Source: a bacterium (GTDB lineage Bacteria; Vulcanimicrobiota; Vulcanimicrobiia; Vulcanimicrobiales; SCRA01). Taken from it: a stretch of DNA of 64,000 nt. Location: positions 12,983-76,982 of the forward strand of contig SCRI01000080.1 in NCBI GenBank assembly GCA_004298675.1. Reading direction: 5' to 3'. Positions within the stretch are counted from its first letter, which is position 1; the number at the start of each line of letters is the position of its first letter. Under the pieces are notes generated by a model. The model saw only the letters and a list, made by a program, of their open reading frames with translations. It did no database searches and had not been told where the DNA came from. The translations under genes and the position numbers were made by a program. Below are positions 1-64,000 of this stretch, piece after piece.

Positions 1-624
1 CGCACGCGTCCGCATGGCCGCTGGCGGCGCGACCGTTGGCGGTGCGGCCGTGGGCGCGCGCACGGCAGGTACCGCCACGGACGGTGCCGGCGCGGCGGCG
101 CTCACGCCCTCAGAGGCCCGGCGCATCCAGGTCACGTTGCTCTGCAGCAGCAGCGGTTTGCCGTGCATGATCCCGTACGTCCACGTGCGCGTGCCGCTAG
201 GGCAGCAGAGGCGATCGTCGGCACGGTAGGCGGACGTCGCGATGCTGAGCCGGCCGCCGTCGATGCGCAGGCTGCGCACGCCGCCGCTCAGCGTGATGTT
301 GCTCATGAAGGCCGGCTGATCGCCCGCGACGCGAAAGACACCCACGTTCATCGCACCGGCGCGGCCGCCCGCACTCAGCGGCACCGCGACGACCATGGTG
401 CGCTCCGGGCCGACGAAACCGGCGGCTGCGCGGTCGGCATCGACGCTCAATCCATCCTGCCGTTGCGGCAGGCGGTCTAGCGCGAGCGCAACCGGTAAGC
501 CCGCCGCCGCCGTGTCGCGGTGCGCGCTGGGCGATGGCGCGGCGTGCTCTGAGGCGCTGCGCGGCGCGGCACAGCCTGCGGTGGTGAGCGCCAGCGTCAA
601 GAGCAGGACCTCCCAGCCTCTCAT
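1..624 (-). CDS. Putative lipoprotein, 3' end beyond window
   Basis: The frame is open from an ATG at 624 down to base 1 with no stop, so the C-terminus lies outside the window. The N-terminus is a lipoprotein signal: a hydrophobic stretch ending in a lipobox (TTAGC, Cys at about residue 18). The body has a motif DDRLCCPSG at about residue 137, followed by a Thr/Tyr-rich strand, then a low-complexity Ala/Pro/Val tail. The CCPSG pattern resembles LppP/LprE-type lipoproteins, but that is only a resemblance and no function is known to me. It is divergent from the DNA ligase gene. Confidence 0.6.
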   Translation of the reverse strand, partial: MRGWEVLLLTLALTTAGCAAPRSASEHAAPSPSAHRDTAAAGLPVALALDRLPQRQDGLSVDADRAAAGFVGPERTMVVAVPLSAGGRAGAMNVGVFRVAGDQPAFMSNITLSGGVRSLRIDGGRLSIATSAYRADDRLCCPSGTRTWTYGIMHGKPLLLQSNVTWMRRASEGVSAAAPAPSVAVPAVRAPTAAPPTVAPPAAMRTRA

Positions 625-699
625 GCACGAGACTTCGGGGCGGCGTGGCCGTTACTAAGCATGGGTTCGGTCGAGGCTCCGGCCTGGGCATAATGACCC

Positions 700-1704
700 A
701 TGCAACCGCACGGCGTGATGCTGGCGACGCTCGTGGGCGAACCCTTCGATGATCCCGAGTGGATCTTCGAGACCAAGTGGGACGGCGTACGCGCGCTCTG
801 CCACATCGATGCGCGTGGGGGCATGACGCTGCGCTCGCGCACGGGCGGCGATCTCAAGCCGGCCTTCCCCGAGCTGGCGCCGCTGCGGCGAGCGTTTTCC
901 GGGTTGCCGCTCACCGTCGACGGTGAGATCGTGGCCCTGGACGAACACGGGCGCTCTTCGTTCCAACGGCTGCAGGCGCGCATCAACCGCGCTCGCCCCG
1001 ATGCCGCCGAGGTGGCGGCGGTGCCGGTGCATTTCGTGGTCTTCGATCTGTTGGAGCACGCGGGGCGAGACGTCACCGCGCTGCCGCTCGAGCGCCGCCG
1101 CCAGCTGCTGCAGGCGGCGATCGTCGCGCGCGACGGAGTACTGGCCTTCTCTCGCGACGTGCGCGGCACCGGAAAGGCTGCGTTCGCGGCGGCGGAGCGG
1201 GCCGGCCTGGAGGGCATCGTGGCCAAGCACCTCGGTTCACACTACGTGGGCAAGCGCTCGCGTCAGTGGCTGAAGATCAAGGTGCAATTGCGTCAGGAGT
1301 TCGTGATCGGCGGATGGACGCAGCCACGCGGCAGCCGCGAACACTTCGGCGCGTTGCTGCTGGGAACGTACGACGGCGCCGGGTTACGCTACGCCGGCAG
1401 CGTCGGCACCGGATTCGCGGCGCGTGACTTGCACGAAGTGATGCTGCGCTTGGCGCCACTGAAGCAGCAGCGCAGCCCGTTTATCGCGTCATCGGCAACT
1501 CCGGCCAACGCGCATTTCGTGAAGCCCACGCTGGTGGCGGAGGTGAAGTTCGCCGAGTGGACGCGGGACGGCAGCATCCGCCAGCCGGTCTTCATCGGCT
1601 TGCGCGCCGATAAGCGGGCGCGCGACGTGGTGCGTGAGCGGCCGCAGGACGGCTCTTCCGAGTCTGCGCCAAGCTCTCGTCGAGCACCTCGCGCAGGTCG
1701 ATGA
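700..1704 (+). CDS. ATP-dependent DNA ligase (LigD ligase-domain type)
   Basis: Seals DNA nicks and, beside Ku, most likely the final step of non-homologous end joining. It has 334 residues, which is the adenylation domain plus OB-fold without the fused polymerase or phosphoesterase of canonical LigD. Motif I is ETKWDG with the nucleophile Lys26. EGIVAKHLGS and WLKIK match motifs IV and V. The C-terminal part (GGWTQPRGSR onwards) matches the LigD/LigC OB-fold. The gene runs into the 3' end of ku from the opposite side: the last 113 bases code on both strands. LigC is the alternative name for stand-alone ligases of this family. Confidence 0.88.
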   Translation: MQPHGVMLATLVGEPFDDPEWIFETKWDGVRALCHIDARGGMTLRSRTGGDLKPAFPELAPLRRAFSGLPLTVDGEIVALDEHGRSSFQRLQARINRARPDAAEVAAVPVHFVVFDLLEHAGRDVTALPLERRRQLLQAAIVARDGVLAFSRDVRGTGKAAFAAAERAGLEGIVAKHLGSHYVGKRSRQWLKIKVQLRQEFVIGGWTQPRGSREHFGALLLGTYDGAGLRYAGSVGTGFAARDLHEVMLRLAPLKQQRSPFIASSATPANAHFVKPTLVAEVKFAEWTRDGSIRQPVFIGLRADKRARDVVRERPQDGSSESAPSSRRAPRAGR

Positions 1705-2431
1705 CGTTGGTGGCCGGCCGTGGCTTGGCGGTACGAGCCTCCACCGTCTGACCGCGCGCGCGAGCCTCGATCAACGCGGTCAACTCTTCACGATACGTAT
1801 CCTTGAAGGCGGCGAAATCGAAGGTGGCGGCCATGGCATCGATCAGCATCGTCGCGGACTTGACCTCGCCGGCACTGGCTTTCTCCGACTTAGCCGGTAG
1901 ATCGAGACCCTCTTGACCGACCAGCTCGTCGGCGAAATGCATCAGCTCGAGAATCAGGGCATTGCCGTGCGGCCGCACCGCGGCAAGATGCTCGCGCGTG
2001 CGGAGGACCACCCGCGCGATCCCCACCTTCGTCCCCTTCGCCAGCACGTCGCGCAGCAGCGCGTAGGCATGGCGCCCTTTTTTCTCCGGCACCAGGTAGT
2101 AGGGGGTATCGAAGAGCATCGGGTCGATCTCCGAGGTCTCGACGAACTCCGTGATGTCGATCGACTGCGTGGCCTCGACGTCGACGCGCTTGAAATCCTC
2201 GTCGGTCAGGACCACGTGCTTGCCCTTCTCGTATTCGAAACCGCGCACCACGTTCTCCCACGCCACGTTCTTGCCGCAGATATCGCAGACGCGCACGGTG
2301 CTCAGGCGCCCGCCGTCGCGATCGTGTAGAAAGTGGAAGCGCAGCTCGTTCGGCCGTACCGCGGTAAAGAGTTGAATGGGAATGGTGACCAGACCGAAGT
2401 TGACGGTTCCGCTCCAAATCGCGCGTGCCAT
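1592..2431 (-). CDS. ku: Ku protein (NHEJ DNA-end binding)
   Basis: Bacterial Ku homodimer subunit that threads onto double-strand break ends and recruits the LigD activities. It has 279 residues, usual for the family. The start MARAIWSGTVNFG is the classic bacterial Ku N-terminus and fixes the ATG at 2431; a much longer open frame upstream is a shadow of the polymerase gene. The motif CDICGKN gives the paired Cys seen in many bacterial Ku proteins, and the C-terminal extension is Arg/Pro-rich. It lies two bases behind the polymerase-domain gene, in one operon with it and the phosphoesterase. Confidence 0.93.
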   Translation of the reverse strand: MARAIWSGTVNFGLVTIPIQLFTAVRPNELRFHFLHDRDGGRLSTVRVCDICGKNVAWENVVRGFEYEKGKHVVLTDEDFKRVDVEATQSIDITEFVETSEIDPMLFDTPYYLVPEKKGRHAYALLRDVLAKGTKVGIARVVLRTREHLAAVRPHGNALILELMHFADELVGQEGLDLPAKSEKASAGEVKSATMLIDAMAATFDFAAFKDTYREELTALIEARARGQTVEARTAKPRPATNVIDLREVLDESLAQTRKSRPAAAHAPRRAPAYRRASR

Positions 2432-2433
2432 GA

Positions 2434-3342
2434 TCAGACATTCCTCCAGCGGCGAGCCGCGCGCTCGAGCGCCGGCTCCAAACGTTGCGGTGGTCCGTAT
2501 GAAGCGCGCCAGGGATCGGGGAGCGCGGCGGCGCTCGCGATCGTCCAGCGCGCGAAGGCGAGCGTGGGCTCTAGGCTTGCGCCGGCGCTCCACGCCTCGA
2601 CCTCGCTCCAGGCCAGCGGCATCGAGACCGGTGCGCTCCGGCGCGCCCGCACCGTGAACGGCGCCGCGAACGTCTTGCCGCGTCCGATCTGCAGATAGTC
2701 GAGCGAGACTGTGCGTGGCCGGCGGCGTTCCACGGATCGCTCCAACGTGACGTCGTTGGAGCCTTGGGCGATGTGCCTGCTCACCGTCTCGGCGAAGTCG
2801 CGTACTTGCGCATAGCCGGCGCTGGGCGCCAGTGAAACGATCACGTGCAGGCCCTTGCCGCCCGTCGTCTTGACGCGCGCGCGCAGTCCCAGCGCCGACA
2901 GTGTGTCGCGGAACAGCAGCGCAACGCGGGCAAGGCGTGCCAAACCGCATCCCGGCATCGGATCGAGATCGAAGAGCAGGATATCCGGCTCGTCGAGGTG
3001 CCCGACGCGTGACTGCCACGGATGCAACGTTACCGCGGCGAGGTTCGCGAGATAGAGCAGCGTCCTCTCGTCCTCGCACAGGACGTAATGGATGGTACGG
3101 TCCGCCGACTCGCTGCGCAGCGCGACGGTCTTCAGCCAGGACGGGGCGCCGCGCGGTGCGTCCTTTTCGAAGAAGTGCTCGCCGTCCAGTCCGTTGGGAT
3201 AGCGCTCGAGCATCAAGGGGCGCCCCGCCAAGTATGGCAGGATGCGTGCGCACACGCGCTGATAGTACGCGACGAGATCGCCTTTGGTGATGCCCTCGCC
3301 GGGAAAGAGCACTTTCCCCGGATTGGTCACGAGCGTCGTCAT
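2434..3342 (-). CDS. LigD polymerase-domain protein (archaeo-eukaryotic primase type)
   Basis: Stand-alone POL domain (302 residues) that fills gaps during end joining, preferring ribonucleotides in studied homologues. The catalytic DxD is at Asp125/Asp127 (FDLDP). TTGGKGLHV carries the nucleotide-binding His, and LDYLQIGRGKT carries the third acidic residue. No ligase or phosphoesterase domain is fused. Its ATG overlaps the stop of the upstream phosphoesterase gene by 4 bases, so the two are translationally coupled. Confidence 0.92.
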   Translation of the reverse strand: MTTLVTNPGKVLFPGEGITKGDLVAYYQRVCARILPYLAGRPLMLERYPNGLDGEHFFEKDAPRGAPSWLKTVALRSESADRTIHYVLCEDERTLLYLANLAAVTLHPWQSRVGHLDEPDILLFDLDPMPGCGLARLARVALLFRDTLSALGLRARVKTTGGKGLHVIVSLAPSAGYAQVRDFAETVSRHIAQGSNDVTLERSVERRRPRTVSLDYLQIGRGKTFAAPFTVRARRSAPVSMPLAWSEVEAWSAGASLEPTLAFARWTIASAAALPDPWRASYGPPQRLEPALERAARRWRNV

Positions 3343-3923
3343 GCGTGCCGGCGCCCTTCGCGCGCGACGTCGTCGAGCGTGCGCCCCGTCAGCACCGAGG
3401 CCGGGTGCTCCGACGCAAGCCAGCGCGGGTCAGCCTGGGCGTCGGACTCCTTGATCAAAAGCCAGGCATCCTCCGTACCCTCGCGTGCGCGCATTTTCAC
3501 CAGCGCAAAACCACCGTGCAGCTTGCGGCCGTGCAGCGCGAACTTCAGCGCGCCGCGCTCGAAGGCGGCGCGTGCCGAGGTGCCCTCGAGCAACGAGTAC
3601 GTGCCGGTGTCCCAAACGATCACCTCACCGGCGCCGTAGCTGCCCTCCGGAATGCGCCCTTCGAACGCCGCGTACTCTAGCGGGTGATCCTCCACGTGCA
3701 CGGCTAGCCGTTTGAGCGCCGGGTCGAGCGAGGGCCCTTTGGGAACGGCCCAAGACTTCAGCACGCCATCGATTTCAAGCCGAAAGTCGTAGTGCAGACG
3801 TGAGGCGCGGTGGAGCTGCACCACAAAGCGGGCGCCTGCCGCGCGAGCGCGCGCGCCCCGCGGTTCGGGGCTGCGATCGAAATCGCGACGTTTGCGATAT
3901 ACGGAAAGTGAAGGGCCGGTCAC
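3339..3923 (-). CDS. LigD 3'-phosphoesterase-domain protein
   Basis: Trims 3' ends (removes 3'-ribonucleosides and 3'-phosphates in characterised LigD PE domains). The signature metal-site residues are visible: HRASRLHYDFRLE, HPLEYAAFEG, IPEGSYGAGEVIVWD. I chose a GTG at 3923 because it leaves the usual short basic lead-in YRKRRDF. An upstream start near 4004 is possible but the added residues look non-coding. It is first gene of a PE-POL-Ku operon and divergent from the binding-protein gene at 4081. Confidence 0.85.
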   Translation of the reverse strand: MTGPSLSVYRKRRDFDRSPEPRGARARAAGARFVVQLHRASRLHYDFRLEIDGVLKSWAVPKGPSLDPALKRLAVHVEDHPLEYAAFEGRIPEGSYGAGEVIVWDTGTYSLLEGTSARAAFERGALKFALHGRKLHGGFALVKMRAREGTEDAWLLIKESDAQADPRWLASEHPASVLTGRTLDDVAREGRRHA

Positions 3924-4080
3924 TGCAAGAGGAGGATACCCATCCCTGCGTGCTCCAATGCGTGGAGCATACGTGCAGCAAGCGACCACCCGGAGCCGGT
4001 GCAAGCGTCAGAAAGGTGGGAAGTACGCTACTGGGTGGGCGCCGGATCAATATCCGATCATTTTTGAAAGGGGCAAGATC

Positions 4081-5352
4081 ATGCGTCATGCTTCGATTTC
4101 GCGCGAGGCGTTCGTCAAGGGCGCCACTGCTGGTGCCGCCGCCCTCGCTGCGGGATTCCCAGCCTTCGTTCCCAAACGCGGTGAGGCCGCGGACCAACTA
4201 CGCATCGGCGTGCTGGAAGAGTACACGGGCACCTACGCCACCGAGGGGCGCAACGAGACGCGCGGCGCGCAGATGGCCGTCGATGCGTGGAACAAGCGCG
4301 GCGGTGTGCTGGGGCGCCAAGTCGCGCTCGTAAAGGAAGACATCCAGGGCGATCCCGGCGTCACCGTGCAGAAGGCACGCAAGCTCGTGAATCAGGATAA
4401 GGTGGAAGCGCTCTTCGGCTGCGTCTCCAGCGCCGACGCGCTCGCTGCCAGCGGCGCCGCGAATGCGATGGGGATGCTCTACGTCGACTCGGGCGGGCAC
4501 ACCGACGACGTCACGGGCAAAGCCTGCCATTGGAACACGTTCAGAACCTGCCACAGCACCTGGATGGAGACGCACGCCACCGGCTACTCCATCGCCAAGC
4601 TGTTTGGGAAGAAGTGGTTCCTCATCACGCCCGACTATGCCTACGGCCACTCGTTGGCGATCGGCTACCAGGACGTGATCAAGCGAATCGGCGGTCAGAT
4701 CATCGCCAACGAGCTCACGCCGCTGGGCACCACGGATTTCAGTTCGTACCTCACCAAAGTCGAGGGGGCCAAGCCCGACGTGCTGGTGGCGATGCCGCAG
4801 GGTAACGACCTCGTCAATCTGCTCAAACAAGCATCCTCGTTCGGCCTGCTCAAGAAGTTGCCGGTGGCGGGGCCGCAGGTGGAGCTGGAGACGATGTGGG
4901 CGCTGCCCGACGAGGCCCGCGTGGGCTACTGGGGCATCGAGTGGTACTACACGAACGAGCTCGTGCTGGGTAAAGGCAACACCCAGGCGGCGAACTTCGT
5001 GCAAGCCTACCGCAAGCAGTACACTGAGCCGCCCACAGCTCGCGTCTGCTTCGGTTATACCACCGTCGATCGTCTGCTCTGGGGGATGAACGAGGCCAAG
5101 ACGACCGACGCCGCCAAGGTGGCACGCACGTTGGAGAACGCGCATTTCCGCGGTCTCTGGGAAGGTTCACCGTACTACCGCGGTGCCGATCACCAGTTGA
5201 TGTGGCCGATGTGGTTCGCGCAGATTCGCGCCAAGGGAACCGCCACGGACAGCCACGACATCTTCGACGTGAAGGATCGCCAGGAAGCCGACAAGATCGA
5301 GCAGACCGTTGCCGAGAAGGCGGCCGTCTGCCACTTGGGCTATCCGGGCTAG
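4081..5352 (+). CDS. ABC transporter substrate-binding protein, Liv/amide family
   Basis: Periplasmic binding protein of the branched-chain amino acid/urea/amide class (type I fold), 423 residues. The ATG at 4081 has a purine-rich AAAGGGG upstream. The N-terminus is a Tat-like leader in which the second Arg is replaced (SREAFVKG), followed by an Ala-rich stretch. The mature part begins DQLRIGVLEEYTGTYA, the family's first beta strand, and continues with GCVSSADALAA and FLITPDYAYG. No permease or ATPase genes are adjacent. It may use the importer encoded at 19.9-23.2 kb. The ligand cannot be read from sequence. Confidence 0.85.
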   Translation: MRHASISREAFVKGATAGAAALAAGFPAFVPKRGEAADQLRIGVLEEYTGTYATEGRNETRGAQMAVDAWNKRGGVLGRQVALVKEDIQGDPGVTVQKARKLVNQDKVEALFGCVSSADALAASGAANAMGMLYVDSGGHTDDVTGKACHWNTFRTCHSTWMETHATGYSIAKLFGKKWFLITPDYAYGHSLAIGYQDVIKRIGGQIIANELTPLGTTDFSSYLTKVEGAKPDVLVAMPQGNDLVNLLKQASSFGLLKKLPVAGPQVELETMWALPDEARVGYWGIEWYYTNELVLGKGNTQAANFVQAYRKQYTEPPTARVCFGYTTVDRLLWGMNEAKTTDAAKVARTLENAHFRGLWEGSPYYRGADHQLMWPMWFAQIRAKGTATDSHDIFDVKDRQEADKIEQTVAEKAAVCHLGYPG

Positions 5353-5384
5353 CGCCGCGCGCTGAAGGTTGGCGCCGCGGGCTC

Positions 5385-6464
5385 CTACGCCTCCGGCGCC
5401 AACTCGCGCGTGAGCGCGCTCGCGATGGCCTGACCCATCTCCTGCGTGGAGGCCGTGCCGCCCAAGTCTGGCGTGCGCGGTCCGTGCTCGAGCACGTGCT
5501 CGATGGCGGACGTTACGGCCCCAGCCGCATCGGCGTGGCCCAGGTGTTCCAGCATCATCGCCCCCGACCAGATCTGTCCCACGGGATTGGCGATGTTGCG
5601 TCCGGCGATGTCCGGCGCCGAGCCGTGCACCGGCTCGAACATGGAGGGGAATTCGCGCTCCGGATTGATGTTGGCCGAGGGGGCGATCCCGATGGTTCCC
5701 GCGACGGCCGGTCCCAAGTCGGAGAGGATGTCGCCGAAGAGATTCGAGCCCACCACTACGTCGAACCAGTCGGGGTGCTGCACGAAATGCGCGGTGAGGA
5801 TGTCGACGTGGAACTGATCGGTACGCACGTCGGGGTACTGGCTCTTGAGCGCGGCGAAGCGCTCGTCCCAATACGGCATGGAGAAGACGATGCCGTTGGA
5901 CTTGGTCGCCGAGGTCAGATGGTGCCGCGGACGCGAGCGTGCCAGCTCGAAGGCGTATCGCATGATACGGTCGACGCCGCGCCGCGTGAAGACCGACTGC
6001 TGCACGACCACCTCGTCGTCCGTGCCCGCGTAGAGGCGGCCGCCGATCTCCGAGTACTCACCTTCGTTGTTCTCGCGCACGACGTAGAAGTCGACGTCGC
6101 CAACCTCGCGTCCACGCAGCGGCGAGGTGACGCCGCGCATCAGCCGTACCGGGCGCAGATTGACGTACTGCCGGAAGACGCGCCGGATGGGAATCAGCAG
6201 CTGCCACAGGGAGACGTGATCCGGCACGCCGGGAAAGCCCACGGCGCCTAGGAAGATAGCGTCGTGCGAGCGGATGCGCTCGAGGCCGTCCTCCGGCATC
6301 ATGCGCCCGTGCTCGGCGTACCACTCGCAGCTCCACGGGTAGGTCTCCCACTCGAAGGCGAGGCCGAAGCGGCGTCCGGCGGCGTCGAGCACGCGGATGC
6401 CCTCCGGTACCACTTCCTTGCCGATGCCGTCACCGGGGATGACGGCGATGCGATAGCTCTTCAA
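5385..6464 (-). CDS. Tartrate / D-malate dehydrogenase (isopropylmalate dehydrogenase family)
   Basis: NAD-dependent beta-hydroxyacid oxidative decarboxylase acting on tartrate or D-malate. It has 359 residues. The N-terminal strand RIAVIPGDGIGKEV, the substrate loop with LRPVRLMRG, the metal/substrate motif NLFGDILSDLG and the nucleotide-binding MFEPVHGSAPDIAG are all present. LFGDILSD with IGIAPSANINPE is the tartrate/D-malate dehydrogenase form rather than LeuB. It is convergent with the binding-protein gene to its left, so a shared role in organic-acid use is possible but unproven. Confidence 0.88.
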   Translation of the reverse strand: MKSYRIAVIPGDGIGKEVVPEGIRVLDAAGRRFGLAFEWETYPWSCEWYAEHGRMMPEDGLERIRSHDAIFLGAVGFPGVPDHVSLWQLLIPIRRVFRQYVNLRPVRLMRGVTSPLRGREVGDVDFYVVRENNEGEYSEIGGRLYAGTDDEVVVQQSVFTRRGVDRIMRYAFELARSRPRHHLTSATKSNGIVFSMPYWDERFAALKSQYPDVRTDQFHVDILTAHFVQHPDWFDVVVGSNLFGDILSDLGPAVAGTIGIAPSANINPEREFPSMFEPVHGSAPDIAGRNIANPVGQIWSGAMMLEHLGHADAAGAVTSAIEHVLEHGPRTPDLGGTASTQEMGQAIASALTRELAPEA

Positions 6465-6578
6465 CGTTCGTGCACCTCGCGGCGGCGTTCTCGCAGACGC
6501 GAGCGCAACCTCCTGCGCGTGATGGAAAAGAACGCCGTGTGACGAGGCGCCGGCCCAGCGGCGCCGAATGGCGGCGCG

Positions 6579-7724
6579 TTGCGTTATCTGTTGCTGTGGC
6601 TGGCCGGCGTCGATCTGCGCGTGACGCTGCTAGCGCTTCCGCCGATCCTGCCCATGCTGCGCGCCGATCTGCATTTGAACGAGAAGGCCATCGCCGCGCT
6701 CACGGGTCTGCCCGTGCTGCTCTTGGCGGCGGCGGCGATTCCCGGCTCTCTGCTGATCGCGCGACTCGGTGCGCGGCGGGCGCTGATCGCGGGACTCTTG
6801 GCCGTGACCGTCAGCTCCGCGCTGCGGGGCGCCGGCCCTTCGTCCGCGATGCTCTTCGCGATGACGTTCGTGATGGGCGTGGGAATCGCGGTGGTCCAAC
6901 CGGCGGTGCCCACGCTCATCAATCAATGGCTGGCGCGCAGCGTGGGCCTGGCGACGGCGATCTACACCAACGGCTTGCTGGTGGGCGAGGCGCTCAGCGC
7001 CTCGTTGACGATTCCGCTTCTGCTGCCTCTGCTAGGCGGCAACTGGATGCTGAGCCTAGCGTGGTGGGCGGTGCCGGTGCTGCTGTCGACGGGGGTCATC
7101 GCGCGTTGGGCGCCGCGGTCCCCCGAGCCCAGCGCGGCCGCGCGGGCGCGCGCGTGGATCCCCGACTGGCGCGACTCCAGCACCTGGGTGCTGGGCATGG
7201 TTCAAGGTGGCGGCTCCAGCCTGTACTTTGCGGCGAACGCCTTCATTCCGGGATACCTGCACGCAACGGGTCACGCCGGGTTGGTGGGCCCATGCCTGAG
7301 CGCACTCAACGTGGGCCAACTTCCGGCCACCATCGTGGTGGCCCTGGCAGCGCGCCAACTGGTGGGGCGGCGCCTCCCGTTGATCGCGGCCGGCGTGCTC
7401 TCTGCCGTGGGCTTGGCGCTCTTCCTCAGCGGCACCACGACGGGGCTGGTGGCGGGCGCCGCGCTCTTTGGATTCTGCGCCGCCGCCGTTTTGATTCTCA
7501 CGCTTGCGTTGGCGCCCTTGCTGGCGGATGACGCCGACGTGCACCGTCTCTCCGCGGGAATGTTCACGATCGGCTACGGGTACGCGTTCGCGCTGCCGAT
7601 GTTGGGGGGTGCCGTTTGGGACGCCAGCGGGATTCCAGCCACCGCCTTCGTGCCCGTGGCTCTGGGCGCGTTGACGGTGGTGGTCGCGGCCTCCGCGCGG
7701 CGTCTGCTGCCGCGGCCGCGCTGA
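6579..7724 (+). CDS. MFS transporter, CynX/NimT-like
   Basis: Twelve-helix major facilitator, 381 residues. The N-terminus (DLRVTLLALPPILPMLRADL) and the short RLGARRALIAG loop after helix 2 fit the CynX/NimT group of small-solute exporters and cyanate carriers. The start is the TTG at 6579: a GTG 42 bases upstream is followed immediately by a stop. It is divergent from the tartrate dehydrogenase gene. The substrate is unknown. Confidence 0.8.
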   Translation: MRYLLLWLAGVDLRVTLLALPPILPMLRADLHLNEKAIAALTGLPVLLLAAAAIPGSLLIARLGARRALIAGLLAVTVSSALRGAGPSSAMLFAMTFVMGVGIAVVQPAVPTLINQWLARSVGLATAIYTNGLLVGEALSASLTIPLLLPLLGGNWMLSLAWWAVPVLLSTGVIARWAPRSPEPSAAARARAWIPDWRDSSTWVLGMVQGGGSSLYFAANAFIPGYLHATGHAGLVGPCLSALNVGQLPATIVVALAARQLVGRRLPLIAAGVLSAVGLALFLSGTTTGLVAGAALFGFCAAAVLILTLALAPLLADDADVHRLSAGMFTIGYGYAFALPMLGGAVWDASGIPATAFVPVALGALTVVVAASARRLLPRPR

Positions 7725-7814
7725 GCCGGCGCGCGGGATCCGGCGTGCGAGCATGGTCGCAGCCGTGGATTACGCATCCATGGTATCCCGTACTAGGGGT
7801 GTGCTTACGCACGA

Positions 7815-8018
7815 ATGTCTCATGTAATCGATCCGGAGGCGCTCGTCTCCGTCATTCTCACCAAACGTGAATTGGCCACGGTGGTCGCGGCCCTGCGCAC
7901 GGCGCAAGGGCAGGGATTTCCTGCGCTCTCGTACGAGATGTACTTCAACGACTTTCCGCCGCTGGAGCGCAGGGAGATCGACGAGCTGTGCCGCAATCTC
8001 GAATACCCCGGCGGCTGA
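7815..8018 (+). CDS. Small hypothetical protein (67 aa)
   Basis: A 67-residue acidic protein with no signal peptide or membrane segment. The composition looks like real coding sequence: an amphipathic helix (VSVILTKRELATVVAALRTA) then an aromatic stretch (YEMYFNDFPPLERREIDEL). I do not recognise the family. About 90 bases of non-coding sequence precede it. Confidence 0.55.
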   Translation: MSHVIDPEALVSVILTKRELATVVAALRTAQGQGFPALSYEMYFNDFPPLERREIDELCRNLEYPGG

Positions 8019-8079
8019 GTAGGCATGTCGTAGCGGGCCAGTTCGGCCTGCGTAGCCACTCGTGCCGCCTCACGCGGTA

Positions 8080-8262
8080 ATGGACGCAGCAGACTCAGAC
8101 GAGCGTAAACGCCTTGAAGAGCACCTCGCGAAGATTCGCGAGGTGCTCGATAATTCTCTGGAAACCTGTGGCGATCTACACGAACAGGCCGAGGCGCTCG
8201 AACGGCTCGCGGAGATCGAGGCGTTCGTCAAGCGCGCGCTGGGGGAGCATTCCGAGGGCTAG
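8080..8262 (+). CDS. Small coiled-coil hypothetical protein (60 aa)
   Basis: A short, highly charged helical protein (heptads such as LEEHLAKIREVLDNSLE and ALERLAEIEAFVKRAL). ATG at 8080 is preferred. An in-frame GTG at 8062 would add six residues. Neither has a clear ribosome-binding site. The stop overlaps the 3' end of the convergent secreted-protein gene by 4 bases. Function unknown. Confidence 0.45.
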   Translation: MDAADSDERKRLEEHLAKIREVLDNSLETCGDLHEQAEALERLAEIEAFVKRALGEHSEG

Positions 8263-9026
8263 CGCGGCTCGAAGCCCGTCAACGCGACGGTATAGGTATG
8301 GGTCTTGTCGTCGAAAGCGATCGTGTAGCGCGTCGGGAAGCTCTTGCCGGCCGCGTAAGCTTTGGGTTGCGGCAACGCTTCGTCGACCTGCGCCTTGCTT
8401 TGCAGGAAGGCGGTGGTGGCCATCGGCTCGACGAAGGCGAAGTTCCCGTCATAGAATCCGTAGATCAACGTCTGCGTGAACGGCTGGCCGTTGAACTCGG
8501 CACTCTTGGGATTGATCCAGTGCGCGCCCATCTGCGGCACGCCGCCGGGGGTGGGCACGTATCCGGCGGGCACGCTGTCGGGGTTGGGTTTCTTTTCAAC
8601 GCGGGCCAGGTCGTCGCCGCTGGCCGTGATGCCCGCGCGTGTCTGCTCGGAAAGCGTGTAGAAGTGGAAATCGAAGTGCGGCTTCCCGTAGATTTGCTGG
8701 GGCTCGTGTCCCTGCGGATTCCAGTCGATGGCGATGTGCGTGAACGGCGTTTGGGTGGTGGCCTGCGCGATGCGCAGGACGGTTTCCACCGGCTGCGCCG
8801 GCAGCCCGATCAGCATGCTCTCCGGAAAGGTAATGCCGATTGCGATCACGCGGCCTTGGACGTCGGTCTGCGTGAAACTCTGCACGGTGGTAGCGCCCAG
8901 CGGTTGCGCGTCGGAGACGGCGACGCGCGTCTGAGCCGCGGCCGGCGCAGCGGCGAGAGCGGCAAGAGCGGCAAGTGCTAGCGTCAAGACGCCGGCACGG
9001 GTAAGTGACGGAAACGAATGCGGCAC
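8259..9026 (-). CDS. Secreted protein with HFDFHFY motif (TTHB210/DUF5602-like)
   Basis: A 255-residue exported protein with a cleavable signal peptide (Ala-rich, cleavage near APAAAQ). The mature region contains GKPHFDFHFYTLSEQ and PQMGAHWINP, a His-rich pattern resembling the TTHB210-like/DUF5602 family of uncharacterised secreted proteins. The His residues could bind metal, but this is inferred. An A/G-rich stretch just upstream of the ATG at 9026 may serve as ribosome-binding site. It stands alone between small genes. Confidence 0.7.
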   Translation of the reverse strand: MPHSFPSLTRAGVLTLALAALAALAAAPAAAQTRVAVSDAQPLGATTVQSFTQTDVQGRVIAIGITFPESMLIGLPAQPVETVLRIAQATTQTPFTHIAIDWNPQGHEPQQIYGKPHFDFHFYTLSEQTRAGITASGDDLARVEKKPNPDSVPAGYVPTPGGVPQMGAHWINPKSAEFNGQPFTQTLIYGFYDGNFAFVEPMATTAFLQSKAQVDEALPQPKAYAAGKSFPTRYTIAFDDKTHTYTVALTGFEPR

Positions 9027-9106
9027 GAAGATATCCTCCTCATCGGCGCGGATGGCTGATGTTCGATACCCCGGCCGACGCTCCGATTAACCCGCTACGC
9101 GTGCCG

Positions 9107-9382
9107 TTACTGCCGTCCTACTCTTGCTGCGACGACAGCGTTGTAGACCCAGGCCGCGATGGCTCCGCCCAGCGCCGCGATGATGACCAGCCAAAGGCCT
9201 CCGAGCAGCCCGAAGAGCGCACCCGGATGGTAATACGTTGGGCCATACGGCCCCATCATCGGGCCGCGGCCGTACATCATCATGGAGCCGCCCATGGAGA
9301 ATGCGCTGAGCAGGCCGAGGACGCCGAAGGCGACCGCGAGTCCGGCCGGGCTGAGCGGTTGGTAGCGTGGGGTTTGGTTCAT
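9107..9382 (-). CDS. Small membrane protein, two helices
   Basis: A 91-residue protein. The ATG at 9382 follows AAGGAG at good spacing, so longer frames upstream are rejected. Two hydrophobic segments (about residues 15-30 and 53-82) flank a Met/Gly/Tyr-rich turn (GGSMMMYGRGPMMGPYGPTYY). The Met-rich turn might bind metal such as copper, but that is a guess. It is divergent from the RND adaptor gene. Confidence 0.6.
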   Translation of the reverse strand: MNQTPRYQPLSPAGLAVAFGVLGLLSAFSMGGSMMMYGRGPMMGPYGPTYYHPGALFGLLGGLWLVIIAALGGAIAAWVYNAVVAARVGRQ

Positions 9383-9528
9383 GGAGGTGCTCCTTCCGGC
9401 ATCTGTGGCCAGGTTGAGATTACGACGGCGCGGCGCAGAATGCTGGAAGGAGTAGTGAAGGAGGCGCAACCAAAGGGCGGAAGCGCGGGTTCTGCAAGAG
9501 ATCACGAGCCGGCGCCGACAGGGGGAGC

Positions 9529-10779
9529 ATGCAGACTTCGAAGGTATTGGCTATGTTGGCCGTGGCAGCTGTCCTGGCTGGCTGCGCCGGGGGTGGAAAG
9601 GCGCAACAGCACGCGGCGGCCGCACCGCCGCTGGCCGTGGGCGTGGTCCATGCCGAGCGCGGCGAGATCGCCCGTACCGTCACGCTCGACGGCCAGATCG
9701 TGCCGCTGCTCGACTCGACGCTGTCGTTCCAACAGTCGGGGCCGATCACCGCGATCTACGTGAACGTCGGCGATCGCGTGAGCAAGGGCGAGCTGCTGGC
9801 GGCCATCGACGCCTCGACCCTGCGGGCGCAGTTGGCGCAGTTCCAGGCCCAGGCCGATCAGGCCGCGGCGCGCGCGCGCAGCTCCCAGGTCGGCATCCCC
9901 ATCACGCAGGCGCAGACCTCCGCCGCCGTGGAGGCCGCCAAAGCCGCTGTCGTGAGCACCGGACTGACCTACCGGCAGGATCAACAGCTCTACCGGCAAG
10001 GCTACGTCTCGCAGAGCGCGCTGCAGGACGCGCAGTCCGCGTACGTGCAGGCGCAGAGCCAGTATCGTGCCGCCGTTGCCAACGGCGCCAGTAATCAGGC
10101 GACGCAGTTGAACGCGCAGGCGGACCTTGCCACCGAGCGGGCGGCGCGCGCGCAAGTGCGCACGCTGCGCACGCAAATCGCGCAGACGGAGCTGCGCGCG
10201 CCCTTCGACGGCGTGGTCACGGCCCGGCTGATGGATCCCGGCGCCATGGCGGGGCCGGCAACGGCGGTCTTACGCGTCTCGCAGGTGCAGACGGTCTGGC
10301 TGAACCTCAACGTGCCCGATGCCGATCTCGCCTACGCGCGCACCGGTACGACGCTGGCGTTCCGCACGCCCTCGCTGCCCGGGCGTTCGTTCACGGCACG
10401 CATCGGTGCCATCAACGCCGTGCCCTCGCAGGGCACGCTCTCCTACCAAGCGCAGGCGCGCATTCCCAATCCCGGTGGTGTGCTGCGCGGCGGCATGCTC
10501 GTCACCGCGGTCCTGACGCAGGAGCGGCATGCAGGCGTGATCGTCGTGCCGCTGTCGGCGCTCGTACAGTCGCCGCAAGGGGCGGCCGTCTTCGTGGTCG
10601 CGAACGGTAAGGCCGCGCGCGTCGCGGTGCGCGTGGGTCTGGAGACCGATACGCAGGCCGAGGTCGCGGCCCGGGCCATCGTGCCCGGCACGCAGATCGT
10701 CGCGCGTCCGCCGGAGAGTCTGCAAGATGGTGCCGCGGTAGCCGTGAGCGCCGCGACGGGCTCGGACACGGCGCAATGA
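9529..10779 (+). CDS. RND efflux periplasmic adaptor (membrane fusion lipoprotein)
   Basis: HlyD/AcrA-type adaptor linking the inner-membrane RND pump to an outer-membrane channel. It has 416 residues with a lipobox (LAGC, Cys near residue 19). A barrel-sandwich half-motif GPITAIYVNVGDRVSKGELLA is followed by a long coiled coil (about 95-210), the second lipoyl half (TELRAPFDGVV) and the beta-barrel domain. The ATG at 9529 follows AGGGGGAGC. Its stop overlaps the pump gene start by 4 bases. Confidence 0.92.
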   Translation: MQTSKVLAMLAVAAVLAGCAGGGKAQQHAAAAPPLAVGVVHAERGEIARTVTLDGQIVPLLDSTLSFQQSGPITAIYVNVGDRVSKGELLAAIDASTLRAQLAQFQAQADQAAARARSSQVGIPITQAQTSAAVEAAKAAVVSTGLTYRQDQQLYRQGYVSQSALQDAQSAYVQAQSQYRAAVANGASNQATQLNAQADLATERAARAQVRTLRTQIAQTELRAPFDGVVTARLMDPGAMAGPATAVLRVSQVQTVWLNLNVPDADLAYARTGTTLAFRTPSLPGRSFTARIGAINAVPSQGTLSYQAQARIPNPGGVLRGGMLVTAVLTQERHAGVIVVPLSALVQSPQGAAVFVVANGKAARVAVRVGLETDTQAEVAARAIVPGTQIVARPPESLQDGAAVAVSAATGSDTAQ

Positions 10780-13700
10780 TCGGCATGTTCCTGCGGCGGC
10801 CGGTGCTCACGGCCGTCTGCTCGCTCATCATTTTGATCGCCGGCGCGGTGGTGGTGCCGACCCTGCCGATCGCGCAGTATCCACGCATCGCACCGCCCGT
10901 GGTCACCGTGAATGCGGCGTACATCGGCGCCGATGCCCAGACGGTGGAGTCGGCCGTCACGACACCGCTGGAGCAGGCCATCAACGGGGTGGAGGGGCTG
11001 CGCTACATCTCCTCCACCAGCTCGAACAACGGCGGTTCGACGATTACCTGCACCTTCCGGTTGGGGACCAATCTCGAGACCGCCACGACGGACGTGCAGA
11101 ACGCGGTGCAGTCGGCCATGGGACGTCTGCCTGACGCCGTGAAGCAGACCGGCGTCACCGTTTCCAAGAACGCCGGCACGTTCGTGATGGCGATCGCGCT
11201 GGTCTCCGACACCCCCAAGTACGGTCCGCTCTTTCTCAGCAACTACGCCGACTTGAACCTGGTCAACGCGCTCAAGCGCGTCGCCGGCGTGAGTGACGTG
11301 CGCGTCTTCGGCTCGGGCCGTTACGCCATGCGGATCTGGATCGATCCCCGCAAGCTGGCGCAATACGGTTTGGCCGCTTCCGACGTAATCGGCGCCCTGG
11401 AGGAGCAGAACGTCAACGTTGCCGCCGGTGCCATCGGCTCTCAGCCCGCGCCGGCGAACCAGCCGTACACCTATACCGTGCGCGCCGTGGGGCGGCTGAC
11501 CTCACCCGATCAATTCCGCCAGATCGTGCTGCGTGCCGCCGGCAATGGCGGCTACGTGCGCTTGGGCGACGTGGCGAAGATCGACCTGGGCTCCGAGAGC
11601 TACGACAACGCGATCCGCTTCGACGGCAATACCAACTCGATCGGCCTGGGAGTCTTGCAGCTGCCCACAGCCAACGCGCTCAGCGTCAGCCAAGCAGTGC
11701 GTGCCCAGATGAACGAGTTGGCCAAGGCGTTCCCGCCGGGCGTGCACTATGAGATCGCCTTCGACACCTCGGTCTTCGTGCACGAGTCGATCAAGGAAGT
11801 GCTCTTCACGCTCCTGTTCTCGATCGTGCTGGTGATCCTGGTGATCTATCTGTTCTTACAGGATCCGCGCGCCACGCTCATCCCGGCCGTCAGCATTCCG
11901 GTGTCGCTGATCGGCACGTTCATGATCATGAAGCTCTTCGGCTTCACGATCAACACGATCACGCTCTTCGGATTGACGTTGGCCACCGGGCTGGTGGTCG
12001 ACGACGCCATCGTGGTCATCGAAAATATCGCGCGCTTCATTCAAGAGAAGAAGATGGGCGGCATCAAGGGCGCCGAGGCCGCGATGCACGAGGTACAGGG
12101 CGCCGTGGTGGCATCCTCGCTGGTGCTGATCTCCGTCTTCGTGCCGGTGGCGTTCTTCCCGGGCACGACGGGCCAGCTCTACAAGCAGTTCGCCTTGACG
12201 ATCGCCGCCTCGATCTCGATCTCGTTGTTCGTCTCGCTCTCGCTCTCGCCGATGCTCTCCTCACGGCTCTTCCGGGAGCAGCACGAGTCGCACTTCCCGC
12301 CCTTCGTGTGGTTCAATCGCGGTCTCTCGGCCTTCCGCGCGCGTTACCGCCGGCTGCTGCCGGTGTTGCTGCGCGCTCGCTGGGCGGTCTTCGGCGTCTT
12401 CGTGCTGGCGTTGGCGTTGACCGGCTGGCTCTTCAAGACCACACCAACGGCCTTCATCCCCGACGAGGACCAGGGCTACTTCATCGTCACGGAGCAGGCG
12501 CCTGAAGGTACGTCGCTGGGCAACGAGATGAAGATCGCCGACCGGGTCGAGCGCATCATCCGCCAGCAGCCGGAGGTGCAGCACATCTTCGACGTGGCCG
12601 GCTTCAGCTTCACGGGTAGCGAGCCCAACCGCGGCATCATGTTCGTCAACCTCAAGCCGTGGGCGCAGCGCCAAGGCTCCGGGCACACGCTCAGCGCCAT
12701 CTTGGGGCGCCTGCGCGGCCCGCTCTTCGGCCTCGCCGGCGCGCAAGTTTTCGCTTTCAATCCACCTGCCATTCAAGGTGTGGGGAACTTTGGCGGTTTT
12801 CAGTACGAGTTGGAAGACCGCGGCAACGTCGGTCTGCCCGCGCTGACCGGCACGGCCTTTGGTTACATGATGCAGGGTAACCGTGACCCCGATCTCTCCA
12901 GCGTCTTCACGACCTTCCGCATCGACTCGCCGCAGCTGCTGCTCAACGTCGACCGCGACAAAGCCAAGGCGGTTGGGGTCTCGCTCTCCGATCTCTTCGG
13001 TACGCTGCAGGCGGAGCTCGGTTCCGTCTACGTCAACGACTTCAACTACCTCAGCCGCTCGTACCGCGTCTACGTGCAGGCCGACGAGCCGTATCGCGGC
13101 CGTATCGCCTCGCTCGGCGACCTGTACGTGCGCTCGAGCGCGGGCGGCATCGCCCCGGTGACGGAGTTCGTGAGCCCTGTCATTCAAAAGGGGGCGCCGA
13201 TCATCAACCACTACAACCTCTATCGTTCGATCGAGATCAACGGGCAGCCGGCGCCGGGTAAGGGCACCGGGCAAGCGATCGCGGCGATGGAGCAGTTGGC
13301 ACAGCGGATCGATCCATCCGGCGTCGCGTACGAATGGTCGGGCCTCTCGCTCGACGAGATCGAGGCAGGCTTCCTGACGATGCTGATCTTCGCGCTGGGC
13401 ATCCTCTTCACGTTCCTGGTGCTCTCGGCGCAGTACGAGAGCTTCGCCGATCCGCTGATCGTACTGCTGGCCGTGCCGGCGGCGCTCTTGGGCGCGCTCC
13501 TGCTGCTCGGATTGCGTCACATTCCGAGCGATGCCTACGCGCAAGTGGGCTACGTGATGTTGATCGGCCTGGCTAGCAAGAATGCGATTCTGATCGTCGA
13601 GTTCGCCAACGAACAACTGCGCGAAGGTGCGGACATCGTCACCGCCGCTTCGCGCGCCGCCCAAACGCGGCTGCGGCCGATCCTCATGACGTCGATTGCC

Positions 13701-13949
13701 TTCGTGGTGGCGGTTTTGCCGTTGGTCTTCGCCAGCGGCGCCGGTGCCAACGCGCGCCATTCGCTGGGTACGGTGGTCTGCGGCGGCATGCTGCTGGCCA
13801 CGTTCCTCAACCTCGCGATCACGCCGGTCATCTACGTGATCGTCAAGTCGGCCTCGCGGCGCGGCCGCGAGCTGTTCGGCCGTGGCCGTAACGGCCAGGC
13901 GCGCGCGCTGGAAGAAGAGCCGGTGCCGGTGGGCGAGGGGCACCAGTAG
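10776..13949 (+). CDS. RND multidrug efflux pump, HAE1 (AcrB) family
   Basis: Proton-driven trimeric exporter of hydrophobic and amphiphilic compounds, 1057 residues, full length. It starts MIGMFLRRPVLTAVCS, the conserved pump N-terminus. TM4 carries the proton-relay pair (LATGLVVDDAIVVIEN), and TM10 the partner Lys (YVMLIGLASKNAILIVEFA). Two large periplasmic domains sit between TM1-2 and TM7-8. It is translationally coupled to the adaptor. No TolC-type outer-membrane factor is encoded next to it. Confidence 0.95.
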   Translation: MIGMFLRRPVLTAVCSLIILIAGAVVVPTLPIAQYPRIAPPVVTVNAAYIGADAQTVESAVTTPLEQAINGVEGLRYISSTSSNNGGSTITCTFRLGTNLETATTDVQNAVQSAMGRLPDAVKQTGVTVSKNAGTFVMAIALVSDTPKYGPLFLSNYADLNLVNALKRVAGVSDVRVFGSGRYAMRIWIDPRKLAQYGLAASDVIGALEEQNVNVAAGAIGSQPAPANQPYTYTVRAVGRLTSPDQFRQIVLRAAGNGGYVRLGDVAKIDLGSESYDNAIRFDGNTNSIGLGVLQLPTANALSVSQAVRAQMNELAKAFPPGVHYEIAFDTSVFVHESIKEVLFTLLFSIVLVILVIYLFLQDPRATLIPAVSIPVSLIGTFMIMKLFGFTINTITLFGLTLATGLVVDDAIVVIENIARFIQEKKMGGIKGAEAAMHEVQGAVVASSLVLISVFVPVAFFPGTTGQLYKQFALTIAASISISLFVSLSLSPMLSSRLFREQHESHFPPFVWFNRGLSAFRARYRRLLPVLLRARWAVFGVFVLALALTGWLFKTTPTAFIPDEDQGYFIVTEQAPEGTSLGNEMKIADRVERIIRQQPEVQHIFDVAGFSFTGSEPNRGIMFVNLKPWAQRQGSGHTLSAILGRLRGPLFGLAGAQVFAFNPPAIQGVGNFGGFQYELEDRGNVGLPALTGTAFGYMMQGNRDPDLSSVFTTFRIDSPQLLLNVDRDKAKAVGVSLSDLFGTLQAELGSVYVNDFNYLSRSYRVYVQADEPYRGRIASLGDLYVRSSAGGIAPVTEFVSPVIQKGAPIINHYNLYRSIEINGQPAPGKGTGQAIAAMEQLAQRIDPSGVAYEWSGLSLDEIEAGFLTMLIFALGILFTFLVLSAQYESFADPLIVLLAVPAALLGALLLLGLRHIPSDAYAQVGYVMLIGLASKNAILIVEFANEQLREGADIVTAASRAAQTRLRPILMTSIAFVVAVLPLVFASGAGANARHSLGTVVCGGMLLATFLNLAITPVIYVIVKSASRRGRELFGRGRNGQARALEEEPVPVGEGHQ

Positions 13950-13966
13950 CGCGGCGGCGAAGCGGC

Positions 13967-14512
13967 ATGCGTATGACCGGCACCGACTACGATCTGTTGG
14001 AGCAGCAAGTGGCCTCGCTCTTCGAGAGCGAGCGCGATCTCATCGCCAATGCCGCGAACTTCTCCGCGTTCGTCTTCCACGAACTGCCGCTGGTGAACTG
14101 GGCCGGCTTCTACTTCCCTGACCGCGGGGATCTCTTGCTCGGACCGTTCGGCGGCAAACCCGCGTGCGTGCGCCTAGCCGCGGGACAGGGCGTGTGCGGT
14201 GCGGCGTTCACCTCCGGGACCACCGTCGTCGTCGACGACGTCAACGCCTTCGCGGGTCACATCGCGTGCGACGCCGCCTCACGTTCGGAGATCGTGCTGC
14301 CGCTGCTGGTACGCGGCGGGGTGGCCGGCGTCTTCGACATCGATAGCCCCGTCGCGTCGCGCTTCACGCCGCGCGATCGCGCGGGGCTCGAGCGTTTGGT
14401 GACGCGCTTCGTGGCGCTGACGTGGTTCCCGGATGCGTATCCCTGGCGCCCGCCCGCCGAGCCGGAGTTGGCGCGCGGGGTTGACGTGGCAGGGAAGCCA
14501 GGTGTACCATAG
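13967..14512 (+). CDS. msrC: Free methionine-(R)-sulfoxide reductase (GAF domain)
   Basis: Reduces free methionine-(R)-sulfoxide using thioredoxin. A single GAF domain of 181 residues. All three conserved Cys are present in their usual contexts: KPACVRL, GVCGAA and HIACDAAS, followed by SEIVLPL. It begins 17 bases after the RND pump stop, perhaps read through from that operon. It ends just before the M-box leader. Confidence 0.92.
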   Translation: MRMTGTDYDLLEQQVASLFESERDLIANAANFSAFVFHELPLVNWAGFYFPDRGDLLLGPFGGKPACVRLAAGQGVCGAAFTSGTTVVVDDVNAFAGHIACDAASRSEIVLPLLVRGGVAGVFDIDSPVASRFTPRDRAGLERLVTRFVALTWFPDAYPWRPPAEPELARGVDVAGKPGVP

Positions 14513-14520
14513 GCCGGTAT

Positions 14521-14677
14521 CCTCGTTAGGCGAGGCGTCTACACGATGACATGCCGCTGCCCGGAAAGGTCGAGAGACCCCAACGGGTGACCAGGCACCG
14601 CCGAATCAAGGCGTTACCTAATGCGGCTGAGGCCTTCGGGACTCTATAGCGTGTGGTGCTGAAGCTCGACGTTGAGG
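14521..14677 (+). ncRNA. M-box (ykoK leader) Mg2+ riboswitch aptamer
   Basis: The sequence follows the M-box consensus block by block: CGTTAGGCGAGGCGTCTACACG, GCTGCCCGGAAAGGTCGAGA, CCCCAACGGGTGACCAGGCA, then GCGTTACCTAATGCGGCTGAGG, GGACTCTATAGCGTGTGGTG and CTGAAGCTCGACG. The outer helix pairs CCTC at 14521-14524 with GAGG at 14674-14677. It is on the + strand, right after msrC and upstream of a terminator. M-boxes bind Mg2+ and terminate transcription when Mg2+ is plentiful. Here the regulated genes would be the small ORF, the barrel protein and the PAP2 phosphatase. Confidence 0.93.
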
Positions 14678-14710
14678 AAGAAGCCGGACCCGAATCCGGT
14701 CGATTTCTTG

Positions 14711-14743
14711 ACCGTCGGACGCGAGGAGCGCCGACGGTTTTTT
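14711..14743 (+). terminator. Intrinsic terminator of the M-box expression platform
   Basis: ACCGTCGG (14711-14718) pairs perfectly with CCGACGGT (14731-14738), extended inward by CGC/GCG with one bulge, and ends in a run of T. An alternative hairpin, CGGTC at 14697-14701 with GACCG at 14710-14714, shares the terminator's left arm and could act as antiterminator. This is what is expected of an OFF switch at high Mg2+. Confidence 0.85.
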
Positions 14744-14857
14744 GTTGCCGTGAGAGAGGGGGTGATGATCCGCCGTGGACGGCAGTTCCAGTAGTACCTT
14801 GCGCTGCGCGCCCGCGCGGCGCGCAACCTAATGTTTAAATAAGGATGAAGACGTGTC

Positions 14858-15037
14858 ATGTCGTTCTCTGTTTTTGCGCGCTCGCTGAGCGTGCGGCGCC
14901 GTATGCGCGCCATGTTTGCCGAGCCGGAGCGCCAACGAGCCGATCGCTACGATCGCGCCTCGACGTGGGCTGAGCGCCCCTCATACGAGCCGCCGGCCAA
15001 GTCGCGCCTCTACCTCTGGGTTCCGCACATTCGCTAG
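14858..15037 (+). CDS. Small Arg-rich protein (59 aa) downstream of M-box
   Basis: ATG at 14858 to TAG at 15037 gives 59 residues beginning MSFSVFARSLSVRRRMR and ending RLYLWVPHIR. About twelve Arg are present. There is no hydrophobic membrane helix and no signal peptide. AAGGA lies at 14841-14845, slightly far (12 bases) from the start. It sits between the M-box terminator and the barrel gene, with a 9-base gap to the latter, so the two should be co-transcribed. I do not recognise a family. It could be a real Mg-stress protein or a coupling leader ORF. Confidence 0.5.
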   Translation: MSFSVFARSLSVRRRMRAMFAEPERQRADRYDRASTWAERPSYEPPAKSRLYLWVPHIR

Positions 15038-15046
15038 AATCCGAAC

Positions 15047-16930
15047 GTGAAGAAGGTTATCGGGCTTCTGGCGCTGCTCTTCCTCTGCCTCACCGCAGCG
15101 GCATTGGCAGCGGATACGGTGGCGCCGGAAGCGCCGCCTTCGCCGCGGCCGGGGACGTTCGTACTGCACCTCGATCAGCGGATAGTGCTCATCGATCAAA
15201 CGACGAGCGGCCCGGGCGTCACGCCGCCCGAAGGGTCCGGCTTCATCAACGGCTCACCGGCCTCGCCGCTGACGCCGTACGATACGTTCTCGAGCGCGCC
15301 GCTGACGCCGGGCGTCGCCGGCGTCGCGCAGCTTCTGCTTGCGCCAACGTACGTGGGGCGCCGTTTCGACGTCGCCGCGACACTGGGCGCAGGCTACGTG
15401 CGCGGCAGCACGACCAACGCCGCCTACTGGAGTGGGGCGCTGCTGCCAGGCCTGAGCCCGCATCTGGGCGCGCAGGCGCTGCCGTACCGCGTCGTGTTTC
15501 CAACGCAGGCCGGGCAGGACGACGGCGCCGCCGCGCGCGCGTCGCTGCTCTCGTTCTCCGTCTCCGCACGCGACGGCAGTTTGGCGCTGCGCGGCGGCTG
15601 GTTCGATCTGCAGCAGACCGAGCGCTTTGTCTTCGCGCCCCCCGCGCTCACGAACGTGACGCCGGCCATCGGCCTCGCGACGACCGAATCGCTGGGCGGG
15701 GGAGCGCCAACGCTGGACTGGTGGACGCCGGATTCGCCGGCGCTTCCGCTGCACGGTGTCGATCTCGTTGCGCGCCACGCGCTGGGGACGCTCGAGTTGA
15801 CGGACGCAGCGCTGCCCGCGCTGCCCGGTACCTCGGCGCGCTTGACTGCGGCGTCACTGGTGATCGATCACGGCGAGGGAACGCGCTGGTCGGCGCAGAT
15901 GGCGCACGTGGTGACGGGCGGCGATCTGGTGTCCACCACGGTCCTCTTCGGCGGCGACGCGCAACTGCTGCCGACGCCGCAGGGCAATCTCCCGTTGAGT
16001 CAAATCGGCGGCCAGCGCGAGAGCGTGTTCGGCGTGCGCGCAGCGTTCCACGTGGCGCGCGCTCTGAGCGGTGTGGTGGAGCTGGCGCGCTCGACCTACG
16101 CCGCCGATCACGTCGCACAACCTGGTACTGGGAAACCGGGCGGCTACGCCCATGCGGGCCTTGTGCACACGTTTGGGCGCGCGAGTCTGGCGCTGGACTG
16201 GTACCGGAACGAGCCCTACTATGCCACCGTCATCCTGCCGTACGGCGCGCCGGAGAACGTGTGGAGCGTGGCGTGGTCGTGGCCGGGGCAGTGGCTGAAG
16301 TCGAACTACCAGATGATCGACAACAGCGTGGCCAACGTCAACCGCCAAGGGTATCGCGTGGGGTACGCGCTCTCCGGTGGGCCGCTCGAGCTGGCGCTCT
16401 CGGCCGCGCGCTTCGCGCAGATCGATCCCATCACCACGGCCGCTGCCGCCACTACCGGATTCGTGGATGGCTTCTATCTGCCGCAGGACCCCGCGGCCGC
16501 GACGCTTGGGCGCCAGCAGCAGTTCGCGCTATGGGCGGCCTGGCACGCGCGCTTTGGCGACGTGACGCTCGATTACGTCGACGACACCATGCATCGCGCG
16601 GCAGTAGCGCGTGCCCCCGCGGACGCCGTTTCCTACGACGCGCCCGAGCTTGCGCTGACGCTAGCGCATCACTTCAACGCACGCTTCTTGGCTGCGACGA
16701 GCCTGGCACGCTATGCCATGCGTGGCAGCTTCGCGCAAGGCGCCGCGACCAACGTGGACTTCGCGCAGCGCGTGGCCGTGGCGGGGCTGCAGTATCGCGA
16801 GGGCGCGCACACCGCCACGCTGGTGGAGTTCCGGCGCAGCGCGTTCGCGGGACTGCCGATCGCTGGCGGCGGGCTCTCACCCAACTTCACGGGCAGCCTG
16901 CTGATCGTGGAGCAGCGGATCCGATATTAG
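15047..16930 (+). CDS. Outer-membrane beta-barrel protein under M-box control
   Basis: A 627-residue exported protein. GTG start at 15047, Lys-Lys, a hydrophobic core and an Ala-rich cleavage site (ALAAD near residue 22) make a signal peptide. The rest is many alternating amphipathic strands with Gly/Ala turns, and the last residues (VEQRIRY) end in an aromatic, as barrel proteins do. I cannot assign a family. Its place behind an Mg2+ riboswitch suggests an outer-membrane route for divalent cations, parallel to the M-box-linked PE/PPE genes of mycobacteria, but that is inference. It is followed 2 bases later by a PAP2 gene. Confidence 0.75.
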   Translation: MKKVIGLLALLFLCLTAAALAADTVAPEAPPSPRPGTFVLHLDQRIVLIDQTTSGPGVTPPEGSGFINGSPASPLTPYDTFSSAPLTPGVAGVAQLLLAPTYVGRRFDVAATLGAGYVRGSTTNAAYWSGALLPGLSPHLGAQALPYRVVFPTQAGQDDGAAARASLLSFSVSARDGSLALRGGWFDLQQTERFVFAPPALTNVTPAIGLATTESLGGGAPTLDWWTPDSPALPLHGVDLVARHALGTLELTDAALPALPGTSARLTAASLVIDHGEGTRWSAQMAHVVTGGDLVSTTVLFGGDAQLLPTPQGNLPLSQIGGQRESVFGVRAAFHVARALSGVVELARSTYAADHVAQPGTGKPGGYAHAGLVHTFGRASLALDWYRNEPYYATVILPYGAPENVWSVAWSWPGQWLKSNYQMIDNSVANVNRQGYRVGYALSGGPLELALSAARFAQIDPITTAAAATTGFVDGFYLPQDPAAATLGRQQQFALWAAWHARFGDVTLDYVDDTMHRAAVARAPADAVSYDAPELALTLAHHFNARFLAATSLARYAMRGSFAQGAATNVDFAQRVAVAGLQYREGAHTATLVEFRRSAFAGLPIAGGGLSPNFTGSLLIVEQRIRY

Positions 16931-16932
16931 CC

Positions 16933-17598
16933 ATGAACGCGCCGCATACCGCACGGTCGCTGCTGCGCCGGGCGGCAACCCAGATCGGTCTCCCAGTGCT
17001 CGCCGTCTGCCTGTTGACACTGTTTGGCCTCGCCAAGCTGACCGAAGACGTCTTCGAGCAGGAGACGCACCGCTTCGACGTGGGCGCGCTTTTGTGGATC
17101 CACCACTTTGCGACTGCCGGAGCCGATCACATCGCGCTGGGATTGACATTCCTCGGAAACCCCATCTGGGTCATCGCGGTCATCGTGGTGAGTTTCGCCC
17201 TGTTGTGGCTGGCCGGCTGGCGCTCGGAGGCGCTGATGCTTCTGGTTGCGTGCGCCGGCGCATTCGCGCTCGACGTAGGGCTCAAACTGTCGTTTAGACG
17301 TGAGCGACCGGCGCTGTGGCCGCAGCTCGTCTCCGAGACGTCCTACAGTTACCCCAGCGGTCATGCGTTGTTCTCGCTCGTACTCTACGGCTTCTTAGCC
17401 TATGTGGTGGCGTCGCGCTTTCCGCGCGTGGCTTGGCTCTCGTACGGTGGCGCGGGCGCCCTCGTGATTGGAATTGGAGCTAGCCGTTTGTACCTCGGCG
17501 TCCACTGGCCGAGTGATGTCATGGCTGGACTCGCCGTAGGGCTCCTTTGGCTCGTAACCTGCATCGCGTTGCTGCGGTCCGCAGGTCGCGCGGCATGA
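16933..17598 (+). CDS. PAP2-family membrane phosphatase
   Basis: Integral membrane lipid or undecaprenyl-pyrophosphate phosphatase, 221 residues. The three PAP2 motifs are clear: KLSFRRERPALWP, SYPSGHALFS and SRLYLGVHWPSDVMAG, with about six membrane segments. ATG at 16933, two bases after the barrel gene's stop, so probably the same transcript and the same Mg2+ control. Lipid A, phosphatidate or polyprenyl pyrophosphate are possible substrates. Confidence 0.9.
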   Translation: MNAPHTARSLLRRAATQIGLPVLAVCLLTLFGLAKLTEDVFEQETHRFDVGALLWIHHFATAGADHIALGLTFLGNPIWVIAVIVVSFALLWLAGWRSEALMLLVACAGAFALDVGLKLSFRRERPALWPQLVSETSYSYPSGHALFSLVLYGFLAYVVASRFPRVAWLSYGGAGALVIGIGASRLYLGVHWPSDVMAGLAVGLLWLVTCIALLRSAGRAA

Positions 17599-17620
17599 CG
17601 TCGAGCTAGAACGTGCGCCG

Positions 17621-18772
17621 CTACGTTGCGCGCGTCTTCCCGGGCAGGAGGAACGGGCGCGCGATCTGCACGATCAAGCCGATCCAGGCGACGAATGCGA
17701 ACCAGCCCGCGAGCGGCGCGAGCGCCGGCGGCGCGAAGGCATACCAGAGCCCGCCGGCGAGCCAGAACGCGAGAATGGCGTGCCCCAACTGCGTTTGATT
17801 CATCTCGCCCAGCATGGGGATGTTGCGGGTTCCCTCCAGGCGCGAGCGGCGCATCCACCAGATGAACGGGATGATGCGCTGGATGTAGCCCACCACGGCC
17901 GTGCCGACGAAGAGCCAGAGCGCGAACACGGCCGCGGTCTCCATCGCGCCCGCGAGCGCCGTGAAGACCGCGCTGCAGCCGAACAACCCGGAGGCCAGCG
18001 CGTAGAGCAGGGTCTCGCGCTGGTAGGCGGGGTTGCGGTTCTTCGCCACGACCCCGAGATTGAAGGCGAACGCCAACGCCGCCACCGCCAAGAGCGGCAT
18101 CCCCACGCGCGGCAGCAGCGCGGCGAGGATGGCCGCGGCGGCGACGGCGATCTCCAGCCACAGCGCACGCGGTTCGAGGCTGAAGCGCTCGAACATGCGC
18201 AGCAGGCGAAAGGTCACGGCTACGATCAGCGTGCCGAAGAAGGCGGCCAGGCCGAAGGTTGCGTGGATGCCGACCAGCGCGCCGGCGTTGAGGCCGCCCG
18301 CGCCCAGTGCGACCGCGATGCCAAGCGCGGCGGTGACGACGAAGCCACCCAGCGCGAGCGCGGCGCCGCGCGCGGTGATGGCCGGCGAGCCCTCACGCAA
18401 CGTCGCCGCGAGAATGCCGCTTTGCAGTAGGACGCCCGCGACGTGCAGCACGCCACCCGCTGTCACGAAGTCGAACTTGCCGAGCGTGAAGCCCGCGACC
18501 AGGAGCACCGTGCCCGCGAGTGCGAGCGGGAGATGGATGAAGCCGAAGGGGACGCCGCGCAGCTGCCGCATGCCCACGACCGGCACGAATTGGTAGAGCG
18601 CCCCCATGGCGATGGTGGCGAAGGAGCCCACGGCCACCAGATGCAGGATCGCGAGCGGCGTCAGCAGACGCAACGCCAGCGCAACTGCCGCGCAGCCGAG
18701 CGCCAGGATTCCCGCGGCAAAGAACAAGAGCGGGAGATACGGCGTGGGAACGGTCGTGCTCTTGGCGCTCAT
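17621..18772 (-). CDS. Polytopic membrane protein, possibly heme-copper-oxidase-I/NnrS-like
   Basis: A 383-residue protein of about 12 hydrophobic helices. The start is the ATG at 18772 (MSAKSTTVPTPYLPL). The longer frame upstream has no membrane-protein character. Scattered intramembrane His residues (AILHLVAVG, GFIHLPLAL, VLHVAGVL, VGIHATFG) recall the His-bearing helices of NnrS and of subunit-I-like proteins that handle haem or NO. I cannot match all six haem-copper ligands, so the call is tentative. It is convergent with the PAP2 gene and divergent from the nitrilase. Confidence 0.5.
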   Translation of the reverse strand: MSAKSTTVPTPYLPLLFFAAGILALGCAAVALALRLLTPLAILHLVAVGSFATIAMGALYQFVPVVGMRQLRGVPFGFIHLPLALAGTVLLVAGFTLGKFDFVTAGGVLHVAGVLLQSGILAATLREGSPAITARGAALALGGFVVTAALGIAVALGAGGLNAGALVGIHATFGLAAFFGTLIVAVTFRLLRMFERFSLEPRALWLEIAVAAAAILAALLPRVGMPLLAVAALAFAFNLGVVAKNRNPAYQRETLLYALASGLFGCSAVFTALAGAMETAAVFALWLFVGTAVVGYIQRIIPFIWWMRRSRLEGTRNIPMLGEMNQTQLGHAILAFWLAGGLWYAFAPPALAPLAGWFAFVAWIGLIVQIARPFLLPGKTRAT

Positions 18773-18876
18773 GCGGGCATCACGCGCCGTTCGTTCGCGC
18801 CGCGGCCCAGCGCCCCTTCGCCCGGGGGATCGCTGCGCGCGCCGGTGAAGAGGCGTCCAAGAGAGGGACCTCAAGC

Positions 18877-19899
18877 ATGAACTATCCCAAGTTCAAAGCC
18901 GCCGCGGCCCATCTGTCGCCGGTCTTCCTGAACGCGGAGAAGACGGTGGCCAAGGCCTGCGACGCGATTCGCGAGGCCGCGCGCAACGGCGCGCAGTTGG
19001 TGACGCTGCCGGAGTCCTACATTCCCGCGTTCCCGGTCTGGGCCGCGCTCTGGGCACCAATCTACAACCATGCGCACTTTCGTGCGCTGGTGGACAATTC
19101 GTTGCGCGTGCCGGGGCCGGAAGTGCAGCGCATCGCGGACACCGCGCGCGAGGCCGGCGTCTTCGTCTCGGTTGGACTCAGCGAGCGCAGCTCCGCCAGC
19201 ATCGGCGGGCTCTGGAACAGCAACCTCTTGATTTCCGACGAGGGCGTGCTGCTCAACCACCATCGCAAGCTCGTGCCGACGTTCTTCGAGAAGATGGTCT
19301 GGGCCGCTGGCGACGGTGCCGGGCTGCGCGTGGCCGAGACGCGGATCGGACGCATCGGTGCGCTCATCTGCGGCGAGAATACCAATCCGTTGGCGCGCTT
19401 CTCGTTGATGGCGCAGTCGGAGGAGGTGCACATCTCCACCTGGCCGCCGATCTGGCCGACGCGGCCGCCCAGCGACGGCCGCCGCTACGATATTGCGGCA
19501 GCCGTGCGCATCCGCGCCGGCGCTCACTCCTTTGAGGCCAAAGCCTTCAATATCGTGGTCTCCGGATTCATGGATGCGGCGATGCGCGACTATCTGGTCG
19601 ACGTCGATTCCGGCGTGGGCGATCTGCTGGACCAGACGCCGCGCAGCGTCTCGATGTTCGTGGGCCCCGACGGTGCGCAGTTCGGCGAGAGCATCAGCGA
19701 CGCCGAGGGCATCATCTACGCCGACATCGACGTCGCGCTGTGCATCGAGCAGAAGCAGTTCCACGACGTTGCCTGCTACTACAACCGTTTCGACGTCTTC
19801 GATCTCAAGGTGGACCGCAAGCGGCTGGAGCCGATCGAGTTTGCCTCCAGTGCGCCGGGGACGGTGAGCGAGGACGAGGCCGCTCAAACACCCAGGTAG
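18877..19899 (+). CDS. Nitrilase (C-N hydrolase)
   Basis: Hydrolyses nitriles to carboxylic acids and ammonia. The catalytic triad contexts are complete: Glu in LPESYIP, Lys in HRKLVPTFFEK, Cys in ALICGENTNP. The WGEN-like Cys motif with CGEN and the TFFEKMVW segment are those of true (aliphatic/aryl) nitrilases rather than amidases. It has 340 residues, with AGGGACC 7 bases upstream of the ATG. Its last 16 bases overlap the tail of the convergent livF-like gene. Confidence 0.92.
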   Translation: MNYPKFKAAAAHLSPVFLNAEKTVAKACDAIREAARNGAQLVTLPESYIPAFPVWAALWAPIYNHAHFRALVDNSLRVPGPEVQRIADTAREAGVFVSVGLSERSSASIGGLWNSNLLISDEGVLLNHHRKLVPTFFEKMVWAAGDGAGLRVAETRIGRIGALICGENTNPLARFSLMAQSEEVHISTWPPIWPTRPPSDGRRYDIAAAVRIRAGAHSFEAKAFNIVVSGFMDAAMRDYLVDVDSGVGDLLDQTPRSVSMFVGPDGAQFGESISDAEGIIYADIDVALCIEQKQFHDVACYYNRFDVFDLKVDRKRLEPIEFASSAPGTVSEDEAAQTPR

Positions 19900-20582
19900 C
19901 GATGCATCAGCTCCGGCTCGCGCTGGAGCGCCTGCGGAGTGCCGTCGTAGATGACGTGCCCTTTGCTCAGAATGTAGCAGCGGTGGGCTAACGCAAGTGC
20001 GGCGCGGACGTTCTGCTCCACGATCACGATCGTGCGTCCCTGCTCGGCGAGCAGTTTCGTGGTGGCGATGAGGTTCTGCACGATGATCGGAGCCAGACCC
20101 TCGAAGGGTTCGTCCAGGAGGATCAAGCGCGCGTCCCGGATCAGCGCACGGGCGATTGCCAGCATCTGCTGCTCTCCGCCGGAGAGCGCGCGCCCCATGT
20201 TGCGGCGCCGCTGCTCCAAGCGCGGGAAGAGCTCGTAGATGCGGCCGAGCGTCCACGCCTGCGGCGCCGTCAGTGCCGCCAGCTTGAGGTTCTCCTCCAC
20301 GGTGATCGAAGGCACGATGCGCCGCTCGTCGGGCACGAGCTGGACGCCGCGCCGCGCAACTTCGTAAGCCGGGAGTCCGGCGATCGGCTTGCCGGCGAAG
20401 CGGATCGTTCCCGCACGCGGTTTGAGCACGCCCATCAGCGTCTTCATCGTGGTGGTCTTGCCCGAACCGTTGCGCCCCAGCAGCGCCACCAGTTCACCCT
20501 CCTCGACGTGCAGCGAGACGTCGAACAGGATGTGCGAGTCGCCGTAGTACGTGTGAATCTTCTCGACTTCCAGCAGGCTCAC
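19884..20582 (-). CDS. livF: ABC transporter ATPase, LivF type
   Basis: Second ATPase of a branched-chain amino acid/amide importer, 232 residues. Walker A GRNGSGKTTT, signature LSGGEQQMLAIARALI, Walker B RLILLDEPFEGLAP. LivF-class features (short, GVQLVPDERRIVPSITVEENL) are present. Its ATG overlaps the stop of livG by 4 bases. Confidence 0.92.
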   Translation of the reverse strand: MSLLEVEKIHTYYGDSHILFDVSLHVEEGELVALLGRNGSGKTTTMKTLMGVLKPRAGTIRFAGKPIAGLPAYEVARRGVQLVPDERRIVPSITVEENLKLAALTAPQAWTLGRIYELFPRLEQRRRNMGRALSGGEQQMLAIARALIRDARLILLDEPFEGLAPIIVQNLIATTKLLAEQGRTIVIVEQNVRAALALAHRCYILSKGHVIYDGTPQALQREPELMHRYLGV

Positions 20583-21322
20583 AGCGCGCCTCCGAGATAG
20601 GCTTCCTGGACCGCGGGATGGGCGCGGATCTCCTCCGGCGGCCCCTCCGCGATCTTGCGGCCCTCGTGCATGACCGTGATGCGGTCGGCGAGCTCGAACA
20701 CCACGTCCATGTCGTGCTCGACGACGATGATCGTCACGCTCTTGCGCAGTTCCTTGACCAGTTGGACGGTGCCCTTCGACTCCTCGGGGCTCATGCCGGC
20801 AGTCGGCTCATCCAGTAGCAAGAGATCTGGCTGCGTCGCCAAAGCTAAGCCGATCTCCAGACGCCGCTTCTCGCCGTAGGCGAGATCGGCGGCGCGCGTC
20901 TGGGCGCGCTCCTCTAGATTCATCGCGCGCAGCACCCCGGCTAGCACGTCCGCGAGGCCGCGCACACCGCGTAGGCGGCGGAAGGGATCGAAGCGGAACG
21001 GGCCACGCAATTTCGCCAGCGCGGGAATGACGATGTTCTCGGAGACGGTGAGGTTGGGGAAAATCTGCGTGGTCTGGTAGCTCTTGCTGATGCCGCGGCG
21101 GCAGATCTCCGTGGCATTCAGGCCCGTGATGGGCGCGTCTTTGAAATGGATATGGCCCGAGGTCGGCCGCAGCTCGCCGCTGAGCATCTTGAAGAGCGTG
21201 CTCTTGCCGGCGCCATTTGGGCCGATCAGGGCGTTCACCGTGCCCTGGCGCACCTCGAGCGAGAGCTCGTTGACGGCGGTCAAGCCGCCGAAGCGTTTGG
21301 TAATGCTGCGAGCCTCGAGCAT
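20579..21322 (-). CDS. livG: ABC transporter ATPase, LivG type
   Basis: First ATPase of the same importer, 247 residues. Walker A GPNGAGKSTL, LivG-specific insert ISKSYQTTQIFPNLTVSENIV, signature LAYGEKRRLEIGLAL (the LAYG form typical of LivG), Walker B LLLLDEPTAGM. Start ATG at 21322, 8 bases after livM. A longer open frame above it is an alternate-frame shadow of livM. Confidence 0.92.
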   Translation of the reverse strand: MLEARSITKRFGGLTAVNELSLEVRQGTVNALIGPNGAGKSTLFKMLSGELRPTSGHIHFKDAPITGLNATEICRRGISKSYQTTQIFPNLTVSENIVIPALAKLRGPFRFDPFRRLRGVRGLADVLAGVLRAMNLEERAQTRAADLAYGEKRRLEIGLALATQPDLLLLDEPTAGMSPEESKGTVQLVKELRKSVTIIVVEHDMDVVFELADRITVMHEGRKIAEGPPEEIRAHPAVQEAYLGGAL

Positions 21323-21330
21323 CGCCGCCA

Positions 21331-22356
21331 CTATGCCGTGCCCTCGTCGGTGCGCGGCGCGGGCGCGCGCCGCAAGCGGAAGAGCCCGATGCCGTCGCTG
21401 ATACCGCCCGCGATGCCGCGCCGGAAGAGCGTTACCAGAACGATAAAGGTCAGCCCCAAGATGATTTTCCAGAACGCGCCCACGCCGTGCAGGTTCTGCA
21501 GCGCCTCGCGCAGGTAACTCCAAAGTCCCGCGCCCACGAGCGGGCCGATCAGCGTGCCCGCTCCACCGATGATCGTCATGATGATGATCTCGCCGGATTG
21601 GTCGATCGAGAAGGCGTCCGGCGGCATGTAGCCTTGGAAGATGCCCAGCAGACCGCCGGCCATGCCGGCATAGGCGGCGGCGATCGTGAAGATCGCGAGC
21701 TTGTATTTGGGGACGTTGTGCCCTACCGCCGCGGCGCGGGCGGGGTTTTCGAGAATCGCGCGCAGCACCGCGCCCATGGGCGAGCGCACGATGCGCCGCG
21801 CGATCCAGTAGCCGGCGAAGAAGCACACCGCGACAAAGTAGTAGAGCGCGAGGTTCGAGTGCACGTGCAGCGTGGTGAAGCCTAGCGGGATCTCGGGTTT
21901 GGGTAGTCCCGGCAGGCCGTTCTCGCCGCCGGTCCACTTTGCCAGCGGTGAGTTTTCGAGGAAGTAGAAGACCTCGCCGAACGCCAGCGTCAGCATCGCG
22001 AAGTAGACGCCGGCCTGGCGCAGGCAAAGATAGCCGATCAGCGTGCCGCACAGGGCCGCCACGATCGTGCCGGCGGCCAATGCCCAGAGCGTATTGTGGA
22101 GCAGGCCCGTGCTCAGCAGGTAGGCGGTGACAAAGCCGCCGGTGCCATAGAAGGCGGCCTGCCCGAACGAGAGCATGCCGGTGTAGCCGAAGATGAGATC
22201 CATCCCGATCCCGAAGAGCCCGAGGATCAAGATGCGCGTCGCGAGGTTGGCGTAGCCGCCGATGGCCGGAAAGATCCACGGGAAGGCGATCAGGAAGAGC
22301 GCGACGGCGAGCTCGGCGCGCCAGGTGGAGCGGTCTCCGACGGCACGCAAGATCAC
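21331..22356 (-). CDS. livM: ABC transporter permease, LivM type
   Basis: Membrane subunit, 341 residues, about ten helices. Typical LivM elements: LILGLFGIGMDLIFGYTGMLSFGQAAFYG in mid-protein and RSPMGAVLRAILENPARAAAVGHNV, the coupling loop. Start GTG at 22356 within a GTGA overlap with the livH stop. Ends with an Arg/Pro-rich cytoplasmic tail. Confidence 0.92.
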   Translation of the reverse strand: MILRAVGDRSTWRAELAVALFLIAFPWIFPAIGGYANLATRILILGLFGIGMDLIFGYTGMLSFGQAAFYGTGGFVTAYLLSTGLLHNTLWALAAGTIVAALCGTLIGYLCLRQAGVYFAMLTLAFGEVFYFLENSPLAKWTGGENGLPGLPKPEIPLGFTTLHVHSNLALYYFVAVCFFAGYWIARRIVRSPMGAVLRAILENPARAAAVGHNVPKYKLAIFTIAAAYAGMAGGLLGIFQGYMPPDAFSIDQSGEIIIMTIIGGAGTLIGPLVGAGLWSYLREALQNLHGVGAFWKIILGLTFIVLVTLFRRGIAGGISDGIGLFRLRRAPAPRTDEGTA

Positions 22357-23225
22357 AGCCGGCCCTCCGTGCCGAAGAGGCCCTGCGGGCGCAGGATGAG
22401 CACGAGCGCCATGGCGAGGTAGAGCATGACTTGCGCGTAGTCGGGCGCCCAGATCGTGGTGATGCTGATGATTTCGCCGGCGATGATGCCTCCCGCGATC
22501 GATCCGGTAAACGAGCCCAAGCCACCGATCACGACCACCACGAACGACTCGACCAAAACCGATGCCCCCATGTCGGGATCGACCGCGACGATCGGGGCGT
22601 CGATCACGCCGGAGAATCCCGCCACCATGGCTCCGATGACGAAGACCGCCAACAGCGTCTTGGTGACGTCGATGCCGAGGATGTTGACGATGAGACTGTC
22701 GTCGATGCCGGCGCGGACGATCAGGCCCAAACGCGTCTTGTAGAGCACGAGGTAGATGGCCGTCAGCGTGATCGCGGCAATCACGATCACCTGCAGACGA
22801 TAGTTCGGATAGACCAGGAACCCCAGATTGGTGGCGCCCATGCCCCATGGCGGCATGGGAAAGAGTTGCGTCTTTCCGCCGAAGATCGCGCGCACGATCT
22901 CCACGATGACGATCGCCAACCCGAAGGTGACGAGGATCTGATCTTCGGGCGGCCTTCGGTAGAAGAGCCGGATCAGCACGCGCTCGACGACGATGCCCAA
23001 TGCGAGCACAACCAGCGCGCCCGCCAACAGCGCCAGCGCGAACGAGTTGGTGCGCTCGAAGGTCACGAGCCCCGCGTAGGCGCCTACCATGAAGAAGACG
23101 CCGTGCGCGAAGTTCACGAGTCCCAAGAGCCCAAAGGTGATCGTCAGGCCCAACGCCACCAGCGCCAGGATAGACCCCAGCGCCAATCCGTTCAGTAACT
23201 GAGCGATCAGGAGATGCCAGTTCAC
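22353..23225 (-). CDS. livH: ABC transporter permease, LivH type
   Basis: Membrane subunit, 290 residues. Starts MNWHLLIAQLLNGLALG and continues with the LivH signature GLTITFGLLGLVNFAHGVF. The coupling region includes YKTRLGLIVRAGIDD. It follows the binding-protein gene after 18 bases and is coupled to livM. Confidence 0.93.
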   Translation of the reverse strand: MNWHLLIAQLLNGLALGSILALVALGLTITFGLLGLVNFAHGVFFMVGAYAGLVTFERTNSFALALLAGALVVLALGIVVERVLIRLFYRRPPEDQILVTFGLAIVIVEIVRAIFGGKTQLFPMPPWGMGATNLGFLVYPNYRLQVIVIAAITLTAIYLVLYKTRLGLIVRAGIDDSLIVNILGIDVTKTLLAVFVIGAMVAGFSGVIDAPIVAVDPDMGASVLVESFVVVVIGGLGSFTGSIAGGIIAGEIISITTIWAPDYAQVMLYLAMALVLILRPQGLFGTEGRL

Positions 23226-23243
23226 GCCTGAGCGCGCCCTTCT

Positions 23244-24623
23244 CTAGGTGTAGCCGGGCAGGTGGCAGCCGAACAGGCCGAGCGGCGGAACCGCCTCCGC
23301 TCCCGGCACCATGCCCACGATCTCGAAGTAGTCGTCCTTGTTCGCCATCGCGGAGGGCTTCTTGCCTTTGAGCACCGGCACCGGGCGGATCTGCTGGTGA
23401 TCTCCGGCACGGTAGGCCACCGGGCCGAGACAGAGATCGATCTTGTGGCCGCTCTCCAGAGTCTTGATGACCTCGGGCGGATAGAACGTGCCCGCGCGTT
23501 CGACGGCGTCGGCCCACGTCAAGGTTTGATCGTAGGCGATGTGCGCGGTCCAGCGCGGATAGATGCCGTGGTACTCCTTGAGGAAGGCATCGAGGAAGAT
23601 CTTCGAGTTCGCGGCGGCCTCCGGGTAGGCTTTATTGCCGGCCAAACCCCAATACCAGTCCTGCGTTCCGTACACGCCCGCCATGATCTCCGCGCCCACA
23701 CCGTCCGGCATGTACGAGGAGATGTTGGGCACGATCATCTGCATTGTCTTGAAGATACCGAACTGCGCGGCTTGCTTCGTGGACGCCACGGCGTCGTTGC
23801 CGAACTCGATGTTGACGAAGACGTCGGCACCGGAGTTGGCGATGTTGAGGAGATACGAGCTGTAGTCGGTCGTGCCCACCGGTGCGAGGTAGTGGTTGAC
23901 GGTGGTCCAGCCGATCTTCTCCGTGAACTCCTTCATCGAATCGTAGAGCGTGGTGCCGTAGGTGTAGTCCGGCACCAGGTAGACCGCACGGCGCTTGGTT
24001 CCAAGTTCCTTCTTCAGGACAGGAGCCAGCGCTTTGGCGTCCATGTATGCCGACGGCTGCGAGCGGAAGCCGTAGCGTTGACAGTCCTTACCGGTGGTGT
24101 CGTTGGAGCCGCTCGCGCCGGAGAGAAAGACGACCTTCTCGCGCTGAGCCAGCTTCGCCAGCGCGATGACAACGGCGCTGCTGGTGTCACCGCAGATCAT
24201 GATCGCCTTGTCCCGCTCGATGAACTCGGTTGCCGCTTGCACGGCTGGATTGGCCTTGGTCTCCGAGTCGCCGATCTTGTAGACGAGCCGTTTGCCCAGT
24301 ACGCCCTTACCCGAGAGCGTCGGTACTTTGCTTACCAGCCCGCCGCCGCCGTTGAGATGCTTGATGGCGAGCTTGTAACCCTTGACCAGATCCTCGCCGT
24401 CGGCTGAGTACGAGCCGGTGAGGTCGGAGATGATGCCGATCATCGCGGTGTCGCCGCTCACGCCCGCCGGGAACGTTCCGAGGGCGGGGTACGATTTCGC
24501 TGACTTCGCGGCGCGCACGATCGCTGGAAAGCCGACTGTCGCGGTGGCGGCGGCCGCCGCCGTGCCTTTCAGGAAAAGGTTGCGGCTGAGCGCCGACTCT
24601 TTCGTTCCGTTTCGCGTATCCAT
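23244..24623 (-). CDS. livK: ABC transporter substrate-binding protein (LivK family)
   Basis: Periplasmic ligand receptor heading the importer operon, 459 residues. The N-terminus SRNLFLKGTAAAAATATVG looks like a Tat leader with Arg-Asn instead of Arg-Arg. Mature domain: MIGIISDLTGSYSADGEDLV, SGASGSNDTTGKDC, VYLVPDYTYGTTL. The family covers branched-chain amino acids, urea, short amides and aromatic compounds. The neighbouring nitrilase hints at nitrile- or amide-derived compounds, which is inference. A small inverted repeat lies about 100 bases upstream. Confidence 0.9.
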   Translation of the reverse strand: MDTRNGTKESALSRNLFLKGTAAAAATATVGFPAIVRAAKSAKSYPALGTFPAGVSGDTAMIGIISDLTGSYSADGEDLVKGYKLAIKHLNGGGGLVSKVPTLSGKGVLGKRLVYKIGDSETKANPAVQAATEFIERDKAIMICGDTSSAVVIALAKLAQREKVVFLSGASGSNDTTGKDCQRYGFRSQPSAYMDAKALAPVLKKELGTKRRAVYLVPDYTYGTTLYDSMKEFTEKIGWTTVNHYLAPVGTTDYSSYLLNIANSGADVFVNIEFGNDAVASTKQAAQFGIFKTMQMIVPNISSYMPDGVGAEIMAGVYGTQDWYWGLAGNKAYPEAAANSKIFLDAFLKEYHGIYPRWTAHIAYDQTLTWADAVERAGTFYPPEVIKTLESGHKIDLCLGPVAYRAGDHQQIRPVPVLKGKKPSAMANKDDYFEIVGMVPGAEAVPPLGLFGCHLPGYT

Positions 24624-24721
24624 GGTCCCGACGTCCTTTCATCATTACGGATCTCACAGGAGAAGAACCGACGAGGTTGACGCTGCCAGGCCACTACATG
24701 ACGGACATAGCGGTACCTAAT

Positions 24722-24744
24722 TTCCTGTATCATGAAATCAGGAA
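24722..24744. repeat. Inverted repeat upstream of livK
   Basis: TTCCTG at 24722-24727 and CAGGAA at 24739-24744 are separated by 11 bases in a locally AT-rich patch of the 200-base gap between purF and livK. Size and location fit an operator for a dimeric regulator, but there is no second copy to support it. Confidence 0.3.
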
Positions 24745-24823
24745 CGCATGAGATCGCCGCTCTATTCGCGAGGCTAAGACGAGATCATTCTCCGCGCGAT
24801 CAGATCGCGAAGAAGTGCGTTGA

Positions 24824-26326
24824 CTAACGGAGCGCGGGTGCCGGGCTCGCTGCTGCCGCAGCCTGCGTGCGCGATGCGGGGCGTCTGCGCTCGATCTCCG
24901 CGAGCATCAGCGGCGTGACGTCGCCGGTGATGTAGACGCCGTCGAAACAAGACGTTTCGAAATGCTTGATGGCGGGATTGCCTTCGCTGGCAGCGGCGAC
25001 CAAGTCGGAGAGATCTTGGTAGATCAGCGCATCGGCACCGATCGCCGCGCAGATCTCTTCCTCGGTGCGCCCGTGCGCGATCAGCTCTTGGCGGCTGGGC
25101 ATGTCGATACCGTAGACGTTGGGAAAGCGCACGGGCGGAGCCGCGGAGGCGAAGTAGACGTTGCGCGCGCCGGCGTCGCGCGCGGTCTGCACGATCTGGC
25201 GCGAGGTGGTTCCGCGCACGATCGAGTCGTCCACCAGCAGCACGTTCTTGCCCGCGAACTCTTGCGGAATGATGTTGAGCTTCTGGCGCACCGAAGCCCG
25301 GCGCAACGTCTGATCGGGCATGATGAACGTGCGCCCGATGTAACGGTTCTTCACGAAGCCTTCGCGGTAGTTGAGTTTGAGGCGGTTGGCCAGCTCCATC
25401 GCGGCGGGGCGGCTCGTATCCGGAATGGGAATCACGACGTCGATGGCGAGGTGCGCGTAGAAACGGCGGATCTTCTCCGCCAGACGCTCGCCCAGCCGCA
25501 ACCGCGTCTGATAGACGGAGACGCCGTCGAGCACCGAGTCCGGCCGCGCTAGATAGACGTACTCGAAGATGCACGGATAACCGTCGACGTCGCCGGCGCA
25601 GCGCCGTGACGAGAAACTCCCGTCGACGCCGATGAAGACCGCCTCGCCCGGCGCCACGTCGCGCAGCAACGTGAATCCGAGTACGTCGAGCGCCACCGAT
25701 TCGGAGGCGATCAAGTACTCGTCGTGGCCGTTGGCGCGGCTATGCCCGATGACGAGCGGACGGATGCCGAAGGCGTCGCGGAAGGCCAGTAGCCCATAGC
25801 CCGCGATCAAGGCTACGACCGCGTAGGCGCCGCGACAGCGCCGATGGACCGCGGAGACGGCGTCGAAGACGACGTCGGGGCTCAGCTTACGATGCTCGGA
25901 GGCGCGCCCGATTTCGTGGGCCAGAACGTTCAGCAGCACCTCCGAGTCCGAGCCGGTGTTGACGTGCCGCAGATCGTCTTGGAAGAGCTCGTGCTTGAGT
26001 TGTTCGGCGTTGGTGAGGTTGCCGTTGTGCCCGAGGATGATGCCGTAGGGCGAGTTGACGTAGAGCGGCTGAGCCTCGGTGAACGCCGAGGAACCCGCGG
26101 TGGGATAGCGCGCGTGCCCGATCCCGATGTTGCCCTGCAGATTGCGCATGTCGCGCGTGCGGAAGACGTCTCGGACCAGGCCGTTGCCTTTGTGCACGTA
26201 GAAGCGATGACCGCTGGACGTAGCGATGCCTGCCGCATCCTGACCGCGATGCTGGAGGACCAACAGCCCGTCGTAGATCAGTTGACCGACTGGGCTAGTC
26301 GAGACGACGCCGATGATTCCGCACAT
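24824..26326 (-). CDS. purF: Amidophosphoribosyltransferase
   Basis: First committed step of purine synthesis: PRPP plus glutamine to phosphoribosylamine. It has 500 residues. The catalytic Cys2 (MCGIIGV) is exposed after Met removal with no propeptide, as in the E. coli-type enzyme. Glutaminase motifs [10 protein letters not shown] and GHARYPTAG and the PRPP loop [14 protein letters not shown] are present. ATG at 26326 lies 101 bases after the initiator tRNA on the same strand. No other pur genes are adjacent. Confidence 0.95.
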
Positions 26327-26392
26327 GATGCCCGCAAAGCCAAGGACACGCGGCCCAAGAGATTGGTTGCGCGACTCCGCGTTTCTACCGGA

Positions 26393-26420
26393 AGGAGCCT
26401 GCCCTCTCGAGCAGGCTCCT
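26393..26420 (-). terminator. Hairpin between tRNA-fMet and purF
   Basis: A perfect 10-bp inverted repeat (AGGAGCCTGC / GCAGGCTCCT) with an 8-base loop lies 7 bases beyond the 3' end of the tRNA and 66 bases before purF. The T tract is weak, so it may be a terminator for the tRNA transcript or a processing or attenuation hairpin in the purF leader. Confidence 0.5.
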
Positions 26421-26426
26421 CGTCAG

Positions 26427-26504
<78 letters not shown>

Positions 26505-26563
26505 ACGGAACGCAACACATTCTACTTGAAGTCGATGTGTGCGGTCAACCCCCTGCATGCGCG

Positions 26564-27157
26564 CTAGATGCGGAAGCCGACGCCGAGATACGGATAGGTC
26601 AGCACGCTGCGCGAGTCGGGTGCGGCACAGCGGCCGGACGTGTCGCAGACTTGACCCGAGGGCGTGCTGAAGAGCGCCATCACGCCGGCCTGTAGATGGG
26701 CGCTGCCGCCGAGTGGTACGCGTGCGCCGAGCTCAAGCGTGGGTCCATTGGCGATCGTTCCACCCTGTGCGGCGGTTCCGAAACCGGCGAAGTTGGCGCT
26801 GCTGAAGCCGCCGTGCTCCCAGGCGTAACCGCCGCCGGCGTAGAGGGAAAAGTGTCCGAAGTAGGTGCGCGCGAACGTCACGCCGACTTGGAAGAAGTGA
26901 AAGCTCGTGTCCAGCAGCGTAGCGGGGCGCGCGGGCGTGCTCAGACTGAAGCTGTCCGTCAGCGCAGCGGCGACGCGCGCGAAGACCCGGACGTCGTATC
27001 CGCCCAAGCCTGGAAGGTCGGCGTCCGCCTCCGCCGCGCTCGCGAAGGGTTGCCGATCGCTGACCGGAGGCAGGACCAAGAACGTGAGGTCTGCGGCGGA
27101 TGCGGGCACGCCTCCCGCTAGGAACGCGCAGGCGATGACCGGTGCGAGAGCACGCAT
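26564..27157 (-). CDS. Small outer-membrane beta-barrel protein
   Basis: A 197-residue protein with a signal peptide (cleavage near ASAAD, about residue 22). The body alternates polar and hydrophobic residues with many Gly and aromatics (FSLYAGGGYAWEHGG, LTYPYLGVGFRI). It ends in a barrel-like strand, LGVGFRI. One Cys pair (QVCDTSGRC) may form a disulfide in a loop. It resembles OmpW/OmpA-barrel-sized proteins, but I cannot name a family. It is divergent from the adenosine deaminase gene. Confidence 0.65.
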   Translation of the reverse strand: MRALAPVIACAFLAGGVPASAADLTFLVLPPVSDRQPFASAAEADADLPGLGGYDVRVFARVAAALTDSFSLSTPARPATLLDTSFHFFQVGVTFARTYFGHFSLYAGGGYAWEHGGFSSANFAGFGTAAQGGTIANGPTLELGARVPLGGSAHLQAGVMALFSTPSGQVCDTSGRCAAPDSRSVLTYPYLGVGFRI

Positions 27158-27212
27158 GCGCCCCTGCTACGCCGCAGGCGGCCGGGCGCCTGCAGCGAAG
27201 CCGAATTCCACC

Positions 27213-28250
27213 ATGCTCGAGAGCCTGCGTACCCTGCCCAAGGTCCAGCTGCACGTTCACCTGGAGGGAACGATCTCTCCCGAACTGCTCCTGGCGCTTG
27301 CTCGCCGTCACGGGATCGATCTGAAGGAGCGCGCAGGGCTCGCACCGGCCGATCTGTACCGTTTCAAAGATTTCCAGGAGTTCCTCTACCTCTTCCGTGA
27401 CGTCTGCCAGGCTCTCAAGGAGCCCGACGACTACGGGGTGCTGGCGGCGAGCTACGCTCGCGCGGCAGCAGCGCAGGGCGTCTGCTACGCGGAGGTCTTC
27501 ATCTCGCCCAGCGTCTGGACGTGGTTTCATCGTCAGATCGACGTGCGCGCCGTGGTCGAAGCGATTCATGATGCCTTCGAGTCGGAGCGCCGGCGCAGCG
27601 GCTTTGAGGCACGTCTCATCGCTGACGTCACCCGCAACTTCGGACCGGCGCGTGCGCTCAAGACCATCACTTTGGTGGAAGGGCTCATGGACCTCGGCAT
27701 CATCGGCATCGGTTTGGGTGGCGACGAGCGCAACTATCCCGCGCGTGATTTCGGTGATGCCTTTGCGAAGGCCCGGTCGGTGGGACTGCACACGGTGGCT
27801 CACGCCGGCGAGGCTCAGGCGGCCTGGAGCATCCGTGAGGCGTTGGAGATCGGTGCGGAGCGCATCGGGCACGGCTGCGCCGCCGCGGACGATGCGGAAG
27901 TGACGGCGCTGCTGGCGGAACGAAACGTCTGCGTCGAAGCTTGTCCAACATCGAATGCGCTGACGGGTGCGTGGCGCGCGGGCGAGCCGCATCCGCTGCT
28001 CTCACTCGACCGGGCCGGAGTGCCGATCGCGATCGACTCCGACGATCCGGCGCTCTTTAGCACCACCTTGCTGACCGAGTATGCCCGCGTCGCGGAGATG
28101 GCTGGACTCGATAGCGTGCGGCGTTTCGCTCGTAACGCCGTCGTGCACAGTTTCGCCGCCGGCGAGACCAAGCGCGAGCTGCTCGCGCGCATCGACCGGC
28201 ACGCAGCTAGCAAGGGCGCGGGGGAGCGCGGGCGCGTGGAGAACCAGTAG
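27213..28250 (+). CDS. add: Adenosine deaminase family protein
   Basis: Zn-dependent deamination of adenosine (or adenine-type nucleosides) in purine salvage. It has 345 residues. Metal and catalytic motifs are present: QLHVHLEGT near the N-terminus, TVAHAGEA with the catalytic Glu, and DSDDPALF with the last Asp ligand. The ATG at 27213 starts MLESLRTLPKVQLHVH, the usual spacing to the first motif. Upstream extension is shadow. Adenine deaminase or futalosine-type activity cannot be excluded. Confidence 0.88.
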   Translation: MLESLRTLPKVQLHVHLEGTISPELLLALARRHGIDLKERAGLAPADLYRFKDFQEFLYLFRDVCQALKEPDDYGVLAASYARAAAAQGVCYAEVFISPSVWTWFHRQIDVRAVVEAIHDAFESERRRSGFEARLIADVTRNFGPARALKTITLVEGLMDLGIIGIGLGGDERNYPARDFGDAFAKARSVGLHTVAHAGEAQAAWSIREALEIGAERIGHGCAAADDAEVTALLAERNVCVEACPTSNALTGAWRAGEPHPLLSLDRAGVPIAIDSDDPALFSTTLLTEYARVAEMAGLDSVRRFARNAVVHSFAAGETKRELLARIDRHAASKGAGERGRVENQ

Positions 28251-28253
28251 CAT

Positions 28254-28934
28254 ATGCCGTCGGGACATTCGCACTTCACCGAGAGCATCGAGGAGTACCT
28301 CGAAGCGATCTATCGCCTCGAGCGCGAGGGCCCTGGTGTGACGACTTCCGGGCTCGCGACCGAGTTGGGGATCTCCCCCGCCAGCGTCAGCGGCATGTTG
28401 AAGAAGTTGGCCAGCGAAGGCTATCTCGATCACGAGCCGCGTGGCGTGGCGAGCCTCACGCAGAAGGGCTTGGAGGTCGGAGCGCGGACGCTGCGCCGCC
28501 ACCGTCTGGCGGAGCGGCTGCTTACCGACGTCCTGGGCATGAGCTGGGACGAGGTGCACGAGGAGGCCTGTAAGCTCGAACACGCGATCTCCGAGCGCGT
28601 CGAGGAGCGCCTGATCGTCTTCTTGGGACAACCCAAGACCTGCCCGCACGGCCATGCGATTCCGGAGGCGGACGGCAGCGAGGCTACGCTCGACTTGGCC
28701 CCGTTGGCGCAGGCGCAGCCCGGGCAGAACGTGCGCGTCGCCGGCGTCACCGATGAGGTGCCGGAGATGCTGCGCTACCTCGGCGAGATCGGCATGATTC
28801 CCGGCGTCAACGTGCAGATCGTAGAGAAGGCTCCCTTGGGTGGCCCGGTGACGATCGCGATCGATGGCACGCGCCATGCCATCAGCTTGGAGTTGGCGCG
28901 CACGGTGCTGGTGGAGACGCCGCCCTGCGACTGA
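28254..28934 (+). CDS. DtxR/MntR-type metalloregulator with FeoA-like domain
   Basis: Metal-dependent transcription repressor (Fe2+ or Mn2+), 226 residues. Winged helix at 1-70 (YLEAIYRLER, TSGLATELGISPASVSGMLKKL). The dimer/metal domain with HRLAERLL and HEEACKLEHAIS supplies His/Glu/Cys ligands at 80-125. The SH3-like FeoA domain occupies 150-222 (YLGEIGMIPGVNVQI). It starts 3 bases after the deaminase and overlaps the rhomboid gene. I see no obvious target operator nearby. Confidence 0.9.
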   Translation: MPSGHSHFTESIEEYLEAIYRLEREGPGVTTSGLATELGISPASVSGMLKKLASEGYLDHEPRGVASLTQKGLEVGARTLRRHRLAERLLTDVLGMSWDEVHEEACKLEHAISERVEERLIVFLGQPKTCPHGHAIPEADGSEATLDLAPLAQAQPGQNVRVAGVTDEVPEMLRYLGEIGMIPGVNVQIVEKAPLGGPVTIAIDGTRHAISLELARTVLVETPPCD

Positions 28935-29581
28935 CGCCGGTCACAAAAACACTGATCGCCGTCAACGTCCTGGTTTTCGTCGCCGAGCTGCTCAGCGGAG
29001 GCACGCAGCAGGGTGCTGTCGTGCAGCTCGGGGTCGAGTACGGTCCGGCCATCGCCACAGGCGAGTGGTGGCGCATCGTCACCGCGGCCTTCCTGCACGC
29101 CGGCATCTTGCATATTCTCTTCAACATGATCGCGCTGGCGCAGGTGGGCATGGTCATCGAGCTGACCTTCGGCGCCGCGCGCATGCTGTTGCTCTACGCG
29201 GTCTCGCTGCTGGCGGCGGGATTCTCGGTGCTGCTCTTCAACTATGCGACTCCCACTCTGGGGGCGAGCGGCGCGGTGTTCGGACTCTTCGGTGCGCTGC
29301 TCGCGCTGGGGCTGCGGCGCGGAGCGGCGGGGCGGGCCCTGGTGCGGCAGTGCCTGGGTATCATCGTCCTCAATCTCGTCTACGGGTTTGCCGTCGCGGG
29401 CATCTCCAATGCGGCCCACCTCGGGGGCTTGGTGGCGGGATTTCTGCTGGGTTTGCCACTCGTGCCCGGGGCGCCGGCCCGGCGCGTCTACGCCATCGAT
29501 GCGCGGGAGTCGCGTGACTATACCGGTCAGACGATCGAGCAGGAGACGGGCGAGCCACCGTACCAGGATGGCCCGCGTTAG
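28931..29581 (+). CDS. Rhomboid-family intramembrane serine protease
   Basis: Cleaves single-pass membrane proteins within the bilayer. Catalytic Ser in GASGAVFGLFG and His in NAAHLGGLVAG; the HAGILHILFNM helix is also canonical. The only conventional in-frame start (GTG 29021) would delete TM1 (TLIAVNVLVFVAELL). The natural start TPVTKTLIAVN is preceded by a CTG at 28931 that overlaps the DtxR stop (CTGA), so I call a CTG start giving 216 residues. Six membrane segments then result. The C-terminal tail is hydrophilic. Confidence 0.8.
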   Translation: MTPVTKTLIAVNVLVFVAELLSGGTQQGAVVQLGVEYGPAIATGEWWRIVTAAFLHAGILHILFNMIALAQVGMVIELTFGAARMLLLYAVSLLAAGFSVLLFNYATPTLGASGAVFGLFGALLALGLRRGAAGRALVRQCLGIIVLNLVYGFAVAGISNAAHLGGLVAGFLLGLPLVPGAPARRVYAIDARESRDYTGQTIEQETGEPPYQDGPR

Positions 29582-29601
29582 AAGCGAACAGACGTTCGAC
29601 G

Positions 29602-31500
29602 ATGTATCTGGATGAGATCTTCGCCGCCGGCGGCCCGCTGGCGGGCGTGCTCCCCGGCTATGTTCCCCGCGCGGGGCAACTGCAAATGGCGCGGCTGGTC
29701 GAACGTGGTTTGCTCGAAGGGATACACACCGTGGTGGAGGCGGGGACCGGCGTCGGCAAGTCTCTGGCCTACCTCGTTCCCGCGCTGCGTTCGGGCAAGA
29801 AGGTCGTCATCTCCACGGGGACGATCGCGTTGCAGGAGCAGCTGCTCACCAAGGACGTCCCGCTGGTGCAGCGCGCCCTAGGGACCGATCTGCGCGTAGC
29901 GTTGCTCAAGGGCCGCAACAACTACCTCTGCCGTGAGAAGCTGGCACGGCTGCAGCGCGACACCTTCGTTGCCTCTAGCGGCGCCATGGAGCAGATCTGG
30001 GACTGGGCGCGTTGGACGACCACCGGTGACCGCTCTGAGCTGGCGGTGCAGCCCGGTCCCGGCGAGTGGGAACAGGTGGACGCCGACGCGGACGACTGCC
30101 TGGGCGAGTTGTGTCCGTTCTACGACACGTGCTTCTATTTCCAGGCACGCGAGCGCGCTCGTTTCGCGGATCTGGTGGTGGTCAATCACGCGCTCTTCTT
30201 TCTCGATCTCGCGATGGGTGGAGCGCTGCTCCCGCCCTACGACTTCGCCGTGCTGGACGAGGCGCATCAATGCGAGTCCTGGGCTACCTCTGCACTGACC
30301 TCCACGATCTCCCAGCGCACAGTGGGGCGGATGCTGCGGCGTCTGAATCGCTACTACACGCTTGACACGGCGGTCGAGGACGAGTTGGGTGAAGGCATGC
30401 GGCGCCTGGGCAGCCGGCTCGCGGCCGTCGACCAAGACCGCTATCCACTCTCCGCCAACGCGCCGGCGCGCGAGTTGCTGCTGGAGTTGGCGCCCGCCTT
30501 CGAGCGCGCCGAGCTTTGGCTGGATGCTTCGTGGCAGAGCGCCTACCGCGGTGCGTTCGATCAGCAGGTTGCGGAGCGCCGCCGCGAGCTCTGCATGCGC
30601 GGGATCGTTGCCCATCGCCAGGCGCTGCAGCAACTGCAGAGCGCAGGCGACGAAACGATCGCCTGGGTGGAGCGCGGCGAGCCCGGGGAACGCCACCGGA
30701 TCTGCGCTGCGCCGTGCGAGGTCGCCAGCTTTTTGCAGCGGGCGCTCTTCGAACGCTGCGAGAGCGTGGTGCTGACATCGGCGACGCTGGCCGCCGATGG
30801 TTCCTTCGACTACTTGCGGCGCACGCTGGGCTACGAGCAGGCGCAGGAGTGTGTGGCGCCTTCGCCTTTCGACTACGAACGCCAAGCGGGGCTCTACCTG
30901 GCGCCGCCGTCACTCAATCCGAAGTCGCACGATTTCGCCCGGCGCGCGGCGGCGCTGGTGGAGGAGGCCCTCGATCGCACGCGCGGCCGCGCCTTCGTGC
31001 TCTTCACCTCATACGCGCGTATGCGCGAAGTCCACCGGCTGGTGGCGGCGCGCGTCGCCTTCCCATGCCGGATTCAAGGCGAGCTTGCGCGCTCGCAGCT
31101 CCTGTCGTGGTTCCGCCGGACGCCCTCAGCCGTGCTCTTTGCCACCGGAACGTTCTGGGAGGGCGTGGACGTCGTGGGCGAGCAGCTCTCGTGCGTGATC
31201 ATCGACCGGTTGCCGTTTCCGTCGCCGGGTGATCCGCTGGTAGCGGCGCGCCTGCGCGCCATCGACAGCGCGGGTGGCTCGTCGTTCGAGGAGTATATGA
31301 TTCCCGCGGCGATCACGCGCCTCAAGCAGGGTTTTGGGCGACTGATCCGCAGCGTCGAGGATCGCGGGATCGTGGTGCTGTTGGACGGACGCATTCAAAG
31401 CGAACGCTATGGTGAGGCGATCTTGCGCGCGTTACCACCCGCACGGCGCATCACCGATCTGGGCGAGATCTCCGCGTTCTTGGGCGACTCGACGGGGTAA
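29602..31500 (+). CDS. dinG: DinG/XPD-family ATP-dependent DNA helicase
   Basis: Superfamily 2 5'-3' helicase acting on R-loops, D-loops or stalled forks. It has 632 residues. Walker A EAGTGVGKS, DEAH box VLDEAHQ, four Cys of the Fe-S domain (YLC near residue 113, DDCLGELCPFYDTC), and late motifs VLFTSYARM, GTFWEGVDVVGEQL and QGFGRLIRS. There is no N-terminal exonuclease domain, unlike Gram-positive DinG. Starts 20 bases after the rhomboid gene. Confidence 0.9.
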   Translation: MYLDEIFAAGGPLAGVLPGYVPRAGQLQMARLVERGLLEGIHTVVEAGTGVGKSLAYLVPALRSGKKVVISTGTIALQEQLLTKDVPLVQRALGTDLRVALLKGRNNYLCREKLARLQRDTFVASSGAMEQIWDWARWTTTGDRSELAVQPGPGEWEQVDADADDCLGELCPFYDTCFYFQARERARFADLVVVNHALFFLDLAMGGALLPPYDFAVLDEAHQCESWATSALTSTISQRTVGRMLRRLNRYYTLDTAVEDELGEGMRRLGSRLAAVDQDRYPLSANAPARELLLELAPAFERAELWLDASWQSAYRGAFDQQVAERRRELCMRGIVAHRQALQQLQSAGDETIAWVERGEPGERHRICAAPCEVASFLQRALFERCESVVLTSATLAADGSFDYLRRTLGYEQAQECVAPSPFDYERQAGLYLAPPSLNPKSHDFARRAAALVEEALDRTRGRAFVLFTSYARMREVHRLVAARVAFPCRIQGELARSQLLSWFRRTPSAVLFATGTFWEGVDVVGEQLSCVIIDRLPFPSPGDPLVAARLRAIDSAGGSSFEEYMIPAAITRLKQGFGRLIRSVEDRGIVVLLDGRIQSERYGEAILRALPPARRITDLGEISAFLGDSTG

Positions 31501-31546
31501 CAGGCGTCACTACGGCGGCGCGCCGGAGGTGCTAAGGTAAACGCAA

Positions 31547-31765
31547 ATGGATCGCGTGCGCTTCGTTCCACTCGGCGAGAAGACGCAGCCGCAGTGCTGG
31601 AACTGCAAGCGCGTGGTGGTAGGCGTCCCCGATGCGCGCTATTTGTATCGCGTCGACGGCCGTGCCGTAACCGAAGCGTGGTACCGCTGCGATGGCTGCG
31701 GTGCGTATGTGAACGTGCGGCGCGAAGGCGTTTTACACGTCGAGCGCGCCGCACGTAGCACCTGA
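31547..31765 (+). CDS. Small zinc-ribbon protein (72 aa)
   Basis: 72 residues with two CxxC knuckles (QCWNCK at about 17 and RCDGCG at about 48), spaced for a zinc ribbon. Between them is a two-strand linker with Tyr/Arg (DARYLYRVDG). Likely binds nucleic acid or a protein partner; I do not recognise a family. It follows the helicase by 46 bases with AGGAGG near 31527. Confidence 0.6.
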   Translation: MDRVRFVPLGEKTQPQCWNCKRVVVGVPDARYLYRVDGRAVTEAWYRCDGCGAYVNVRREGVLHVERAARST

Positions 31766-31767
31766 AC

Positions 31768-32310
31768 TCAGGCGATGCTGTTGTGTACCGTCTTGTACGA
31801 CGCGTACCACGCCAGCAGCGCGGTCACGATGCCGAGCCAGCCGCCGGCTACCGTGAGCCCAGCCGCGGAGAACCACGCACCGAGCCAGAGCAGGACAAAG
31901 GTGATGAACAGGGCGACGAAGACCCACATCACCGGCGGATTGTTGATGCGGAACGACTCCAGCATCATGTAGCCGGTGAAGATGGTCCAGGCGCCCAAGA
32001 GCCACGTCAGATCGAGTCCGACGTTACCAGACTTCCCAGCCCAGAACCACACATAGAAAGCGGTGCCCAACCAGAAGGCGCCGTACGAGGAGAAGGCTGT
32101 GGCGCCGAAGGTATTGCCGGCTGCGAATTCCCACATGCCGGCGAAGAGCTGTGCGAGTCCTCCATAGAAGAGCGCGAAGCCGATCCAGGCGTCGGAGTGT
32201 GGGATGAGACCGGCGTTGGCGCCCGAGAGCAGAAATGTGGTGAGGGCGAATCCGGCTAGGCCGAGGCCCGCCGGATTCCCCAGCTTGGGGGCTGGAGCGG
32301 AACTACCCAT
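31768..32310 (-). CDS. satP: Acetate/succinate transporter, GPR1/FUN34/YaaH family
   Basis: Six-helix monocarboxylate (acetate) carrier, 180 residues. It opens with NPAGLGLAGFALTTF, equivalent to the NPAPLGL signature, and contains FYGGLAQLFAGMWEF and the ASSYGAFWLG-like segment SSYGAFWLG. ATG at 32310 is chosen because GGAGG lies 8 bases upstream. It is divergent from acetyl-CoA synthetase, forming an acetate uptake-and-activation pair across a 220-base promoter region. Confidence 0.92.
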   Translation of the reverse strand: MGSSAPAPKLGNPAGLGLAGFALTTFLLSGANAGLIPHSDAWIGFALFYGGLAQLFAGMWEFAAGNTFGATAFSSYGAFWLGTAFYVWFWAGKSGNVGLDLTWLLGAWTIFTGYMMLESFRINNPPVMWVFVALFITFVLLWLGAWFSAAGLTVAGGWLGIVTALLAWYASYKTVHNSIA

Positions 32311-32530
32311 TCGGTAAACCTCCAATCAAGCGTGGTGTCTAGTGTGTTGCGAACGAACCACTGGGCTGGAGTACCGGTTTTCCTGGAATGCTAGGTTCTC
32401 GCTCGCTTGACTCCCACCCCCTGGTGGCGGCCTGCTCCTTGCTTGCGCGAGGGGGGACCCCGGTGCGCCCGGGTATAAGGTACGTTCCGGACATAGCGCA
32501 TCTTCAACACCACGGCATTCGGAGGCTCAT

Positions 32531-34510
32531 ATGCTCGAACAGCATCAGCAGGCCATCGAGGCGCTCTTCGCGGAAAACCGCACCTTCCCGCCATCCGAGG
32601 ATTTCAAGAAGCACGCGCAGTGGAACGATCCCAAAATCTACGAGATCGCGGCCAAGGATCCTGACGCGTTTTGGGCCTCGCAGGCGGAGCGGCTCGACTG
32701 GTATCGCAAGTGGGATACCGTTCTAAAATGGGATGACCAGACCAAGGTCGCCCGCTGGTTCGACGGCGGCAAGCTCAATGCCAGTTACAACTGCCTGGAC
32801 CGCCACGTCAAGAGCGGCCACGGTAAGCAAGTCGCCTATTTCTGGGAAGGCGAGCCGGGCGATGCCCGCACGCTGACTTACGCTGATCTTCTCAACGAGA
32901 CGTGCCGCCTCGCCAACGGGCTGAAGTCCTTAGGCGTGAAGAAGGGCGATCGCGTCGCCATTTATATGGGCATGGTTCCCGAGCTTCCCGTGGCCTTGTT
33001 GGCGTGCGCGCGCATCGGTGCCATCCACTCGGTGGTGTTCGGCGGCTTCTCGTCCGACAGCCTGCGCGACCGCATCATCGACGGCGAGTGCAAGGTGCTG
33101 ATCACGCAGGACCAGGGCTGGCGTCGCGGCGGAAAGATCCTGCTCAAGCAGATCGCCGACGAGGCGGTCAAGGACACCCCCAGCATCGAGAAGGTGGTCG
33201 TGCTCAAGCGCGTGGGCGACCCCATCGACATGAAGGGCGGGCGCGACGTCTGGTACCACGAGCTGGTTGCCAAGCAGAGCCAAGAGTGCGCACCGGAGCA
33301 GATGGATGCCGAGGATCCGCTCTACATCCTGTATTCGAGCGGTACCACCGCGAAACCCAAGGGCATCGTCCATACGACCGGCGGCTACATGACCGGCGTG
33401 GCCTCGACGCACAAGTACGTCTTCGATTTGCGCGAGGACGAGGACGTCTTCTGGTGCACGGCCGACATCGGCTGGGTCACCGGGCACTCGTACATCGTGT
33501 ACGGGCCTCTTGCCAATAGATCGACCGGCGTCATCTATGAAGGCACGCCCGACTTCCCGGACAAGGACCGCTTCTGGGCCCTGATCGAGAAGTACAAGAT
33601 CTCCATTCTCTACACCGCGCCGACGGCGATCCGCACCTTCATGAAGTGGGGCACCGAGTATCCCGACAAGCACAACATGAAGTCGCTGCGGCTGATCGGC
33701 TCCGTGGGCGAGCCCATCAATCCCGAAGCGTGGATCTGGTACAACCAGCACATCGGCGGAGAGCGCTGCCCCGTGGTCGACACGTGGTGGCAGACCGAGA
33801 CGGGGATGATCATGGTCACCCCGCTGCCGGGTCTCACGGCCACCAAGCCCGGGTCGGCCACCCAGCCCTTCCCCGGCGTCTTTGCCGACGTCGTGAACGA
33901 GAAGGGTGAGTCGGTTCCTTTGGGCGGCGGCGGCTATATCGTCATCACCCGGCCCTGGCCGGCGATGCTGCGCACGCTCTGGCGGGACCACGACCGCTAC
34001 CTCAAGACGTACTGGAGCAAGTTCCCCAAGCAGGGTTACTACTTCCCGGCCGACGGTTGCAAGCGCGACGAGGACGGGTACTACTGGCTGCTCGGCCGCG
34101 TGGACGACGTGATGAACGTCAGCGGCCACCGCATCTCCACCACCGAGGTGGAGAGCGCCTTCGTCGACCATCCCGAAGTCGCCGAGACGGCCGTGGTCTC
34201 CAAGCACGATCCCATCACGGGCGAGGCGATCGCGGCGTTCGTCACCCTCAAGGGCGGCGGCAACGGTTCGCCGGAGAAGGCCGACGAGCTGCGCAAGCAC
34301 GTGGCCTCGAAGATCGGCGCGTTCGCGCGGCCGAAGTACATCACGTTCACGCCGGACCTCCCCAAGACGCGTAGCGGCAAGATCATGCGCCGCCTGTTGC
34401 GCGACGTCATGGAGGAGCGGCCGCTGGGCGACACCACGACGCTGGCCGACGCTGGCGTGGTGAAACACATCGCGGAGATGGCGCAGACGGCGGCTAAAGC
34501 CGACGAGTAG
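32531..34510 (+). CDS. acs: Acetyl-CoA synthetase
   Basis: Converts acetate, ATP and CoA to acetyl-CoA. It has 659 residues, full length. Adenylation motifs YSSGTTAKPKG and TWWQTETGM, hinge region GRVDDVMNVSGHRIST, and the C-terminal catalytic and acetylatable Lys in TRSGKIMRR. GGAGG is 6 bases before the ATG. The target Lys is normally controlled by acetylation, and a histone-deacetylase-family gene lies at 48.9 kb, though a link is speculative. Confidence 0.96.
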   Translation: MLEQHQQAIEALFAENRTFPPSEDFKKHAQWNDPKIYEIAAKDPDAFWASQAERLDWYRKWDTVLKWDDQTKVARWFDGGKLNASYNCLDRHVKSGHGKQVAYFWEGEPGDARTLTYADLLNETCRLANGLKSLGVKKGDRVAIYMGMVPELPVALLACARIGAIHSVVFGGFSSDSLRDRIIDGECKVLITQDQGWRRGGKILLKQIADEAVKDTPSIEKVVVLKRVGDPIDMKGGRDVWYHELVAKQSQECAPEQMDAEDPLYILYSSGTTAKPKGIVHTTGGYMTGVASTHKYVFDLREDEDVFWCTADIGWVTGHSYIVYGPLANRSTGVIYEGTPDFPDKDRFWALIEKYKISILYTAPTAIRTFMKWGTEYPDKHNMKSLRLIGSVGEPINPEAWIWYNQHIGGERCPVVDTWWQTETGMIMVTPLPGLTATKPGSATQPFPGVFADVVNEKGESVPLGGGGYIVITRPWPAMLRTLWRDHDRYLKTYWSKFPKQGYYFPADGCKRDEDGYYWLLGRVDDVMNVSGHRISTTEVESAFVDHPEVAETAVVSKHDPITGEAIAAFVTLKGGGNGSPEKADELRKHVASKIGAFARPKYITFTPDLPKTRSGKIMRRLLRDVMEERPLGDTTTLADAGVVKHIAEMAQTAAKADE

Positions 34511-34538
34511 CCGCCTGCGGGGACCAGGCGCGAGGCAG

Positions 34539-34560
34539 GGGCCGCCCGTTCGGGCGGCCC
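34539..34560 (+). terminator. GC-rich hairpin after acs
   Basis: GGGCCGCCC / GGGCGGCCC, a perfect 9-bp stem with a GTTC loop, 28 bases after the acs stop. No T tract follows, so it is either a U-less hairpin terminator or an RNA-stabilising 3' structure. Confidence 0.5.
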
Positions 34561-34577
34561 TCGGCGTTACCGCGTTC

Positions 34578-34606
34578 TTGACGCGCGCACGCCGGCGTGG
34601 TAGCCT
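34578..34606 (+). promoter_or_regulatory. Probable housekeeping promoter of hrcA
   Basis: TTGACG (34578-34583), 17-base spacer, TAGCCT (34601-34606). The -35 matches five of six consensus bases and the -10 three to four. Expected transcription start is around 34612, at the first base of the CIRCE operator. Confidence 0.55.
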
Positions 34607-34610
34607 CTCG

Positions 34611-34637
34611 CTAGCAGTCTCGAAAAGTGAGTGCCAA
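34611..34637 (+). promoter_or_regulatory. CIRCE operator (HrcA binding site)
   Basis: CTAGCAGTC - 9 bases - GAGTGCCAA. Against the consensus TTAGCACTC-N9-GAGTGCTAA this is 7/9 plus 8/9 with exact spacing. The right half begins inside the GTG start codon of hrcA (34627-34629), so HrcA would block both transcription and, in RNA form, the start region. Classic negative autoregulation of the heat-shock operon. Confidence 0.85.
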
Positions 34638-35715
34638 TAGTAACGTGCCGGAGTCTCTGCCGCGTGTGCCCGAGCTGGATAAGCGCAAGGCGTACATCCT
34701 AACGACCGTCGTCTACGAATATATCGCGACGGCGGAGCCGGTAGGTTCGGCGACCCTGACCCAAAAGTACAATTTGGGTGTGAGCTCCGCGACGATACGC
34801 AATGAGATGGCCGAGCTGGAGGCCCGCGGCTACCTCGTGCAACCGCACACCTCCGCCGGCCGCGTTCCCTCGGATACCGGTTATCGTACCTACGTCGATC
34901 GCCTCATGCCGGCCGAGACCTTAGGGAGCGAAGAGAGCGGGCGGCTGCGGGCCGAGTTCATGCGTGCCGGGCGGGCGCTCGACGAGATCGTCGAGCAAGC
35001 CACGCGTCTACTGGCCCAATATTCACAGAGCCTGGCGGTGGTCGTCGCGCCCAGCAAGGACAGCCAGACCTTCCGCCACCTCCAGCTCATCTGGCTGGCC
35101 GAGCGTTCGGTTTTAATGGTCGTGGTTACGACCGCGGGCGTCACCGAGCAGCACGTGATCGAGCCGGCGGTCAACGTCGATCCCGACGATTTGACGCGCG
35201 CCTCCAACGCGCTCAACCGGCGCCTCTCGGGCAAGCTGCTGGCCGAGCTCGACCGCACCGCGGTGAGCGACGTGCTTGCGGCCATGAGCCCTCCGCTGCA
35301 TGCCTCGCTGGTCGACGGCGTCGTGGCCGGGTTCGCTCGCGTCCGCCGCCCGGAGGAGCGGCGCATCCTCTTCGGCGGGGCCCAGCATCTGCTCGATCAG
35401 CCGGAGTTCCGCGACTTCAAGAAGCTGCGCTCGATCCTCGACTTGGTCGAGGAGCAGCGCACGTTGTACCACGTCGTCCTGGAGTCGATCGAGCGCGGCG
35501 AATCGACGCCGTCCGTGCGCATCGGCGGCGAGCTCGAGTTGGACGACATCAACGAGTGCAGCCTGGTGACGATCCCCTATCGTATGGGTGACCGTTCGTT
35601 GGGCGTGCTGGCGATCTTGGGGGCGCGACGGATGCCGTACGGGCGCATGATGGCGCTCATCGCGGCCACGGCCGACCACCTCAGTCAACACCTCACCGAC
35701 GTCGAATTGCCGTAG
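34627..35715 (+). CDS. hrcA: Heat-inducible transcription repressor HrcA
   Basis: Represses class I heat-shock genes by binding CIRCE; activity depends on GroEL in studied species. It has 362 residues. N-terminal winged helix with [16 protein letters not shown] and [18 protein letters not shown] (recognition helix), then the GAF-like core ([16 protein letters not shown] at the C-terminus). The GTG at 34627 overlaps CIRCE. A second in-frame GTG at 34645 ([12 protein letters not shown]) is a possible alternative. First gene of hrcA-dnaJ-prmA-rsmE; dnaK and grpE are not here. Confidence 0.95.
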
Positions 35716-35732
35716 AATCGAGTCTCTTGCGC

Positions 35733-36872
35733 ATGCCTACCCGCGACTACTATGAAGTTCTCGGCGTCTCACGTGGTGCCACCGAAAGTGATATCAAGCG
35801 TGCCTATCGTCAGTTGGCGCGTAAGTACCACCCCGACGTAGCCGAGGACAAGGCCAGCGCGGGCGAGCGCTTCAAAGAGATCAACGAGGCCTACGAAGTG
35901 CTCTCGGACGTTCACAAGCGCGAGCAGTACGACCGCTTCGGAACGGTAGGCAACGGTGCCGGCGGCTCGGGTTTCGGCGGCTTCGGAGATTTTGGTCCCT
36001 TCGCGGGCGAGGGTTTTGGCGAGATCTTCGACATGTTCTTCGGCGGCGGACGCTCGCAAGGACGCGGGCGCGGCGGCGTGCAGCGCGGCAGCGACCTGCG
36101 CTACGATCTCGAGATCACGCTCGAGGAGGCCTATAGCGGGGTCGATCGCGAGATCTCCTACAGCCATCTCGGCCAGTGCTCAACCTGCGAGGGCAGCGGC
36201 TGCGCGCCGGGTACGAAGCCGCAGCCGTGCGTGCAGTGCGGCGGCAGCGGGCAACTCCGTCAAGTGCGCTCGACGCCGCTGGGACAGTTCGTCACCACCG
36301 CGCCGTGCACGCGCTGCGGCGGCGAGGGGCGCATCATTCCCTCACCCTGCGCGGTCTGCCATGGCCGCGGCCGCATGGAGATCGAGCGCCGCATCACGGT
36401 GCACATTCCGGCCGGGGTAGACGACGGTTCGCGCATCCGCGTCGCGGGTAGCGGTGAAGCCGGCGTGCACGGCGGCCAACCCGGCGATCTGTACGTTTAC
36501 CTCAGCGTCAGCGAGCACGAATTGTTCCGGCGCGACGGTTTGGATCTCGCGCTCCCGGTGCCGGTGACCTTCCCGCAGGCCGCGCTCGGCGGCGACGTAA
36601 CGATCCCAACGCTGAGCGGTGAGCCGGCGGTGCTGCACGTGCCGGCGGGCACGCAGACGGCGACGATCTTTCGCGTGCGCGGGAAAGGCATGCCCAGCGT
36701 ACGTGGCGGCGGCTTCGGCGATCTGCTCGTGCATGTCAATGTCGTCGTGCCGCGCAGACTCACCAAACGCCAGCGTGAGATCTTGGAAGAGTTCGCGCGC
36801 GCCGGCGGCGATCAGGTGGAGGAAGATAAGACCTTCTTCGATCGCGTGAAGGACGCGTTCGGCGTCGAATGA
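35733..36872 (+). CDS. dnaJ: Chaperone DnaJ
   Basis: Hsp40 co-chaperone that delivers substrates to DnaK. It has 379 residues. J domain 1-70 with the HPD motif (KYHPDVAE), Gly/Phe-rich linker, four CxxCxGxG zinc motifs ([32 protein letters not shown]) and the C-terminal substrate domain. ATG at 35733 gives [11 protein letters not shown]; a TTG two codons earlier is less likely. Stop overlaps prmA. Confidence 0.97.
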
Positions 36873-37717
36873 GCCGCTGGATCGAGGTCGCCGTCGGCGT
36901 GGAGACGTCCGGTGAGCTCGCGATCGTTGAGGCCGCGGCGAGCGCGTACGCGCTACGCGGAACGGCCATCCAGAGTGACCCGCCCATGCTGCGCGCATGG
37001 TTCTCCGAAGACGAGCGGGCGGGCGTGGAGGCCATGAGCGCCGCTATCGTCGCCGCGCTTCCGCAGGCGCGGACCACGGCCACGTCGATCGAGGACGCCG
37101 GCTGGAGTGAGGCCTGGCGCGAGCATTTTCACGCGCAGCATATCGGCGGGATCGCCATCGTACCGTCGTGGGAGCGCGAGACGTTCGCAGATGCGGTGCG
37201 TGCGATCGTCGAGATCGATCCCGGTCAAGCCTTCGGCACCGGACTGCACCCCACGACGCGCGGCGTGCTGCTCGCACTTCAGGAACTCGACTTGGATGGG
37301 TGTACCGTCACCGACGTCGGCACGGGCTCGGGTATCTTGGCGCTCGCCGTGGCCAGACTTGGGGCGCGGCGGGTCCACGCCTGTGACATCGATCCCGTGG
37401 CGGTGCGCGCGGCGCGTGAGAACGTGCGGCGCAACGGCTTGGAGTCGCGTGTGCACGTAGCGCGCTGCTCAGCCGATCTCTCCGGCGTGCCGAGCGCGCG
37501 GATCGTGACGGCCAATCTCACGGCCGGCATCGCTCTCGCGCTGGCGCGGGCGCTGCGGGCCCTGGTCGAGCCTGCGGGGACGCTCCTGCTTGCGGGCATC
37601 GTCGGAGCGCGCGAGCGCGAGGTGCTGCAGGCATTCGAGCCGCTGGGGTTTACGGTGAGAGCGCGCCGGGCCGAGGGTGAGTGGGTGGGCCTCGCGCTGG
37701 GCGTCCCCGCCGCGTGA
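36869..37717 (+). CDS. prmA: Ribosomal protein L11 methyltransferase
   Basis: SAM-dependent trimethylation of L11. It has 282 residues. SAM-binding motif [17 protein letters not shown] after the substrate linker [21 protein letters not shown] replaces the usual NxxA(N/D) stretch. Starts within a 4-base ATGA overlap with dnaJ, a gene order common in Firmicutes and relatives. Confidence 0.94.
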
Positions 37718-38448
37718 GCCGCTTCTTCGTCGAGGGCACCTTTGACGTCGGCGATCGTGTGGAGCTGGAGGGCGGCGACGCGCGCAAGCTGGCCGGAGTT
37801 TTGCGCGCGGTGCCGGGCGATCGCGTGGATATCCTCGACGGGCACAGCCGGCGTTTCGCGGGTCTGGTGCGCGAAGTCGGACGCGATCGCGTCAGCGTGG
37901 AGCTAGCCGCCGCGCTGACGGAGCCGCCGCGCGAGGCCGGCCTCGCGATCACGCTCGCGCAGGGCATTCCCAAGGGCCAGAAGATGGACTTCGTCGTCGA
38001 GAAGGCGGTGGAGCTTGGCGTGCGGACGATCGTGCCGCTGGTGAGCGAGCGCACGATCGCGCGCCCGCAGGGCGCGGACGGCAAAGTGGAGCGCTGGCGG
38101 CGGCTGGCCAAGAGTGCGGCGCTGCAATGCGGCCGCGAGCGCGTGCCCGAGGTCAGGACCCCGCTGGATCTCGCCGGGGTACTTCAGTTGGGTGCCGCCC
38201 ACGATGCCGTGGTGATGCCGTGGGAGTTGGCCGAGCAGCGCCCGCTGCGCGAGCGGCTAGCCGATTTCGGCGCCGCAGGCAGTATCCTGGTCATCGTGGG
38301 CCCGGAGGGCGGTCTCTCGCAGCACGAAGCCGAACGGGCGCGCCTCGCTGGGGCGCACCTGATCTCCCTTGGCCCGCGTATCCTGCGCACCGAGACGGTC
38401 GCGCTCGTGCTGATCGCGGCGCTGTACGCGTTGCGCGGCGAGCTCTAG
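37714..38448 (+). CDS. rsmE: 16S rRNA m3U1498 methyltransferase
   Basis: SPOUT-class methyltransferase acting on U1498 of 16S rRNA. It has 244 residues. N-terminal PUA-like domain, then the knot: KGQKMDFVVEKAVELGV, VGPEGGLSQHEAE and SLGPRILRTETVAL. GTG start at 37714 overlaps the prmA stop (GTGA); a longer frame upstream belongs to prmA sequence in another frame. Confidence 0.95.
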   Translation: MSRFFVEGTFDVGDRVELEGGDARKLAGVLRAVPGDRVDILDGHSRRFAGLVREVGRDRVSVELAAALTEPPREAGLAITLAQGIPKGQKMDFVVEKAVELGVRTIVPLVSERTIARPQGADGKVERWRRLAKSAALQCGRERVPEVRTPLDLAGVLQLGAAHDAVVMPWELAEQRPLRERLADFGAAGSILVIVGPEGGLSQHEAERARLAGAHLISLGPRILRTETVALVLIAALYALRGEL

Positions 38449-38526
38449 ACGGCGCGCGCGCACGGGGATTCCACCCTGTGCACGACGTATCTACGGGGAA
38501 TACCCGAATTTCCCGAGGCAGGCTGT

Positions 38527-39228
38527 TTGAAGTTTTCGATCGTCGTCCCCACGTATAACGAGTCCGCAGGCATCGAGAAACTGGTGCGGCGGCTCACGGA
38601 AGTCTTCCAAGGGGCGAACCTCGACGGCGAGATCGTCGTCGTCGACGATAACTCGCCCGACGGAACCGGGGGCATCGTCGACCGTCTCGAGCACGAGGGA
38701 CTCCCGGTACGTTGTCTGCATCGTCCCGGCAAGTTGGGACTCTCCAGCGGCGTGATCGACGGCTGGCACTTCGCACGGCCGGACTCCGAGATCGTCGGCG
38801 CCATGGATGCCGACTTCAGCCACGACGAGACGATCCTGCCGCACATGGTGCGGGCTATCGAGTCTGGTGGATTTGATTTGGCGATCGGCAGCCGCTACGT
38901 GCGCGGGGGCGGCATCAGCAACTGGCCCTGGCGCAGGAAGATCACGAGTCTGGTGGCTTGCTGGATGGCGCGGCCGCTGACGCGCGTGAAGGACATCACC
39001 AGCGGCTTCTTTCTCGTGCGCCGCAGCGCGCTCGAAGGCGTGGCGCTCGATCCCATCGGCTTCAAGATCGGTCTCGAGGTGGTGGTGAAGGCGAAGTACC
39101 GGCGCTTCATCGAGATTCCGTACGTATTCACCGATCGCGTCGCGGGCGAGTCGAAGCTCAATTCCAAAGAGATCGTCAACTATCTCAAGCAGTTGGGCAA
39201 GATGTACCGTGCGAGGTTTGCGCGCTGA
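38527..39228 (+). CDS. Polyprenyl-phosphate mannosyltransferase-like glycosyltransferase (GT2)
   Basis: Family 2 glycosyltransferase of the DPM1 type, 233 residues, transferring a hexose from a nucleotide sugar to a lipid carrier. GT-A motifs VVPTYNE, VVDDNSPDGTG, DADFSHDE and the FKIGLEVVVKAKYRR region are typical of dolichol/polyprenol-phosphate mannose synthases. No C-terminal membrane domain is fused. Start TTG at 38527. Its stop and the accD start share TGATG. Confidence 0.88.
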   Translation: MKFSIVVPTYNESAGIEKLVRRLTEVFQGANLDGEIVVVDDNSPDGTGGIVDRLEHEGLPVRCLHRPGKLGLSSGVIDGWHFARPDSEIVGAMDADFSHDETILPHMVRAIESGGFDLAIGSRYVRGGGISNWPWRRKITSLVACWMARPLTRVKDITSGFFLVRRSALEGVALDPIGFKIGLEVVVKAKYRRFIEIPYVFTDRVAGESKLNSKEIVNYLKQLGKMYRARFAR

Positions 39229-40085
39229 TGCCGTCCGTCGCCGATTGGCTGCGTGGACGCAAGCGTCAGATCGAACGGCGGGAGCCGGGGCTATGGGTCA
39301 AGTGCCCCGGTTGCTCGGAGACGCTCTACCGCAAGGACCTCGAGCTCAACCTGCTGGTCTGCGGGCGCTGCGGTCACCACTTCCGCATGCCTGCCGCCGA
39401 CCGCATCGTCTCGCTGATCGACGGAGAGTTCCACGAGATCGCGGCAGACCTCGAGCCGCGCGATCCGCTGCAGTGGACCGACGTGAAGACCTACCCGCAG
39501 AAGCTGGCGGCGGACCGCGAGAAGTCCGGCGCGGTCGAGGCGGTCATCGCCGGTTTCGGCTCCATGGGCGGCATCGAGATCGGCTTGGCCGTCATGGATT
39601 TCTTCTTCCGCGGCGGCACGATGGGAGCCGTGGTGGGGGAGAAGATCGCGCTGCTCTTCGAGGAGTCCGCGCGGCGGCGCGTGCCCGCCATCGTCTGCAC
39701 CGCCTCCGGGGGGGCGCGGATGGAAGAGGGGCTGGTGGCGCTGATGCAAATGGCCAAGACGTCCGCGGCGCTCACGCGTCTGCAGGACGCGCGCCTGCCG
39801 TACATCTGCGTGCTGACCGATCCTACGACCGGCGGCGTCTCGGCCAGCTTCGCCTTCGATGCGGACGTCATCGTCGCCGAGCCCAAAGCGGTGGTGGGCT
39901 TTGCCGGACGCCGCGTGATCGAGCAGACGATCCGCCAGCGTCTCCCGGACGATTTCCAGACCGCAGAGTTTCTCATCGAGCATGGCCACGTCGATCTCAT
40001 CGTCGACCGGCACCAGCTCAAGGCGCAGCTCGTCCAGGTGCTGAGCATGCTCTTACCGGGCACCGGCGCGGGAGTGCCCGCGTGA
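39228..40085 (+). CDS. accD: Acetyl-CoA carboxylase carboxyltransferase, beta subunit
   Basis: Transfers CO2 from carboxybiotin to acetyl-CoA with AccA. It has 285 residues. N-terminal zinc ribbon CPGC-17 aa-CGRCGHHF, then the crotonase-type fold with TASGGARMEEG and LTDPTTGGVSASFA. Start overlaps the glycosyltransferase stop by one base and its end overlaps accA by 4. Confidence 0.96.
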   Translation: MPSVADWLRGRKRQIERREPGLWVKCPGCSETLYRKDLELNLLVCGRCGHHFRMPAADRIVSLIDGEFHEIAADLEPRDPLQWTDVKTYPQKLAADREKSGAVEAVIAGFGSMGGIEIGLAVMDFFFRGGTMGAVVGEKIALLFEESARRRVPAIVCTASGGARMEEGLVALMQMAKTSAALTRLQDARLPYICVLTDPTTGGVSASFAFDADVIVAEPKAVVGFAGRRVIEQTIRQRLPDDFQTAEFLIEHGHVDLIVDRHQLKAQLVQVLSMLLPGTGAGVPA

Positions 40086-41065
40086 ACGTCATCGTCGAGC
40101 GCGAGAAGGGGCTGCTGGAGTTAGAGCAGCGCATCGGCGATCTCAAGGCGCTGAGCGAGCAGCACCCGGAGGCCAGCTTCGCCGCCGAAATCCGTGCGCT
40201 GGAAGAGAAGTACGCCTCGCTGCAGCGCGAGATCTTCGGCAATCTCACGGCCTGGCAGAAGGTACACATGGCGCGCCATCCCATGCGCCCGCGTGCTACC
40301 GCCTTCATCGCAGCGCTGGATGAGTTCGTGGAGTTGCACGGCGATCGCGCCTTTCGTGACGATCCGGCGGTAATCGGTGGCATCGGGCGCCTGGAGGGCC
40401 GGCGCATCTTAGTGTTGGCGCAACAGAAGGGACGCGACACCAAGGAGAACGTGCGGCGTAACTTCGGCATGGTGCATCCCGAAGGGTATCGAAAAGGGCT
40501 ACGGCTGATGCGCTTGGCAGAGAAGTTTTCCTTGCCGATCGTCACGTACATCGACACCTCGGGGGCCGATCCCGGCATCGGCGCGGAAGAGCGCGGACAG
40601 TCCGAGGCGATCGCACAGTGCATTCTGCAGTTGACGCGCGTGCGCGTGCCGGTGCTGGCGGCGGTGATCGGAGAGGGCGGATCCGGCGGCGCGTTGGCTT
40701 TCGGCGTCGCGGACCGCATCATCATGTTGGAGCACTCGATCTTCTCGATCGCCAGCCCCGAGGGCTGCGCCGCCATTCTTTGGAAGGACGCCGGGAAGGC
40801 GGAGGAGGCCGCCACGCGCCTCAAGCTCACCGGAAGCGACCTCAAGGGCTTGGGAATCGTCGACCACATCGTGGCCGAGCCGCTGGGGGGCGCCCATCGC
40901 GACGTCGATGCGACGGTAACCTCACTCCTGCGCGAGCAGGCAAGCAGCCTCGACGCTTTGGCGATGCTGCCGCTCGAGCGGCTACTGCAAGAGCGCTATG
41001 CGAAGTACCGGCGTATCGGCTCCTGGCAGAGCCAGAGCGATCGGATGGTGCGGGGCGCAACGTGA
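40082..41065 (+). CDS. accA: Acetyl-CoA carboxylase carboxyltransferase, alpha subunit
   Basis: Partner of AccD in malonyl-CoA synthesis. It has 327 residues. HPMRPRATAFIAAL, QKGRDTKENVRRNFGM and the oxyanion-hole segment IGEGGSGGALAFGVAD are diagnostic. GTG start in GTGA overlap with accD; ends in overlap with the FtsB-like gene. Biotin carrier and carboxylase subunits are not in the window. Confidence 0.97.
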   Translation: MNVIVEREKGLLELEQRIGDLKALSEQHPEASFAAEIRALEEKYASLQREIFGNLTAWQKVHMARHPMRPRATAFIAALDEFVELHGDRAFRDDPAVIGGIGRLEGRRILVLAQQKGRDTKENVRRNFGMVHPEGYRKGLRLMRLAEKFSLPIVTYIDTSGADPGIGAEERGQSEAIAQCILQLTRVRVPVLAAVIGEGGSGGALAFGVADRIIMLEHSIFSIASPEGCAAILWKDAGKAEEAATRLKLTGSDLKGLGIVDHIVAEPLGGAHRDVDATVTSLLREQASSLDALAMLPLERLLQERYAKYRRIGSWQSQSDRMVRGAT

Positions 41066-41373
41066 AGACGGCGCGCCGATGGGGGCGATTGACGGCGCGC
41101 GTGGCCTCGCTGGCCGCGGGGTTGGCCGTGCTCGTCTTGATTGGAGCGCAGTTCGCTCATGCGGTGTCCCTGAACCTCGATCTGGCGCACCGCGTCGCGG
41201 CGGCGCACGCCGAACGCGCGCAACTGGTGGCCGATAGCGCGCGCCTGCGCGAGCGCATCCGCCTGCTGCAGACGCCGCAAGGCGTGGTCCCTGCCATTCA
41301 CGATGAACTACGCCTGGTGAGGCCGCACGAGGAGATCATCTACTTGCAGGGAGACTCCGCTGACAAGCAGTGA
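41062..41373 (+). CDS. FtsB/DivIC-like septum protein
   Basis: Single-pass membrane protein of 103 residues: basic N-terminus, helix (SLAAGLAVLVLIGAQFA), coiled coil (LAHRVAAAHAERAQLVADSARLRERI is one run) and a C-terminal RPHEEIIYLQ motif close to the P-E-ExxI region of FtsB/DivIC. Such proteins bridge FtsL and FtsQ in the divisome. GTG start at 41062 overlaps the accA stop. Confidence 0.78.
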   Translation: MKTARRWGRLTARVASLAAGLAVLVLIGAQFAHAVSLNLDLAHRVAAAHAERAQLVADSARLRERIRLLQTPQGVVPAIHDELRLVRPHEEIIYLQGDSADKQ

Positions 41374-41380
41374 CGCTCCC

Positions 41381-41758
41381 TTGGTGGGCGCGGTCATCAA
41401 CCTCAATGCCTTCGGCGCCACCGTGCGCTTGCGGGACGGTAGGCTAGCTGCGGCGCTGGCACCGGACGTGCGTCAGCGCGAAGGGGCCTACCGGCGTGCG
41501 TTGTTGGACCGGCGCCCGCGGCATTTCACGCGCGTGGGGGAGGGGGCGCGCGTGGCGCTGACGCTCGTGGAGGACGAGGAGTCACTGCAACCCGCGCGTG
41601 AGGGCGTCCCGGTACTCGTGAACCCTGACCTCGAGCGCAAGATCGCCGAGTACCTCAAACAGACGCAGGAGTGGGAGCGGCCCGACCAGGCCCCCGCCTT
41701 CGAGCGCCATTTACGCCGCAAGTCCAAGCGAGCCGAACGCTTCCCGGAGCGGGCCTAG
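41381..41758 (+). CDS. S1-domain-like RNA-binding protein
   Basis: 125 residues. The opening VGAVINLNAFGATVRL resembles the first strands of an S1/OB domain (GxVxxixxFGAxVxL), and the tail is basic (RHLRRKSKRAERF). Only a TTG start (41381) is conventional, and it begins almost inside the first strand. An in-frame CTG at 41360, with GGGAG just upstream, would add MTSSDAP and gives a more natural N-terminus. Possibly related to the YabR/S1-domain proteins that follow divIC in Firmicutes. Function uncertain. Confidence 0.6.
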   Translation: MVGAVINLNAFGATVRLRDGRLAAALAPDVRQREGAYRRALLDRRPRHFTRVGEGARVALTLVEDEESLQPAREGVPVLVNPDLERKIAEYLKQTQEWERPDQAPAFERHLRRKSKRAERFPERA

Positions 41759-41817
41759 AGCGTGCGCTCAGCCTGCGCTACCAGGCGCGCGGGCTTTGCA
41801 AACCGAATCTCACGACC

Positions 41818-42696
41818 ATGAAGGTGGTGGATAAGCCCGTCGAGGCCGTCAACGTTCCCGGATGCTTCGTTCGTATCGAGGGCACCTACTCGTCGCTGCG
41901 CACCGCCGAGCAGCGCGTGGCCGACTTCATTCTCAAGCATGCCGAGGAGCTCATCCACCTCACCGTCACCGAGCTGGCCGAGCGTACCCAGACCAGCGAG
42001 TCGACGGTCGTGCGCCTGTGCCAGAAGATCGGCTACAAGGGCTACCAGGAGTTCAAGATCATGCTGGCCCGCGATCTCGTGGGTCCTGTCAGCTCGATCT
42101 ATGAGGAGATCGCCCCCACCGACTCTCTGCGCACGATCAAGACCAAGGTTTTCCAGGCTAACGCACAGGCGTTGCGCGATACGATCGAGGTGCTATCGGA
42201 CGAGGAACTGGAGCGGGCCGTTAGCGCCATCGCCGGCGCGCGGCGGGCCGAGTGCTACGGTATCGGCGGCAGCGGACCGCTGGCCTACGACGCCTATCAC
42301 AAGTTCATGAAACTCGGCATCTCAGCGGTGGCGCTGGTCGACTCGGACTTGATGGCGATGTCCTCCTCGCTGCTGCAACCCGGCGACGTCGCCTTCGGCA
42401 TCAGCCACACCGGCGCGTCGCGTGACGTCGTGGAGGCGCTGCGCCACGCCAAGGACAACGGGGCCACGACCATCTGCCTGACCCACCGCGCCACCTCTCC
42501 CATCACGAAGGTGGCCGACATCCGGCTCTTCACGGCCGCCAAGGAGACCGCGTTTCGCAGCGATGCGATGACTAGCCGGCTCGCCCAGCTCTCGATTATC
42601 GACACGCTCTATCTCGGCATTGCGCTGCGCGATTACGAGCGCTCGCTGAAGATGATCCAGCGTACGCGTGAGGCTGCGGCCGCCAAGCGCTATTGA
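41818..42696 (+). CDS. MurR/RpiR-family transcriptional regulator
   Basis: Sugar-phosphate-sensing regulator, 292 residues. HTH at about 30-80 (AEQRVADFILKHA, SESTVVRLCQKIGYKGYQEFK), SIS domain at about 130-270 (GIGGSGPLAYDAYHKF, FGISHTGASRDVVEAL). ATG at 41818 puts the HTH at the usual distance. Which sugar phosphate it senses is unknown. No sugar operon is adjacent. Confidence 0.9.
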   Translation: MKVVDKPVEAVNVPGCFVRIEGTYSSLRTAEQRVADFILKHAEELIHLTVTELAERTQTSESTVVRLCQKIGYKGYQEFKIMLARDLVGPVSSIYEEIAPTDSLRTIKTKVFQANAQALRDTIEVLSDEELERAVSAIAGARRAECYGIGGSGPLAYDAYHKFMKLGISAVALVDSDLMAMSSSLLQPGDVAFGISHTGASRDVVEALRHAKDNGATTICLTHRATSPITKVADIRLFTAAKETAFRSDAMTSRLAQLSIIDTLYLGIALRDYERSLKMIQRTREAAAAKRY

Positions 42697-43631
42697 GAGC
42701 GCCAGCCGCCGGCAGCCTGCGGGCTCTGCTCTCCATCGGCACCAACTCCACCCGCTTGCTGCTGGCTAAGCGTTCCAATGCAGCGTGGATCACCGTCAGC
42801 CAGGCCCGCCGCGGCACGCGCTTGGGGCAAGGGCTGGGGCCGCGCGGAATGTTGCGCGACGATGCCATCGCTCGTACCCTCGCCGCCGCCGTTGAGTTCG
42901 TGGCGCGTGCCCGGGAGAACACGCCGCAGATTCGTGCCATTGCCACCAGCGCCATGCGCCGCGCGCGCAATGCGCGCGCGCTGAGCGCGGCGTTGGAGGC
43001 GCGCACCGGTCTGCAGCTCGAGATCATCCCGGGTGAGGAGGAGGCGCGCTATTCGTTCGTCGGTGCGCTAGCTGGGCACGGCGAGGGGCTCAGCGCTGGC
43101 GCGCGCGTGGGGGTGCTCGACGCCGGCGGCGGGAGTACCGAGTTCGCGGTTGGCGCAGGTGCGCGTTTGGAGCGCTCGCGCTCGTTTGAGATCGGAGCGG
43201 TGCGCCTCACGGAGGAGACGCCGCTGCGCGCGGATCCGCCGCCGCCGCACGCCCTGCCGGCGGCGCGCGAGCGCGCGCGGGCGGCGCTGGCCGGGATTGC
43301 GGGGTTGGGCGCCGGGGTCGTGCGGCTGATCTGCGTCGGCGGTACGGCCACGACGTGCGCCGCGATGCTCAGCCTCGGAGCGCGCGAGGCGGAGCGCGTC
43401 GATGGCATGACGCTGGCGCGCGCGGAGCTCACGGCGCTGGCGGAGCGGCTCGCTCCGCTGCGGGTCTCCGAACGCTGCGCTGTTCCGGGGCTACCGGCAC
43501 AGCGCGCCGACATCATCGTGGGCGGATTGATCGTGCTGGAGCAGGCTCTGGAGGCGCTCTCCATCGAGCGTGCGATCGTCTCGGTGCACGATCTGCTGCT
43601 TGGTTACGTCATCGACGGCTGGAAGGCGTGA
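42693..43631 (+). CDS. Ppx/GppA-family phosphatase
   Basis: Exopolyphosphatase or pppGpp phosphohydrolase, 312 residues. Actin-fold phosphate loops SIGTNSTRLLLA and DAGGGSTEFAVG, and the catalytic EGEEEARYSF equivalent PGEEEARYSFVG. It is the short, two-domain form without the HD extension. Starts at a TTG overlapping the regulator's stop (TTGA). Confidence 0.9.
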   Translation: MRAPAAGSLRALLSIGTNSTRLLLAKRSNAAWITVSQARRGTRLGQGLGPRGMLRDDAIARTLAAAVEFVARARENTPQIRAIATSAMRRARNARALSAALEARTGLQLEIIPGEEEARYSFVGALAGHGEGLSAGARVGVLDAGGGSTEFAVGAGARLERSRSFEIGAVRLTEETPLRADPPPPHALPAARERARAALAGIAGLGAGVVRLICVGGTATTCAAMLSLGAREAERVDGMTLARAELTALAERLAPLRVSERCAVPGLPAQRADIIVGGLIVLEQALEALSIERAIVSVHDLLLGYVIDGWKA

Positions 43632-43996
43632 GCGTTGAGCAGCTGCTCTTCGTCTACGGCACGTTGCGCCGGGGGCGGGAGCATGCGCCGCGGCTGGAGC
43701 GTGCGCGCTTCGTGGCGCGAGCCACGGCGCGCGGACGTCTCTACCTCTGCCACTGGCCGGCGTTCGTGGACGGCGCAGGCTTCGTGGTGGGCGAGCTCTA
43801 CGCCGTAGACGAGGACCTCTTGGCGCTGCTCGACGCCTTTGAGGGCGAAGGGTGCCTCTACGCACGCGAGCGGCGCGAGGTGCGCGACGAGTACGGCGGA
43901 CGCCGCGACGCCTGGCTCTACCGCTGGCTTGGCTCCGTCGACGGGTGTCGCCCTATTCCTAGCGGCGACGTCAGCCGCGTCCGCTCGGTTCCGTGA
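43628..43996 (+). CDS. Gamma-glutamylcyclotransferase-like (GGCT/AIG2) protein
   Basis: 122 residues with the N-terminal glycine loop FVYGTLRRG and the acidic pocket LDAFEGEGCLYAR, hallmarks of the BtrG/GGCT fold. The specific substrate is uncertain: gamma-glutamyl amines or peptides. GTG start in GTGA overlap with the ppx-like gene. Confidence 0.85.
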   Translation: MSVEQLLFVYGTLRRGREHAPRLERARFVARATARGRLYLCHWPAFVDGAGFVVGELYAVDEDLLALLDAFEGEGCLYARERREVRDEYGGRRDAWLYRWLGSVDGCRPIPSGDVSRVRSVP

Positions 43997-43997
43997 T

Positions 43998-44249
43998 TTG
44001 TCGCGGGCAGACGCTGAAGCGAGCAGCGCGCGTAAAGCCACGCCGTACCAAGCCGCGATGTCGATGCTCAACTTCTACGTCAACCGCGCGGGGAGGCAGC
44101 TCTGCAAAGAGCGCCGCGACGTGCTCGAGCGCGCGAAGACTCGAATTGCGCAAGGTCTTCGAGCGCACGCCGTAGCCGCGTCAACGCGGCAGGGCGGCGG
44201 CGAGGCCTCGCCAAAGCAGGCTGCGTGGACGCAGGCACGCAGCGGCTGA
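43998..44249 (+). CDS. DUF3175-like protein, short form
   Basis: The segment AAMSMLNFYVNRAGRQL followed by ERRDVLERAKTRI matches the conserved C-terminal half of DUF3175 proteins. The usual N-terminal half (SDALDLE type) is absent: only a TTG at 43998, one base after the previous stop, is available, giving 83 residues. The tail overlaps the hydrolase start by 25 bases. Either a shortened family member or a decayed gene. Confidence 0.6.
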   Translation: MSRADAEASSARKATPYQAAMSMLNFYVNRAGRQLCKERRDVLERAKTRIAQGLRAHAVAASTRQGGGEASPKQAAWTQARSG

Positions 44250-45025
44250 CCGTCGATGGCCGCGAACTCGAATTGCTCTGGATTCCCGGCGCGCGGGAAG
44301 ACGCGCCGGCGCTAGTCTTTCTTCACGAAGGCCTGGGGTCGGTGCAACTCTGGAAGGATCTGCCGCAGCAGTTGGTAGAGGCCACCGGTGCCGGGGCGCT
44401 CGTGTATTCCCGTTATGGGAACGGCTTCTCAGCCGTGCTGCAGGAGCCACGCGATCCGCGCTACATGCACCACGAGGCGTTGGTGGTGCTGCCGGAGTTG
44501 CTCGAGCGCGTGGGATTGCGGGAGCCGGTGCTGATCGGTCATAGCGACGGCGCCTCGATCGCCGTCGTGCACGGCGCGGAGCACCCGGTGAGCGGGCTGG
44601 CGCTGGAGGCGCCGCACGTCTTCGCGGAAGAGCTTTCGCTGCGCAGCATCGCGGCCATTCGCGAGCCGTATGCGAACGGCGGGTTACGCGAGCGCATGGC
44701 ACGCTATCACACCGACGTCGACAAGACGTTCTACGGCTGGAACGACGTCTGGCTCTCCCCGGCGTTCCGAGATTGGAACATCGAGCGTTACGCCGCGCGT
44801 ATCATTGCGCCGATGCTGCTAGTACAAGGCGCCAGCGACGAGTACGGCACCCGCGCACAGTTGGAGGCCATTCGCCGCGCGAGCCTAGGCGCCGTCGACG
44901 AGCTGCTCCTGTCAAACTGCGGCCATGCTCCCCATCGCGATCGTCCCGAGCTCGCACTGCCGGCGCTGGCCGCCTTCGTGCGCGCGTGTCTCTCTCGACG
45001 CTCGCTCAGCGCCGCAGGACGCTAG
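44225..45025 (+). CDS. Alpha/beta hydrolase
   Basis: 266-residue hydrolase. Oxyanion/HG-type loop VFLHEGLGS, nucleophile elbow GHSDGAS, acid in QGASDEYG, catalytic His in NCGHAPHRD. The cap region is short. The family includes haloperoxidases, esterases and C-C hydrolases, so the substrate is open. Last gene of the co-directional chain beginning at hrcA. Confidence 0.88.
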   Translation: MDAGTQRLTVDGRELELLWIPGAREDAPALVFLHEGLGSVQLWKDLPQQLVEATGAGALVYSRYGNGFSAVLQEPRDPRYMHHEALVVLPELLERVGLREPVLIGHSDGASIAVVHGAEHPVSGLALEAPHVFAEELSLRSIAAIREPYANGGLRERMARYHTDVDKTFYGWNDVWLSPAFRDWNIERYAARIIAPMLLVQGASDEYGTRAQLEAIRRASLGAVDELLLSNCGHAPHRDRPELALPALAAFVRACLSRRSLSAAGR

Positions 45026-45062
45026 TCCCCTCTCGTAGCCGGACCGCTCCGGGCCAGGCCTC

Positions 45063-45136
45063 TACCCCCGGTGGGATTCGAACCCACACTACGACGATTT
45101 TAAGTCGCCTCTCTCTACCGGTTGGAGTACGGGGGC
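45063..45136 (-). tRNA. tRNA with anticodon TAA (Leu-UAA), class I shape
   Basis: 74 nt on the minus strand. Acceptor GCCCCCG / CGGGGGT, anticodon stem GGCGA / TCGTC around loop CTTAAAA (anticodon TAA), variable loop of only 5 bases (GTAGT), T-arm GTGGG-TTCGAAT-CCCAC, discriminator A, no encoded CCA. The D-arm is irregular (CTC/GAG stem, GG in loop). Anticodon UAA reads UUA, a leucine codon, but bacterial tRNA-Leu normally has a long variable arm. See findings. Confidence 0.75.
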
Positions 45137-45158
45137 GCGAGTGCGGAACTGCGCGGGG

Positions 45159-45437
45159 TTAGTCTACTCCGATGTCCCAGAGCAGCCCCAAGTCGCGCTT
45201 CGAGAAGGAGCGGAAGGCGATCAGCGTCTCGGTGGCCATGATACCCTCGAGTCCGGCCATCTTCTCGGTCACGAGTTCGTTGAGCGCTTCGTGTTCCTTC
45301 ACGCGCGCGATTACCACCAGGTCGTAGGGGCCGGCCACGCTGTAGACTTCAGCGATCCCGTCGATCTCGAGCATCTCGTCGGCCAGCGGTTTTACGCGTC
45401 CGCGCTCGACGTTCATCAGAATGATTGCGGTCACCAT
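45159..45437 (-). CDS. Stand-alone Lrp/AsnC ligand-binding (RAM) domain protein
   Basis: 92 residues, only the RAM effector domain without a DNA-binding helix: AIILMNVERGRV, IDGIAEVYSVAGPYDLVVIARV and GIMATETLIAFRSFSK. Such small proteins form beta-alpha-beta dimers and octamers that bind amino acids and may modulate full-length Lrp proteins. ATG at 45437. Divergent from etfB. Confidence 0.88.
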   Translation of the reverse strand: MVTAIILMNVERGRVKPLADEMLEIDGIAEVYSVAGPYDLVVIARVKEHEALNELVTEKMAGLEGIMATETLIAFRSFSKRDLGLLWDIGVD

Positions 45438-45616
45438 CGCGGCGGGCTCTTCCCTTTGCGCGCGGGGCCAACCTCCGTCTTCGCAGCGAGGCAGCGCGCC
45501 TGCGCCGCGGCTGCTTCTAGAGAAGGGGTGCCTTTAGGGGTGGCGAATCGCAGGCCGGTTCGCCCATTGCTGGGCGACATCCAACAGTCGTCTACTATTC
45601 TGGAGGCAGTGGATCC

Positions 45617-46405
45617 GTGAAGATCGTGGTCACGGTCAAGCTCGTGCCCGACCCTAACGCCGAAAAGAAGATCGACGCTGGGTCCAAGCGGCTCGTGCGC
45701 ACCGGCATTGAAACCGTGCTCAATCCCTATGACGAGTATGCCATCGAAGGGGCGCTGAAGATCAAGGAATCGCTCGGCGGCGATACGACCGTGACGATCT
45801 TCTCCATGGCCCCCGCGGCATCAAAGGAAGTTCTGCGCAAGGCGCTGGCGATGGGTGCCGACGATGCCGTGTTGCTGACGGATCCTGCACTTGAAGGCAG
45901 CGATGTCCGGGGCACCGCCTATGCGATGGCGCAGGGGATCAAGCAGACCGGCTTCGATCTCGTGATCTGCGGCGGCTTGGCCGACGACGGTAGCACCGGC
46001 GGCGTGCCGGGCGCGCTCGCGGAGTATCTCGGCGTGCCCGGGTTCACGAATTGCCGTCAGGTCGAGGTCGCGGGCGGCACATTGAAGGTGCAGCGTGAGA
46101 CCGACTCGGGCTACCAGGTGGTCAGCGGGCCGCTGCCGGCATTGGTCAGCGTGACGATGGCCATCGGCGAGCCGCGCTACGCCTCGCTCAAAGGCATCAT
46201 GGGGGCGAAGAAAAAGAGCATCGCCACGCTGGCATTGGCCGCACTGAGCGTCGACGGCGCCGTCGGCGGTGACGGCGCGAAGACCGAAGTGCGAGCCGTG
46301 GCCGCGCCGCCCGTCCGCGAAAAGGCGCGTGTGGTCGAGGCCCCCGACGGCGCGGCCGGCGCGCGTGCCATCTTCGATTTGCTGAAAGAGAAGAAGCTCG
46401 TCTGA
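45617..46405 (+). CDS. etfB: Electron transfer flavoprotein, beta subunit
   Basis: Accepts electrons from acyl-CoA and related dehydrogenases. It has 262 residues. MKIVVTVKLVPDPN at the N-terminus, NPYDEYAIEGALKIKE, and the DDGSTGGVPGALAEYLG AMP/FAD-interface segment. GTG start. Stop and etfA start share TGATG. Confidence 0.94.
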   Translation: MKIVVTVKLVPDPNAEKKIDAGSKRLVRTGIETVLNPYDEYAIEGALKIKESLGGDTTVTIFSMAPAASKEVLRKALAMGADDAVLLTDPALEGSDVRGTAYAMAQGIKQTGFDLVICGGLADDGSTGGVPGALAEYLGVPGFTNCRQVEVAGGTLKVQRETDSGYQVVSGPLPALVSVTMAIGEPRYASLKGIMGAKKKSIATLALAALSVDGAVGGDGAKTEVRAVAAPPVREKARVVEAPDGAAGARAIFDLLKEKKLV

Positions 46406-47385
46406 TGCGTAACGTCATGATCTTTGCGGAGCACAAAGCCGGTCAGACCCGTAAAGTTACTTTTGAGCTCGCCACGGAGGCGCGCGCCCTTGCCGACGCC
46501 CTGGGCGGAACGGCGCAGGCCGTGGTCCTGGGCAAAGGGGCAGGCGAACTCGCACAGCGGCTCAAGGCCTATCCCCTCGATACCGTCCTGGTAGCCGAGG
46601 ATCCCGATGTGGACGCCTACCTGCTCGACCCGGTGGTCGACTACCTGGAGGCTGCGGCCAAAGCCGCCGGTCCCTCGCTGATCCTCGTTCCCAACACGCT
46701 CTACGGGCGCGACGTGGCGGGGCGCCTCACGGCGCGCTTGAACGCGGGCCTCGCTGCAGACGTCACGCAGTTCAACGTCGAGGGCGGCACGGTTGGCTGT
46801 GTGGCCCCCAAGCTGGGTGGCGCGGCGATTACCACCTGCGTCTTCAAGAATACCGATTACGGCGTCGTAACCGTGCGCCCCAGCGCCTTCAGCGCGCAGC
46901 CTGGGGGGGCGGGCGCGGCGATCGCACCGCTCGAGAAGCCGGCTGGGAAGACCTACGCCATGAAAATCGAGCAGGAGGTCGAGGAGGCTTCCGGCGAGAT
47001 GGGCCTGGAGGAGGCTCCCGTCATCGTGAGCGGCGGACGCGGCCTGGGCGGCCCGGAGCCGTTCGAGACCCTGCTCAAGCCGCTGGCCGATGCCTTGGGC
47101 GGCGCCGTCGGCGCCACTCGCGCCGCCTCCGACGCAGGCTGGGTTCCGTATAGCCTACAGATCGGGCAAACCGGCAAGACGGTCTCGCCGCAGCTCTACA
47201 TCGCCTGCGGCATCTCCGGCGCGATTCAGCACAAGGTAGGCATGCGTACGGCTGGAACCATCGTAGCGATCAACAAAGATGCTGCGGCCCCGATCGGCGA
47301 GTTCTCGGACCTGCTGATCGTCGGCGATCTTTTCCAGGTCGTCCCCGAGTTGACGAAGCTCGTCAAAGAGAATGCCTCGGCCTGA
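46405..47385 (+). CDS. etfA: Electron transfer flavoprotein, alpha subunit
   Basis: FAD-binding subunit, 326 residues. Family signature in the C-terminal FAD domain: GRGLGGPEPF, GATRAASDAGWVPYSLQIGQ, SPQLYIACGISGAIQH. Feeds the quinone pool through ETF-QO, which is not in this window. Confidence 0.96.
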   Translation: MRNVMIFAEHKAGQTRKVTFELATEARALADALGGTAQAVVLGKGAGELAQRLKAYPLDTVLVAEDPDVDAYLLDPVVDYLEAAAKAAGPSLILVPNTLYGRDVAGRLTARLNAGLAADVTQFNVEGGTVGCVAPKLGGAAITTCVFKNTDYGVVTVRPSAFSAQPGGAGAAIAPLEKPAGKTYAMKIEQEVEEASGEMGLEEAPVIVSGGRGLGGPEPFETLLKPLADALGGAVGATRAASDAGWVPYSLQIGQTGKTVSPQLYIACGISGAIQHKVGMRTAGTIVAINKDAAAPIGEFSDLLIVGDLFQVVPELTKLVKENASA

Positions 47386-47438
47386 AGAGATTGAACGAGG
47401 CCGCGCTTTAGCCCCGCACACGCGTTAGGAGTCACAGA

Positions 47439-48932
47439 GTGTCACGAGTCTCCGCCCTTCGCTGGCCGCTCATCGCGGTGGCGTTCGCATTGGTACCGCT
47501 TGCCGCATCCGCCAAGGGAGCGGCACCGGCCCCGGCGCCGTCCGCCAGCGTATCCGCGGTGCCGGTGCCCGTGGCTACTCCCGAGCCCCCCGACGTCGCG
47601 ATACCGAAGCTACAGGCGGCTCTCAAGAAGGATCCCAACGATCGCGACGCCCTGCTGAAGTGGGCGCAGTACATGTACATCGTCAAGCGCCCCGACCAGA
47701 CCGTCGCCGCCACGCAGAAGCTCGAGCAGTTGGGCGTGAAGACGGCGGAGGTGTATTACTACCAGGGCGTCGCCTATAGCGATCTCGGCGACGAGAAGGA
47801 CGCCGCCGCTGCGCTGCAGCATGCGGCCGATCTGGCGCCGACCAATGCCGGCGTCTTGGTGCGGCTGGCGGATCTCCTGCTCAAGGAGAATCGCGGCGCC
47901 GACGCCGAGCGCGTGGCTCAGCGCGCGATCACCTTCAACAAGAACGACGCCTCGGCGTATGATACGCTGGGCATGGTGTACGCCGCCGAGAAAAAGTACG
48001 ACGACGCGCGTAAGCAGTTCGAGATCGCCGGCAAGATGGATCCCAAGGATCCCTCGTCGCTGATGCTCGAGGCGCAGACCTACCTCGATCAGAAGACGCC
48101 GCAGTACGCGATCGACATCTACAACCGCATCCTGGCCGGCAACAAGGACAGCCGCGATGCGATCTACGGTAAGGCACACGCGTACGCGCAGGCGGGGCAA
48201 GTCTCCGACGCGGTGAAGCAGTACGACGAGTTGCTCAAGCTCGATCCGAAGAACGTGCAGATCGAGCTCGAGGTGGCGAGCCTCTACGCGTCGCACCAGC
48301 AGGACGCCGATGCGCAGCGGGCTTTCCAGCGGACGGTCGACGACCATCAAGGCCAGAGCCTGCCGCTCATCACCTACGGTCAATATTGGTATGGGAAGAA
48401 GCAGCCCGACAAGGCCGTTGCGCTCTGGAAGCAGGCTCTGGGCGCCAAGGGTAACGATCCCGATGCGCTCAACGTGCTGGCGCAGTATTCGATGTCGGCC
48501 GGGAAGTACGCCGACGCCTCCAGCTACCTCAGCAAGTTGATCGCGGCGCTCGGGCCGCAGGGCGCGACGCCCGACCTCTACCTGGGCTTGGGCCAGGCCT
48601 ACATGGCTCAGAACCAGGCGCAGCAGGCGCACGACGCGTTCCGCAAGGCTTACGATATGCACGCCGATCCGGTCACCGCCATGTCGCTGGCACAAGCCGA
48701 TTTGCGCGTGAAGAACTACAAGGAGGCGGCCGATCTCGCGGAGACCGTGAAGAAGAAGGCCGCGGGGTTCGCCAAGCAGCAGCCGCTGGTGTATCTCGTC
48801 GCGGCACAGGCGTATGAGGGTCTGCACCAGACGGCGGCGGCGAAGGAGAACTACCAGAAGCTGCTCTCGTATGCTCCCAAGAATAGTGAACTGGCCAAAC
48901 AGGCGACGGACGCGATCAAGCGCCTGCATTAG
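47439..48932 (+). CDS. Exported TPR-repeat protein
   Basis: 497 residues: signal peptide (cleavage near AASAKG), an Ala/Pro/Val linker, then about ten tetratricopeptide repeats (for example YDTLGMVYAAEKKYDDARKQF and AEVYYYQGVAYSDLGDEKDA). Probably a periplasmic scaffold for envelope complexes; the partner is unknown. GTG at 47439 follows AGGAG at good spacing. Confidence 0.85.
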   Translation: MSRVSALRWPLIAVAFALVPLAASAKGAAPAPAPSASVSAVPVPVATPEPPDVAIPKLQAALKKDPNDRDALLKWAQYMYIVKRPDQTVAATQKLEQLGVKTAEVYYYQGVAYSDLGDEKDAAAALQHAADLAPTNAGVLVRLADLLLKENRGADAERVAQRAITFNKNDASAYDTLGMVYAAEKKYDDARKQFEIAGKMDPKDPSSLMLEAQTYLDQKTPQYAIDIYNRILAGNKDSRDAIYGKAHAYAQAGQVSDAVKQYDELLKLDPKNVQIELEVASLYASHQQDADAQRAFQRTVDDHQGQSLPLITYGQYWYGKKQPDKAVALWKQALGAKGNDPDALNVLAQYSMSAGKYADASSYLSKLIAALGPQGATPDLYLGLGQAYMAQNQAQQAHDAFRKAYDMHADPVTAMSLAQADLRVKNYKEAADLAETVKKKAAGFAKQQPLVYLVAAQAYEGLHQTAAAKENYQKLLSYAPKNSELAKQATDAIKRLH

Positions 48933-48956
48933 CAGACGGCTGACGCTGCGTCCGGC

Positions 48957-49961
48957 GTGAAGATCGTCTACGATCCGCTGTACGAGGAGCATCTGCGCGG
49001 TGTGGGTCACCCTGAGGGACCCGACCGCGTCGAGGCTGTGGTGGCGCATCTGCGCGAGCGCGGGCTCTTCGACGCCATGGCACCCCACGACGCCAGCGAG
49101 GCCTCGATCCTGCGCGTGCATACGCGCGGCTATCTCGAACGCGCCAAGCGCGAAGTGGCCGCCGTCGTGCCGGGTACGGTGCGGGAGCTCTCAACGGGTG
49201 ACACGATGGTGGACGAGCGTTCGTACGCCGCGGCGCTGCGCGCCGCCGGCGGGGCGTTGGCCGCCGTCGAACACGCCGCGGCCGGCCATGGCGCCGCATT
49301 TGCCTTGGTGCGTCCACCCGGCCACCACGCCGAGCCCGCGCGCGGCATGGGATTCTGCATGTTCAACAACGCCGCGGTCGCGGCGCGCGCCTTCGTGGAA
49401 GAGACGGGCCAGCGCGTGCTGATCGTCGACTTCGACTACCACCACGGTAACGGAACGCAGGCGGTGGTGGGTGACCGTCTCTCCTACGTCAGCACGCACG
49501 CGCATCCGGCCTATCCCGATACCGGCGACGCCGGCCTCTTCCGCACCTTCGGCGGCGATCTGGACGCAAGCGTTCCGATCCATCCCAGCGGCATCTCGAC
49601 GGAGGCGTTCATCGCTATCTGGCGCGCGCTGCTGAACCAGGCGGTGCGCATCGTCAAGCCGTATGCCATCGTCGTCAGCGCCGGTTACGACTACTTGCAA
49701 GGCGATCCCATCGGCGATCTCGGCGTCTCGATCGAGAGTGCCGATGCGCTGGGGGCGCTCTTACGTGAGGCGGCCGAGCGTTGCGGTGCTTCGGTCGCGT
49801 TCTGTTTGGAGGGCGGTTACCATCTGGAAAACTTGGCGCACGGCGTGGCGCGGACGGTAACCGCTTTCGATGCCGCCGCCGCGCCTCCGGATACCGATCT
49901 CGGTGCGGCGCCGCCGCCGATCCGGCGGCAGTTGGAGGAGTTGGCGGCATGGGCCGGCTGA
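48957..49961 (+). CDS. Histone-deacetylase/AcuC-family deacetylase
   Basis: Zn-dependent amidohydrolase of the arginase/deacetylase fold, 334 residues. PPGHHAEPARGMGFC with the catalytic His pair, DFDYHHGNGTQ with Zn-binding Asp/His, SAGYDYLQGDP and EGGYHLENL. Bacterial members deacetylate polyamines (acetylpolyamine amidohydrolase) or protein lysines (AcuC on Acs). Start GTG at 48957; the end overlaps the MauE-like gene by 13 bases. Confidence 0.93.
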   Translation: MKIVYDPLYEEHLRGVGHPEGPDRVEAVVAHLRERGLFDAMAPHDASEASILRVHTRGYLERAKREVAAVVPGTVRELSTGDTMVDERSYAAALRAAGGALAAVEHAAAGHGAAFALVRPPGHHAEPARGMGFCMFNNAAVAARAFVEETGQRVLIVDFDYHHGNGTQAVVGDRLSYVSTHAHPAYPDTGDAGLFRTFGGDLDASVPIHPSGISTEAFIAIWRALLNQAVRIVKPYAIVVSAGYDYLQGDPIGDLGVSIESADALGALLREAAERCGASVAFCLEGGYHLENLAHGVARTVTAFDAAAAPPDTDLGAAPPPIRRQLEELAAWAG

Positions 49962-50398
49962 GAGCACGCTATGCCGTCTTCGTGCTGCGTGTAGCCATTG
50001 GGCTGGTGCTCGTCGTTGCCGGAGCGCTGAAGGCCCCCAACCCCAATGCCTTCGCCTCGACCATTGCCGGCTTCGACCTCGTGCCGGCGGCGGTGGCGGG
50101 GCCGCTGGCCGTCTTCGTGCCGTGGTTTGAGATCTTGCTGGGCGGATATCTCGTCGCCGGCTATCTCACGCGCGCCGCGGCGTGGGTGGCGTGCGCCGAG
50201 TTCGTGCTTTTTGCGGGGGCGATCGCCTCCGTGGTCGTGCGAGGAATCCACATCTCGTGTGGCTGTTTCGGTCAAGCCGATGCCGCCCCCGCGTCGTGGG
50301 TGGATGTTGCGCGAGACGCGGCCTTGGCCGCGGCCGCGCTGTTCGTAGCGTTGCGCGCGCCAGGCGCGCTAGCCGTGGACGGAAGGGAGACGGGATGA
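49949..50398 (+). CDS. MauE/DoxX-family membrane protein
   Basis: 149 residues, four membrane helices. VLRVAIGLVLVVAGALKAPNP and the SCGCFGQ loop after helix 3 are typical of MauE-type proteins, which work with thioredoxin-like partners in periplasmic disulfide chemistry. ATG at 49949 preceded by GGAGG. Overlaps the next gene by 4 bases. Confidence 0.85.
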   Translation: MGRLRARYAVFVLRVAIGLVLVVAGALKAPNPNAFASTIAGFDLVPAAVAGPLAVFVPWFEILLGGYLVAGYLTRAAAWVACAEFVLFAGAIASVVVRGIHISCGCFGQADAAPASWVDVARDAALAAAALFVALRAPGALAVDGRETG

Positions 50399-50985
50399 GT
50401 CCGAAGCGCCAGGCACCGCGCCGGGGGAACGGTCCGCTTGTGACCTTCGTGATCTTGGCGATCTTGGCGGTGGTCGCCGTCGCCTATTGGCGATTGCACG
50501 GATCGCAGGCGGCCGTGACGCCCGTGAAGGCGCCCACCAAGTTGCTCGCGGTAGGTGACGCAGCGCCGCCGTTTGATATTCGCACGGCTACGGGCGAGGT
50601 ACGCTCCAGCCAGTTCGCCGGCAAGACGTGGCTGGTCGAAGTCTTCGCCGTCTGGTGTCCGCACTGTCAGAATGAGGCTGCCACGCTCACCGCGCTGGAC
50701 AAGAAGTACGGCGCTAAACTGGCGGTGATCGGCATCGTCGGCAGCCCGTATGGATTCGACGAATCGACGCCCATCAGCGCGGGCGACGTGACGAAGTTCG
50801 CCTCTGATTTTGGTGCCGGGTATCCGCTGGGCTTCGATCTGACGGGCGCCAACCCTAATCCCTATCTGCGGGAAGGGTATCCCAGCCTCACGCTCGTTGC
50901 CCCCGACGGTAAGGTGGCGTGGGTGGGGTCGGGAGAGGTTGAGGCGGGGGCACTCGAGACGCGCATCAACGCCGTGGTGAAGTAG
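50395..50985 (+). CDS. TlpA-like membrane-anchored thioredoxin
   Basis: 196 residues: N-terminal anchor helix (LVTFVILAILAVVAVAYW), then a periplasmic thioredoxin fold with active site WCPHC at about residue 87 and the cis-Pro region GYPSLTL. Paired with the MauE-like protein, which may supply reductant. The 3' end overlaps the convergent zur gene by 20 bases. Confidence 0.9.
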   Translation: MSPKRQAPRRGNGPLVTFVILAILAVVAVAYWRLHGSQAAVTPVKAPTKLLAVGDAAPPFDIRTATGEVRSSQFAGKTWLVEVFAVWCPHCQNEAATLTALDKKYGAKLAVIGIVGSPYGFDESTPISAGDVTKFASDFGAGYPLGFDLTGANPNPYLREGYPSLTLVAPDGKVAWVGSGEVEAGALETRINAVVK

Positions 50986-51409
50986 AGCCGGCGACGCGCT
51001 TGGCGCACGCGGAGCAGCGGCCGTAGAGCTCGATGGCGTGGTCTTCGAGCTCGAAGCCTTGTCCTGCGCGCAGATCGCGTGCGAAACGCTCCAGCGGTCC
51101 GCAGCCCACCTCCTCCACTCGCCCGCAACTGCGGCAGACGGCGTGGTGGTGATGTTGCAGCGTGCAGAAGACGTACGAGAGCTCGCCGCTCTCGGCGCCC
51201 CGCGTGGCCGCTACTCCCAAGCCTACCAGCAGCTCCAGCGTGCGATAGACCGTTGAGAGCGAGATCGAAACGCCGTCCGCGACCAGCAGCTCGTGGATCT
51301 CGTGCGCGGTGAGATAGCGGCGTTCCTCGCGCAGCACCTGCACCACACGCTCGCGCGTGCGCGTGGCGTAGCGGCCCTTGCCATGAAGCCGCTCCGTGAT
51401 CTCACTCAT
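50966..51409 (-). CDS. zur: Fur-family regulator, probable Zur
   Basis: Metal-dependent repressor, 147 residues. Winged helix (YLTAHEIHELLVADG, SLSTVYRTLELL), His-rich metal site HHHHAVCRSCGRVEEV and second CSAC pair, giving the four-Cys structural zinc. Location as last gene of a znuACB operon indicates zinc rather than iron. It overlaps the permease gene by 4 bases. Confidence 0.88.
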   Translation of the reverse strand: MSEITERLHGKGRYATRTRERVVQVLREERRYLTAHEIHELLVADGVSISLSTVYRTLELLVGLGVAATRGAESGELSYVFCTLQHHHHAVCRSCGRVEEVGCGPLERFARDLRAGQGFELEDHAIELYGRCSACAKRVAGSTSPRR

Positions 51410-52236
51410 GCGGCGCGCCTCATGCGCGCCCCGGCCCCGAGCGCGGCGAAGAAGCAGAACGTGGCCAGCAGCACGATGGTGGCGCCGGAGGCGGCGTTGA
51501 CGTAGTAGGAGAGATAGAGCCCGCCCACGGCACAGAAGGTTCCGATGCCCGCGGAGACTACCATCATGGTGGGGAGGCGGCGCGTGATTTGCGCGGCGGC
51601 TGCCGCCGGGGTTACCAGCAGCGCCGCTACGAGGATGATGCCCACCGATTCGAGCGAGACGATGATCGTCAGCGCCAACAGCACCAGCAGGATATAATCG
51701 ATCATGGCAGTCGGAATGCCGGATGTCTGCGCGACGACCGGATCGAATGAAGTGTAGAGTAAGTCGCGCCAGAGCACGATCAACGCCACCGCCACCACGG
51801 CTGCCAGCGCTACGGTCAGCGTGAGATCGAGCTGCGAGACTCCCAAGATATTGCCGAAGAGATAGTCCTGCAGATCGACGGCGTAATTCTTCAACTGTGA
51901 CATCAGAAAGACGCCCAGAGCGAACGCGCCCGTGAAGAGCACGCCGATCGCCGTGTCGAGCGAGACGTTGCCGCGGCGGACCACGAAGCCGATACCCAGC
52001 GCCGTGGCCACCGCCATGATGGCTGCTCCGACGTAGTAATCCATGTGGCGCAGATAGGCGACGACGATGCCCGCGAACGAGGCGTGCGCGATGCCGTCGC
52101 CGATGAACGATAGCTTACGCACGACGACGTAACAGCCGACCACGCTGCACAGCAAGCCCACCGTGAGCGCGGCGATGAAGGCGCGCACCATGAAGTCGTA
52201 GGCGAAGGGCGCGATCAGCGCGTCGATCAGCCTCAT
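51406..52236 (-). CDS. znuB: Zinc/manganese ABC transporter permease
   Basis: ABC-3 family permease, 276 residues, about eight helices. GCYVVVRKLSFIGDGIAHASFAG is the conserved first block; LLVTPAAAAAQITRRLP the coupling segment. ATG at 52236 in ATGA overlap with the ATPase gene. A longer frame upstream is shadow. Confidence 0.92.
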   Translation of the reverse strand: MRLIDALIAPFAYDFMVRAFIAALTVGLLCSVVGCYVVVRKLSFIGDGIAHASFAGIVVAYLRHMDYYVGAAIMAVATALGIGFVVRRGNVSLDTAIGVLFTGAFALGVFLMSQLKNYAVDLQDYLFGNILGVSQLDLTLTVALAAVVAVALIVLWRDLLYTSFDPVVAQTSGIPTAMIDYILLVLLALTIIVSLESVGIILVAALLVTPAAAAAQITRRLPTMMVVSAGIGTFCAVGGLYLSYYVNAASGATIVLLATFCFFAALGAGARMRRAA

Positions 52237-52991
52237 GGCTTGGGGTGTCCGTGCGCGTGCGAGTGCGCCAGCCCCGGATGTGTGGCCAGCACGTCGCTGG
52301 TGGTTCCCTCGAGCACTTGGTGGGTGTCGAGCACCAGCAGACGATCGAACCAATCGCGCGCGCGCTCGAGGTCGTGCGTGGACATCATGACGGGTTTGCC
52401 GTTGCCGGCCAAGGTGCGAACGAGGTGCAGCAGATTCTCCTCCGTGGCGGCATCGACGCCGGTGGTGGGCTCGTCGAGTAGATAGATAGCCGGTTCCTGC
52501 GCCAGCGCGCGCGCCAGGAAGGCACGCTGTTGCTGACCGCCGGAGAGCAAGCCGATCGTGCGGTCGGCCAGATTCAGCAGTTCAACGGCCTCCAGGGCTT
52601 GATCCACCAAGGCCCGGTCCCGCGCGGAGAAACGGCGCAGGCGGCCGATCTTCGGGAAGCGTCCCATCGACACGATGTCGCGCACCGTCGCGGGGAAATG
52701 CCAGTCGACCGCTTCGATCTGCGGCACGTAGGCGACGGAGCCCGGCGCGAGATCCGCCGGCTCGCGGCCGAACACCAGCAGCGTGCCGGAACTCACGCGC
52801 AACAACCCCGCGGTTGCCTTCAAGAGCGTGGACTTGCCCGAGCCGTTGGGTCCGATGACACCGAGCACTTGCCCTGGCGCGAGGGCGAAGTTCACCTGCG
52901 TGAGTCCAACGCGCCCGTCGTCGTACGCGACTTCAAGGTCGCAAGCCGCCACCGCCGCCTCCACCGCCGAGGTCACCACCGGAATACTCAT
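52233..52991 (-). CDS. znuC: Zinc/manganese ABC transporter ATPase
   Basis: 252 residues. Walker A GPNGSGKSTL, PQIEAVDWHFPATVRDIV (the metal-ABC Q-loop signature), LSGGQQQRAFLARAL, YLLDEPTTGVD. The C-terminus is His-rich (HSHAHGHPKP), which could buffer or sense the metal. Coupled to both neighbours by 4-base overlaps. Confidence 0.93.
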   Translation of the reverse strand: MSIPVVTSAVEAAVAACDLEVAYDDGRVGLTQVNFALAPGQVLGVIGPNGSGKSTLLKATAGLLRVSSGTLLVFGREPADLAPGSVAYVPQIEAVDWHFPATVRDIVSMGRFPKIGRLRRFSARDRALVDQALEAVELLNLADRTIGLLSGGQQQRAFLARALAQEPAIYLLDEPTTGVDAATEENLLHLVRTLAGNGKPVMMSTHDLERARDWFDRLLVLDTHQVLEGTTSDVLATHPGLAHSHAHGHPKP

Positions 52992-53872
52992 GCGTGCGAG
53001 CCGTCGCCGCCGCCGAGCGCTTTGACGATCGTCACGGTATCGTAGCGCATCATCGATACGTAGTCGGCTACCTCCGGCCGCTCGCCCACGGAGTCGTCAT
53101 ACAGGTTCTCAACGGTGCGGATGCCGGCCGAGCGCGCCAACTGCTGCACGAGCTTCGGCGAGAACTGTGGTTCGGCGAAGACGGCGCGTACGTGGTGGCG
53201 TTTGGCCAGGTCCACCAAATTCGCCAGTTCGTAGGCGCTGGGCTCTTGCCCGGGATTGCGCTCCACGACGCCGACGAGCTGGATGCCGTAACGCTTCGCG
53301 TAGTAGTACCACGCGTTGTGAAAGACGATCATCGTGCGCCGGTCCGGCGGGATCGTGGCGATCTGCATGCGGATCCAGCGATCCAGCTGGTCGAGGCGGC
53401 GGCCGTAGCGCTGCGACGCCTCGGCATAGTCGCGCGCGTCGGCGGGATCGGCCAGAGCCGCAGCGGCCGCGATCTTCTCCACGTAGATCTTGGCATACGC
53501 GGGGTCCATCCAAAGATGGGGGTTCTGCTGCTCCACGGGCAGACCGGCAGTGCAGACGATGACGCGCAGTTCGGGGTTCTTGGCCCCGTCGATCGTGTCG
53601 CGTAGCCACGTCTCCAGGCCCGCGCCGTTCTCTACCAGCAGCCGCGCGCCGTGCAGCGTCGCGACGTCACGCGGGCGCGGCTGGAACTCCTCGACGGAGG
53701 CGCCGACCGGTACGAGGCTGGTCACCGCGAGGTGCGGGGAGACCACCGCGGAGGTAAGCGAGGCAAGCGTCGACATCGTCGCCACGGCACCGCCCGTGGC
53801 GGGGGCGCCTCCGCTCGTACAAGCCGGGAGAGCCAACGAGAGCAGTGCGGCGGAGAAGAGGAAACGGCGCAT
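52988..53872 (-). CDS. znuA: Zinc/manganese-binding lipoprotein of ABC transporter
   Basis: Cluster A-I metal receptor, 294 residues. Lipobox ALPAC near residue 18. Likely ligands: His in NPHLWMDP, His in VFHNAWYYY, Glu in FAEPQFSP and Asp in NLYDDSVG. Starts at ATG 53872, 44 bases after the polysaccharide deacetylase stop, so the metal operon may be read from upstream or from a promoter in that gap. Confidence 0.9.
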   Translation of the reverse strand: MRRFLFSAALLSLALPACTSGGAPATGGAVATMSTLASLTSAVVSPHLAVTSLVPVGASVEEFQPRPRDVATLHGARLLVENGAGLETWLRDTIDGAKNPELRVIVCTAGLPVEQQNPHLWMDPAYAKIYVEKIAAAAALADPADARDYAEASQRYGRRLDQLDRWIRMQIATIPPDRRTMIVFHNAWYYYAKRYGIQLVGVVERNPGQEPSAYELANLVDLAKRHHVRAVFAEPQFSPKLVQQLARSAGIRTVENLYDDSVGERPEVADYVSMMRYDTVTIVKALGGGDGSHA

Positions 53873-53916
53873 GAAATTGCGATTCTTCGTCAAATTCGTG
53901 CGACCTGCTCCAGATC

Positions 53917-54741
53917 CTAAAGGCCGCCGCCGGACTCCTCCTCGTTCTCGATCTCGGGCGCGGCGGGTCCGGCCATGCGCTGGAGCTCGTCGACGGTCAC
54001 AAAACGGTAGCCTTGCGCCTGCAGCGCCGGCACGATGAGCTTCACGGCCTCGACCGATTGGCTGCGGTCGCAGGCCGCGTGCGTCATGCGGGGGAGCACG
54101 CCGCAGGCACCCTTGTTGCCGTCGTGCAGTACCATGATGGCGCCGGGTTTGATCTTCTTGAGGATGCGCGCGGCGATGATTCGCGCTGGCGGGCGATTCC
54201 AATCACCCGCGAGCGGAACGCTCCAGAGCACGGTTCGCATCCCGAGCGCGCCGGCGAGCGAGACGATCTCGGGGTCGCGCCCGCCGAAGGGCGGCCGGAA
54301 GAGCGTCGGTGCCGCCCCGGTGGCGGCGCGGATGGCCAGGGAGGTACGGCGCAGTTCCAGACGCTGATGGGAGGGACGCTCGAGCAGCAGGTGCGCGTGG
54401 TCCCAGGTGTGGTTGCCGATCTGGTCACCGGCCTGGGCCGCCTCTTGCACGACCTCGGGATAGCGTGCGGCGGCGCGCCCCACCACGAAGAAGGTTGCGA
54501 CGGCGTCGTGCGCTTTGAGCCAGCGCACGATCTCCGTCGTATACGGTGGGTTGGGCCCGTCATCGAAGGTGAGGGCCACCACGCGCTGTGTCGCCGGCTC
54601 ACTGGTCAGCGTGCGCCCGAAGATGCCGAACTTGGGGTTCTCCGACGCCAGCCAGAAGCCGTAGAGGAAGATGGTCAGGACTATCGCCACCAGCACGGCT
54701 TGCAGAGCGGCGTAGCGGCGTTGCGTGCGCACGACAGGCAT
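53917..54741 (-). CDS. Membrane-anchored polysaccharide deacetylase (CE4)
   Basis: 274 residues: signal anchor (about 10-32), then a NodB homology domain with TFDDGPNPPY, the metal His pair in GNHTWDHAHLL, RPPFGG and VLHDGNKG. Removes N-acetyl groups from peptidoglycan or other envelope glycans. Lies downstream of the RseB-like gene. Confidence 0.92.
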   Translation of the reverse strand: MPVVRTQRRYAALQAVLVAIVLTIFLYGFWLASENPKFGIFGRTLTSEPATQRVVALTFDDGPNPPYTTEIVRWLKAHDAVATFFVVGRAAARYPEVVQEAAQAGDQIGNHTWDHAHLLLERPSHQRLELRRTSLAIRAATGAAPTLFRPPFGGRDPEIVSLAGALGMRTVLWSVPLAGDWNRPPARIIAARILKKIKPGAIMVLHDGNKGACGVLPRMTHAACDRSQSVEAVKLIVPALQAQGYRFVTVDELQRMAGPAAPEIENEEESGGGL

Positions 54742-54774
54742 TGGTACGCCTTCGTGCGGCGCACCCCTTGTTCG

Positions 54775-55830
54775 CTACGGTGCCACCGAGGTGGCGATGC
54801 GCTCGAGCTCGCGCAACGGCAGATCGCCCACGAGGGTGAAGTTGAGCGACTGCTCGCGCCAGGCTAAGAGCAGGTTGGGCTCATCCTCGACGTAGGTTGC
54901 GTCGTGACCCCCCACGCGCGCCTCGTGTGTCTGCATGCCGCTGAAGTTGGCACCGCCGTTGCGGGCGACGTTTTCGAAGAGCGAGAGGCTGCGCAGGCCG
55001 TCGGTGTAGAGCAGATGCAGGCTGCGCACGCCGCGGATCGTCGTGACGTCGCCGCTGACCAGGGCGAAGCCCTCGGGAAGATAGCGCGGGCCGGTGGCGG
55101 AGAAATCGGCTTGGCTCAGTACGCGCTCCAAGTCGTGTGATGGCGTGCCGAAGTCCCTACCCTGCTTGACGGTAAAACCCTCCGGCGTCGCCGTGGAGAA
55201 GAGCGCCTGCGGCACGTCGCGGTAGGTGATCTCCTGGTACCGGGAGGTGTAGGCCACCGATCCGTTAGCGTGGTAGCGTTCTTTGGCCAGTAGGAGCGAC
55301 GTCTGCGCGTCGATCCAGATGCGCTGCAGACGCACGCCGCTGTAGCGGTTGATCAACGAGAGCGTGTGCGCCTTGCGCCCCGCGATCTCGTCGTCGGCCC
55401 CGGGGACGGCACGGTAGTTCGTGGTGAGCAGGCCGAAGTTGGCATCCTCGGTGAGGTCGTCTTCGTCGGCGCTGGGGTAGTGGGAGATCGTGACGCTCTG
55501 TGCGCGCAGGTCGTAGACATACGAGGTCGTGCCGTGCTCGATGACATAGTTGCCGTAGACGCTCGACGGTGCGATGTACCATTTACGGGTTGCGTTGGGC
55601 GCGCGGTGGTCGATCTCGATTTCGACGGCTTGCGTTCCGCTGGAGCCCCAGGCGATCGTCGAGAGGCGTCCCATGTAGGAGACTTTGCGCGGCGCCTGCA
55701 TGGCTTGAACGAGCGTTCGCGCCGCGGCCGGATCGCTTGCCGGCTCGACGAATGGGACGGCGCGTGGGGGGGCCGTGGCTGCCGCCGCCAGCGCCAACGT
55801 CAGGAGCGCCAGCGCGCGCGCGATCGCCAC
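54775..55830 (-). CDS. MucB/RseB-like periplasmic protein
   Basis: 351 residues with signal peptide (MAIARALALLTLALAAAA). N-terminal LolA-like domain (about 30-210: RKVSYMGRLSTIAWG, ISHYPSADEDDL, LQRIWIDAQTSLLLAKERY) and C-terminal domain (LPEGFALVSGD, LYTDGLRSLSLFEN). RseB binds the anti-sigma factor and senses envelope lipids or LPS. GTG at 55830, 4 bases after the anti-sigma stop. Confidence 0.82.
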   Translation of the reverse strand: MAIARALALLTLALAAAATAPPRAVPFVEPASDPAAARTLVQAMQAPRKVSYMGRLSTIAWGSSGTQAVEIEIDHRAPNATRKWYIAPSSVYGNYVIEHGTTSYVYDLRAQSVTISHYPSADEDDLTEDANFGLLTTNYRAVPGADDEIAGRKAHTLSLINRYSGVRLQRIWIDAQTSLLLAKERYHANGSVAYTSRYQEITYRDVPQALFSTATPEGFTVKQGRDFGTPSHDLERVLSQADFSATGPRYLPEGFALVSGDVTTIRGVRSLHLLYTDGLRSLSLFENVARNGGANFSGMQTHEARVGGHDATYVEDEPNLLLAWREQSLNFTLVGDLPLRELERIATSVAP

Positions 55831-55834
55831 GCCG

Positions 55835-56383
55835 CTAATTCGTCGCCGGGCCGGCGCCTGGGGCCATGAGTCCCAGGTAGGCTTCGGTGGGCGCGGTCCA
55901 AGCGGCGTCGAGGTGTTGATGCCGGTCCGCGGGTGCAAACGCCAGCGGTGCGTTGCGCTCACCGTCCGGAATGCTGAGCATCTGGGCGTCGTGGGCTTCG
56001 AAGTAGTAGGCAGCATCGATCGCCGGGGCACCGGAGGTGATGCCGCGCAGATCGTTGCCGCCGAACCACAACGCCAAGGCCACGGCGGCCGCCGCCGGCA
56101 GCGCCCACACCAGGCGGGCTGAGGAAAACCACGCACGCAGACTCCCCGCCGTACCCTCCCGGGCGGCGGCTTGGCGGATGCGCGCCACAACGCTGCCTGG
56201 CAAGTTCAACTGCTCGCTGCGGGCCGCCGCGCGCAGAGCCTCGCCCAGCTCGACCTCGGCCTGGTAGGCTGCGCGGCAATCCGCGCAGGAGGAGAGGTGC
56301 GAGAAGATTGCGGCATCCGCGGAGGCGTCGAGGGCCCCGTGCAGGTAGTCGACCAGTGTTTCGGTATCGTAGTGGCTGTCCAT
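55835..56383 (-). CDS. Anti-sigma factor with ZAS zinc finger
   Basis: 182 residues. N-terminal zinc-binding anti-sigma domain (YLHGALDAS, then HLSSCADC, an exact HxxxCxxC), one membrane helix (ARLVWALPAAAAVALALWF) and a periplasmic tail of about 70 residues. Holds the cognate ECF sigma at the membrane. Begins 14 bases after the sigma gene's stop. Confidence 0.9.
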   Translation of the reverse strand: MDSHYDTETLVDYLHGALDASADAAIFSHLSSCADCRAAYQAEVELGEALRAAARSEQLNLPGSVVARIRQAAAREGTAGSLRAWFSSARLVWALPAAAAVALALWFGGNDLRGITSGAPAIDAAYYFEAHDAQMLSIPDGERNAPLAFAPADRHQHLDAAWTAPTEAYLGLMAPGAGPATN

Positions 56384-56397
56384 GTCGGTCTTTCCGG

Positions 56398-56973
56398 TTA
56401 TCGGTTCTCGCTGTGCCGGGCTTTCAGCATCAGCCGTTTCAATTGGTTACGGGCGCGGTGCAGACGCGAGCGCACGGTGCCGATCGAGCAACCCACGATC
56501 TGGGCGATCTCCTGATAGCTCAACTCCTCGATGTCGGCCAGGATCAGTACGTGGCGCTGGTCGGGCGAAAGTTGCGCCAGTGCCACCGAGAGCGGTTCGC
56601 CCAGCTGCGTCTCCATGTAGCTCTCGATCGGATCGATCGCCAGAGGCTTGGCGCCGCCGTACTCCTGCGGAGCGTTGTCCTCCGGCAGCTCTTGATGGAA
56701 GACGCCCTTGCGCCGGCGCAGTTCGTCGCGGTAGAGGTTGGTGATAATGCGATAGATCCACGAGAGAAACGACGTTCCGGGTTGAAACGACCTCCAGGCG
56801 CGGAAGACGCGAATGAAGGCGTCCTGCGTAAGATCGCTGGCGTCGGGCTCGTTTCCCGTGAGGCGATAGGCAAAGCTGTAGGCGGCACGCCCGTAGTCGG
56901 TCATCGCCTTTTCGAGAAACTCCCGCTGCTCTGGCGTGGCCGGCTCGAGCGGCTTACGCGGTCGAGTCGCCAC
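56398..56973 (-). CDS. ECF sigma factor (RpoE/SigW-like)
   Basis: 191 residues. Region 2 AYRLTGNEPDASDLTQDAFIRVF and SFLSWIYRIITNLYRDELRRR; region 4 LSPDQRHVLILADIEELSYQEIA and GCSIGTVRSRLHRARNQLK. No extra C-terminal domain. Start GTG. Heads an operon with its anti-sigma factor and RseB-like regulator, the layout of an envelope-stress system, probably autoregulated from the 245-base gap to its right. Confidence 0.94.
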   Translation of the reverse strand: MATRPRKPLEPATPEQREFLEKAMTDYGRAAYSFAYRLTGNEPDASDLTQDAFIRVFRAWRSFQPGTSFLSWIYRIITNLYRDELRRRKGVFHQELPEDNAPQEYGGAKPLAIDPIESYMETQLGEPLSVALAQLSPDQRHVLILADIEELSYQEIAQIVGCSIGTVRSRLHRARNQLKRLMLKARHSENR

Positions 56974-57151
56974 TAGCGCGGCGGTGCCTCCGTCTGCGTT
57001 CCTCCGTCATCTGTGTATACGAATCTTCGCATGGCAATGGTTCCCCTTGTGCCCGCGAAGGCAGCGGCTTCCCTGGCAGGAGCCTCCTTCCGTACCGCCC
57101 ATCGAACGCCTCTAGCGCATCCACGAGGCGGCGCAGAGAGTCTGTGGGGGA

Positions 57152-57193
57152 GGCCGGAGGACCGGCGCCTGGCCCCGCGAAGGGGGTCCGGCC
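57152..57193 (+). repeat. Inverted repeat in leader of unknown gene
   Basis: GGCCGGA (57152-57158) and TCCGGCC (57187-57193) bracket a GC-rich segment containing GCCTGGCCCC. The repeat ends 25 bases before the next start codon. It could be a leader hairpin or a chance product of GC-rich sequence. The rest of the 245-base gap (56974-57218) shows nothing else I can name. Confidence 0.3.
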
Positions 57194-57218
57194 CGAACCC
57201 CAGACAAGGAGTACCACC

Positions 57219-57770
57219 GTGATCGCCCAGCGCATGCCGACGGAGACGAATGACGCCGTCAACCTGATCGTCTCGTTGCTCGTGCGCTATCCGGAGATCA
57301 CGAGCGTGCGCTCCAATCCCGCCGACGAGACCATTCGCCTCACCTTCGCCTTCACGACGGCATTCACCGCGCCGCAGGCACGCCGGATCGCCGCCGAGAT
57401 CGTGGAGTACCTCGAGGCCTACCACGACGTCTCGCGTTTGGCTCCCGCCGTTCTCGGCGCGCACTGCGAGGTGGATCAAGGGGCGAGTTTCCTGCACGTG
57501 GATCGCGATCTCAAGACCATCGCGAAGGACGAGATCTCGATGATCGTCACGCTGCTGACGGAGCGTTTCGGCTCTGCGCTGGTGACCAATCCGGTGCCGG
57601 AGGAGTCGAGTGACGACGAGGTCTCCGAGCAGGAAGAGATGGTCAACGTCGCCATCGACTCGCTGCGCGATGGCGGCAGCCAAAAGAGCCTGGTGGGGTT
57701 CCGTGAAGAGCGCCGCGTGCTGATTTACTTCACGAAGGCCGCCAAGAAGAAGAAGACGGCCAAGAAGTAG
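57219..57770 (+). CDS. Conserved-looking hypothetical protein upstream of ymdB
   Basis: 183 residues, cytoplasmic. GTG at 57219 preceded by AAGGAG at good spacing. Two helix-strand units (NLIVSLLVRYPEITSVRSNP and MIVTLLTERFGSAL), one Cys, an acidic linker (EESSDDEVSEQEEM) and a Lys-rich tail. The second half (VNVAIDSLRDGG, ERRVLIYFTK) faintly repeats the first. I do not recognise it. Its position before ymdB suggests an RNA- or signalling-related role. Confidence 0.7.
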   Translation: MIAQRMPTETNDAVNLIVSLLVRYPEITSVRSNPADETIRLTFAFTTAFTAPQARRIAAEIVEYLEAYHDVSRLAPAVLGAHCEVDQGASFLHVDRDLKTIAKDEISMIVTLLTERFGSALVTNPVPEESSDDEVSEQEEMVNVAIDSLRDGGSQKSLVGFREERRVLIYFTKAAKKKKTAKK

Positions 57771-57842
57771 GACACCAGCGGGCGCTAGGCCGAAGGTCTC
57801 CATCGTACGTCCGCGCACGGCGTATTTAGGAAGAAGGACCCC

Positions 57843-58634
57843 ATCCGTTCGTTCAATCTTCTGCTCGTCGGCGACGTCGTCGGCTCCCCCGGGCGTGAGG
57901 CCGTCAAGCGTTGCCTCCCCGAGTTGCGCGAACGCTTCGAGATTCACGTTTGCATCGCCAACGGCGAAAATATCGCCGGCGGCTTCGGTCTCACCGTCCC
58001 TACGGTTGAGGAAGTCTTTGCCGTTGGAGTTGACTTCATCACCAGTGGGAACCACGTGTGGGACAAGCGTGACTACCGCGATCAGCTCGCCAACTCCGGG
58101 CGCGTCATTCGCCCCGCCAACTACCCCGAAGAGGCCCCTGGGCGCGGCTACGGCATCGTCGAGCGCGACGGTGTGCGCGTGGGGGTGGTGAACGTGATGG
58201 GGCGAGTCTTCATGCCCGCGCTCGACGATCCGTTCCGCATCGCCCGCCGCCTCGTGGAGGACTTGAAGCAGACCACTCCGGTCGTCGTCGTCGACGTCCA
58301 CGCCGAGGCCTCTAGCGAGAAGGCCGCTATGGCCTATCATCTCGACGGCCTGGCAAGCGCCGTCTACGGCACCCACACCCACGTGCAGACGGCCGACGAG
58401 CACATCCTCGCCGGTGGAACCGCGTTCATCACGGACCTTGGCATGACCGGACCGAGCGACTCGGTGATCGGCATGGACAAGAAGATCGTCTTGGAGCGGT
58501 TTCTCGTAGGGACGGGCGAGCGCTTCGCGGTCGCCAAGACAGCGCCGCGTCAGTTCTGCGCGCTGGTGGTAAACGTCGACCCGCAGAGCGGACGCGCCGT
58601 GGGCGTTCATCGCATCTTCCAGCGGTACGACTAG
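57843..58634 (+). CDS. ymdB: YmdB-family metallophosphoesterase
   Basis: Di-metal phosphodiesterase; the Bacillus homologue hydrolyses cyclic nucleotides and modulates biofilm and motility. Core motifs: LLVGDVVGSPGRE, IANGENIAGGFGL, SGNHVWD, GTHTHVQTAD. A conventional start exists only at TTG 57924, which would remove the first metal Asp. The protein clearly begins near IRSFNLLLVGD, where the in-frame codon is ATC (57843) behind GGAAGAAGGA. I mark 57843; about 263 residues, the normal family length. Confidence 0.8.
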   Translation: MRSFNLLLVGDVVGSPGREAVKRCLPELRERFEIHVCIANGENIAGGFGLTVPTVEEVFAVGVDFITSGNHVWDKRDYRDQLANSGRVIRPANYPEEAPGRGYGIVERDGVRVGVVNVMGRVFMPALDDPFRIARRLVEDLKQTTPVVVVDVHAEASSEKAAMAYHLDGLASAVYGTHTHVQTADEHILAGGTAFITDLGMTGPSDSVIGMDKKIVLERFLVGTGERFAVAKTAPRQFCALVVNVDPQSGRAVGVHRIFQRYD

Positions 58635-58649
58635 AGGGCAGCCGGCAGG

Positions 58650-59456
58650 ATGATCGTCGACCTTCACACCCACACGCTTCACAGCGACGGCACCCAGGAG
58701 CCGGCGGCGCTCCTGCGGCTCCTGGATGCGCGCGGGGTGAGCCGTTTTGCGATCACCGATCACGATGCGCTGGATGCCTACAGCCGGCTCGACCTAGGGG
58801 CCCTGGGCTCACGTGTCGTCACGGGCGTCGAGATCAATACGACGTACCGGCATAACGAAGTCCACATTTTGGGTTACGGCTTTCCGCTCGAATCGCCGGT
58901 GCTACGGCCGGTCTTGGAGCGCAACAGTCTGGAGCGCGAGCTGCGCGTGCAGACGATGACGCAACGGCTCACCGCCGCGGGCTACGAGTTGAGCGTCGAG
59001 GACGTGCGCTCGGAGAGCCATCCCGGTGGTCCGCTGGGGCGCCCCCACGTAGCACGTGCGCTGATCCGCAAGGGACACGTTGCGACGATCGAGGACGCCT
59101 TCCGGACTTTGTTGCGGCGCGGCGGTCCCGGCTACGTGCCCTCCACGTACATGCATCCGCACGAAGCGGTGCGGCTGGTGCGCGAGAGCGGCGGTGTCGC
59201 GGTGCTGGCCCATCCGGGACGTTTGGAGGACTACGACATCATCGACGAGCTGGCCGGCGAGGGGCTGCAGGGCTTGGAGGTATTCTATCCCGCACACGAC
59301 GCCAATCAACGCGCCTACTTCCGCGCCGCGGCGCAGCGTCTCGGCCTGGTCATGACCGGGGGCTCGGATTTCCACGATCCCACCTACAATGCGCAGGGCG
59401 TGGGGATGGAAGTGGACGCGCGCGATCTCGAGGGCTTCTTTACGCTGCTCGGCTAG
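58650..59456 (+). CDS. PHP-domain phosphoesterase (RNase AM/YciV type)
   Basis: 268 residues. Metal motifs DLHTHTLHSDG, AITDHDALDA, VEINTTY, LAHPGR and GGSDFHDP. The family includes 3',5'-nucleotide phosphatases and the 5'-3' exonuclease that trims rRNA. Starts 15 bases after ymdB; overlaps the convergent cyclodeaminase-like gene by 4 bases. Confidence 0.9.
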   Translation: MIVDLHTHTLHSDGTQEPAALLRLLDARGVSRFAITDHDALDAYSRLDLGALGSRVVTGVEINTTYRHNEVHILGYGFPLESPVLRPVLERNSLERELRVQTMTQRLTAAGYELSVEDVRSESHPGGPLGRPHVARALIRKGHVATIEDAFRTLLRRGGPGYVPSTYMHPHEAVRLVRESGGVAVLAHPGRLEDYDIIDELAGEGLQGLEVFYPAHDANQRAYFRAAAQRLGLVMTGGSDFHDPTYNAQGVGMEVDARDLEGFFTLLG

Positions 59457-60037
59457 AGCTGCGCCGCCTCGCTCTCGATTGCTTGCATGCGCGCGCGCTG
59501 CGCGGCGACGAGCGACTCGTCCTTCAAGTAGGCGTGGTTGACGCGCACGTTCTCGAACGAGCCCTGCAGTGAGGCACGGGCGAACGCCTGCGCGCAGCGC
59601 ACGTCGCTTTGTGCGTGAGGCGTGCCCGCGCGTGCCATCGCGGCGCCCAGACGCAGGATCGACAACGCGGTCTGGGCATTGCGCAGGGGCGTCTCGGCGG
59701 CATGGGCCAAGGCCTGCTGCAGCGCCGCCGTGCGCGCCGCCTGCTCTTGGCCGGTGGCTTTGGGGAGCCGCTGCGCCGCGACGACGGCCTCGTAGGCTTG
59801 CTCGTCGGCGCGAGCGCCGGCTAGGCACGCACTGCGCAAGGCATCGGCCTCTTCGATCAGGTGGGTCAGCTCCGCGTGGCGCTCGGCGAACTTGGGCGAG
59901 GCCAGCGTCAGCCGCCCCACCATCGCCACCAGCGCCGCGGCCAGCGCACCGACGGTAGCGGCGGCGCTCCCGCCGCCGGGCGTCGGCGCTCCCGACGCCA
60001 AACGTTCCAGATAGCCCTCCAACGTGCGCTCGTTCAT
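59453..60037 (-). CDS. Formiminotransferase-cyclodeaminase-like protein
   Basis: 194 residues, all-helical cyclodeaminase fold with the conserved N-terminal loop SGAPTPGGGSAAA. It matches the stand-alone FchA/FtcD_C family (methenyl-THF cyclohydrolase or formimino-THF cyclodeaminase). Fits one-carbon metabolism with ahcY and metK nearby on the opposite strand. Confidence 0.87.
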   Translation of the reverse strand: MNERTLEGYLERLASGAPTPGGGSAAATVGALAAALVAMVGRLTLASPKFAERHAELTHLIEEADALRSACLAGARADEQAYEAVVAAQRLPKATGQEQAARTAALQQALAHAAETPLRNAQTALSILRLGAAMARAGTPHAQSDVRCAQAFARASLQGSFENVRVNHAYLKDESLVAAQRARMQAIESEAAQL

Positions 60038-60136
60038 GGCCGGGCGCGCTTCAGCGCGTTTGGCCTGATGCCCTACCCAAGGGGGCAGGAGGCCGATGGG
60101 GGGGAAAGAATCGTGGCCTGTTCGTTTTCAAGGTAA

Positions 60137-61420
<1,284 letters not shown>

Positions 61421-61422
61421 CA

Positions 61423-61557
61423 AGGTGTCTCTTTCCGTAGAGCTGCGTTGCTCGGGGCCTCACGTACCGGCCTTGTACGCTTCGGCTCCTCTCGCCTTGC
61501 TCTCCGGAAAGATACCTCTTGCTACAGCGGGCGAGTAAGACATCTACGAAGCTCTAC
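61423..61557 (+). promoter_or_regulatory. Structured leader between ahcY and metK (candidate cis-RNA)
   Basis: TCTTTCCG (61430-61437) can pair with CGGAAAGA (61505-61512), extended by AGGT (61423-61426) with ACCT (61514-61517). GTAGAGC (61437-61443) can pair with GCTCTAC (61551-61557). The order a-b-a'-b' means the two helices make a pseudoknot or compete. A small hairpin CGTAC-CGGCCTT-GTACG (61463-61479) lies inside. It fits none of the SAM or SAH riboswitch consensus sequences I know. Confidence 0.45.
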
Positions 61558-61595
61558 GTTTCAAACTAGGCTTCCTCACGCAACAAGGAGCCACG

Positions 61596-62804
61596 ATGAC
61601 CTACAAGCGTCTCTTCACCTCGGAGTCCGTGACCGAGGGGCACCCCGACAAGGTGTGCGATCAGATCTCGGACGCGATTCTCGATGCAATTCTCACAGCC
61701 GATCCCATGGGGCGTGTCGCCGCGGAGACCTTCGCCGTAACGGGCCAGATTCACGTTGGCGGCGAGATCACCACGAGCGTCTACGTCGATATTCCGCACA
61801 TCGTTCGTGACGTCGTGCGCGAGATCGGTTACTCCCATTCCACGGTAGGCTTCGACGCCGATACGTGCGGTGTCAACGTCTCGATCGACGAGCAGTCGCC
61901 CGATATCGCCATGGGCGTCAACAAGGCGCTGGAGGTTCGCGAATCCGCGGATCGCGATCGCTTCTCCGAGGTTGGTGCCGGCGACCAAGGTATGATGTTC
62001 GGTTACGCCTGCCGCGAGACGCCGGAGCTGATGCCGCTGCCGATCACGCTGGCGCACAACCTCACGCGCGAGCTGACGCACGCGCGCAAGAGTGGAACGC
62101 TCGAGTACCTACGCCCCGACGGTAAGTCGCAGGTGACCGTGGAGTACGAAGGCGAGAAGCCGGTGCGCGTGGATGCCGTGGTGATCTCCACGCAACACGC
62201 GCCCGACGTCTCGCTCGACCAGATTCGTAAGGACGTCACCGAGCAGATCATCAAGAAGGTGATCCCCGCGAACTTGATCGACGAGAAGACGCGCATTTAC
62301 GTCAATCCCACGGGGCGCTTCGTCATCGGTGGTCCGATGGGTGACGCCGGTCTGACCGGCCGCAAGATCATCGCCGACACCTACGGCGGGATGGCGCGCC
62401 ACGGCGGCGGTGCCTTCTCCGGCAAGGATCCCACCAAGGTTGACCGCTCGGCCGCTTACGCGGCACGCTACGTGGCTAAGAACGTGGTGGCGGCGGGCCT
62501 GGCGGAGCGTTGCGAAGTGCAGGTGGCCTACGCCATCGGCGTCGCGCGTCCGATGAGCGTGCTGGTCGAGACGTTCGGCACGGCGAGCGTGCCCGAAGAG
62601 AAGATCGCCGAGGCGATCCAGTTGGTCTTCGACCTGCGTCCGGCGGCGATCATTCACGACCTTGATCTGCGCCGCCCCATCTACCGGCAGACGGCTGCCT
62701 ACGGCCACTTCGGCCGCCCGGATCTCGACCTGCCGTGGGAGCGCACGGATCGCATTGAGGCGTTGCGTAAGGCCGTCGGCCTGGGCGAGCTGACACGCGC
62801 TTAG
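61596..62804 (+). CDS. metK: S-adenosylmethionine synthetase
   Basis: Makes SAM from methionine and ATP. It has 402 residues. [17 protein letters not shown] at the N-terminus, [12 protein letters not shown], and the P-loop-like [22 protein letters not shown] with AAGGAG upstream. Its stop codon lies in the loop of a long perfect hairpin. Confidence 0.97.
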
Positions 62805-62817
62805 CGCGTGTCAGCTC
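62787..62817. terminator. Perfect hairpin spanning the metK stop codon
   Basis: A 15-base arm at 62787-62801 (GAGCTGACACGCGCT) is the exact reverse complement of 62803-62817, with T62802 between; the TAG stop is at the apex. Followed by CCCCTTT on +. Probably terminates metK and separates it from the convergent gene ending at 62824. Confidence 0.65.
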
Positions 62818-62823
62818 CCCTTT

Positions 62824-63918
62824 CTATGGCGCGACGACGTAGGTAAGATCCACGCTCGCGGAGGCCTTGCTCGTGGGCTGCGTCGAGATGATGCGTACGC
62901 CAATCTCGCTGCCACCCGGCGTAGCCAGTTGCACTTGCTGCGCGAAGTGCCCGTTCTGGTCGGCAATCGTTTCGCCGACGAACGTTCCCGTGCCAACGCG
63001 GAAGATACCGGCCACGTTGGCAGTGCCCTCCGCCACGATCTTCAGGTGCGAGCTCGGCAGCGTGGTTCCGCTGATGGTGAAGTCCGAACCCACTTGAGAC
63101 CCCTTCACCGGCGCGACGGAGCTGATGAAGTTGCGCACCTCGCTCGTGCCGGAGTTGAAGGACCAGCCACGCGCAAAGGCGACGCCCTTCGCGGATAGCC
63201 CGCTGATGTGCACCTCATGGCGCGCGCTGGGCAGATCGTATGACGGCGTAAACTGAAACTCGTTTGGACCGACGTAGGCGCCGGTGGTGACGTCACGTCC
63301 GTCCAGTGCGATCTTCACGCTGTTGGGATCGACTGGTTGGCTAAAGTGTGCCGAGATCGCCGGGTGGCGCGACGGCACGCTTGCAGCGGCGCCGGGGCTG
63401 CGATCGATCAGATCGACCGTGTTGAAAGGCGTCGTGGTGGGCGCCGGAGCCCGCACCACAGGAGCCTGTGCCGACGCCATCGTCACGGTGACGATTTGCG
63501 TGTTGTTGTCGTAACCAACCGACGCGCCCAGCGCCTGCGAGATGAACCGTAATGGTACCAGCGTTCGTGACCCGACGATGAACGGCGGTACGTCTAGGTA
63601 GGCCGGCTGGCCGTCCACGAGCGCTTGCGTCGAGCCGATGTGCAATTGGATGGTGCGTCCGTTTCCGGTGGCGTTGATCACTCCGTCGGAGAAGACGACC
63701 GTTGCACCCAGTTGCTCGAAGACGCCACGTAGTGGAACGAAGACGCGCCCCGCGCGCTCCACTGGGGGCTGGTCGAAGTGAACGGGCGAGCCGTTGACCA
63801 CGACGTTGACTGCGGCTTGCGCGGGATCCGCGCGAACGCCCAGGAAGAGGCTCCCGGCGAGCGCCGCCATGGTGGCCCAGGAGAGTAAACGTGTACGAAG
63901 TTGTTGCTGTTTCTGCAT
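62824..63918 (-). CDS. Secreted copper-amine-oxidase-N (stalk) domain protein
   Basis: 364 residues. Signal peptide (cleavage near AQAA), then two copies of the CuAO N-terminal stalk motif (RVFVPLRGVFEQLGA at about 58, RTLVPLRFISQALGA at about 115), a Pro/Thr linker, an Ig-like domain with HFSQPVDPNSVKI and HEVHISGLSAKG, and a C-terminal beta domain. Probably cell-surface attached or wall-binding; no amine oxidase catalytic domain. Strong AAGGAGG upstream of the ATG at 63918. Confidence 0.85.
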   Translation of the reverse strand: MQKQQQLRTRLLSWATMAALAGSLFLGVRADPAQAAVNVVVNGSPVHFDQPPVERAGRVFVPLRGVFEQLGATVVFSDGVINATGNGRTIQLHIGSTQALVDGQPAYLDVPPFIVGSRTLVPLRFISQALGASVGYDNNTQIVTVTMASAQAPVVRAPAPTTTPFNTVDLIDRSPGAAASVPSRHPAISAHFSQPVDPNSVKIALDGRDVTTGAYVGPNEFQFTPSYDLPSARHEVHISGLSAKGVAFARGWSFNSGTSEVRNFISSVAPVKGSQVGSDFTISGTTLPSSHLKIVAEGTANVAGIFRVGTGTFVGETIADQNGHFAQQVQLATPGGSEIGVRIISTQPTSKASASVDLTYVVAP

Positions 63919-64000
63919 CCCTTACCACCTCCTTGAGCAAAATGCGTACCCCGAATAACGCATCTCTCACGGCGAACATTCTTTTCCGGGCGCCGAGCAG

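Follow-up and report, generated by a model that had tools for sequence, protein, structure and literature searches.

In the 64,000-nucleotide stretch of bacterial DNA analysed here (the window), an M-box Mg2+ riboswitch precedes a small open reading frame, the gene of an outer-membrane β-barrel and a PAP2-family phosphatase gene, and M-box and barrel are found paired again in many related genomes. The analysis supports the existence of an M-box-controlled outer-membrane barrel regulon that recurs across the phylum. We read the window's version of it as a Mg2+-repressed outer-membrane porin operon, the barrel of which is predicted to widen the entry of divalent cations for an inner-membrane importer of the NRMT type, and assign that reading a probability of about 0.6. 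The usual assumption is that general porins give Mg2+ its passage through the outer membrane, and M-boxes are familiar from the genes of inner-membrane importers. The phylum-wide association of M-box, barrel and NRMT suggests that entry at the outer membrane can limit the Mg2+ supply and be regulated. The riboswitch and the inner-membrane NRMT partner are known parts; the outer-membrane regulon appears to be undescribed.

Both RNA elements had been called unambiguous in a first-pass annotation of the DNA, and both are confirmed. A cmscan search matches positions 14515-14683 of the forward strand to the M-box (ykoK leader) aptamer, RF00380, over the full length of the model (1-169 of 169) with a score of 125.5 bits (gathering score 44; E 1e-27), and the genome (3.03 Mb, 98.5% complete) contains no other M-box. 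A strong intrinsic transcription terminator follows on the same strand at about 14710-14743, with a 9-bp stem (GACCGTCGG/CCGACGGTT), a 12-nt loop and TTTTTT. The stem is preserved in the sister species (L032), where the U-tract is interrupted and reads TTTTCTTTT. That broken U-tract, together with the start of the M-box only 3 nt after a GAF-domain gene, might be taken to mean that the riboswitch is a relic at the window and that the barrel gene has its own transcription start or is served by read-through from upstream. We regard this as very improbable: the aptamer is nearly identical in the two species of the genus over the part common to both, while the adjacent non-coding sequence has diverged, and the search for promoter-like sites also speaks against it. 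The first-pass annotation had named an independent promoter between terminator and barrel gene as grounds for doubt; a promoter-like site sought in that interval was not found, and a σ70-like one (TTGACG-N18-TACCAT, 14481-14510, forward strand) lies instead just 5′ of the M-box. In the sister species the equivalent position holds TTGACG-N17-TATCAT, and similar sites, defined by a strict pattern, precede 24 of 67 M-boxes of the order, as against 6 of 1380 random stretches. The GAF gene (13967-14512, forward strand; PF01590/PF13185) stops just 3 nt short of the M-box and so contains the promoter of the latter; this gene, which we take from its motif to resemble free methionine-R-sulfoxide reductase, is mentioned as context and is not thought to be part of the unit. 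Upstream of many M-boxes in the order (L042, L051, L053 and L058 among them), GGTTGAC is found ~7-9 nt 5′ of a TATACT-like hexamer, a spacing that is unlike that of the window's kind of site (N16-18) and perhaps reflects another kind of promoter or the binding site of a regulator.

We take the M-box, by analogy with characterised M-boxes, to be an OFF switch at high Mg2+. When cytoplasmic Mg2+ is ample, the aptamer would fold, the terminator would form and transcription would halt; when Mg2+ is low, the aptamer would open and allow read-through into the genes for the small protein, the 22-stranded barrel and, in this genus, the PAP2 protein. An antiterminator formed by the 3′ arm of the aptamer and the 5′ arm of the terminator is plausible from the sequence (CGACAG with CTGTCG in L048, for example): support for it is modest overall, a locus's own pairing beating mismatched pairing in 28 of 35 loci, and at the window itself the pairing is not significant (p 0.6 against shuffles). 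The barrel would then most likely broaden the passage of divalent cations across the LPS outer membrane, and an NRMT-type NRAMP, encoded in the same operon in most relatives and elsewhere in the window's genome, would import the Mg2+.

The genes that follow on the forward strand are, in length and spacing, those of the first-pass annotation: an ORF of 59 codons (14858-15037), a GTG-initiated barrel gene of 627 codons (15047-16930) and a gene for a PAP2-family phosphatase of 221 residues (16933-17598; PF01569, E 6e-21), separated by 9 and 2 nt, respectively. Conservation of the 59-residue ORF extends across the genus (WAERPSYEPPA..RLYLWVPH.R): its alignment to L123 of the sister species scores 144, where none of 500 shuffles exceeds 37, and there are 16/15/31 differences at the three codon positions. 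A second family of small proteins, different from that of the window (43-51 residues, motif HDDxLRANQ), is encoded immediately downstream of the M-box terminators of many relatives (L034, L035, L038, L039, L041, L045, L048, L054, L055, L061, L062 and L079), and a profile search places it in 14 of 61 genomes, in one of them marginally. One member is located directly before a barrel gene that has no M-box (L168/G044 C21:218743-218859).

The PAP2 protein has all of its active-site motifs (KxxxxxxRP, PSGH and SRxxxxxHxxxD, read in the sequence). Its gene directly follows that of the barrel in both species of the genus and adjoins it in this genus only, so that the envelope-lipid remodelling proposed in the first-pass annotation cannot be counted as a conserved part of the regulon. 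Within the genus, the close succession of the two genes would suit a different account of the operon, in which the barrel is not a Mg2+ channel; it would be a surface protein or a stabiliser of the envelope, produced once LPS is no longer cross-linked by Mg2+, with PAP2 recycling or remodelling envelope lipid phosphates, as in surface remodelling of the PhoPQ type. Some properties of the barrel itself, given next, also bear on that account.

The assignment of the 627-residue protein as an outer-membrane β-barrel, already made in the first-pass annotation, is supported by structure prediction. The AlphaFold2 model built on 37 aligned homologues (m5989cde1a957) has 22 strands, a mean pLDDT of 87.9 and a pTM of 0.86; it supersedes a poor first model based on 10 sequences (pLDDT 64.6). 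An N-terminal signal peptide (judged by eye) and a Pro/Ser-rich linker lead into the predicted barrel, strand 1 of which starts at residue 37. The turns are of 2-4 residues after even-numbered strands and of 6-48 residues after odd-numbered strands, as in outer-membrane proteins. There is no plug of the kind found in TonB-dependent transporters: one was sought, with no Pfam match and with strand 1 beginning at residue 37. The model matches many barrels in structure, TonB-dependent transporters being among the best (VIA-align Z about 13-15), which establishes the barrel fold and leaves the function aside. A derivation of the family from TonB-dependent transporters was considered and dropped, the Z scores being near those of many other barrels and the kin outside the barrel's class being SLH proteins only. 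In sequence, neither the window protein nor any of the ten A1 members has a match in Pfam, the OprB porin family (PF04966) included; NCBIfam yields no model above its cut-off and a profile search of PDB sequences no match. The sole sequence kin found outside the barrel's class are SLH-domain outer-membrane proteins (best E about 1e-22), an affinity that is in keeping with an envelope-stabilising role, as is the conservation of the extracellular loops, which is higher than is usual in porins (0.64, against 0.52 at lipid-facing positions) and unusual for a general porin. Against this, an SLH domain was sought in the window barrel and in the A1 members, and none was found. The long and unusually conserved extracellular loops could close the pore. 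With strand faces assigned by residue alternation and not from coordinates, acidic residues occupy 11% and basic residues 10% of the lumen-facing positions, and the acidic pore lining put forward for checking in the first-pass annotation thus finds no support; the loops are acid-biased (8.0% against 3.5%). An evenly charged lumen could also be that of a barrel that carries another substrate, whether complexed or anionic (Mg-citrate or phosphate, for example) or another metal, with the M-box coupling it to Mg2+ status.

Relatives in the named collection are nearly all Candidatus Eremiobacterota / WPS-2, to which the barrel family is almost confined. M-boxes are present in 96 of 149 genomes of the phylum, and a search of these genomes for the pairing seen at the window, a check that the first-pass annotation had recommended, finds an M-box 0-3.7 kb upstream and on the same strand for 27 of 57 strong barrel copies; linkage by chance is estimated at ~0.1% per barrel copy (5.7 kb, one strand, a 3-Mb genome). 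In the named-contig set, 24 of 39 barrels are M-box-linked, 15 of them with Rfam confirmation (the two sets overlap in their genomes and are not additive). Roughly half of the barrel copies lack a neighbouring M-box, some of them lying in unrelated contexts and several at contig ends, which implies that the barrel is not purely an Mg2+-starvation protein. Permissive Rfam thresholds reveal no hidden M-box before four of the unlinked barrels. M-box-linked copies do not group together on the barrel tree (11 changes, against a shuffled mean of 11.9), which indicates repeated loss or gain of the linkage, with missing flanks adding noise. Among the unlinked barrels, those at L164 and L131 adjoin mgtC and that at L199 adjoins an NRAMP gene. 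Two other M-box-less barrels (L197 and L198) sit after the gene of a thioredoxin-like protein, and at L197 there follows the gene of a His-rich membrane protein that is similar to metal exporters or to urease accessory proteins. M-box and barrel also occur together at L147, on a contig labelled Acidobacteriaceae, which may be mislabelled or misbinned or may represent a transfer. The many barrels that are not beside an M-box, and the surroundings of L197 and L198 in particular, can be added to the charge balance of the lumen on the side of another substrate.

The partners of the M-box weigh in the opposite direction. Of the relatives' M-box loci, a set of 58 has 2.5 kb or more of sequence downstream; among these, MgtE_N followed by NRAMP is the most frequent operon (25 loci) and NRAMP alone comes next (10). 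The barrel enters such operons as barrel-NRAMP-MgtC, NRAMP-barrel, NRAMP-MgtC-barrel, MgtE_N-NRAMP-barrel or without a transporter, and barrel, NRAMP and MgtC are thus joined in common M-box operons in either gene order. Four loci of the set, the window and its sister included, contain just the barrel, or the barrel and PAP2. The first-pass statement that the riboswitch controls these genes instead of a known Mg transporter therefore holds at the window and fails for most relatives, in which an NRMT-type NRAMP and mgtC share the operon. The published signature of NRMT Mg2+ transporters is DxxG on helix 1 and TxxA/T on helix 6, with no metal-binding Met (PMC8806188). DxxG is present in 48 of the 49 NRAMPs near M-boxes; helix 6, readable in 34, has TxxA in 11 and TxxS, slightly different from the published motif, in 23, and the metal-binding Met in none. 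By these residues, the NRAMPs near M-boxes are essentially of the NRMT Mg2+-transporter type. In three M-box/NRMT operons (L039, L041 and L061), an OprB porin that is unrelated to the barrel stands in its place, which we read as selection for porin function in the regulon.

An envelope-stabilising or surface role for the barrel is made rather unlikely by these arrangements: outside the genus the barrel has no PAP2 beside it, the commonest partners of the barrel are a Mg2+ importer and MgtC, and OprB porins substitute for it in the three operons just mentioned. Transport of another substrate is less probable still, and we would give it little credence, the recurrent partners being NRMT and MgtC and not proteins that transport organic acids or transition metals. 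A porin that widens divalent-cation entry remains our preferred reading, and the idea of an outer-membrane Mg2+ route, first put forward from the window alone, is strengthened.

The window's own genome has three NRAMPs, one of which is an NRMT by signature. It is encoded in an MgtE_N-NRMT-PucR-GS (glutamine synthetase) cluster (L172, G000:C8:26937-38028) that lacks an M-box; MgtE_N-NRMT is the commonest M-box operon in relatives, yet no hidden M-box was found before this cluster, even at permissive Rfam thresholds. CorA, the MgtE channel domain and OprB were each sought in the genome and not found, and its one MgtC is on another contig. Since the genome has a single M-box, the only Mg2+ riboswitch found in it controls the outer-membrane side of uptake, provided that none was lost in assembly gaps.

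The phylum is little-studied, comes from soil and has a two-membrane envelope. A testable function is hereby offered for an uncharacterised barrel family and for the small proteins, and there is a cultured relative, Vulcanimicrobium alpinus, with an LPS outer membrane (PMC9758169). Literature searches, mostly without subscription papers, returned nothing clear on M-box regulation of an outer-membrane protein outside the mycobacteria. M-box-nrmT operons are known in Clostridia and Deltaproteobacteria, often with an MgtE N-domain protein (PMC4072509), and the most frequent M-box operon of the order to which the window belongs resembles them in placing an M-box before an NRAMP-related Mg2+ transporter. 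A term search of that paper brings up no mention of an outer-membrane gene, whereas the operon in the window has the barrel and no transporter. The SLH-domain barrels of other classes of the phylum are similar in sequence in the barrel region, but the window family lacks the SLH domain and the coiled-coil tether. TonB-dependent transporters share the 22-stranded barrel; that of the window differs in being plug-less, its signal peptide and linker running straight into strand 1.

The closest parallel is the Mycobacterium tuberculosis operon M-box-Rv1805A-pe20-ppe31-mgtC (PMC12810186), in which the riboswitch is likewise followed by a conserved small ORF and by outer-envelope proteins tied to Mg2+ uptake, along with mgtC. 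The mycobacterial comparison had been drawn in the first-pass annotation and is borne out, the small ORFs being conserved here too. They resemble Rv1805A in their position after the M-box and not in sequence; the PE/PPE proteins belong to the mycomembrane, whereas the protein here is a β-barrel with no sequence relation seen; and the mycobacterial expression platform is translational, with Rho, where the window has an intrinsic terminator. It is tempting to go further, and we do so tentatively, at rather less than even odds: the Eremiobacterota may have an outer-membrane channel devoted to Mg2+ uptake, under riboswitch control and acting in series with an inner-membrane NRMT, with the conserved small protein as an accessory, as an independently arisen counterpart, in LPS diderms, of the PE/PPE Mg2+ system of mycobacteria.
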